38,150 nt of DNA from the NCBI GenBank assembly GCA_009691785.1, contig SIAM01000019.1, positions 1 through 38,150 on the forward strand, read 5' to 3'. Below are positions 1 to 38,150 of this stretch, in pieces. The position numbers and the translations under genes are program-made. Origin of the DNA: Phycisphaerales bacterium. GTDB taxonomy: Bacteria; Planctomycetota; Phycisphaerae; Phycisphaerales; SM1A02. The first letter of the stretch is position 1, and every line of letters starts with the position of its first letter. Below the pieces are notes generated by a model. It had not been told where the DNA came from and made no database searches. It saw nothing but the letters and a program-made list of their open reading frames with translations.

Positions 1-99
1 CTTTGCGTCCGTGGCGGCGGCGGGCTTGGTGTCATCCGCGTGAACAATGCACGGGTACATGCAAGCAAGTGCAAGAAGCGCGGCAAGAATATTTTTCAT
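1..99 (-). CDS. N-terminus of a secreted protein (cut by window edge)
   Basis: Only the first 33 codons are visible; the gene runs off the left edge. The translation begins MKNILAALLALACMYPC and has a lysine followed by a hydrophobic core and then IVHADD, a good signal peptide with a likely cleavage after VHA. The mature part starts DDTKPAAATDAK, so the protein is probably exported with a flexible N-terminus. A GGAGA ribosome-binding site lies 9 bases before the ATG on the minus strand, one of the few clear ones in the window. A TATACT box at 170-165 (minus strand) could be its -10 element, with no good -35. The function cannot be judged. It follows purM in the same direction after 147 bases that hold no other gene. 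Confidence 0.7.
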   Translation of the reverse strand, partial: MKNILAALLALACMYPCIVHADDTKPAAATDAK

Positions 100-246
100 G
101 TGATGTGTCTCCACAAATGCAAATTTGAAATGGCAAGGCGACGCGGCTATGGCGAGAATGAATAAGTATAAACATTGAACGCGCGACGGATGACGATGTG
201 TTCATTTAGGATTGAAGTGCCCAGTATTGATCGCGCGTGAAATGAG

Positions 247-1524
247 TCACTCAAACCGCACTTGCCCCGTGCCCTTTTCAATGCGGCCCATGACCCAGGG
301 CTTTTCGCCTTGGCGCTTTAATTTTTTCATGGCGCCGTCCACAAAGTCTGGCCGCACAATCACGCAATATCCAACGCCCATGTTGAACACGCGCCACATT
401 TCGGCTTCATCCACGCCGCCCTTCGCTTGCAAGAAACGGAATATGGGCGGCACGGTCCATGTCGCGCGGTCCACCACGGCGTCAAATTTTTCGGGATACG
501 CGCGGCACAAATTGCCTTCAATGCCAGCGCCCGTAATGTGCGCCATGCCCGTGACCACGCGCTTTGATTTGTAACTGCGCACAAGCTTGGTAATGGCCTT
601 GGCGTAAATGCGCGTGGGCTCCAACAAAATGTCGCCCAAGGTTTTGTCGGTCGGCGCGGCGGCGATTGGAATATGTTCTTCGTCGTCGTCCGCTGGCTCA
701 TCAACTTGCTTGACGCGCTTCTTTTTATTTTTGCCCGCAAGCACGGGCAATTCCGGCGCGCATAATTCTGGATAGACCTTGTTCAAATCCAACTTGGCTT
801 CTTTGATAATGCGCCGCACAAGCGCGTAGCCGTTGGAATGCACGCCGCTGGAACGCAAACCAATAATCACATCGCCCTTCTTCACGCGCTTGGGATCAAT
901 CGCGCGGTCCATGTCCACCACTCCCACGGCAAAACCGGCGATGTCAAAATCGCCAGGCTTATAAATGTCGGGCATCTCGGCGCACTCGCCGCCAATCAGC
1001 GCGCAACCGGCAATCTCGCAACCCGCGGCGACGCCCTGAATAATGGTTGCGGTTTCCTGCGGACGAATACGGCTCAGGCCAAGGTAATCAAGAAAGAACA
1101 ACGGCTCCGCGCCTTGCACAATGAGATCGTTCACATTCATGGCCACGCAATCAATGCCGATGGAATCAAGGCGGCCCATTTCAACCGCAAGCACAACTTT
1201 GGTTCCCACTCCGTCGGTGCACGCCACAAGAACCGGGTCCTTGTAATTGCGCTTGAACATTTTCTCTTTGAAGTCCAGGCGAAACATGGCGGCGAAACTT
1301 CCGTAGGCGCCAAGCACGCGCGACGAATGCGTGCGCCGCAGCGCGGGCTTGATGAGATCAACCACGGCGTCGCCCGCGTCCATGTCCACGCCAGATTGTG
1401 CGTAGGTGAGACCAGTTGAAATTTTCCCTGCATGTGCGCTGGTCTCGCTCGCTGTTGCAGTATCGCTTGCTGTTGCAGTATCGCTTGCCGCAACTTCAAT
1501 ATTGTTTTTTGCCGCAAAGTCCAT
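247..1524 (-). CDS. purM: Phosphoribosylformylglycinamidine cyclo-ligase (AIR synthase)
   Basis: Catalyses the ATP-dependent closure of FGAM to aminoimidazole ribonucleotide, step five of purine synthesis in the cytosol. Family hallmarks are clear: [12 protein letters not shown] (41-52), the nucleotide-binding CTDGVGTKV (102-110), [12 protein letters not shown] (123-134), [12 protein letters not shown] (177-188), [13 protein letters not shown] (226-238) and [12 protein letters not shown] (327-338). At 425 residues it is about 80 longer than the E. coli enzyme. The excess is an extra N-terminus of about 35 residues with a duplicated Ser-Asp-Thr-Ala segment, and a charged insert around 264-294 (Lys/Arg-rich then Asp/Glu-rich) placed just before the conserved [12 protein letters not shown]. 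The start is supported by a TACCAT box exactly 6 bases upstream and by the absence of a Shine-Dalgarno site, suggesting a leaderless message. It is divergent from sucD with 39 bases between the starts. No other purine gene is nearby. Confidence 0.95.
1451..1486 (-). repeat. 18-bp tandem duplication inside purM 5' end
   Basis: Two perfect adjacent copies of an 18-base unit (plus-strand GCTGTTGCAGTATCGCTT at 1451-1468 and 1469-1486). They are in frame and encode the repeated Ser-Asp-Thr-Ala-Thr-Ala segment in the non-conserved N-terminal extension of PurM. The cause is probably replication slippage in a region under little constraint. Confidence 0.9.
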
Positions 1525-1530
1525 GCGCAG

Positions 1531-1536
1531 ATGGTA
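1531..1536 (-). promoter_or_regulatory. Putative -10 box of a leaderless purM mRNA
   Basis: TACCAT on the minus strand, 6 bases before the purM ATG. A transcript starting about 6-7 bases after a -10 box would begin at the start codon. No convincing -35 is seen. Confidence 0.4.
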
Positions 1537-1551
1537 CTGACAGAATCACGC

Positions 1552-1557
1552 TATCTT
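1552..1557 (+). promoter_or_regulatory. Putative -10 box of a leaderless sucD mRNA
   Basis: TATCTT lies 6 bases before the sucD ATG at 1564. There is no Shine-Dalgarno sequence between them and no clear -35 upstream. Its spacing matches that of eight other genes in the window. Confidence 0.4.
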
Positions 1558-1563
1558 TGCGCA

Positions 1564-2514
1564 ATGAGCATTTTGATTGACGCAGCAACGCGTGTGATTT
1601 GCCAAGGAATTACTGGATCCGCGGGCGCGACCCACACCAAGGGTTGCCTTGACTACGGAACCAAGATGGTTGGCGGAACCACGCCCGGCAAGGGCGGCAC
1701 CAAGGACGCCAATGGTTTGCCCGTGTTCAACACCGTGGCGCACGCGGTGCGCGAGACCGGCGCCAACGCGACCATGATTTTTGTTCCGCCGCCATTTGCG
1801 GCCGACGCAATTCTTGAAGCGGCCGACGCGGGCATTGCGCTGATTTGTTGCATTACCGAAGGCGTGCCCGTGCAAGACATGGTTCGCACGCGCGCCGTGC
1901 TTGATGAAACATATCCGCACATCACGCTGGTTGGACCAAATTGTCCCGGCGTAATTACGCCTGGTCGCTTGAAGCCCGATGGCGGCGGCTATGAAGGCGG
2001 ATGCAAAATTGGAATTATGCCGGGCTACATTCATTTGCACCGCGCCGATGCAAAGCAACGCAAGGCCGTTGGAATTATTAGTCGCTCCGGCACGCTGACC
2101 TATGAGGCCGTGTGGCAATGTTCGCGCATTGGAATTGGCCAGAGCACATGCGTTGGTATTGGCGGCGATCCGGTGAAGGGTTTGAATTTCATCGAGACGC
2201 TTTCCATGTTTAACTGCGATCAAGAGACCGAAGGCGTGATCATAATTGGCGAGATTGGCGGTCAAGATGAAATTGACGCGGCCGAATGGATTCGCGTGAA
2301 CATGAAGAAGCCAGTGGCGGCATTTATCGCTGGCCGCACGGCGCCAAAAGGAAAACGCATGGGCCACGCGGGCGCGATTATTGGCGGCGCCAACGACACG
2401 GCGCAGGCCAAGATGGACGCGCTGAGCAAGTGCGGCGTGCATGTTGCGCAAAGCCCCGCGGATTTGGGCAGCACCATGGCCAAGGCGCTTGGTTTGCAAG
2501 CCGCGCTGGTCTGA
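1564..2514 (+). CDS. sucD: Succinate-CoA ligase (ADP-forming), alpha subunit
   Basis: Alpha subunit of succinyl-CoA synthetase (TCA cycle), which makes ATP or GTP from succinyl-CoA through a phosphohistidine intermediate and works only with the beta subunit SucC. The 316 residues match the family from end to end: CoA-binding N-terminus ([28 protein letters not shown]), then [42 protein letters not shown] and the phosphorylation site GHAGAIIGG with His268. The reading frame is open back to 1432, but the upstream 44 residues are Cys-rich and unlike the family, so ATG 1564 was chosen. This start has a TATCTT box 6 bases upstream. It is divergent from purM. No sucC lies on either side, so the beta subunit must be encoded elsewhere. 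Confidence 0.95.
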
Positions 2515-2617
2515 TTGAATGCGAACTTTCTTTGCGGGCGTTTTGGCGCGTAAACAAGCTTTTTATTTCATTTTTTTCGAGATGCTTGTGGAATTGATGT
2601 GTAATTTCCGTGGCAAA

Positions 2618-2647
2618 TTGTTTTTAAGTGGGTCACGCTTCTATGCT
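2618..2647 (+). promoter_or_regulatory. Possible sigma-70-like promoter for the SGNH gene
   Basis: TTGTTT (2618-2623), an 18-base spacer and TATGCT (2642-2647). Transcription would begin near 2654, just before the AGGAGA ribosome-binding site at 2658-2663. Both boxes are imperfect. The rest of the 153-base gap after sucD is T-rich and holds no gene and no clear hairpin terminator. Confidence 0.3.
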
Positions 2648-2667
2648 GTGCCAATGAAGGAGACCAC

Positions 2668-3765
2668 ATGAAAAATATGCGAACCACATTTTTTATTGGC
2701 TTGGCGCTTGCGTTGTGCATTGCGCTGCCCGCGCTCGCGCGTGAAGAAAGCAAAACGCTTTCGCGCATCGCCGTGATTGGCGCCAGCATGAGCGACGGAT
2801 TTGGCGTGCGCGTGTCAACCACGCTTCCTGACGGCAAGAAAATTTCAGAAGGCGTGAACTTTGCGGAGTTGGTGAAAACCTCGTGCAAAGATCCATCGGT
2901 TGTCGTGGTGAATTACACAAGCAGTTTGTATTTCATGAATCCGGCGCGCATCGCAAAAAGCAGCGCCGCGCGCGCATGCGGCGCCAACGCGCAAGAAATG
3001 CCAACCTGCGTATTGGCTGTTGATTGGCTGTTCTGGAACGGTTACGGAACAAGCAACATGAAAGGCGAGAAATTGTCCACCGACCAAGAGCGCATGGAGT
3101 TACTAGACAACGCGCTTGCATGTTTGGAGCCATTTTGCGCGGCGAATATTCCTGTTGTGCTGGGAGATTTTCCAGACATGCACAGCGCGATTGGTGGCGG
3201 CATGATTTCCGCGCCCATGGTTCCATCGGTGGAATGTTTGGCGGCGCTAAACAAGCGCGTGGCGCAGTGGGCGCTGACAAAAAAAAATGTGTGCGTGGTG
3301 CCGCTTGCACAATTAACGCAAGATCTTTTACAAAAGACAACCATTCACGCGGCGGGCCGCGAGTGGGACGCTAAAACACTTGGGCCAATGCTGCAGAAGG
3401 ATCGCTTGCACCCAACATTTGCCGGAACCGTGACGGTGTTAGCGGCGACACTTGATGCGCTGAACACCAAGACGGACAACGCCGCGCTGAAAAGTTTTGA
3501 AATTGATCCCGCCGTGCTGCGCGAACGATTTGTGACGCAGTTGAAGGCCAGTGCCACCAAGACGGACGATGTTGTGCCAGCAACTCCATTGGCGAAACCG
3601 GAGTCGAGCATTCCTGTGATGTCACCGCCAAAATCAGAAACTCCACCACCAAGCGATTCACCGTCACCGACCAAGCCGTCCGCTACAAGTAATTCACAGA
3701 CGCCAAGTACGCCGCCCGAGCAACCGACACCAATTCCACAAATGTCGCTATTAACCACGCCATAA
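2668..3765 (+). CDS. Secreted SGNH/GDSL-like hydrolase with Pro-rich tail
   Basis: A signal peptide (hydrophobic core at about 7-23, ending PALA before REES) points to export. The body resembles SGNH hydrolases: block I as VIGASMSDGFG (36-46, Ser40 the likely nucleophile), a mid block VDWLFWNGYG (118-127) and block V as DRLHPTFAG (245-253, with Asp245 and His248 in the catalytic spacing). Such enzymes act as lipases, esterases or carbohydrate deacetylases; the substrate cannot be told here. The last 70 or so residues are rich in Pro, Ser and Thr and probably unstructured. A clear AGGAGA ribosome-binding site stands 4 bases before the ATG. It converges on the next gene with 16 bases between the ends. 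The fold assignment is fairly good, the substrate unknown. Confidence 0.75.
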   Translation: MKNMRTTFFIGLALALCIALPALAREESKTLSRIAVIGASMSDGFGVRVSTTLPDGKKISEGVNFAELVKTSCKDPSVVVVNYTSSLYFMNPARIAKSSAARACGANAQEMPTCVLAVDWLFWNGYGTSNMKGEKLSTDQERMELLDNALACLEPFCAANIPVVLGDFPDMHSAIGGGMISAPMVPSVECLAALNKRVAQWALTKKNVCVVPLAQLTQDLLQKTTIHAAGREWDAKTLGPMLQKDRLHPTFAGTVTVLAATLDALNTKTDNAALKSFEIDPAVLRERFVTQLKASATKTDDVVPATPLAKPESSIPVMSPPKSETPPPSDSPSPTKPSATSNSQTPSTPPEQPTPIPQMSLLTTP

Positions 3766-3781
3766 TTTATTCGCGCTAGGA

Positions 3782-5815
3782 CTAGTTCGCTAATCCCTGC
3801 AAAATACTTTTCTGATTTGAGTCTGCTTCTTTCGCAGCAGCCTTCAAAAGCTCTTTGCGAGCAATGTCCGCGCTTGTAACGCGACTCAACGCCGGCAGAA
3901 GCCGCCGCCAATCATTGATAGCCCACGGGGAGCGCACCCCATTGACAAATAAATAAATAGTGTCGCCGTCCGTGATTTGAACAAGTTGATCGCCCCACAT
4001 TTGCCACAGCATGTCTATGGCCCGCGGAGTTGGTTGCGCAACCATTCGATAGGCCGTCAGAAATTGATCCGCGTTGCGCTGACGAAAGAGAGGTTCAAGC
4101 GCGAATGGCGCCATGCGCGGCGCGAATGATCTTGCGGCACATGTCAACCAGAATTGGGCGGCGATTTTGTCTTCGCCACGCTGAATTAGTTCGCGCAGCG
4201 CCGCAATGCTTGTGGTTCCCTCTTTATCTTCCTTGCTTTGCGTCAGAAGTTTTTTGCAATTCACAAGCACATCTTCTTGACCGGGAACAGGCGGCGGCGG
4301 TGCTTTGCGCGCGGTCAATTGCAATGATTTTGGCGCTTGAATCAACATCAGTGGATCACCAAGAGTTGCCACGCGCCAAGGCAAAGCGAACGGCCCTTCC
4401 CACACCCGCGCGGCGATTAAATAAGGAACAAAGTTGGCGCAACGCGCCATGATTTCCGCAGGTGGTGAAAAAGCGGGCAAATACGGCTCTTGCACGCTGC
4501 CAACATAGGCGTACACGCCAGACTCCAACCAACGACCGCCAATGCTCGCATGGTACATGGGCGCAGTCAGCGACCACGAATGAATCATGTGCAAGACAAG
4601 TGGCTTGGAGAGAATTGGAATGTCACCGGGCGCGCCGCGTTCTTGTATGGGCGTCTTGCCTGGGGTTCCAAATTCAAAAAAGTCGGAGTTGCCGGATGAA
4701 TTTAGGAACAACACATCGCAATGAAATCCATGCGCCAGAATTTGTCGCCAGTCGAACATGTGCGCCGTGGTGCCAGACCAAATCTTGCTTGTGTAACCAG
4801 CCTCTACAAGTTTTGGTTCCAACTCCGTGAAGCCATACTTGGCTAAGACCTCTGATTGATAACTGTTGAACGCGCCAATGGAATTGCGCGACAAAAACAA
4901 ACTGCTCATGGCGGCATACGCGCAATATGGTGATGTGCCAAATATGGCGCCGCAAAATGCGTAGCGCGATCCGTCAGTGTTTCGGCACAACGCATCGGTC
5001 ACCGCGACTGGATCGATTGGATTGATAGCGGGCATTCCACGCGCGCTTGGTCGCAGCGCATCCGAAACATTCAGGATAGTTTTTTGCGCCGTGGTTTTAC
5101 ACAATACCGCGGCCTCAAGCGCGTCGCCAAGTTGACCGTAGGACAATCCAGTGGACACAAAACATTGGTCAACCGCTTTAGAAAGTTTGTCAAATTGATC
5201 CGCGGCAAGCACGTCATTGGCGCCACCAAAATTGCCTTGAATAAAAACTGGAGCAAGTCCGCGGCCCGCCGCAAGCGCCACGCCCGCAACCCACGCGGGA
5301 TCGGATGCATCCATAATGGCGACGCCAGGTGGCGTGTAGGTCTGCGCAACGATTGCGGTTACTGGTAGCGTGTTAGGAACCGCGCAATTCCAAGCGCTCG
5401 ACACCGCATTTTCAATGGCGGCCTTCAACACCGCGGGATCATCCACGTTGGGCGCCTTCTCAACGCGGCGCAGAACTTGCGCAGGCTTGAATGCGCGAAT
5501 GAATTGCGGCGCGAAGATGTCGTCCTCTATTAATACTGGCCAGCGCGCTTCAAGGCGCCAGTGAGAAATTTCATCCAGGAATGAAGCCTCATCTTTCACA
5601 AGCACCACGCGGTCAAGCGTTGGAATTTTTGCCTCCACGCCGGCCACGCGCAGACCAAGTTCAACGCCCCAAGGATTTTTCTGCGCGGTCTGATTTGCCA
5701 CCGTGGACGAATTGGTTTGCGGCGCGGCGGCGAACATGACCGTGCATGTTGCAATGGCAACGGGCGCCAAGAGATGTCCAACGAATTTCAACCTATTCGT
5801 GCAAGTGGATGTCAT
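3782..5815 (-). CDS. Large secreted protein with C25/TIGR03790-like C-terminal half
   Basis: A 677-residue protein. ATG 5815 was chosen because it begins a signal peptide (Arg/Lys at 8-10, hydrophobic 14-30, ending FAAAP), while the longer frame upstream is the antisense of the methyltransferase gene. A TATCAT box 7 bases upstream supports it. The section around 412-489 (IHSW, GGRWLESGVYAYVGSVQEPY and ATLGDPLML) resembles the end of the caspase-like C25 peptidase or TIGR03790 families, where a His precedes the catalytic Cys. I cannot point to a convincing catalytic Cys, so enzymatic activity is unproven. The N-terminal half includes VLIEDDIFAPQFIRAF (about 94-109) and contains nothing I recognise. 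The remaining C-terminus may be helical, repeat-like scaffold. Best described as an exported protein of unknown function with a possible C25-like domain. Confidence 0.75.
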   Translation of the reverse strand: MTSTCTNRLKFVGHLLAPVAIATCTVMFAAAPQTNSSTVANQTAQKNPWGVELGLRVAGVEAKIPTLDRVVLVKDEASFLDEISHWRLEARWPVLIEDDIFAPQFIRAFKPAQVLRRVEKAPNVDDPAVLKAAIENAVSSAWNCAVPNTLPVTAIVAQTYTPPGVAIMDASDPAWVAGVALAAGRGLAPVFIQGNFGGANDVLAADQFDKLSKAVDQCFVSTGLSYGQLGDALEAAVLCKTTAQKTILNVSDALRPSARGMPAINPIDPVAVTDALCRNTDGSRYAFCGAIFGTSPYCAYAAMSSLFLSRNSIGAFNSYQSEVLAKYGFTELEPKLVEAGYTSKIWSGTTAHMFDWRQILAHGFHCDVLFLNSSGNSDFFEFGTPGKTPIQERGAPGDIPILSKPLVLHMIHSWSLTAPMYHASIGGRWLESGVYAYVGSVQEPYLPAFSPPAEIMARCANFVPYLIAARVWEGPFALPWRVATLGDPLMLIQAPKSLQLTARKAPPPPVPGQEDVLVNCKKLLTQSKEDKEGTTSIAALRELIQRGEDKIAAQFWLTCAARSFAPRMAPFALEPLFRQRNADQFLTAYRMVAQPTPRAIDMLWQMWGDQLVQITDGDTIYLFVNGVRSPWAINDWRRLLPALSRVTSADIARKELLKAAAKEADSNQKSILQGLAN

Positions 5816-5822
5816 AAGAAGG

Positions 5823-5828
5823 ATGATA
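5823..5828 (-). promoter_or_regulatory. Putative -10 box of a leaderless mRNA (677-residue protein)
   Basis: TATCAT on the minus strand, 7 bases before ATG 5815. The same bases contain the proposed ATG of the divergent methyltransferase at 5823, so promoter and coding start overlap. Confidence 0.35.
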
Positions 5829-6566
5829 GAGTCGAGAGTAATTGTGACGACCCGCCCAACCGAACTTGAAGGCATGGATGAACACGACGCGTCGCAGTCG
5901 GACATGGACGCAAGCTTTGAATTTATTCGACGAGTGAACCGCTTGGCCGGAGGTTTTTGGGCTTTCAAACACGCTATTCGCGTGGCGTTGCGTGGGCGCG
6001 GCCACAGCAGCGAGCCGCTTGAAATTCTTGATGTGGGAACTGGTTGTGCGGATCTTCCCATTGCCATTGTGGCGTGGGCGTTGCACCACAACATTCCCAT
6101 TCGCGTGACGGCCATTGATCCGCACGCTGGTTCAATGGCGGCGGCGAACGAATGCTTGAGTGCCTATGGTGCCAACGCAAATTTCATTCAGCTTGCGCAG
6201 TGCGGCCTGGATGATGTCGCGCAACAGTGGCGCAAACGAAAATGGGATGTGGTTCACGCCGCCATGATGTTGCACCACTTTCCAGACGAGCGCGTGCCAG
6301 CGGCGCTTGCAACCATGGGCCGAGCCAGCCGCGGCCTTGTGGTGTGGAATGATTTATGGCGCACACGCATAAGCGCGGCGATTGTGCGCGCGCTGACCAT
6401 GTTCTCCAGCGAGTTTGTACGCCATGACGCGCGCTTGAGCGTTGCGAAAGGTTTTTCGCGTCGCGAGATTCTTCAACATGTCAGCCGCGCGGGCTTGCAC
6501 ATGGACGCGCTTTCAATGAATCCATTCACCGCGCGATTTTTATTGTTGGCCACGCCATTACATTGA
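5823..6566 (+). CDS. Class I SAM-dependent methyltransferase
   Basis: A 247-residue cytosolic methyltransferase with the Rossmann SAM-binding motif I ILDVGTGCADLPIAI, motif II AIDPH and the later stretch WDVVHAAMMLHHFPD, typical of small-molecule or UbiE-like enzymes. The N-terminal helix FIRRVNRLAGG is typical of a subgroup often seen near polyketide or isoprenoid genes, but there is no such partner here. The frame is open to 5703; ATG 5823 was preferred because ELEGMDEHDAS just after it looks like the usual beginning of this subgroup. ATG 5874 and GTG 5844 are alternatives, and none has a good ribosome-binding site. If 5823 is right, only 7 bases separate it from the divergent start at 5815. 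The 3' end lies 5 bases from the end of the aquaporin gene. The substrate is unknown. Confidence 0.8.
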   Translation: MIESRVIVTTRPTELEGMDEHDASQSDMDASFEFIRRVNRLAGGFWAFKHAIRVALRGRGHSSEPLEILDVGTGCADLPIAIVAWALHHNIPIRVTAIDPHAGSMAAANECLSAYGANANFIQLAQCGLDDVAQQWRKRKWDVVHAAMMLHHFPDERVPAALATMGRASRGLVVWNDLWRTRISAAIVRALTMFSSEFVRHDARLSVAKGFSRREILQHVSRAGLHMDALSMNPFTARFLLLATPLH

Positions 6567-6571
6567 GCGCG

Positions 6572-7333
6572 TCACCCCGCGGCCACAACACTTGCCGCGT
6601 TGAGCGCTTTGAATAGCCACGCCGCCAACATGCCGCCAACCAGCGGACCAAAAATTGGAATCCATGCGTAGCCCCAATCGCTTGAGCCTTTGTTTGGAAT
6701 TGGCAACCACGCGTGCGCAATGCGCGGCGCAAAGTCGCGCGCGGGATTAATTGCGTAGCCTGTTGAACCGCCAAGGCACAAGCCAATCGCAAATACCAAC
6801 AAGGCCACGGGCAACACTCCAACGGTGCCCAGACTGAGTTTCACAACGCTGCCATCGTTCATGTTCAACTGCGCGTCTTTCAGCGACAGAATTCCAAAAA
6901 TTAATATTGCGGTGGCAATCACTTCCGCCAGAAAGTTTGACAACGGCGCGCGAATGGCGGGCGCGTTGCAGAACACGCCAAGCTTTGTTGGACCGTCGGG
7001 CGTCTTTGCCCAGTGCGGCAAATACGAAAGCCACATGAGCACCGCGCCCACAAATCCGCCAAGCATTTGCGCCGCAAGGTACGACGACACTTTGTCGCCA
7101 TCAAACACGCCAGCGCACCACAAACCAATTGTGACCGCGGGATTTAAATGCGCGCCACTGGCAGCCGCAACGCAATACACCGCCACAAATACCGCGACAC
7201 CCCAACCCGCGCACATGGCCAGCCAACCCGCGTTGTTGCCTTTGGTGCGAGCCAGACAATTATTGGCGACCACTGAATCTCCGATTAAAACCAAGAGTGC
7301 GGTGCCCACAAACTCGCCCATGAATGGTGTCAT
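6572..7333 (-). CDS. glpF: Aquaporin family protein, glycerol facilitator type
   Basis: A six-helix channel of the MIP family in the inner membrane (253 residues). Both pore half-helices are present: HLNPAVT in the first half and INPARDF in the second. The Asp directly after NPAR is typical of aquaglyceroporins, so glycerol or other small uncharged solutes are the likely substrates; GlpF is a class call and transport of water only is not excluded. The N-terminus FMGEFVGTALLVLIGDSVVA is standard for the family. There is no glycerol kinase or glycerol-phosphate dehydrogenase next to it. A TATGAT box exactly 7 bases before the ATG and no Shine-Dalgarno site suggest a leaderless transcript. MGEF, four codons in, is an alternative start. 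It is divergent from the YdcF-like gene and converges on the methyltransferase. Confidence 0.9.
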   Translation of the reverse strand: MTPFMGEFVGTALLVLIGDSVVANNCLARTKGNNAGWLAMCAGWGVAVFVAVYCVAAASGAHLNPAVTIGLWCAGVFDGDKVSSYLAAQMLGGFVGAVLMWLSYLPHWAKTPDGPTKLGVFCNAPAIRAPLSNFLAEVIATAILIFGILSLKDAQLNMNDGSVVKLSLGTVGVLPVALLVFAIGLCLGGSTGYAINPARDFAPRIAHAWLPIPNKGSSDWGYAWIPIFGPLVGGMLAAWLFKALNAASVVAAG

Positions 7334-7340
7334 GTGTCAA

Positions 7341-7346
7341 ATCATA
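7341..7346 (-). promoter_or_regulatory. Putative -10 box of a leaderless aquaporin mRNA
   Basis: TATGAT on the minus strand, 7 bases before the ATG at 7333. It is one of the boxes closest to consensus in the set. No -35 is recognisable at 16-18 bases. Confidence 0.45.
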
Positions 7347-7393
7347 CGGACAGATTTCGCTCTGTGCGAATGCGGGTTACTATTTCAAGCGCC

Positions 7394-8218
7394 ATGTTTC
7401 TAACCACGCCAAGATGGTGGCTGCCCTTCTTTATGCCCTCAACAATTTCGTGGTTGCTGATTGTTGTGGGATTGATCTTTATGTGGCGCAATCGCGCAAG
7501 TTGCATATCGCGCGCGTGGCGCTTGGGCGCGTTGATGAACGCGCTTGGAGCGGTGATTTTATATCTGGCATGCGCGCCGTTTGTCGCCACCTGGTTGGCC
7601 CTGGGCTTGGAGCACATGGTTACCCCGCTTCGTGCAGCGGACGCGCCGAAGTGCGACGCCATTGTGGTGCTTGGAAGTTCCTTTCATTGGCACCGTGATC
7701 AACCAAATGAAACATATTTTGTAAGCGCCATCGCGGATCGATTTCGCGTGGCGGCCGAGGCGTACAAACTTGGCAAGGCGCCACTGCTGGTGTTGGGCGG
7801 CGGCGGCAAGCTAGATGAGCCAGGCGTGTGCGAGGGGCAATTTCAAAAGCAAATGGCGCTTGAACTAGCTATTCCGGAAAGCGCGATTGTGGTTGGTCCG
7901 CAAGTCATAAACACAGAGCAGGAAGCCATTCAGCACGCTGCGACATTGCGCGGTCTTCATGTGAAAAAGATTTTGCTTGCCACCAGTGTCTTTCATTTGC
8001 CGCGCGCCGCAATGCAATTTCGCGCGCTTGGATTTGAAGTGGTCGAATTACCGTGCCACTATCTCACGGCCGGAATTGACGAGCAATTCTCTTGGCGCAT
8101 GCTGTTGCCGCGTGGGCAGGCGCTGGATCAAACCGAAACATGCATGAAGGAATATCTGGGCTTGTTGTCGGCGACACTTTTCCTGGCCAAGGAAGCTGCC
8201 GTTGAGCCAACGCCATGA
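7394..8218 (+). CDS. YdcF/ElyC-like membrane protein (DUF218)
   Basis: A 274-residue protein with two N-terminal membrane segments (about 9-30 and 44-70) followed by a DUF218 domain: DAIVVLGSSFHW near its start, then LLVLGGGGKLDEPG and NTEQEA, then LLATSVFHLPRA. In E. coli the relatives SanA and ElyC affect envelope integrity and use of the undecaprenyl-phosphate carrier; the biochemical activity of the family is poorly defined. ATG 7394 was chosen because it directly precedes the first membrane helix; the frame is open further back to 7334. A TACTAT sequence lies 10 bases upstream. The stop overlaps the start of the next gene in an ATGA, so the two are probably translated together. Its position beside glycan genes fits a carrier-lipid or envelope role. 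Confidence 0.82.
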   Translation: MFLTTPRWWLPFFMPSTISWLLIVVGLIFMWRNRASCISRAWRLGALMNALGAVILYLACAPFVATWLALGLEHMVTPLRAADAPKCDAIVVLGSSFHWHRDQPNETYFVSAIADRFRVAAEAYKLGKAPLLVLGGGGKLDEPGVCEGQFQKQMALELAIPESAIVVGPQVINTEQEAIQHAATLRGLHVKKILLATSVFHLPRAAMQFRALGFEVVELPCHYLTAGIDEQFSWRMLLPRGQALDQTETCMKEYLGLLSATLFLAKEAAVEPTP

Positions 8219-9981
8219 GCGGCATATGCGGCCTGATTGATTTTGGCGCGGGCTTTACCGGAAAAAAACTCTCCGCGTTGATGGCGCAAATGCAGCACGC
8301 CATGATTCACCGTGGCTTTGAACGCGACTCGCTGTGGATGGGCGAGCAAACACAAATTGCGTTGTCCGATTGCCACTTGCTGACTTCGCGTACGGCGGTC
8401 TTGGCAAACTCCGCGTCGCACATTCAGATTGTGTATGACGGCGACGCGCTTGCAGCCACGCATGGCGCGGCGGTTGAACTGAATCAACACCCGCCCGTGC
8501 TTGCTGAACTCGCCCGCGTGTTCGCCGATCCAACCAAGAGCCCCATAGACGCGTTGCGCGCCATTGAAACTCCGTTTGCGCTTGTGCTTTGGAATGATCG
8601 ACTTAAAAAATTGCTACTAGCGCGCGATGCCTTTGATTCCAAGCCGCTGTATTTCGCTTCGGGGCGCGGATGGTTTGCGTTTGCCAGTGAATTGCGGGCG
8701 CTGAAAGTGATTCCAGGCTTTGATGCAACACTGGATCAAGACGCAATCAATGAATATGTAGTCCATGGCACCGTGACTGCGCCGCGATCCATGTATCAAG
8801 GCGCGCGCAAAGTGTGCGCGGGTGGATTTGTGGAGTTGGACTGCGCTCCACTCTTAGCAAGCGGAAGCTTGATTTCTATTCGCGAAGGTGATCCGGCAGC
8901 AAGCGGCGTTGTAACCATGCTCGCACCACTCTGCGGCGAATTACATTCGTCACATTTTTGCGGCGCACAACTTGATCACGATTCTCCAAATGCCACATCA
9001 ATTCGCGCGCCAACAAACTTGGCGCAACTCACTCTGTCTGAGCAAATCGAATTGCTGCGGCGCACCTTGCTGGATTCTTTACAAAATTCGCGCTTTCGTT
9101 CTAGCAGTGTTCATGTCATGAGCGTTCACAGGCCTGTTGACGCGCTTTTGGCGGCAATGTGTCGTTTGGAATTGCAACTTGAAACACACACATACGCGGT
9201 CGCAGATCCGCTGTATGCGGACAACTCAACTCTTTCAACAGATATCGCTCAACATCTTGGCGCCATTCATCATCAGGGGGAAACGCTAGAAGATTTTCCC
9301 GAGTTGCTCAATCGTGTTGCCCGCGCGCTTGATGAGCCAATGGGTTCGCTTGATGCGCTGGTCATGAATTCAAACGCCGCGTTCCTTCGCGCAAATTCGT
9401 CACATGCGCTGAGCGGGGTTGGCACAATCCGTCCCGTGGCAACGCCAACAATGTCATTCATCGAGGGAGTGATGCGAAGGAAACCTACAACCACTGGGTC
9501 GCCATCACAAACACAACCGCAGTCGTGCAATATTGCGTTGCTCAATCAAATTTCAGCGCATCACTCCCTTGCCGTGGCTACACCATTTTTAAATCACCAC
9601 GTCACCGCGCTTTTATCAGCGCCAGTCACTGGTCTTGCCACATCACTGGTACATCCATTTGCACAACAAACTTCAATGCGGCATTTGGCAACCATGAATA
9701 GCGACATGCTTGCGCACATGTTGCGCCAATATTTACCAGAGCCATTAATCATGCGAATCATGCAACACAACAATTCAACCATGCTCCCACATGCCGAAAA
9801 AGCCTTGGCGCAACTGTGCGAATCAAGCCTGTTTAACCCGCAATCACAAGTGTGCCAACTGACAAATCGAATCGCATTGCGTGGATTGCTTGCCAGCCCA
9901 GCGGTCAATGCACACCACGCCGCACAGCGTCGTTGGTCATTGCTTGTATTGGAATGTTGGTTGCGCAGACAGACGGCCTAG
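8215..9981 (+). CDS. Asparagine-synthetase-like pseudoenzyme (both sites degenerate)
   Basis: 588 residues with the overall layout of class B asparagine synthetases: an N-terminal Ntn glutaminase-like domain (about 1-210) and a C-terminal synthetase-like domain (about 275-560). Nearly all catalytic motifs are replaced. The nucleophile position 2 is Ser (MSGICG instead of MCGIAG), RGPD is RGFE and the NGE motif reads DGD. The ATP-pyrophosphatase loop SGGIDS is SVHRPVDA (303-310), and SGDGGDELFAG is SGVGTIRPVAT (400-410). The matching framework around them, for example LDEPMGSLDALVMNS and SLAVATPFLNHH, is still aligned with the intact AsnB at 12057. The frame is undamaged over its full length. 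It overlaps the YdcF-like gene by four bases. A structural or regulatory role, or a changed activity, is more likely than asparagine synthesis; Ser2 could still act as an Ntn nucleophile. Confidence 0.85.
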   Translation: MSGICGLIDFGAGFTGKKLSALMAQMQHAMIHRGFERDSLWMGEQTQIALSDCHLLTSRTAVLANSASHIQIVYDGDALAATHGAAVELNQHPPVLAELARVFADPTKSPIDALRAIETPFALVLWNDRLKKLLLARDAFDSKPLYFASGRGWFAFASELRALKVIPGFDATLDQDAINEYVVHGTVTAPRSMYQGARKVCAGGFVELDCAPLLASGSLISIREGDPAASGVVTMLAPLCGELHSSHFCGAQLDHDSPNATSIRAPTNLAQLTLSEQIELLRRTLLDSLQNSRFRSSSVHVMSVHRPVDALLAAMCRLELQLETHTYAVADPLYADNSTLSTDIAQHLGAIHHQGETLEDFPELLNRVARALDEPMGSLDALVMNSNAAFLRANSSHALSGVGTIRPVATPTMSFIEGVMRRKPTTTGSPSQTQPQSCNIALLNQISAHHSLAVATPFLNHHVTALLSAPVTGLATSLVHPFAQQTSMRHLATMNSDMLAHMLRQYLPEPLIMRIMQHNNSTMLPHAEKALAQLCESSLFNPQSQVCQLTNRIALRGLLASPAVNAHHAAQRRWSLLVLECWLRRQTA

Positions 9982-10007
9982 AGGGCGTAACGCAATCTCA
10001 CGCCGCT

Positions 10008-11888
10008 TCAGCGCAATTTTGCGGGGCTGGTTTCATATCCACCCACAACTTCGCCAAGCAGCCTGCGCACCACGCCATCGTCGCGCTGATCAACGGCGGT
10101 TTGCAAGCGATCAAGTTTGACTTCCAGCAAATTCCATGACTCAAATGGCTCGCGCGCCAAACCAATAGAAACATGTTCTGTTTTGATGGCGTCGCTGCTG
10201 ATCAGCAATTCCTCGTACAACTTTTCACCAGGGCGCGTGCCCGTGATTTGAATTTCAATTTCACCCGCGGGGTGGTCCGCATCGCGCAAGGTGCGTCCAG
10301 CAAGGCGAATCATGTTCTTAGCAAGATCAATAATTTTCACGGGCTCGCCCATGTCAAGCACAAAAACTTCGCCGCCCTTGGCCATGGCGCCAGCCTGAAT
10401 GACAAGTGAGGCGGCCTCTGGAATAGTCATGAAGTAGCGCACCATGTCCGCGTGCGTAACCGTGAGCGGACCGCCGCGCTCAAGTTGCTCTTGAAACAGC
10501 GGAATGACGGAGCCCGAAGATCCAAGAACATTTCCAAAGCGCACCATGGAAAAAATTGTGCGGCCCTTTGAAATTTCATTCATGGACTGCAAAATAATTT
10601 CTGCCAACCGCTTGCTGGCCCCCATGACGCTGGTGGGTCGCACGGCCTTGTCGGTTGACACAAAAATAAACGCCTTCACGCCGGCGTGCAGCGCGGACTG
10701 CGCCGTTGTGAGCGTGCCAAACACGTTGGTCTCCACGCCGGCGGTCTCATGTTTTTCAACCATTGGAACGTGTTTGTACGCGGCGGCGTGATAGATGGTT
10801 TCAATGCGCTGCGCCACCAACAAGCGGTCAAGCAGCACGCGGTCATTCACCGAACCAAGCGCGGTTTCCAGCAACATTTCGCCGCCACGCTTGGAAATCA
10901 TGTGGCGGATTTCTTTTTCAATGGTGTATAAATTGTGTTCGCATTGATCAAGAAGCACCAAGCGTGTTGGACCCGCCTGCACAATTTTGCGGCACAACTC
11001 CGAGCCAATTGAACCGCCCGCGCCAGTCACCAGCACGCTTTTGCCACTGATGTGCCTATGCATCAATTCTTCGTTGGCTTGAACAGGCGTGCGGCCAAGC
11101 AAATCGTCCACTTTCACGGGGCGAAGTTGCCCAACGGACGCGGTTCCATCATCCAGTTCCGCCAATGTTGGAACCGTCAGAACGCGCACGCCATGCTCCG
11201 TGGCTTTCTGAACTAGTTTCAAACGGCGCGCGCGGCTTGCTCCTGGAAGCGCCAGAAGCAACGCCTTGATGTCATGCTTGACAAAAACTTGCGAAAGATT
11301 TTCGTTGGAATACACAGGCACATTGCGAATTTTTCGTCCATGAAGTTTTGGATCATCATCAATGAACGCAACCACGGATTGCTCGCGGCCATGAATAAGC
11401 GCGGAGTGCAGGCCAATACCAGCCGCGCCCGCGCCAAAAATGGCCACTTTGTAATTCTTGGACTGGCCGCCCTTGCCCAGCAGCAACCAACGCGCTGCAA
11501 GGCGGGTGCCGCCAATTGCCAAAGTGGTAATGGTGAAATAGATCGCGGGTACGCCATAAGGATTTACTGCACGATCAAGTCCATCTTGAAACCACCTCAC
11601 GCTGAGCAACGCAACAACAAGTAGCGCAACGCCAAAGATAACACGCACGGCAAAAATTGGCCCAATATAGCGCGTAATTTCTTTGTACAAGCCCGCGCAA
11701 TAGAAACAAAGTGGCCCCAGGATTCCGGCCCATATCAAAAGCGCGTGAGAATTATTCCATGCTTCCAACGCTTCTTCGCGGCGAAGCCAATACGCCACAA
11801 ATACCAATCCGGCCGTCAAAAAAGCGTCGGACATTGCCGCCATAAAGACTTTAGAAGCCCCAGCCATTTGCACGAGAGAGTTTCGCAC
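10008..11888 (-). CDS. Membrane-bound nucleotide-sugar epimerase/dehydratase (FlaA1/CapD/PglF type)
   Basis: Large form of the polysaccharide-synthesis SDR family (626 residues). Four membrane segments occupy about 12-137, then a CoA-binding-like Rossmann fold (IFGAGAAGIGL, 150-160), then the catalytic SDR domain with the NAD-binding TGAGGSIGSELCRKI (288-302), HAAAYKHVPMVE (367-378), STDKAVRPTSVMGASKR (411-427) and TRPGEKLYEEL near the end. Characterised relatives convert UDP-GlcNAc to a 4-keto-6-deoxy sugar, the first step towards bacillosamine, QuiNAc or FucNAc. The exact product here is unknown. GTG 11888 is supported by a TATCAT box 6 bases upstream and a TTGAAT 16 bases before that; ATG 11867 is an alternative. 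It is divergent from asnB and converges on the AsnB-like gene. It belongs to the glycan cluster. Confidence 0.9.
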   Translation of the reverse strand: MRNSLVQMAGASKVFMAAMSDAFLTAGLVFVAYWLRREEALEAWNNSHALLIWAGILGPLCFYCAGLYKEITRYIGPIFAVRVIFGVALLVVALLSVRWFQDGLDRAVNPYGVPAIYFTITTLAIGGTRLAARWLLLGKGGQSKNYKVAIFGAGAAGIGLHSALIHGREQSVVAFIDDDPKLHGRKIRNVPVYSNENLSQVFVKHDIKALLLALPGASRARRLKLVQKATEHGVRVLTVPTLAELDDGTASVGQLRPVKVDDLLGRTPVQANEELMHRHISGKSVLVTGAGGSIGSELCRKIVQAGPTRLVLLDQCEHNLYTIEKEIRHMISKRGGEMLLETALGSVNDRVLLDRLLVAQRIETIYHAAAYKHVPMVEKHETAGVETNVFGTLTTAQSALHAGVKAFIFVSTDKAVRPTSVMGASKRLAEIILQSMNEISKGRTIFSMVRFGNVLGSSGSVIPLFQEQLERGGPLTVTHADMVRYFMTIPEAASLVIQAGAMAKGGEVFVLDMGEPVKIIDLAKNMIRLAGRTLRDADHPAGEIEIQITGTRPGEKLYEELLISSDAIKTEHVSIGLAREPFESWNLLEVKLDRLQTAVDQRDDGVVRRLLGEVVGGYETSPAKLR

Positions 11889-11894
11889 ATATGC

Positions 11895-11922
11895 ATGATA
11901 GTGAATGCCAAATCCAATTCAA
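11895..11922 (-). promoter_or_regulatory. Putative promoter of a leaderless FlaA1/CapD-type mRNA
   Basis: On the minus strand: TTGAAT, a 16-base spacer, TATCAT (11900-11895), 6 bases, then the GTG start at 11888. It is the only member of the leaderless-type set where a reasonable -35 is also visible. Confidence 0.45.
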
Positions 11923-12056
11923 GGGGCGGTCGCTTATCGCAACCAAAATGACTTGGGCTATACCATTCACTTCATGAGTGCCCCCATGCATGTATTCACC
12001 GCACTATTTGGCGCAACAAGCCGAACAAAACCCAATCTATTGTGGAATGGCAATGC

Positions 12057-14018
12057 ATGTGCGGCATAGCGGGCTTTATTGATTTTTCGCATTCGCTCAA
12101 GAACCCTAAGGGCGTTCTGCGCGACATGGCTAACACGCTTGCGCACCGCGGACCGGACGCTTCTGGAATTTGGTTTCATGCTCCGACCAACGCCGGCCTG
12201 GCTCACACGCGATTAAAAATTATTGATTGCACGGATGCCGCGGCGCAACCCATGCATTCGCAAAGCGGGCGCTTCACGCTTGTGTTCAATGGAGAGATGT
12301 ACAACTTTCAAGAATTGCGCGAAGAGTTACGCGCGCTTGGCGTGGAGTTTCGCTCGCACTCCGACACGGAAGTTCTGTTGGCCGCAATAGAAACCTGGGG
12401 TGTTGCGGGCGCGGCGCGGCGCGCGGTTGGCATGTTTGCATTTGCAGTGCTTGATTCGCTGCAACGCACGCTGCATGTGGTGCGCGACCGAATCGGCATC
12501 AAGCCGCTCTACTTTGGATGGATTAGCCAAGGCGATGCGCGCGTCTTCGCATTTGCCAGTGAATTAAAAGCCATCGTGTGCGTGCCCAACTTTGAGCGCG
12601 CCGTGGACCGCGCAGCGCTGGCCGACTACTTTCAATTTTTGTACGTGCCTGCGCCGCGCACAATTTGGAAAGGCATTTCAAAACTCGCTCCGGCTCACAT
12701 TATGTCCATACATGTGGACACGGGCGAAACGCAGACCGCCATGTACTGGAACGCGCGCGCCATTGCCGAGCGCGGCGTGGCCAAACCGTTTGTGGGCAGC
12801 GACGCGGACGCGCAAGAGGCGCTATTCACGCGCGTGCGGGGCGCGGTTGACGACCACATGGTTTCGGATGTTCCCATTGGCGCGTTTCTTTCAGGCGGAA
12901 TTGATTCCACGCTTGTCTGCGCCGTCATGCAATCGCTTTCGCCGCAGCCAATACGCACATTCACCGTTGGATTTGAAGAAACGCAAATGGATGAGCGCAT
13001 GCACGCCAACACCGTGGCCAAACATTTAAAAACTGAGCACACCAGTATTCAAATTTCCGCCCATGAACTGCGCGACGCCATTCCCCTGCTGGCGCACATG
13101 TTTGACGAACCGTTCGCGGATTCCAGCCAGCTTCCAACGTATCTCATTTGCCACGCGGCGCGCCAACATGTCGCGGTGGCGCTGTCTGGCGATGGCGGCG
13201 ATGAACTGTTCGCCGGCTACAACCGATATCGAATGATGGATCATGTGTGGCCGACTCTGCGAAAAATTCCGACTCCGCTGCGAGCAACCGCAGCGTCAAT
13301 GATTCGCATGTTTTCCACCAAGCAACTTGATGCCGTTGGAAAATTCGCAAAACCGATTTTGCCTAACGCGTTGCGCACGAGCCAGTTTGGCGATCACTTG
13401 CACAAACTTGCTTCGCTTGCAAAGTGTAAAGAATGGACCGATGCGTATGTCGCGCTTGTCAGCGCGTGGAATGACCCCGCGCAGTTGGTGATTGATTCGC
13501 AACCGACCTCAACGGTTCATGATGCGTTCACGCAAGCCAACATGCCCGACGCGTTGCGCGCCATGCAGTGGCTTGATCAAACAACATATTTGGTGGACGA
13601 CATTTTGACCAAGCTTGACCGCGCTAGCATGGCCGCAAGTTTGGAGACGCGCGTTCCACTTCTTGATCATCGACTTGTGGAGTTCGCGTGGACATTGCCC
13701 GCACACATGAAGGTGCGCAATGGTCAAGGCAAATGGATGTTGCGGCAAGTGTTGAACAGATTTGTGCCGGCGCCGCTAATGGATCGCCCCAAAATGGGCT
13801 TTGCCATTCCGCTGGAGTCATGGTTGCGCGGGCCGCTGCGTGAATGGGCCAGTGATTTGCTGGATGGGCGCCGCGTGCGCGATCAAGGATTTCTACACGC
13901 GGATGTTGTGGCGCAAGAATGGCGGCAACTCTGCGCCGGTGGCGGCGCGCATCAACACAAAGTGTGGGCGTTGCTAATGTGGATGGCGTGGGTGGAACAT
14001 TGGAAGCCAACATCATGA
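12057..14018 (+). CDS. asnB: Asparagine synthase (glutamine-hydrolysing)
   Basis: Converts aspartate, glutamine and ATP to asparagine, or performs a similar amidation of a sugar or peptide in glycan pathways. All key motifs are intact: Cys2 nucleophile (MCGIAGF), RGPD (31-34), FNGEMYNF (77-84), SDTEVL (102-107), the ATP-pyrophosphatase loop SGGIDS (279-284) and SGDGGDELFAGYNRYR (377-392). The later LDRASMAASLETRVPLLDHR is also standard. The frame is open to GTG 12042, but ATG 12057 places Cys at position 2, as required once Met is removed. With 653 residues it matches the XrtA/PEP-CTERM-type amidotransferases common in exopolysaccharide clusters. The 168 bases separating it from the divergent FlaA1/CapD-type gene hold no other gene and no strong promoter. 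The glycosyltransferase follows after 70 bases. Confidence 0.92.
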   Translation: MCGIAGFIDFSHSLKNPKGVLRDMANTLAHRGPDASGIWFHAPTNAGLAHTRLKIIDCTDAAAQPMHSQSGRFTLVFNGEMYNFQELREELRALGVEFRSHSDTEVLLAAIETWGVAGAARRAVGMFAFAVLDSLQRTLHVVRDRIGIKPLYFGWISQGDARVFAFASELKAIVCVPNFERAVDRAALADYFQFLYVPAPRTIWKGISKLAPAHIMSIHVDTGETQTAMYWNARAIAERGVAKPFVGSDADAQEALFTRVRGAVDDHMVSDVPIGAFLSGGIDSTLVCAVMQSLSPQPIRTFTVGFEETQMDERMHANTVAKHLKTEHTSIQISAHELRDAIPLLAHMFDEPFADSSQLPTYLICHAARQHVAVALSGDGGDELFAGYNRYRMMDHVWPTLRKIPTPLRATAASMIRMFSTKQLDAVGKFAKPILPNALRTSQFGDHLHKLASLAKCKEWTDAYVALVSAWNDPAQLVIDSQPTSTVHDAFTQANMPDALRAMQWLDQTTYLVDDILTKLDRASMAASLETRVPLLDHRLVEFAWTLPAHMKVRNGQGKWMLRQVLNRFVPAPLMDRPKMGFAIPLESWLRGPLREWASDLLDGRRVRDQGFLHADVVAQEWRQLCAGGGAHQHKVWALLMWMAWVEHWKPTS

Positions 14019-14088
14019 GCGCCAACACATTCCACAACGCGCTTCATGGCGCATGCAAGCACGCGCGCGCAAGATTGGGGCGCGCGCG

Positions 14089-15231
14089 ATGAGCCAGAAA
14101 ACACTCGCGCTTTTGGGCAAGAATGCGCAACACGTGCTTGCGTTTCGCGGCAGCTTCATTCGCGCCGCGCAAGCCAATGGGCACCGCGTGATCGCGCTCA
14201 CCGCGCCGGCAACCGCGCGTTCGCGCCAGCGCTTGCGCCAGGCTGGCGTGGAGCACTTTGACACTCCACTGCGCGGCGGCGCAATTTCGCCGCTGCGGGA
14301 TTTGCAATTTCAAAGCACGGTCAGCGATATTTTGAAGGCGCAACGCGTGGATGCGTTGCTTGCCTACAACCCAAAGTGCGTCGCGTTTGGCCCCATTGCG
14401 GCGCGCCGTGCGGGCGTGAAAAAAATCGCCGCAGTTATCACCGGCCTTGGCTTTGCGTTCACAGGTCAAACAATTGCGCGGCGGTTTGTGCGCTTTTTTT
14501 CCACGCGCCTCTATCGCCTCTCGCTTGCGGCGTGCGACGCGGTGTTCTTTCAAAATGAAATTGACTGCGTTGAACTGGCTGCGCTTGGAGTGCTGGTTCA
14601 TGTTCCCGCCGCGCGCGTGCACATCATCGCGGGCTCGGGCGTTGATCTTGATCACTTTGCAGAGCAACCCGTTCCAGCGCACACGCAATTTCTCATGATC
14701 ACTCGCCCGCTAAGGGACAAAGGCGTGGCGGAATTTGCGCAAGCGTGCAAGATTGTCCGAGCGCGCAATCCCGCCATTCGCTGCACGCTGATCTGCGCAT
14801 GGGACGACAACCCCAGCAGTTTCACGCGCGCCGACATTGCGCGCTGGGCGCAAGAAGGTTGCTTTCACGCGCTTGATGAAGTTGAGGATGTGCGCCCGCA
14901 CCTGCACGCGTGCACCACATTTGTGCTGCCTTCATATCGCGAAGGCACCAGCAAGGTTGTTCTTGAAGCCATGGCCACGGGCCGCGCGATTATTTCCACG
15001 GACGCAATTGGTTGCCGCGATCCAATTGAACCCGGCGTGAACGGCCTGCTTGTTGCAACGCACTCCGCCACCGAACTTGCCGCCGCCATGTTGGAGCTGG
15101 CCAATGATCCTGTGCGCAACGCCGCCATGGGCGCGGCCAGCCGCCGCATTGCGCGCGACAAATACAACGCCACGCCAATTGACGCGGCCATTCTTCATGC
15201 GCTGAACCTGGACTCTCCCGCGCGCGCCTAA
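14089..15231 (+). CDS. Family 4 glycosyltransferase (GT-B fold)
   Basis: 380 residues with the two-domain layout of GT4 enzymes. The N-terminal half holds LAFRGSFIRAAQANGHRV and the acceptor-side AAVITGLGFAFTG. The C-terminal half has the donor-site segment LPSYREGTSKVVLEAMATGR, with the EX7E-like pair Glu-Gly-Thr to Leu-Glu-Ala, followed by STDAIGCRDPIEPGVNGLLV. The family closely resembles PglA/CapM-type enzymes that add GalNAc or GlcNAc to an undecaprenyl-linked bacillosamine-type sugar, which would fit the FlaA1/CapD-type gene nearby. The frame is open from 14053; ATG 14089 was chosen because the mature N-terminal beta strand (KTLALLG) begins straight after it. It lies 70 bases after asnB and is probably co-transcribed. 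The last codons and stop sit in a GCGCGC-CTAA-GCGCGC hairpin. Confidence 0.88.
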   Translation: MSQKTLALLGKNAQHVLAFRGSFIRAAQANGHRVIALTAPATARSRQRLRQAGVEHFDTPLRGGAISPLRDLQFQSTVSDILKAQRVDALLAYNPKCVAFGPIAARRAGVKKIAAVITGLGFAFTGQTIARRFVRFFSTRLYRLSLAACDAVFFQNEIDCVELAALGVLVHVPAARVHIIAGSGVDLDHFAEQPVPAHTQFLMITRPLRDKGVAEFAQACKIVRARNPAIRCTLICAWDDNPSSFTRADIARWAQEGCFHALDEVEDVRPHLHACTTFVLPSYREGTSKVVLEAMATGRAIISTDAIGCRDPIEPGVNGLLVATHSATELAAAMLELANDPVRNAAMGAASRRIARDKYNATPIDAAILHALNLDSPARA

Positions 15232-15237
15232 GCGCGC
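15222..15237 (+). terminator. Small GC hairpin at the glycosyltransferase stop codon
   Basis: GCGCGC (15222-15227), a four-base loop CTAA containing the stop, then GCGCGC (15232-15237). There is no T-run after it, so it is not a classical intrinsic terminator. The unit is also self-complementary and common in this GC-rich genome, so it may be chance. Confidence 0.2.
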
Positions 15238-15360
15238 ATGGCCTCGAACCGCATGCATTGCAATCAATTGCATGTATTGCAGCCATTGACTTGTATTTGC
15301 GCATGACCTTTGTATTCAAATTGCATGCACACGCAAAGTATTGCTCTGTTCATGAATCAA

Positions 15361-15366
15361 TAGAAT
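15361..15366 (+). promoter_or_regulatory. Putative -10 box of a leaderless epimerase mRNA
   Basis: TAGAAT, 6 bases before ATG 15373. The 141-base gap upstream also holds a near-palindrome around 15253-15275 (CATGCATTG and CAATTGCATG arms, one-base mismatch in length), which might be a protein-binding site. No -35 is clear. Confidence 0.45.
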
Positions 15367-15372
15367 GCGCGC

Positions 15373-16380
15373 ATGAATATTCTGGTCACCGGCGCCGCGG
15401 GATTTATTGGTTCATTCACCGCGCATCAATTGCTTGACCGAGGCGACCACGTTATTGGCTTGGACAACATGAACAACTATTACGACCCCACGCTCAAGCA
15501 AGCGCGCCTGGCGCGGCTTCAAGCGCGCGACCATTTCACATTCACGCAATTGGATTTGTGCGACACGGATGGAATGAAATCCCTGTTCGCCAAAAACAAG
15601 TTCGACCGCGTGATTCATTTGGCGGCACAGGCTGGCGTGCGCTACTCCATTGAAAATCCAATGGCGTACACGCAAAGCAATTTGGTTGGCATGACAAACA
15701 TTCTTGAAGGCTGCCGCCACGGCAAAGTGGCGCACTTGGTCTACGCCAGCACAAGTTCGGTGTATGGCCTGAACACCACGCAACCATTTTCGCCGCACCA
15801 TAGCGCCGATCATCCCATGACTTTTTACGCCGCCACCAAGCGCGCCAACGAACTCATGGCGCATTCATTCAGCCATATTTTTGGCATGCCCACAACTGGC
15901 CTGCGTTTCTTCACGGTGTATGGTCCCTGGGGCCGCCCCGACATGGCGCTGTTTCTTTTCACCAAGGCCATTCTTGCGGGCGAATCCATTCGCCTGTTCA
16001 ACCACGGCAAGCACACGCGCGACTTCACCTATGTGGAAGATATTGCGCGCGGCGTGATTGCGGCGGCTGATCGCATTGCAACGCCCGACGCAACATTCAA
16101 CGCGTCAAAGCCCGATCTTGCAAGCAGCAGCGCGCCGTGGCGTTTGTACAACATTGGTTGTTCGCGGCCCGTGCAACTTTTGCGCTATATAGAAGTTCTG
16201 GAGCAATGCCTGGGCAAAAAAGCCAAGACAGAAATGCTGCCGCTGCAACTAGGCGATGTGCCCGACACATTCGCCGACACCACCGACCTGGCGCGCGACA
16301 TGAACTATCAACCCTCAACCACAATTGACACTGGCGTGGCCAATTTTGTGCGCTGGTACCGCGACTATTACAAGGCGTGA
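15373..16380 (+). CDS. NAD-dependent nucleotide-sugar epimerase (UDP-glucuronate 4-epimerase-like)
   Basis: Extended SDR enzyme of 335 residues. The NAD-binding TGAAGFIGS sits at 6-14, DNMNNYYDP at 31-39 and [15 protein letters not shown] at 82-96. The catalytic set is STSSVYG (126-132) and Tyr152-Lys156 in YAATK. The sequence [19 protein letters not shown] and [16 protein letters not shown] follow. This combination is typical of enzymes interconverting UDP-glucuronate and UDP-galacturonate, so UDP-GalA supply for a surface glycan is the likely job; UDP-glucose epimerisation is less likely. Its TAGAAT box, 6 bases before the ATG, suggests its own leaderless transcript even though it follows the glycosyltransferase in the same direction. 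Confidence 0.88.
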
Positions 16381-16459
16381 TCGCGCATACACGCGCGCCA
16401 TTTTCCCCGCGCTTTCATTTCAAATATGAATCATCGCCGCAACCCGGCGCGCAACGACA

Positions 16460-17722
16460 TCACGCGCCAGCGCGCGTGCGCAAATTGTCAAGCACATTCA
16501 TAAAATTAATGTACGCGTCGTACGGACTGTCATAGGGCGAGAAATATTTGTGCACGTCGCCGTCGGACCAATACTTGGTGCACATGTAGTACAAGTGATC
16601 GCTGGTGGTCAGCTTGCGCCAATCCTCCAGAATGTATGGATCGCCCTTCAAATGCTTTTCACGCACCGCGGGCTCAAGCCTGTACAACTCCTCAACGGCG
16701 TTGTCCTGCAACGGATTACCCAACCACGCCGATAAATCGCGCTCCATGTCGGCCCACGAAATTGGCTTGGGCACATCGTATTCACCAACTGGTCGATACT
16801 TCTCCACGGCCTGCGACACGGTCAAGAATTCGTTCTGCCCAGGGTTCACATCAAAAATATATTTTGGCATGGCGTCAAGAAAATCAAAGATGCCAGTCTC
16901 GGCCCATTGATGCTCGCCAAATGTTTCATAATCCATGAACAGGTTGCACAAATTTCCGTCGCCGTTGATTTGATTCACCCAACCCGCGAACTTCTCGGCG
17001 GACAGCGGCCAATCTTTCCAATCACGATTGCTGAAACGAAACGCAATGTCGTCGCTTAAGCGATAATTTTTCAACAGCAACGGCATGGGCGGCCGGCCCT
17101 TTGGAAAACCATTTCCAGGAACCGCGTATAGATAGTTTGGATTACGGAAACCAAGCAGGCGATCAACGCCTTCGCACACCACGGCTTTGTGCCGGCCCAT
17201 CCATGCGATATGCCCGCCAACTTCATTGAAATAAATCAATTCCGTGTTGCGGAAAACTTTTGGCTTCTGCCCAAAGAGCCGCTCAATCATGGCCTCTTGA
17301 ATGGCAACCTGCTCATCAAACTCCTTGCGACTGAATAAAAAGCTGAGCGAGTGATGGCTGGTTTCCGCCAAAAATTCACACGCGCCGGTGTCGGCCAGGC
17401 GCTTGAACAAATCGATCAAGTCGGGCGCCCACTGCTCAAATTGCTGCAACGCCACGCCACTAATGGAATAGCTCACGCGAAAGCGATTCTCGTGGCGCTT
17501 GACCAAGTCGAGAATTTTTTCCGTGGTTGGACGGTAGCACTTGTTGGCCACCTTCTGCAAAATGGTTCCATTGGCCTCGGCGTCAAAGTAAAACGGATCT
17601 GTGTCAAACACGGAGTAGCGACGCAACCGAAACGGCTGATGCACTTGGAAATAAAAGACGACGCTTGCCACAGGGGTCAGAGTGTAGGTGCAATTCGCAA
17701 ACGCACACGGCGCTTGCTCCAT
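16460..17722 (-). CDS. Glycoside hydrolase family 57 (alpha-amylase/glucanotransferase-like)
   Basis: A 420-residue GH57 enzyme acting on alpha-glucans such as glycogen or maltodextrin, probably cytoplasmic since no signal peptide is seen. Conserved region 1 is FYFQVHQPFR (23-32). Further regions are FLAETSHHSLSFL (117-129), the nucleophile in RNTELIYFN (Glu161), and the acid/base in LFMDYETFGEHQ (Asp264). This set is typical of the alpha-amylase-like GH57 subgroup found in many non-thermophiles next to glycogen synthesis genes. The first 20 residues are not conserved, so a later start, for example the GTG near Val18, is possible. No ribosome-binding site and no TANNNT box is present at this start. 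It is divergent from pyrE with 49 bases between the starts. No glycogen synthase is in the window. Confidence 0.88.
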   Translation of the reverse strand: MEQAPCAFANCTYTLTPVASVVFYFQVHQPFRLRRYSVFDTDPFYFDAEANGTILQKVANKCYRPTTEKILDLVKRHENRFRVSYSISGVALQQFEQWAPDLIDLFKRLADTGACEFLAETSHHSLSFLFSRKEFDEQVAIQEAMIERLFGQKPKVFRNTELIYFNEVGGHIAWMGRHKAVVCEGVDRLLGFRNPNYLYAVPGNGFPKGRPPMPLLLKNYRLSDDIAFRFSNRDWKDWPLSAEKFAGWVNQINGDGNLCNLFMDYETFGEHQWAETGIFDFLDAMPKYIFDVNPGQNEFLTVSQAVEKYRPVGEYDVPKPISWADMERDLSAWLGNPLQDNAVEELYRLEPAVREKHLKGDPYILEDWRKLTTSDHLYYMCTKYWSDGDVHKYFSPYDSPYDAYINFMNVLDNLRTRAGA

Positions 17723-17759
17723 GGCGATTTCGGCGGCGAACTTTTCAGGGTCAAGCCAC

Positions 17760-17765
17760 TATTCT
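17760..17765 (+). promoter_or_regulatory. Putative -10 box of a leaderless pyrE mRNA
   Basis: TATTCT, exactly 6 bases before the ATG at 17772, with no Shine-Dalgarno sequence in between. Confidence 0.45.
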
Positions 17766-17771
17766 GTATTG

Positions 17772-18317
17772 ATGGATCGAACCACCCTTGCGGCCCAAAT
17801 TGCCAAAGTTGCCTTGTTGCGCGGAACCTTCACGCTGCGCAGCGGAAAAGTTAGCCACTATTACTTGGACAAATATCTGTTCAGCACGCGGCCAGAAATT
17901 TTGCGCGAACTTGGCGCGCTGTTCGCGGCGCGCGTTCCCGCCGGCACCACGCGCTTGGCAGGCGCGGAGTTGGGCGGCATTCCATTGGTGTCCGCCGCCA
18001 GCATGGCCAGCGGGTTGCCCTGCGTGTTCATTCGCAACCAGAAAAAAGAATATGGAACCGCCAAGCAACTTGAGGGCAAGTTGGAGCGCGGCGACCGCGT
18101 GATGATTGTGGAGGATGTGGCCACCACCGGCGGTCAAGCGCTTGAGGCCGCCAAGGTTTTGCGCGAAGGCGGCGCCACGGTCACGGCCATTATCAGCGTG
18201 ATTGACCGCATGGAGGGCGCGCGCGAAAATATCCGGGCCGCGGGCATTGAGTTTGACTCGCTCTTCACCGTGAAAGACTTGGGAATTATTCCAGACGCCA
18301 CGGCAGCCACGACATAA
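17772..18317 (+). CDS. pyrE: Orotate phosphoribosyltransferase
   Basis: Joins orotate to PRPP giving OMP, the fifth step of pyrimidine synthesis. The 181 residues show the FTLRSGKVSHYYLDK start (20-34) typical of short PyrE proteins, the catalytic loop region FIRNQKKEYGTAKQLEG (86-102) and the PRPP-binding VMIVEDVATTGG (110-121). ATG 17772 is supported by family alignment and by the TATTCT box 6 bases upstream; the open frame to 17688 is antisense to the GH57 gene. The stop TAA shares its last base with the ATG of the next gene (TAATG), so the two are translationally coupled. No other pyrimidine gene is present. Confidence 0.94.
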   Translation: MDRTTLAAQIAKVALLRGTFTLRSGKVSHYYLDKYLFSTRPEILRELGALFAARVPAGTTRLAGAELGGIPLVSAASMASGLPCVFIRNQKKEYGTAKQLEGKLERGDRVMIVEDVATTGGQALEAAKVLREGGATVTAIISVIDRMEGARENIRAAGIEFDSLFTVKDLGIIPDATAATT

Positions 18318-19234
18318 TGGATCAACTTTTGCAAACCAGCCAACGCCGGAAATTGAAACGCGTTGGCCTATTGGTGGGTTTGGCCCTTATCGCCGCCGCA
18401 GTGTTGACCATCGCGCGCAGTGGCTCAATAGCAAGCCAAGCGTGGCAACATCTCTCCCACGCCTCGCCAATTCTATTTGCCGCGCTGCTTGGTTGCATCG
18501 CGCTCATCACGCTATGCACCACGCTGTCTATGTTGATTCTGACCAATCGAACTCGCCCGCCGATCCGCGTTGAATTTCGCGAAATGCTGGCGCTGATTTG
18601 CGCCAGTACATTGGGAAATTTTATTCCGCTGCAACCCGGACTCATTGGCCGCATTGCGTTTCACCACCAAGTGCATGGCATCGCTGTTCCCTATAGCGTG
18701 TTGATTGCCATTCAATCCACCGCGCTCACTGGATTCGCGGCGCTATGGATTGGCGCAGGACTGGCCATCACGCACGCGACACAATTGTCATGGATTGCCG
18801 CAATCTTGTCGCCCATGCTGCTTGTTCCATTTCTGCGCAACCCCACCGCGCGCGAATTTGCCGCCGCGTTTTTTATTCGCATCTTCGAAACCTGCGTCTG
18901 GGCGCTGCGCATCCACATTTCATTTCACTTGATCGGCCAAGACATCGACGCCAGCGCCGCGTTGGCTTTGGCTTGTATTGCCAACGCCGCGAACACAATT
19001 CCATTCGTTGGCAATGGATTAGGAATCCGTGAATGGAGCGTTGGTTTCTTGGCGCCACTGATCGCCGGGGTTCCGCTGGTAGACGCGCTTGCGGCCGAAC
19101 TTGTTGGGCGCATAGCGGAAATTATATTCTTCATTCCCGCGGGACTCGCTGCGTGGCCCATGTTGCACAAGCGTCTTCGGGTGCATCGAACTTTGCAAAG
19201 TGGCGAAGTGATCGATTCGGTTTCACTTCTTTGA
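18317..19234 (+). CDS. Flippase-like multi-pass membrane protein (LPG synthase TM / UPF0104 type)
   Basis: 305 residues, almost all hydrophobic, with about eight membrane helices. Features of the lysylphosphatidylglycerol-synthase transmembrane (PF03706-like) family are present: the segment NFIPLQPGLIGRIAFHHQ and, near the end, NGLGIREWSVGFLAPL, where the family has a conserved GxxE/REW-like loop, and then ELVGRIAEIIFFIPAGLA. Relatives move or modify lipids or act in glycolipid transport. The soluble aminoacyl-transfer domain is absent, so lysyl transfer is not expected. Overlap with pyrE by one base suggests co-expression, though no functional link with pyrimidine synthesis is obvious. The gene ends inside the 3' end of the convergent 818-residue gene (12-base overlap). 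Confidence 0.75.
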   Translation: MDQLLQTSQRRKLKRVGLLVGLALIAAAVLTIARSGSIASQAWQHLSHASPILFAALLGCIALITLCTTLSMLILTNRTRPPIRVEFREMLALICASTLGNFIPLQPGLIGRIAFHHQVHGIAVPYSVLIAIQSTALTGFAALWIGAGLAITHATQLSWIAAILSPMLLVPFLRNPTAREFAAAFFIRIFETCVWALRIHISFHLIGQDIDASAALALACIANAANTIPFVGNGLGIREWSVGFLAPLIAGVPLVDALAAELVGRIAEIIFFIPAGLAAWPMLHKRLRVHRTLQSGEVIDSVSLL

Positions 19235-21679
19235 TGACGGATTGGAATTCATAGGAAGATCGACAGGATTTGACGTACCGCCTAATACCGCCGCCTCTTC
19301 ATTAGATCGATCAAACTGCGAAGCATCATGCAAGCGACTCATAATTAAACTGCGCACGCTTGCGGCGGCCGCAATAAGTTGTTCATTGGTGCCGCGCTCA
19401 ATAGTGCTCAAGAACGGATCATTTTCAGACTGAATCCAACGCAAAATTGCGCTCATTTGAACCCGTGGATCCTGAGATTCCTTCGCGGTCTTTGAAATCT
19501 CCTGGGTCATGTCCAAAGGTTCATGCGGCATAACCATAAGGGTCCATGCTTGCGCGGCCGGAGGAAGTCTCTTCCATGCCGCAGTGACCTGCGCCCAGCC
19601 CTCCTTCACTTCCGCTTCGGCGCCACTTATAGAACTTTGTTGCGCAAGATCAAATGCAAATAAAACCAAAGTCACAAGATCATCCGACTTATCGCAATGC
19701 TGAATGGTTCCCAATGCTTCCTCGCGCCATTCGGGGGTACACTGGACAGGCGAAATCCGTATGGAATTTTTTGCGGTGATTTTCCCTAAAAATCCAGCCA
19801 TGAAATTTTCAAGAGTCAGATTGAAATTTGTGACAAGTTCCAGTTGCAAATTCGACCCATTCAGTGGAAAATCCATCAATGGGAGAACCGCAGGCAAGTA
19901 AGCGACATCAATGACAAACGACATGGTCTCTTTGGGGCCGATCTGAAGGCGTCGAGCAATAGAAAATATAACGGGCGGCAAATGCGATATGCCTTGCTGT
20001 TTGCCAAAAACAATAGTTTCCAACAATAGCGCAGCCTGAGATTGAATGGGTCCGTCTGGTGTAATGGAAAGCGGAAAGGGACTTAAATTGGTTATCTCGA
20101 TCTTGCAAGGCAATGGATCGAACGGCTTTGCGGTTCTAGAAAGAAATTCGGCTTCGATTTGCACAAACGAATTTAATTTGCTGCCAAATTCAGAAAAGTT
20201 TTTAGGAAGTCGCGCGACTGCGCTTTGTATTTCAGGGGCGTTTGCGGATGGCGGCAATCTTGTTTTTATAATTTCAAATAATTGATCCGCGGCATATAAG
20301 CCAATAATGTCCCCACGATTCGATTTTATAATTGCGCAGAATTCCTGAGCGGCTTCTTTCGTATTTCCAATTTTTAGACAAGCCAAGCCATACCCAAGAC
20401 GCGCGAATGAATCATTCGCGGACAAAGGCTTCAACAGCGCAATTGCCTCCGCTACCTTGCCCGTGCGCAATGCAATCCAACCGTTAAATTTTGCTTTGGC
20501 TTCAGGCGGAAGTGGATTCAACGAGTCCGCCTCCATGATCCAATTCGCCACTTGTTCAATATCTGGCCCGACACAAAGCGTGACCCAAATTTTTTTAAAT
20601 AGCAGGCTCGCTTTATTGCGTGGCTCATCCGCCATTTTTTTTATTTCACGATTAAATACTAAAATGGTCTCGTTAAAAACCTCCGCGGCCGAAGGCAGGG
20701 AACCGCTCTTGGTAACAAAGGCATAAATCACATTCACGGACAAAGGCAAATCCACGCCCACACTGGCATTTGGCGATTCCTTGAATTTGTCTTCAATAAT
20801 TTGAATCAATTGTTTGTTCCGCGCAATAAATACTTGAGCGCTCTGCTTGTGTTTTCCCAAGCTCCACAGCGCCAACATTTGTTGCCCTAGCAACCCGTCA
20901 TATTCTTCATAGACTAAATTTGTGTTCGCCACTTGACACACAACACTAAATAACATTTCCGCTTCGGTGTAAAGACCTTCCGTTAAACACATGCTGCCCA
21001 ACTCTGCCAGATCAGCGATATCTGAGGGGTTGGCTAAAATCGCATCAACAAGGCTATTTGCAAGTGTTCCAGCCGGCGCATTGCATTCCAATTGATATGC
21101 CGCCAATTGCGAAGTTGCGATTGGAAACGCTGGATCTAATTTCACCGCTTGACGCAACTGCTTGAAAGCGGCGTCTTCGTCGCCGCGGCGACGAAGCAAA
21201 AGTGAATAGTCATATGCCAGTCGACTTGCGACAATTGGCGAAATCTTTTCCACCGACGAGTGTTGCAGTAGGCGGTCGTACGCCGTGACGCGATCTTCAG
21301 CCGTCGTGCATCGATCGATCGCGTCGGTTAAACGTGCCAACCGAAGAACTAGATCATCAGGATCCAATTTTGAAAGTCGCAGAATCAATTCATTTGCCGT
21401 TTTTTGTGAGCGAGGCAATGCGGCGCTAGTTGTGTTGGCAATCTCCAAAAAAATTCTTAAACTCTCTTTGTCATTGGGGACAAGCTCCACGGCCGCGCGG
21501 GCGGTTTCTAGTGCCCCAGCGTAATTCTCAGGAGTGGGCTCATTTGGCTCCGAAATCATTTGAATTGCGGCACGACTCCAAGCGACACAGAGTCTTTGAT
21601 TTGCCTCAATTTCAAGAGCTTTTTCAGCCCCCCCCGCAAGCATTGCGGTGAGAAGCATGGCAGGTAATGACAGCATCAT
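19223..21679 (-). CDS. Large secreted TPR-like protein of unknown function
   Basis: 818 residues. A short signal peptide (MMLSLPAMLLTAMLAGGAE) suggests export. The body is alpha-helical and repeat-like: ALETARAAVELVPND, AAFKQLRQAVKLDPAFP and AIALLKPLSANDSFARLGYG are typical TPR helix pairs, spread over about residues 55-500. The part from about 530 to 640 is less helical and may be a beta domain (ITNLSPFPLSITPDG, VIFSIARRLQIGPKE). No enzyme motif was found. The base composition looks less GC-rich than that of purM or the glycan genes. It is divergent from the 334-residue gene over 88 bases and overlaps the membrane protein gene by 12 bases. A TACACT box 6 bases before the ATG suggests a leaderless message. 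I do not recognise the protein. Confidence 0.75.
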   Translation of the reverse strand: MMLSLPAMLLTAMLAGGAEKALEIEANQRLCVAWSRAAIQMISEPNEPTPENYAGALETARAAVELVPNDKESLRIFLEIANTTSAALPRSQKTANELILRLSKLDPDDLVLRLARLTDAIDRCTTAEDRVTAYDRLLQHSSVEKISPIVASRLAYDYSLLLRRRGDEDAAFKQLRQAVKLDPAFPIATSQLAAYQLECNAPAGTLANSLVDAILANPSDIADLAELGSMCLTEGLYTEAEMLFSVVCQVANTNLVYEEYDGLLGQQMLALWSLGKHKQSAQVFIARNKQLIQIIEDKFKESPNASVGVDLPLSVNVIYAFVTKSGSLPSAAEVFNETILVFNREIKKMADEPRNKASLLFKKIWVTLCVGPDIEQVANWIMEADSLNPLPPEAKAKFNGWIALRTGKVAEAIALLKPLSANDSFARLGYGLACLKIGNTKEAAQEFCAIIKSNRGDIIGLYAADQLFEIIKTRLPPSANAPEIQSAVARLPKNFSEFGSKLNSFVQIEAEFLSRTAKPFDPLPCKIEITNLSPFPLSITPDGPIQSQAALLLETIVFGKQQGISHLPPVIFSIARRLQIGPKETMSFVIDVAYLPAVLPLMDFPLNGSNLQLELVTNFNLTLENFMAGFLGKITAKNSIRISPVQCTPEWREEALGTIQHCDKSDDLVTLVLFAFDLAQQSSISGAEAEVKEGWAQVTAAWKRLPPAAQAWTLMVMPHEPLDMTQEISKTAKESQDPRVQMSAILRWIQSENDPFLSTIERGTNEQLIAAAASVRSLIMSRLHDASQFDRSNEEAAVLGGTSNPVDLPMNSNPSSKK

Positions 21680-21685
21680 TTATAG

Positions 21686-21691
21686 AGTGTA
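21686..21691 (-). promoter_or_regulatory. Putative -10 box of a leaderless mRNA (818-residue protein)
   Basis: TACACT on the minus strand, 6 bases before the ATG at 21679, in the short divergent intergenic region. Confidence 0.4.
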
Positions 21692-21709
21692 ACCTTCAGC
21701 GCTGCAGAG

Positions 21710-21738
21710 TTGATTTATACAACGAGTAATTTTAACAT
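21710..21738 (+). promoter_or_regulatory. Possible sigma-70-like promoter for the 334-residue protein
   Basis: TTGATT (21710-21715), a 17-base spacer and TAACAT (21733-21738). Each box matches four of six consensus bases. Transcription would begin about 23 bases before ATG 21768. No Shine-Dalgarno sequence precedes that ATG. Confidence 0.3.
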
Positions 21739-21767
21739 TCTCAACTATCTCAATCTTTAGTATCAAA

Positions 21768-22772
21768 ATGAAACCTTTCCAACACGTCGGACTTTATTTC
21801 TTTCTCGTGGCAATGTCCACTGTGGGTATGGCACAAACGCCGCCTGCTTCACCAACTGCTACCGCCCCAGCCAAATCCGAGTCCAAAACACCGGCGCCTA
21901 AAAAAGAAGTGATAACAAGCACCAAGCCAGTGGATGCCGATGGCCAAAAACAAATTAAGGAATTTATTAGTAATCGAGCCGCAATTATTTTAAATAGCGA
22001 CCCCAAACGTGCTCGACAAGCCACGAGCGATGTTCTAGGGGTGGTACGACAATCAGGCGCTACCCCGATTTTTCTACGCGCTTGCCTAGACACACTAAAG
22101 CCTTTCGTAGCAAATGTTATGGCCACAAATAATAGTTTTCGCATCATAAATATGCTGGAAATTATTCGATACACAAATACGCCGGAAGCTGTTGACATTC
22201 TTATTGAACAAGTAACCCCATCGATTCAAAAAAATGTTGTCATTCGTATCGCAGCAGGACGGCTGCTGCCTAGTTGTATCCCAAGCGCAAATATGAATGC
22301 GCCCCAACTTGACCGCGCAGCGCGAAACATTCGCACGGCGGCCGATGAAGAAACGAACTGGATTGTGAACGTACATGAAATGCAATCGCTTGCGGCAATG
22401 ATCACCTTTGCCCAAGACTCCAAATTAATGCCGCAAATTGAACTGTCTCGCGAGGAATTCCTTAAAGTTCTGACTGGAATCTCTAATAAGACTCTTAATC
22501 CCTCCTCTGAGGGCGCAGATCAGGTATTCGCTTTGCAGCGCGGATTAATTATGTTGCGAGACATATTGCTCAAAACGCCAAAAGATCAAATTTTGAATAT
22601 CACATCACAAATTCGGCCGATCACGCAAAAAGTAAAACAACTCGCGGCAAGTGGCGTGATATCAGATGCGTCTTTAAAACAATCAGAGTCTGGCTCGCTC
22701 AAAGTGGCGGCAACTATTGACACGCTCATTGGCGATAAAGCTACTGCGACTCCGGCAAAGTCGCCAATATGA
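21768..22772 (+). CDS. Secreted protein of unknown function
   Basis: 334 residues. The signal peptide (about 1-22, ending VGMAQ) is followed by a Pro/Thr/Ala/Lys-rich linker (24-50) and then an alpha-helical region with repeats reminiscent of HEAT-like solenoids, for example FRIINMLEIIRYTNTPEAVD and NVVIRIAAGRLLPSCIP. This resembles the way some planctomycetal proteins assess sets of helical repeats, but no family is recognised. Base composition appears lower in GC than the genes to the left of 19 kb, like that of its divergent partner at 19223. The close divergent arrangement (88 bases) suggests shared regulation. The next gene, the OppA-like protein, starts 38 bases downstream on the same strand and may be read from the same transcript. 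Confidence 0.7.
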   Translation: MKPFQHVGLYFFLVAMSTVGMAQTPPASPTATAPAKSESKTPAPKKEVITSTKPVDADGQKQIKEFISNRAAIILNSDPKRARQATSDVLGVVRQSGATPIFLRACLDTLKPFVANVMATNNSFRIINMLEIIRYTNTPEAVDILIEQVTPSIQKNVVIRIAAGRLLPSCIPSANMNAPQLDRAARNIRTAADEETNWIVNVHEMQSLAAMITFAQDSKLMPQIELSREEFLKVLTGISNKTLNPSSEGADQVFALQRGLIMLRDILLKTPKDQILNITSQIRPITQKVKQLAASGVISDASLKQSESGSLKVAATIDTLIGDKATATPAKSPI

Positions 22773-22810
22773 GTGCAAAAAAAATTGATCAACAAGTCGG
22801 GGGCGGCTAA

Positions 22811-24601
22811 GTGCGCTCTATGGACATCATGCCCCGCGTGCGAATTCTTGCGCCATTTCTTTTTCTTGCGGCGCTCATTCTATTCAGCGTGCTGCTTGAT
22901 CGCCCACTTCCTCGCGCCGACATTGTGTACGCCAACACGTCGGAAAATTTCACGCTTGATCCGCAGCGCTTGAGCTACCAACACGACGTGCGCACTTCGC
23001 GCAATCTTTTTGAGGGACTTGTGAACGTGGAGTCGGAGCACGGCGGGATTGAGCCCGCGGTTGCCACAAGTTGGGAGTGCTCAAAAGATGGCCGCACTTG
23101 GACCTTTCACTTGCGGCCTGACGCGCGATGGACCAACGGCGCCAAGGTCACAAGCGGTGATTTTATATACGCGTGGCGACGCGCCATTTTGCCGGACTTG
23201 GCCGCCAACTACACGGGATTTTTTTTATCTATTCAAGGCGCCAAGGATTTTTTCGATTGGCGCGCGAAGGCCTTGGCCAATTTTTCCAAAGGCACGGGCG
23301 GCGCCGATGCCGCCAACGCTTTGTGGAAAGAAACTGAAACCATGTTCGCAAGCACCGTTGGATTGTCGGCGCCTGACGATCACACGCTTGTAGTTCAACT
23401 TGAACGCCCCGTCGCGTATTGGCTTGATCTATGCGCTTTTCCAGCGCTTTTTCCCGTGTATCCACCGCTTGTCGAAAAATATATCCACATCAATCCGCGC
23501 ACCGCGTCGCTGGAACAGGATCCGGGTTGGACCAAAGGCGGCGTCTTGGTGAGCAACGGTCCGTATCAGTTGGTGCAATGGCGACCCAAGCGCTCCATGC
23601 GCTTTGAAAAAAATTCCTGGTACTGGAACCGCGCGAATGTTGCAAGTCAATCCGTTGAAAGCATTCCGATTGAGGATCCAAACACCGCTGTGTTGGCGTT
23701 TGAGAATAGCGATGTTGATTGGCTGACCGACACCATTGTTGAATACCGAAGCGATATGTTCGAGCAAGTCAAAAATTCCAAGCGAAATAATTTACATGTG
23801 CTTGACGCGTTCGGCACGGATTTTTTCTCCTTCAATTGCCGGCCACGTCTTTCCGATGGCCGCGTGAATCCCTTTGCAAACGCCGCCGTGCGCCGCGCCT
23901 TCGCTTTGTCGGTTGACAAATCCAGCATCGTGAAAAATATCACGCGCCTCAACGAGACCATGGCCACCACTTTGATTCCTCCCAATTCAATTCCTGAATA
24001 TCAAACGCCCCAGGGATTGCCTTTCGATCCGGCGCGCGCGCGCAAAGAATTGGCGTCCGCAGGCTGGATTGATCGCAACGGAGACGGCATTGTTGAAAAT
24101 GAAAATGGCGAACAATTTCCAACGGTTGAAATCATGTATTCCGCCGATAGTCCGCGATACCGCGACATGTCCATCGCTCTGGGCACTATGTGGCGCGCAA
24201 CGCTTGGCGTTCAATCCGCGCCCCGCAGCCGTGATTCGCGCAGCTTCAAAGACGCGATCAATCAAGGTGATTTCATGATCGCGCGCGGTGGTTGGTATGG
24301 CGACTATGGTGATCCAACCACATGGCTGGATCTTTGCAAATCGAGCGATGGAAACAACTATAGAAAATACGCCAGCGCGGATTTTGACGCCCTGCTGGAC
24401 AAAGCCGCGCTGGAACTTGACGCCGCGAAACGCTTTCACATTTTGCAAGACGCCGAACGCATTGTCATGGAGCGCGATGTTCCGATGATTCCAATTTGCC
24501 ACTACGTCACGGTCTATATGTACGACCCCGCGCGCTTGACGGGTTTAAGCCACCATCCCCGCCTGGAGCAATATGTCGGCCGTCTTGGGATGCGTAAATA
24601 A
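22811..24601 (+). CDS. Peptide/oligopeptide ABC transporter substrate-binding protein (OppA-like, SBP_bac_5)
   Basis: 596 residues. After a membrane-spanning or uncleaved signal segment (about 10-30, no lipobox Cys) comes the family-5 binding-protein fold: DPQRLSYQHDVRTSRNLFEG, VATSWECSKDGRTWTFHLR, WTNGAKVTSGDFIYAWRRA, VSNGPYQLVQW, and in the second lobe NAAVRRAFALSVDK and the aspartate-rich EF-hand-like DRNGDGIVENENGE. It would bind oligopeptides in the periplasm or membrane-anchored and deliver them to an Opp permease. The start is uncertain among GTG 22811, ATG 22820 and ATG 22829. The permease at 24608-25561 is on the other strand and converges with 6 bases between ends. The usual OppC, OppD and OppF are not in the window. 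Confidence 0.9.
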   Translation: MRSMDIMPRVRILAPFLFLAALILFSVLLDRPLPRADIVYANTSENFTLDPQRLSYQHDVRTSRNLFEGLVNVESEHGGIEPAVATSWECSKDGRTWTFHLRPDARWTNGAKVTSGDFIYAWRRAILPDLAANYTGFFLSIQGAKDFFDWRAKALANFSKGTGGADAANALWKETETMFASTVGLSAPDDHTLVVQLERPVAYWLDLCAFPALFPVYPPLVEKYIHINPRTASLEQDPGWTKGGVLVSNGPYQLVQWRPKRSMRFEKNSWYWNRANVASQSVESIPIEDPNTAVLAFENSDVDWLTDTIVEYRSDMFEQVKNSKRNNLHVLDAFGTDFFSFNCRPRLSDGRVNPFANAAVRRAFALSVDKSSIVKNITRLNETMATTLIPPNSIPEYQTPQGLPFDPARARKELASAGWIDRNGDGIVENENGEQFPTVEIMYSADSPRYRDMSIALGTMWRATLGVQSAPRSRDSRSFKDAINQGDFMIARGGWYGDYGDPTTWLDLCKSSDGNNYRKYASADFDALLDKAALELDAAKRFHILQDAERIVMERDVPMIPICHYVTVYMYDPARLTGLSHHPRLEQYVGRLGMRK

Positions 24602-24607
24602 AATGAA

Positions 24608-25561
24608 TTAATTTTGTTGAATGCGCGGGTCGATCCATGCGTACAACATGTCCACGGCCAAATTCAACAACGCCACCAAAAGTCCGTACGCCAGCGTTAT
24701 GCCCATGACCAATGTAATGTCCTTGCCCAATACGGCGTCAACAAAATGACGGCCAAGTCCAGGTACCGCGAACACTTTTTCCACCACAAACGAACCTGTA
24801 AGCGCCACCGCTGTGGCTGGTCCAAGCCAACTTAACACCGGAAGAAACGCGTTTTTTAGAACGTGTCGTACCGCCACTTGCGGGCGCGACAAGCCTTTCG
24901 CCCGCGCGGTGCGCGCATATTCCGTTGTCATTTGCTCGATCATGCCCACACGCACAAGTCGCGCCACCGCTGCGGAAAATGGTAGTGAAAGCGCAATGGC
25001 AGGCAGCACAATATTTGACACGCGCCCCCAGCCGCCAATCGGAAACCATCCCAACTTCGCCGAGAAAATTAAAAGCAACAACGCGCCGATCACAAAACTT
25101 GGAACGCTTACGCCAATCATCGCGAACATTTGTCCTGCCACGTCGACCACTCCGCGCGGACGCAAGCCACTCAGAACTCCGGCGGTCAAACCAATCGCAA
25201 GCGCCAGCAACATGGCGGCGCTTCCAAGCGTCACGCTCACGGGAAGCGCGTCGCGTAAAATTTCATTCACCGTCCAATCGGGTTGCCGCAAACTTGGACC
25301 AAGATCAAATGGTTCCGCCGCGTTTCCCAAAACCCAACTCACGCCACTGGCTTTGCCTAGATATTCAAAATAAAAAGCTACGGGGTCATCAAGACGATAT
25401 TTCTTCTTCATGGCTTCAACCACTTCTGGTGGCGGGCGGCGTCCCTCCGGATTTTCCAGCGGGTTTCCTGGAATCAACCACACCAACGCAAAGGTGATGG
25501 TGTACATAGCCAAAAGCAGTGGAGGAATGAGCGCGAGTCTGCGAAGGAACAAGGACAACAT
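24608..25561 (-). CDS. Oligopeptide ABC transporter permease, OppB-like
   Basis: 317 residues of the binding-protein-dependent permease family. The N-terminal SLFLRRLALIPPLLL helix and the LVWLIPGNP motif mark the OppB/DppB subgroup. About six helices follow, with the EAA-loop segment ARTARAKGLSRPQVAVRHVL that contacts the ATPase. The last part (FVVEKVFAVPGLGRHFVDAV) is standard. ATG 25561 begins the typical MLSLFLRR sequence; the frame is open to a TTG at 25573. It faces the OppA-like gene, and only one permease is present, whereas Opp systems need OppB and OppC plus ATPases. Partners must be elsewhere, if they exist. Confidence 0.9.
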   Translation of the reverse strand: MLSLFLRRLALIPPLLLAMYTITFALVWLIPGNPLENPEGRRPPPEVVEAMKKKYRLDDPVAFYFEYLGKASGVSWVLGNAAEPFDLGPSLRQPDWTVNEILRDALPVSVTLGSAAMLLALAIGLTAGVLSGLRPRGVVDVAGQMFAMIGVSVPSFVIGALLLLIFSAKLGWFPIGGWGRVSNIVLPAIALSLPFSAAVARLVRVGMIEQMTTEYARTARAKGLSRPQVAVRHVLKNAFLPVLSWLGPATAVALTGSFVVEKVFAVPGLGRHFVDAVLGKDITLVMGITLAYGLLVALLNLAVDMLYAWIDPRIQQN

Positions 25562-25607
25562 GGGCAAACACAATGCTAGTCAAAGGAACACTACACTGAG
25601 AACACAT

Positions 25608-26324
25608 ATGCATCCGTCACCCACTCGCGGAATTATTGGAGGTTGCGGCGCGCTGGCTTGTGGCGCGCTGGCTTGTGGCGCGATCATGTTGACGGGTTGC
25701 AACACCATGAATGGGCCAGCAGTGATTGAGATTGATTCCGCCAACTATTCCAAGGCATTTGAAGCTTGCATTGAGGCCGGCCGCAGCGCTGGCATGCCGC
25801 CGCAAGCCGCCGATCGCACCACTGGAATTATTGAAACTGAGCCCCGGACAATTGGTAGTTGGGTTGAACCATGGCGATTTGATTCCACCGGCGCGTTGCA
25901 AAAAGCGGAGAACACTACGCAATTCCAACGCCGTCGCGTGCGCTTTGTGTTCACGCCCAAAGATTGGCAACCGGAATCCATCGAGTCAATCGCCACCATG
26001 AATGGACCCGCCGCGCCAGGATCCAAAGATGACTTGAAGCGTTTCGATTTGGAAACCTACAAAGGACCAATTGAAATTCGCGCGCGCGTATTTGTTGAGC
26101 GCAATTTCACGGACGGTATGCGTATCAACACTTGGAGTTCCACATTGACCAGCCAAACGCAAACACCAACGCCCGGTGTCACCGACGGCACCACGCGTGC
26201 GCAAATAACTTGGACACCAGTGGGCCGCGATGAAGCGTCCGAGCGCACCATTATGGCGGAGATTCAAACCATGATGGACGAACCCCCTACTTCAAGCCCG
26301 ACAGCCGACGTACCGTCATCATAA
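25608..26324 (+). CDS. Lipoprotein of unknown function
   Basis: 238 residues with a lipoprotein signal: a hydrophobic run rich in Ala, Gly and Cys followed by the lipobox LTGC with Cys31 as the likely lipid attachment. The signal region contains a 15-base tandem duplication coding ALACG twice. The mature part has segments such as ANYSKAFEACIEAGRSAG, DRTTGIIETEP and FDLETYKGPIEIRARVFVER, a pattern seen in a set of small planctomycetal lipoproteins; no characterised family is recognised. The chosen ATG 25608 is the one before the signal peptide; the frame is open to 25410. TACACT lies 10 bases upstream. The 3' end overlaps the convergent ABC-2 permease gene by 38 bases. Confidence 0.7.
   Translation: MHPSPTRGIIGGCGALACGALACGAIMLTGCNTMNGPAVIEIDSANYSKAFEACIEAGRSAGMPPQAADRTTGIIETEPRTIGSWVEPWRFDSTGALQKAENTTQFQRRRVRFVFTPKDWQPESIESIATMNGPAAPGSKDDLKRFDLETYKGPIEIRARVFVERNFTDGMRINTWSSTLTSQTQTPTPGVTDGTTRAQITWTPVGRDEASERTIMAEIQTMMDEPPTSSPTADVPSS
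25647..25682 (+). repeat. 15-bp tandem repeat in the lipoprotein signal region
   Basis: GGCGCGCTGGCTTGT twice (25647-25661 and 25662-25676) plus six bases of a third copy (25677-25682). It is in frame and lengthens the hydrophobic core of the signal peptide by five residues per copy. Confidence 0.9.
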
Positions 26325-28119
26325 ATGTGCGTTGCATTGCGGCTTTCATGCCAATAGTGACTGCCACATACAACGCAACGCTTAGCGTTGCGCCCAAAAT
26401 AAATGAGGCTGTAAGACCAGATTGAAGTTCCATGCTCGCGGGAATGCTTTCAGCTGGAGTTACCGTAGCCAAAACTAAATTCAGCGGACTTAGGCAGCTG
26501 ATTGCAGGTCCAAACAAATTAAGGCTGCCGCCGCTGGCTGCGCCGCACAAACCAATCGTGGTCATGACCGCCACAATAATTCCAATCGCTCCAATCATGC
26601 TGCCAATGACGCCCTTAGATTTAATGCTCCAACTCAATCCTGTCATGCCCACAAACGCCAAGAACGCGGTCAGCACAAATGGAAAAACGCTCGCCGCAAT
26701 TGGCAAGACAAGTGGCACATCTATTTTGCTGGTCCCAACAATTTCAGGCGTAGTCACACCGCCCGCTCCCATTGCGTTGCTCAACACATACAACGCGCAC
26801 ATCAACAATGTAATCGATGGCACCGCAATCATGGGCCACAACACGGTGATCAGACCGCGCAGTTTTCCGGAGAGATATTCGCCTGGCTGAATTGGCGTGG
26901 TCAGCAATACATCTAGCGAACCGTCCTCGCGCTCGCGACTGACCGCGGTCGCGCTGACACCCGCGGCTAGAAGCACAGCCAACAGTACTTCGCTTATCAC
27001 CACCGCGGTCAGAACAATTCGAAGCACCGACGTGTTCAAAAAGCCGCCACGATGCATAGCCAGAATTACCGCGACCAAAACGCAACCAAATATTAGAAAT
27101 CCCCAACGCAACAAGCGCGCCATCGGAGTTGCTAACCGAAGATTTACTTCCCACCATGCGATTGGATTGCGCCAAACATGCCTTGGAACACGCTGATTTT
27201 TGGAATTTAGGCGCCGCATAAATCTGGACAACCATGTGTTGTTCGCTTCCGTTCGGCTGCCAACCAAGCGCACTCGCAAAGTGGCGTACAGAATGAAAGT
27301 AAGCACGACGACAAAGGAAAGATAGGTCTGTGCCCGAAGTGGATCACCAAACCACAATCGCCGAAATGGGCCCGCTTCATTTTGCGCAAACTCTTGAGGT
27401 CGATAGTGGTTGGTCAACAAAACGCTTTCCAAAGTAAGAAACGGATTCAGCGGAGTCCACGCCGTGGTCCATGACGCGTTTGAACCAACAGTGATGGGAT
27501 CACGAGCGACACGATCAAACGCACTCGTCGCTGCGAGATAACTCACCATGACCACATAGAAAACAAAAATACTGCGCTTGCCCGCGTTGCGCAACACACT
27601 GAGCGCAATCGATATGGCCCCCATGACAAGCGCCGCTAAAAACGAAATTTGCAAACTTGCCACAACGCTGCCGCTACGCACTCCACCAAAAATTTGCGTC
27701 ATGATAAAAAGTGGAAGGGTAGCCAGCAGCAACGCAACCACAAAAAACAATCGCCCACATAAGTTGCCCAAAATTATTTGCAGACTTGAAAGCGGCGTGG
27801 TCAACAATATTTCCCAAGTCTTTGGATTGCTTTCTTGAGCAATCGCGCCCGCCATAAAAATAGGTGTCAACAAACAAATCGCCGCCACTTGTCCAAAACT
27901 CATCAAGGTGAAGGCGCTGGCACCGCGTTGCGCCAAATCTTTCAGGCTTGCGCCCATGCCTAGCAGTGAGAAAAAAACCAGCAGCATTAAAACCCCCAAA
28001 TACACTGAGCGAATAAGCAAATGCCTGATGCGGTGGCTGCCACCTTTGACAATACGCAGGGCCACGGCGTTAGTGGGACCAAGGGCCAAGAACCAGTTGA
28101 GAAGGCGCGGCACCCCCAC
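26287..28119 (-). CDS. ABC-2 type transporter permease with two homologous halves
   Basis: 610 residues with about 12 membrane helices. Each half carries the same motif: in the first, QESNPKTWEILLTTPLSS followed by a membrane segment, and in the second, EREDGSLDVLLTTPIQPGEY. This is the conserved segment of ABC-2 permeases, normally found once per protein, so the gene looks like an internal duplication or fusion that makes a complete two-subunit channel in one chain. The start is GTG 28119 (an in-frame TAG lies two codons upstream). No ATP-binding subunit is adjacent. The end overlaps the lipoprotein gene by 38 bases. The substrate is unknown; relatives export lipids, polysaccharides or drugs, or are involved in gliding. 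Confidence 0.85.
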   Translation of the reverse strand: MGVPRLLNWFLALGPTNAVALRIVKGGSHRIRHLLIRSVYLGVLMLLVFFSLLGMGASLKDLAQRGASAFTLMSFGQVAAICLLTPIFMAGAIAQESNPKTWEILLTTPLSSLQIILGNLCGRLFFVVALLLATLPLFIMTQIFGGVRSGSVVASLQISFLAALVMGAISIALSVLRNAGKRSIFVFYVVMVSYLAATSAFDRVARDPITVGSNASWTTAWTPLNPFLTLESVLLTNHYRPQEFAQNEAGPFRRLWFGDPLRAQTYLSFVVVLTFILYATLRVRLVGSRTEANNTWLSRFMRRLNSKNQRVPRHVWRNPIAWWEVNLRLATPMARLLRWGFLIFGCVLVAVILAMHRGGFLNTSVLRIVLTAVVISEVLLAVLLAAGVSATAVSREREDGSLDVLLTTPIQPGEYLSGKLRGLITVLWPMIAVPSITLLMCALYVLSNAMGAGGVTTPEIVGTSKIDVPLVLPIAASVFPFVLTAFLAFVGMTGLSWSIKSKGVIGSMIGAIGIIVAVMTTIGLCGAASGGSLNLFGPAISCLSPLNLVLATVTPAESIPASMELQSGLTASFILGATLSVALYVAVTIGMKAAMQRTFMMTVRRLSGLK

Positions 28120-28148
28120 AGTCTAAGGGTTCGGGGGCGTTGAACCTG

Positions 28149-28177
28149 TTGACCTTGAACACAATTCAAACCATAAT
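28149..28177 (+). promoter_or_regulatory. Sigma-70-like promoter for rny
   Basis: TTGACC (28149-28154), a 17-base spacer and CATAAT (28172-28177), each matching five of six consensus bases (28149-28154 matches TTGAC). Transcription would start about 28184, giving an untranslated leader of about 170 bases. This is the strongest housekeeping-type promoter seen in the window. Confidence 0.5.
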
Positions 28178-28183
28178 GAATTT

Positions 28184-28357
28184 TCTTAAACCAATCGGAC
28201 CGCCACGATTGGATTCCAACTTCCACGGACCAAGCGCCGGATGGCTTTGACCGATTCGATTCACTTCACTGCAACTGTGGTCACTCATCGGTCACAAGCA
28301 TTTCGGCGCGGCGAGCATTGCGCGTCGCCAGTCTGATCTTTACATAAAGGAGGCGCT
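28184..28357 (+). promoter_or_regulatory. Structured 5' leader of rny with inverted and direct repeats
   Basis: The leader contains a hairpin CCAATCG (28191-28197) with CGATTGG (28206-28212), eight-base loop. It also has a distant inverted pair TGACCGAT (28248-28255) and ATCGGTCA (28287-28294), a GGTCAC direct repeat at 28279 and 28290 (11-base period), and a GGCGA/TCGCC stem (28310-28314 with 28325-28329). A strong AAGGAGG sits at 28347-28353. A role as an autoregulatory RNA or a protein target is possible. Folding was judged by eye. Confidence 0.3.
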
Positions 28358-29974
28358 ATGCCTTCACCGATGATTTTATCGCCGCAACTTGCGGCGGTTT
28401 CCGCCACTGATTCCGCTTTCAATCCCACCTCGCTTGTTGCCATTGCCATTGTTGTTGTTTCTGGCGTGGTAGTGGTTTCCATGTGGGCGCTTGCCGCGCG
28501 AAAGTTGCAACGCATGGGCCGCGAAGGCGAGCAACTTGTTGAGAAGGCGCGCATTGAAGGCACAGCCAAGGCGAGCGCTCTTGAACTTGAAGCCGAGCGA
28601 CGTATCACCCACCGCCGCGCCATTGCCGACAAGCAAATCGCGCAATCGCTGTCCGAGGCCAAGGAGGCGCAGGAACGCGTGAGCCGCCGCGAAATTTCCG
28701 TGGAGAAGCGCTCGGAGCAACTTGAGCACCGCGAAGGCGCGCTTGAAAAACGGCTGCAATCCCTGCAGGAAACAGAGGCCAAGCAAAAGTTGGTACTGGA
28801 GGAAAACCAGCGCACGCTGGAACAAACCCGCCAGCGCTTGGCCGAGGTGAGCGGCCTTACGCAAGAGCAGGCGCGCGAGCAATTCATGCAGGAAATACGC
28901 AACCTAAGTCAACGCGATGCGGCGCTGCTGCAGCACAAAATTATTGAAGAGGCCGAGTTGAAGGCGCGCGAAAATGCTAGAGAAATCACGCTTATGGCCA
29001 TGCAGCGCTACGGCGGCGAGTCCGCCACCGACGCCACCGTGCGCTCCGTGAAAATTCCATCGGATGATTTGAAGGGCCGCATCATTGGCCGCGAAGGCCG
29101 CAACATTCGCACGTTTGAACGCGCCACTGGCGTGGATGTTCTCATTGACGACACGCCGGGCGTCATCGCCATTAGTTGCTTTGACCGCGTGCGCCAAGCT
29201 GTTGCGGTTGAAGCGCTGCAGCGACTTGTGGCCGATGGCCGCGTGCATCCGGCGCGCATTGAGGAAGTGGTCGAGCAATCGCGCCATGACATTCATGAGC
29301 GCATGATGAAAGCGGGCAATGATGCCGCTGTGGAAGCGAGCGTGCCTGGACTGCACTTGAAGATTATTGAAATGATGGGCCGGCTTCACTATCGAACCAG
29401 CTATGGGCAAAATGTTTTGCGCCACTCCATTGAGGTTGCGTTCCTAAGCCAACTGATTGCGGATCAACTTGGCCTTGATGGAACCGTGGCGCGGCGCGCC
29501 GGTTTTTTACATGACATTGGCAAAGCCATGGACCACGAAATTGAGGGCGGACACCCCGCAATTGGCATGGATTTCGCCAAGCGCCACAACGAAAAAAGCG
29601 AGGCCGTTCTCAACGCTATCGGTGGGCATCACAACGATATTCCAACCACCACTCCGTACACGCCAATCGTGACTACGGCGGACGCGCTTAGTGGCGCGCG
29701 TCCAGGCGCGCGGCGCGAAAGCATGGAGCACTACATCAAGCGCCTTGAACAACTTGAGCACATTGCAAAATTGCAGCAAGGCGTGTCAGAGGCCTACGCC
29801 ATTCAAGCTGGCCGAGAAGTGCGCGTGATTGTGGACGCCAAAAAATCCGACGACGCGCGCTGCTTGATCATTGCGCAGGAAATCGCCAAGCAAGTCGAGG
29901 CGGAAATGACATTCCCAGGCGAAATTAAAGTCACTGTTTTGCGTGAGCATCGCTCCGAGGCGCTTGCGCACTGA
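28358..29974 (+). CDS. rny: Ribonuclease Y
   Basis: Membrane-anchored endoribonuclease starting mRNA decay, 538 residues. Order: a single membrane helix (about 26-47), a long coiled coil (about 50-215) rich in Glu, Arg, Lys and Gln, the KH RNA-binding motif KGRIIGREGRNIRTFE (239-254), then the HD metal-phosphohydrolase domain with RHSIEV (355-360) and HDIGKAMDHE (385-394), and the usual C-terminal segment. The ATG follows an AAGGAGG Shine-Dalgarno by four bases. It has its own sigma-70-like promoter and a long leader, unlike its neighbours. It is divergent from the ABC-2 permease gene across 238 bases and is followed by 78 bases before the convergent DUF1634 gene; no strong terminator hairpin is visible there. 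Confidence 0.96.
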   Translation: MPSPMILSPQLAAVSATDSAFNPTSLVAIAIVVVSGVVVVSMWALAARKLQRMGREGEQLVEKARIEGTAKASALELEAERRITHRRAIADKQIAQSLSEAKEAQERVSRREISVEKRSEQLEHREGALEKRLQSLQETEAKQKLVLEENQRTLEQTRQRLAEVSGLTQEQAREQFMQEIRNLSQRDAALLQHKIIEEAELKARENAREITLMAMQRYGGESATDATVRSVKIPSDDLKGRIIGREGRNIRTFERATGVDVLIDDTPGVIAISCFDRVRQAVAVEALQRLVADGRVHPARIEEVVEQSRHDIHERMMKAGNDAAVEASVPGLHLKIIEMMGRLHYRTSYGQNVLRHSIEVAFLSQLIADQLGLDGTVARRAGFLHDIGKAMDHEIEGGHPAIGMDFAKRHNEKSEAVLNAIGGHHNDIPTTTPYTPIVTTADALSGARPGARRESMEHYIKRLEQLEHIAKLQQGVSEAYAIQAGREVRVIVDAKKSDDARCLIIAQEIAKQVEAEMTFPGEIKVTVLREHRSEALAH

Positions 29975-30052
29975 CGAAAGCGCTAGCTCTAATCTGCGAA
30001 AGATCGACGCATGCAAGCACCTGAATGCTGGCAAGCGAAATCGATATCAATT

Positions 30053-30457
30053 TTATTTCACCCACAACCCCATCAACATGATGCCGATCACAACAAGCGC
30101 GATCCACACATGAAGCCAATTGCGTTGCAGCATAAATCCAACGCCGACCACAATGGTGCGCAGAAATGGCATGGCTATGCCACACACAATTCCAACCATC
30201 ATCAACGCCGACGCATCGCCGCCGCCAATGGCGCGGATAAAATCCGAAAGTGAATGCCAGGTGGACACCGCGCCGCGAATTTGCGCGTGCGATAATCCGC
30301 GCGACCACGCCAACCCTTGCCCAACACAAATCAAAGTGATGGATGTGATGGCGATCGTCCATAACAAAAAACGCTGAATTCGCCGCAAAATCAGCTGTAA
30401 TTGACGAGATCGCAAATACTCCGCCTCGTGCTCCAAGAATTGCAATTCGTTGGTCAT
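30053..30457 (-). CDS. DUF1634 small membrane protein, partner of the TSUP transporter
   Basis: 134 residues with three predicted membrane segments (about 32-52, 80-100, 110-130) after a charged N-terminal helix (EHEAEYLRSRQLQLILRRIQ). Sequence features such as GVGFMLQRNWLHVWIALVVI fit the DUF1634 family, whose genes are very often found beside TSUP permeases. The ATG overlaps the TSUP stop in ATGA (30457-30454), so translation is coupled and the products probably work as a complex. The longer open frame to 30727 is antisense and out of frame with this arrangement. No function is known for the family. Confidence 0.75.
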   Translation of the reverse strand: MTNELQFLEHEAEYLRSRQLQLILRRIQRFLLWTIAITSITLICVGQGLAWSRGLSHAQIRGAVSTWHSLSDFIRAIGGGDASALMMVGIVCGIAMPFLRTIVVGVGFMLQRNWLHVWIALVVIGIMLMGLWVK

Positions 30458-31419
30458 TTCAACAACTCCGCGCCGCCCTTGAACATCATTTGCAAGCCAA
30501 TACACAACAGCACCACCAGAAAAATTTTCTTCAAGGTGGACACATGAATCTTTGGAACCAGCCACGAGCCAAACATGGCGCCAGGAACAATTCCAATCAG
30601 CACGGGTCCGGCGATTGTGGGGTCCACCATGCCGTCGCGCAAATACACCATGACGCCGGAAGCCGCGGTAATGCCAATCATAAAATTGCTGGTAATGGTG
30701 CTCTCTCGAAACGGCATGCGCATGCAACTATCCATGGCCAACACCTTGTACGCGCCCGAACCAATACCCAACATGCCGCTGAGCAACCCCGCGATCGTCA
30801 TCACGCCAAGACCCACTGGAACTTTTTGCACGTGGTAGACGCGAATACCCTCATTGGTTTCCTCAATGCCATCCAGCTGCAACACGCGTCCCCACCATGA
30901 TTGCGGAAGCACGGTTGCGACGTCGGTCACTCCGCGCCAAGACAATGCAGCCGTCATCAACAAACTCACTCCAAACAATATGGTCAACACATCCGCGCGC
31001 GCGATGGTGGCCAACGTGGCGCCGGCAATCGCGCCCAAACCAGCCGCAACCTCCAGCGTCACACCCACGCGATAATTGCTCATGGAATCGCGGCCGCGAA
31101 CAAGCGCCGCCGCTCCACTGGTGGTGACCACCGCCACCAAACTTGCGGCAATAGCGGTTTTCACATCCACACCTAGAACCGAAACCAAAACTGGAATCAA
31201 GATCACGCCGCCGCCAAGGCCCAGCATGGCTCCAAAGCAGCCACTTAAAATGCTGACCAAAATAATAATCAAGTCAAACAGCACTGGATTGGTTGCCTGC
31301 ACGATTGATGTTGTATCAAATATCGCAGCGACGATGTTTGGCGGCACATTATTGTCAACGCGTCCAACACGCGCAAGTTTATTCATGCTGCGCAACCAAG
31401 AAAAATCCATTGCGCACAT
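30454..31419 (-). CDS. Sulfite exporter TauE/SafE (TSUP) family permease
   Basis: About 321 residues with around eight membrane helices arranged as two related halves. Each half has a glycine-rich motif: GAMLGLGGGVILIPVL in the first and GMLGIGSGAYKVLAM in the second, the TSUP signature. Members move sulfite, sulfoacetate or other organosulfonates or related anions across the inner membrane. ATG 31419 is tentative; ATG 31410 and ATG 31386 (MNKLARV) are equally possible, and none has a ribosome-binding site. The long open frame upstream is antisense to the DUF4139 gene. It overlaps the DUF1634 gene by four bases. Its start is only 15 bases from the divergent DUF4139 start. Confidence 0.88.
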   Translation of the reverse strand: MCAMDFSWLRSMNKLARVGRVDNNVPPNIVAAIFDTTSIVQATNPVLFDLIIILVSILSGCFGAMLGLGGGVILIPVLVSVLGVDVKTAIAASLVAVVTTSGAAALVRGRDSMSNYRVGVTLEVAAGLGAIAGATLATIARADVLTILFGVSLLMTAALSWRGVTDVATVLPQSWWGRVLQLDGIEETNEGIRVYHVQKVPVGLGVMTIAGLLSGMLGIGSGAYKVLAMDSCMRMPFRESTITSNFMIGITAASGVMVYLRDGMVDPTIAGPVLIGIVPGAMFGSWLVPKIHVSTLKKIFLVVLLCIGLQMMFKGGAELLK

Positions 31420-31422
31420 GGG

Positions 31423-31428
31423 TACACT
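31423..31428 (+). promoter_or_regulatory. Putative -10 box of a leaderless DUF4139 mRNA
   Basis: TACACT, exactly 6 bases before ATG 31435, in the 15-base gap separating the two divergent genes. No -35 is evident. Confidence 0.45.
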
Positions 31429-31434
31429 TTTCAC

Positions 31435-32964
31435 ATGATTCAATTTTTCATTACCGCATGTCTTGCCGCGGACGCTTCCGTTGCAACAGCCAATTCCGCA
31501 CAGACCACCCCCGTCAACGGTGTAAGCCTGACGGTGTATTCCAGCGCCGACGCCGCTAGCTTTGATCCGCAAACTTGGATCGCGCAGCAACGCCAGGGCA
31601 ACGATCCGACCGCCGCCTATCAAGTGCCGGGCTTTGGCGTGATCCGTGAAACCCGTGGCGTGGACATGCCGCAAGGCGCGGGCAGCCTGGCCTTCACGGA
31701 TGTCGCGGCCTTCATTGATCCAACCACCGTGTCGTTTGAGGACGTGACCGATCCAACAACGGTCGTCACCAATCAACGATTTGAATTTGATCTTGTAAGC
31801 CCGCAAAAACTGCTGGAAAAATATATCGATCAAAAAATTTCCGCCATGGTGGATATGAACACCGCGCCCATGCGCGTGGATGGAACGCTGCTTGCGGCGC
31901 GCAACGGACAACTTGTTGTGCAAGGCGAGGACGGCGGCGTGCAAATTGTGAATCAATCAAACACCACGCTGACGCTTGGCGCGCTGCCTGGTGGTTTGCG
32001 CACGCGTCCAACTTTATTGTGGGACGTCATTGCCGCAAAGTCCGGCAAGCATCAGGTGCGCACCAGTTACCAAACGTCGGGCATCACTTGGCGCGCCGAT
32101 TACAACTTAATTCTTGACCCCACCGACACCAAGGCCGACATGACCGCGTGGGTTTCCATGTTGAACGTGTCGGGCCGCAGTTATGACAACGCGCAATTGA
32201 AATTGATCGCGGGCGATGTTCAGCGCGCGCAAAGCAACAACAATCGTGGCCGAGGCGCGCCGATGATGATGAAATCCATGACCGATGGCGCCACCGAAGG
32301 CTTCCAAGAAAAAGCGTTCTTTGAATTCCATCTCTATACATTGCCGCGCCCCGCCAACATTCCAGAAAATTCCAGCGAGCAGATCGCGCTGTTTCCAACC
32401 GCTCGCAACATTCCGGTAGAAAAAATTCTGGTGTATGAGGGCTCGAACATCAACGGCTTTGGTGGCGGCATGATTGAGCAACCGGAATTTGGTGCCACAG
32501 GCAAAACCAAAGTGGATGTGTTTGTGCGCTTCAAAAACGAAGCCGCGGCCAACTTGGGAATGCCGCTTCCCGCGGGCAAATTGCGCGTGTCCAAGCGCGA
32601 TGACGCCGACGGCTCGCTTGAATTCATTGGCGAAGATTTGATTGGCCACACGCCCAAGGATGAAAAAGTTCTGGTGCGTTTGGGTTCCGCATTCGATGTG
32701 GTGGGCGCACGCACGCAAACCGATTTCAAATCAGACCGCGGGCGCCGCGAAATGAGCGAGTCCTTCAAAATTGAAATTCGAAACCGCAAGGACAAACCCA
32801 TCACCGTATTGGTGCGCGAGCCTTTATATCGCTGGAGCAATTGGGAAATCACAACCACTAGCCAGCCGTTTGAAAAGAAGAACTCGACCACCATTGAATA
32901 CACGCTTGATGTGCCCGCCAACTCCGAGAAGTTGATCACCTACACCGTGCGATATCGCTGGTAA
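31435..32964 (+). CDS. DUF4139 domain protein, probably exported
   Basis: 509 residues. The first 20 residues include FFITACLAADASVATA, a short hydrophobic stretch that could be a signal peptide or a shorter anchor. The body matches the DUF4139 family: a region preceding the domain (YVGSP-type segment as FEFDLVSPQKLLEKYI, about 117-132), HQVRTSYQTSGITWRADYNLI (about 206-226), then beta-rich repeats and the closing PLYRWSNWEI and EYTLDVPANSEKLITYTVRYRW. In eukaryotes and bacteria the domain accompanies mucoidy inhibitor A; its biochemical role is unclear. The ATG has a TACACT box 6 bases upstream. Beta-sandwich architecture and export suggest an envelope role, but this is inference. Confidence 0.8.
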   Translation: MIQFFITACLAADASVATANSAQTTPVNGVSLTVYSSADAASFDPQTWIAQQRQGNDPTAAYQVPGFGVIRETRGVDMPQGAGSLAFTDVAAFIDPTTVSFEDVTDPTTVVTNQRFEFDLVSPQKLLEKYIDQKISAMVDMNTAPMRVDGTLLAARNGQLVVQGEDGGVQIVNQSNTTLTLGALPGGLRTRPTLLWDVIAAKSGKHQVRTSYQTSGITWRADYNLILDPTDTKADMTAWVSMLNVSGRSYDNAQLKLIAGDVQRAQSNNNRGRGAPMMMKSMTDGATEGFQEKAFFEFHLYTLPRPANIPENSSEQIALFPTARNIPVEKILVYEGSNINGFGGGMIEQPEFGATGKTKVDVFVRFKNEAAANLGMPLPAGKLRVSKRDDADGSLEFIGEDLIGHTPKDEKVLVRLGSAFDVVGARTQTDFKSDRGRREMSESFKIEIRNRKDKPITVLVREPLYRWSNWEITTTSQPFEKKNSTTIEYTLDVPANSEKLITYTVRYRW

Positions 32965-33082
32965 TTCTAAATCATTCGTTGCACTATCCGAACGCTCAGA
33001 CCATGTAAACCGCGCAACAAGAAAACTTCGCCACCACGCATTCGTCGCGCAAGTTCAATACAAATTCAGTTAACACATACAA

Positions 33083-33907
33083 GTGCAAACTCTCACAGAA
33101 ATTAAAGCCATTCTTGCCTCGCGCGGCTTGCGTCCAAAGCACCGCTTTGGTCAAAACTTCTTGCATGACCACAACGTGCTTCGCTCGCTCATGAAGGCCG
33201 CGAACATTTCCGCTGGTGAAGTAATTCTGGAAGTCGGTCCAGGCACCGGCGCCCTCACGGATCTGTTGGTTACCGCCAACGCCCAAGTAATCGCCTGTGA
33301 AATGGACCGCGACCTGGCGGCCTTCAATCGCGAGCGTTTTCAAGAGCGCATCACGCTTATTGAAGGCGATTGCCTGGCCGGCAAACACTCGCTCAATCCA
33401 CTCATTACGGCCGCAATCAATGGCCGCCCCTTTCGTCTTATCGCCAACTTGCCGTATCAAGCGGCCACGCCGCTAATTGCCATTTTGCTCAATGACTTTC
33501 CGCACTGCATGGGCATGCATGTGACCATTCAGCGCGAAGTGGCGCAACGACTTACCGCCGCGCCGGACACCAGTGACATGGGATTGCTTAGCGTCATGGC
33601 GCAATTTTATTCGTCTATACAAACGGTCGCGGAAATTCGCCCCGGTAGTTTTTGGCCGGAGCCCGAAGTCACCAGCGCCATCATTGAGGTTGTCCCGCAC
33701 CAACCTCGCCCCGCACTTCCCGCGCATCTGCAAACTCTATTGGCGTGCGCGTTTCAACACCGACGCAAACAACTAGGCTCTAGCTTGTCGGCTCAATTCA
33801 CATTGCCCGCGGACTTTGACCGCACGCGCCGGCCAGAAACATTGTCTGTTCAAGAATGGATCGCCCTGGCACACTTCCAAGACGCCCCGCGTCAACATCA
33901 TTCATAA
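33083..33907 (+). CDS. rsmA: 16S rRNA (adenine1518/1519-N6)-dimethyltransferase
   Basis: KsgA/RsmA dimethylates two adjacent adenosines near the 3' end of 16S rRNA during 30S assembly. The 274-residue protein starts with the typical KHRFGQNFLHDHNVL (19-33) motif, has SAM motif I EVGPGTGALT (50-59), acidic DRD for ribose binding, and the catalytic motif ANLPYQAATP (121-130). The C-terminal helical domain (FQHRRKQLGSSL) is present. The start is a GTG at 33083; the AACACATACAA run before it contains an imperfect TAACAC at 6 bases. No Shine-Dalgarno is present. Preceded by 118 bases free of genes and followed by a GC-rich hairpin before the convergent anti-sigma gene. Confidence 0.95.
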   Translation: MQTLTEIKAILASRGLRPKHRFGQNFLHDHNVLRSLMKAANISAGEVILEVGPGTGALTDLLVTANAQVIACEMDRDLAAFNRERFQERITLIEGDCLAGKHSLNPLITAAINGRPFRLIANLPYQAATPLIAILLNDFPHCMGMHVTIQREVAQRLTAAPDTSDMGLLSVMAQFYSSIQTVAEIRPGSFWPEPEVTSAIIEVVPHQPRPALPAHLQTLLACAFQHRRKQLGSSLSAQFTLPADFDRTRRPETLSVQEWIALAHFQDAPRQHHS

Positions 33908-33920
33908 TGGCGCTTTGGTC

Positions 33921-33941
33921 GCGCGGCATGCGGCGCCGCGC
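33921..33941. terminator. GC-rich hairpin between convergent rsmA and the RsbW-like gene
   Basis: GCGCGGC (33921-33927), a seven-base loop and GCCGCGC (33935-33941), seven perfect G-C pairs in the 49-base gap that separates two converging genes. It could stop transcription from both sides, but there is no T-run on either strand. Confidence 0.35.
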
Positions 33942-33956
33942 CTTGATCGCGCGCAT

Positions 33957-34385
33957 TCAATCCGCGGGATCTGGTCCATTTTTGTAGACCAAGCGCAGCA
34001 TGTTGCCTGGCGGCACATGCGCCACTTCGCTCATGTACGCGCGCATCAGCATCAATCCGCGGCCTGATGGAATTTCCAAATTCTCCTCCGCAGTTGGATC
34101 GGGAACCCCCTCTGGGTCAAACCCTTGTCCCTCATCTTGAATGGTGAACTCGGCGCTTTCGTGGTCAATCTTGCACACAAACTTCACCACCTTGCCGGGC
34201 TCGCTGCGGTTGCCGTGGCGAAACGCATTTACAATGGCCTCCTCAAGACACAGGCGCACCGAAAATTGTGCGTACTCCGTGTACTTGCAATTCAACAATG
34301 CTCCAGCGACAGCCTTCTGAACTTTTTCAAGATCAGTTTTTAAATCCTTAAGAGTTTGGTCCTGAATGTAGGGTTCACTTCTCAA
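33957..34385 (-). CDS. RsbW-like anti-sigma regulatory kinase (HATPase_c_2)
   Basis: 142 residues of the GHKL ATPase family used as serine kinases in partner switching. The N-box is LEEAIVNAFRHGN (47-59), the G1 box DEGQGFDP (84-91) and the G2 box GRGLMLMRAYM (108-118), which together bind ATP-Mg. Such kinases hold a sigma factor or other target and phosphorylate a STAS antagonist, and the STAS gene lies 30 bases upstream, so the two probably form a switch. The start is a TTG at 34385: the frame is open only about ten more codons upstream and has no ATG there. Another start inside is possible. No sigma factor gene is next to it, so its target is unknown. Confidence 0.88.
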   Translation of the reverse strand: MRSEPYIQDQTLKDLKTDLEKVQKAVAGALLNCKYTEYAQFSVRLCLEEAIVNAFRHGNRSEPGKVVKFVCKIDHESAEFTIQDEGQGFDPEGVPDPTAEENLEIPSGRGLMLMRAYMSEVAHVPPGNMLRLVYKNGPDPAD

Positions 34386-34415
34386 TGGATTGCATCCACA
34401 AAAACCACAAGATAA

Positions 34416-34775
34416 TTACTTAAAGCTCTTCATCGCGACATCCGTGGTATCCACAATTTGAAACATTTTATTTAATTTCGTGATTTTGAATATTTCAAAA
34501 ATTTGTTTGGAAATGTCGCAGAGATACAACTGACCATTCTTCACGCGAACACGGTTGTGGCAAGTAATGAGCACCCCAAGCGCCGCTGAAGACATGTGTT
34601 GGACACCATGAAAGGAAATCAATAATTTTGGCCGTTCGAAACCGTCAATTAGCGCCAAAACATCCTTGCCAATTTGATGAATCGTAGTCTCATCAATAAT
34701 ATTGGGTTGGCTAAACGCGACTTTTTTCACGTCGCCATCTTCAGAAATTTTAATAACGCTAGTTTCTTCACTCAT
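34416..34775 (-). CDS. STAS-domain anti-sigma factor antagonist (RsbV-like)
   Basis: 119 residues of the SpoIIAA/RsbV family. The conserved phosphorylation segment is HMSSAALGVLI (60-70), with Ser62 or Ser63 as the target of the RsbW-like kinase. The unphosphorylated form would bind that kinase and release its partner. The last ten residues (VDTTDVAMKSF) are typical. A good GGAGAT ribosome-binding site lies 7 bases before the ATG. It is located 55 bases after the end of the secretin gene in the same direction, so it may be co-transcribed with it, and 30 bases before the kinase gene. The TTGACT on the minus strand at 34812-34807 is not well placed as a promoter. Confidence 0.9.
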   Translation of the reverse strand: MSEETSVIKISEDGDVKKVAFSQPNIIDETTIHQIGKDVLALIDGFERPKLLISFHGVQHMSSAALGVLITCHNRVRVKNGQLYLCDISKQIFEIFKITKLNKMFQIVDTTDVAMKSFK

Positions 34776-34830
34776 AAATATCTCCGCATAGGAAGTTCTT
34801 AAACATAGTCAACTTTGGTCATGCATTCAC

Positions 34831-38150
<3,320 letters not shown>

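Follow-up and report, generated by a model that had tools for sequence, protein, structure and literature searches.

The window, by which we mean the whole stretch of 38,150 nucleotides analysed here, carries a surface-polysaccharide locus that encodes a CapD/PseB-like dehydratase, a GT4 glycosyltransferase, an epimerase, a GH57 protein and an ElyC-like DUF218 protein (Table 1). Two members of the AsnB family lie within it. One, encoded to the right of the dehydratase gene in window coordinates, is an AsnB-type amidotransferase with intact motifs (Pfam Asn_synthase, 383 bits) and is the only strong Asn_synthase match in the window's genome, which is 92% complete. Because the AsnB-like gene product WbpS makes a sugar uronamide in a glycan locus (PMC7468200), this neighbour may, by analogy, amidate a sugar. 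The other is the subject of this study, an open ATG-initiated frame of 588 codons for a protein of 588 residues in which both active sites are replaced, hereafter the pseudoenzyme.

Table 1 Features of the pseudoenzyme gene and its locus, in window coordinates
Feature	Position	Strand	Remark
ElyC-like DUF218 membrane protein, two predicted helices	7334..8218	+	start may lie further in
ATGA overlap of ElyC-like stop and pseudoenzyme start	8215..8218	+	in 8/8 loci read
Pseudoenzyme gene, AsnB family, both active sites lost	8215..9981	+	ORF, Pfam, motif mapping, orthologues
Glutaminase-like (Ntn, GATase_7) domain, residues 1-208	8215..8838	+	most constrained part
Long linker, residues 209-272	8839..9030	+	partly conserved in orthologues
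Synthetase-like domain, first half, residues 273-403	9031..9423	+	LDEP motif and scaffold kept
SGGxDS PP-loop position, residues 304-309	9124..9141	+	unrelated, variable; last residue Asp in 8/8
SGDGGDE position, residues 400-406	9412..9432	+	variable; remnant SGAGATDLFAG in G014
Low-confidence loop, residues 404-440	9424..9534	+	replaces deleted part of synthetase core
C-terminal helical part, residues 441-588	9535..9978	+	Pfam Asn_synthase match; helices kept, catalytic Lys/Asp lost
CapD/PseB-like nucleotide-sugar 4,6-dehydratase	10008..11888	-	flanks pseudoenzyme always
Intact AsnB-type amidotransferase, TIGR03108-like	12042..14018	+	MCGIAG at 12057, SGGIDS, SGDGGDE
GT4 glycosyltransferase	14053..15231	+	
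NDP-sugar epimerase/dehydratase	15373..16380	+	

The upstream neighbour, which a sequence-only reading of this DNA had called YdcF-like, is instead ElyC-like with two predicted membrane helices; its DUF218 domain is recognized, and its score against ElyC itself (PRK10494) is 58.8 bits, short of the cut-off of 205. The GTG start of this gene is doubtful, since the matching sequence in genome G005 contains an in-frame TGA and has an open frame of only 282 residues, and the match in G014 begins only at residue 15. Further upstream, positions 2668-3765 encode a conserved, secreted-looking protein with no Pfam match, in which a signal-like N-terminus is followed by an SGNH/GDSL-like GASMSDGFG stretch (by eye), and positions 3782-6115 hold a conserved ORF of 777 residues, syntenic across the genus, with no Pfam or NCBIfam match. 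Elsewhere in the genome, an exosortase scores above its Pfam cut-off (G000:C77:1401-2192, locus L127).

Catalytic residues and predicted fold of the pseudoenzyme

The pseudoenzyme belongs to the AsnB superfamily by descent, as the sequence-only reading had held, with Pfam scores that are low though above the curated cut-offs (Asn_synthase, 38 bits against 21; GATase_7, 38 bits against 25). Its best NCBIfam model, the XrtA/PEP-CTERM amidotransferase family TIGR03108, is matched at 82.4 bits against a curated cut-off of 816.9, which places it outside that family. We mapped the catalytic positions on an alignment of 48 sequences (eight orthologues and 40 intact homologues), using the numbering of mature E. 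coli AsnB as counted by us through the 1ct9 alignment. The nucleophile Cys1 is present in 40 of 40 intact homologues and is replaced by serine (Ser2) in all eight orthologues. In the pocket, Arg49 has become His54, Asn74 Asp75 and Glu76 Asp77, so that N-G-E reads D-G-D, and Asp98 is His, Tyr or Leu across the orthologues; Gly75, His29, Arg30 and Gly31 are kept. The corresponding glutaminase network of human ASNS consists of Arg48, Asn74, Gly75, Glu76 and Asp96 (PMC6748925). On the synthetase side, SGGIDS has turned into xxxxxD and SGDGGDE is lost, both replaced in 8/8 orthologues, KxDR reads LxNQ, and LExR, the catalytic Lys449 (likewise replaced in 8/8) and KxGF are gone, with DEP kept; in human ASNS, the E364A, E364Q and D367A variants are inactive (PMC6748925). 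The loss of both active sites read from the letters is thus borne out and extends to further synthetase residues, and by its residues the protein falls outside AsnB and the class II glutamine amidotransferases as enzymes. The proposal that the cysteine had moved to position 5 does not hold, as MSGICG aligns with MCGIAG without a gap and Cys5 simply replaces Ala5. A shifted Cys5 nucleophile was rejected on the same ungapped N-termini and on the intact homologue of G192, which reads MCGICGIVDF.

Among the eight orthologues, S2, F35, H54, D75 and D77 are invariant, and the PP-loop and SGDGGDE positions drift. That these pocket replacements are fixed is only suggestive, because half of the residues of the glutaminase-like domain are invariant anyway.

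A fold model built from the 48-row alignment with intact AsnBs predicts both domains (mean pLDDT 77.8, pTM 0.82), is unreliable at residues 405-436 and 477-494, and falls to a pLDDT of 32 when the eight orthologues alone serve as the alignment. Its closest structural matches are TsnB9 (VIA Z 25.8), E. coli AsnB (24.2) and human ASNS (23.8), followed by beta-lactam and carbapenam synthetase (1JGT, 1Q15; VIA Z about 20-23). The predicted fold is thus a two-domain AsnB-like one, a match that is partly built in because the alignment behind the model includes intact AsnBs. The scaffold had been said to align with the AsnB 2 kb away, and it does so weakly: BLASTP aligns residues 1-200 only, at 27%, and for the C-terminal half the likeness shows up only in profile matching and in the predicted fold. 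The intact AsnB of G030 carries a linker of similar length to residues 209-272.

AsnB-type amidotransferases of glycan loci (TIGR03108; the uronamide synthase WbpS/PGN_1234) share the two-domain architecture and locus context of the pseudoenzyme, which differs from them in lacking the catalytic Cys, the glutamine-binding residues, the PP-loop and SGDGGDE. Beta-lactam and carbapenam synthetases are AsnB relatives without the glutaminase nucleophile; their adenylating synthetase site still works, whereas the pseudoenzyme has lost that too. Human ASNSD1, an AsnB-domain relative whose activity is uncertain and predicted by similarity (PMC9140057), is eukaryotic, unlike the pseudoenzyme, and resembles it through AsnB-domain descent.

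Distribution and origin

Orthologues occur in 10 of the 16 genomes of the genus, eight at full length and two cut by contig ends (G012, G015), with identities of 51-80% and lengths of 562-619 residues; presence in 10 genomes rules out an artefact of metagenome assembly. In all ten, the frame is open with no internal stop or frameshift. Orthologues with intact motifs and frameshifts in close relatives, either of which would have spoken for simple decay, were looked for and none were found. Searching 301 genomes sampled from the order with a profile of the eight full-length sequences gave no match in another genus at E 1e-45, and the three partial AsnB-domain matches in a phage collection are irrelevant. 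The relatives with named public records are MAGs labelled as planctomycetes or uncultured bacteria, whose isolate names suggest a freshwater habitat for the clade.

At every locus read, the gene order, as far as contig ends allow, is MIP, ElyC-like, pseudoenzyme, CapD, AsnB, GT4. Within the genus, G001, G011 and G013 lack the pseudoenzyme but carry the intact AsnB, which therefore does not depend on it. In G013 the ElyC-like gene directly adjoins CapD, and in G001 two unrelated ORFs lie between them; by eye, the ORFs of this gap (L085, 7066-10144) are Wzz-like and O-antigen-ligase-like.

The constant adjacency and the overlap of the two reading frames in all eight loci raise the alternative that the partner of the pseudoenzyme is the ElyC-like protein and not AsnB, the two overlapping genes forming a unit that governs the allocation of lipid-linked glycan; in E. 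coli, ElyC regulates the synthesis of enterobacterial common antigen and peptidoglycan (ECA-PG; PMC8609368). However, the ElyC-like protein has two predicted membrane helices, and genus members without the pseudoenzyme keep it at about 40% identity. Because the DUF218 domain of E. coli ElyC is periplasmic (PMC8609368), direct binding of this domain to a cytosolic pseudoenzyme is, by analogy, unlikely, and we regard the alternative as a whole as highly improbable.

In a tree of 61 sequences, the pseudoenzymes form one clade (support 100/100) on a stem of 2.2. Their sister group (99/99) comprises 13 intact AsnBs from other genera, and the subfamily of the neighbouring AsnB stands apart; the placement of so long a branch calls for caution, and letter make-up deviates in most pseudoenzyme rows. 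A recent duplication of the neighbouring AsnB is ruled out by this tree. The description of the gene as an AsnB paralogue near an intact relative is right about the intact neighbour, though that neighbour is not the closest paralogue: the nearest intact relatives belong to another subfamily. The members of this sister subfamily (G030, G061, G189, G192, G059 and others) are 23-26% identical to the pseudoenzyme and, unlike it, have all catalytic motifs; several adjoin Wzt/Wzm-type ABC genes, an O-antigen ligase and glycosyltransferases. Since genes of both AsnB subfamilies occur no more than about 8 kb apart in G030, G061, G189 and, apparently and from the ORF table only, G079, the locus with two AsnB genes may be ancestral, one copy having lost its chemistry in this clade. 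In G014, the deepest-branching member, SGAGATDLFAG survives as a remnant, yet Ser2 is already in place. The pseudoenzymes have a single origin and, read from the sequences, their glutaminase and synthetase chemistry was lost before the clade radiated.

Selective constraint and candidate roles

Rates were estimated by the Nei-Gojobori method, with codon-bootstrap intervals for the regional values. Over the whole gene, dN/dS of the pseudoenzyme is 0.16-0.30, with upper 95% bounds of at most 0.42; the intact AsnB gives 0.11-0.14, and the ElyC-like, CapD and GT4 genes 0.09-0.19. The glutaminase-like domain shows dN/dS of 0.08-0.12 in five of eight pairs (0.16, 0.19 and 0.24 in the other three), and the glutaminase domain of the intact AsnB 0.08-0.18; the dead domain, at about 0.09, is thus usually as constrained as that of its active neighbour. 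Evolution of the synthetase half is roughly twice as rapid as in the active AsnB, with dN/dS of 0.12-0.27 at residues 273-403 and 0.16-0.40 at residues 441-588 (0.12-0.18 in the C-domain of the intact AsnB), and residues 404-440 are near neutral (0.35-1.2). Residues invariant in all eight orthologues make up 50% of positions 1-208 and about 27% of the synthetase half but are absent from positions 404-440. Taken together, regional dN/dS and invariance locate the constraint in the glutaminase-like domain and in the helices that frame the synthetase half; the former ATP site is not under it. The protein combines lost catalytic residues with purifying selection and retention, and on these sequence grounds qualifies as a pseudoenzyme. 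Its conservation, claimed from the letters, is supported by presence in 10/16 genomes, synteny, dN/dS well below 1 and fixed glutaminase-pocket residues.

A dead duplicate that costs nothing to lose and happens to be still unbroken could account for a dN/dS above that of the neighbours, the near-neutral loop at 404-440, lengths that vary from 562 to 619 residues, drifting catalytic motifs and the half-eroded SGAGATDLFAG of G014. Yet ten genomes lack a stop or frameshift even though pairwise dS between orthologues reaches 0.2-1.2, whole-gene dN/dS is far below 1, that of the glutaminase-like domain is near 0.09, and the C-terminal helices are conserved. Relaxed selection as a sign of decay, which the sequence-only reading had named as evidence against itself, is found in the synthetase half, whereas the glutaminase-like domain is constrained. 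For the N-terminal domain slow decay is already largely refuted, and for the gene we think it a poor prospect. The earlier interpretation as a whole is partly supported.

The constrained pocket could also belong to an altered Ntn enzyme, with Ser2 as the nucleophile after removal of the initiator Met and a pocket of His54, Asp75, Gly76 and Asp77, that hydrolyses or transfers a non-glutamine amide, perhaps on a glycan precursor. Other Ntn hydrolases use serine as a nucleophile, the eight orthologues all share Ser2 and most of the other pocket replacements, and in most pairs the domain is constrained like an active glutaminase. But Asn74 (now Asp), the glutamine-binding Arg49, Glu76 and Asp98 are all lost, residues whose human equivalents belong to the substrate-recognition and thioester-stabilisation network (PMC6748925), and pocket invariance weighs little in a domain with half its residues invariant; we consider such an enzyme unlikely. 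Similarly unlikely is a ligand sensor, in which the pocket would hold glutamine or a sugar-amide unhydrolysed and inform the polysaccharide machinery of nitrogen or precursor status: the remodelled pocket is fixed, the domain strongly constrained and the locus context suitable, but the three glutamine-binding side chains are all changed and there is no effector module.

We rank a binding function above the altered Ser-Ntn enzyme, the sensor, the ElyC partner and slow decay as the most likely explanation. The pseudoenzyme is specific to this lineage, and its Ntn-fold domain would bind a partner or regulate a step in surface-glycan assembly, a reading whose chances, the partner step included, we judge to be about even. 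The protein descends from an AsnB subfamily other than that of the intact neighbour and was retained after losing both chemistries; its translation would be coupled to that of the ElyC-like gene. The Ntn-fold domain would dock to a partner encoded in the locus, with the intact AsnB-type sugar amidotransferase as the first candidate, and would tune or place it through binding rather than catalysis, with the shrunken synthetase half as a scaffold. That the protein has a new molecular function, either as an Ntn enzyme that uses an N-terminal serine on a new substrate or as a dedicated allosteric subunit of a sugar amidotransferase, is conceivable though rather doubtful.

A works-like analogue is PDX1.2, which is reported to be a non-catalytic plant paralogue that regulates vitamin B6 biosynthesis (PMC6829848). 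It too is a non-catalytic paralogue of a glutamine-amidotransferase system kept in one lineage; its fold is unrelated, and its regulatory role is reported, whereas a partnership of the pseudoenzyme is proposed here. The open-access literature searched yielded no described AsnB pseudoenzyme, which does not prove that there is none. An AsnB relative dead at both sites, yet under purifying selection that is strongest on the dead glutaminase domain, would cleanly test what the amidotransferase scaffold is worth without its chemistry. Since the position of the gene next to an intact AsnB-type enzyme in a surface-glycan locus is fixed, the partner hypothesis can be tested directly.

A minor observation concerns divergence within the locus. 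Between the window and G006 and G008, dS of the pseudoenzyme gene is 0.79 and 0.96, above that of the flanking ElyC-like (0.49, 0.76), CapD (0.55, 0.77) and AsnB genes (0.46, 0.55). Gene trees conflict, placing the window either with G006 or with G003/G005; alleles may have been exchanged within the locus.
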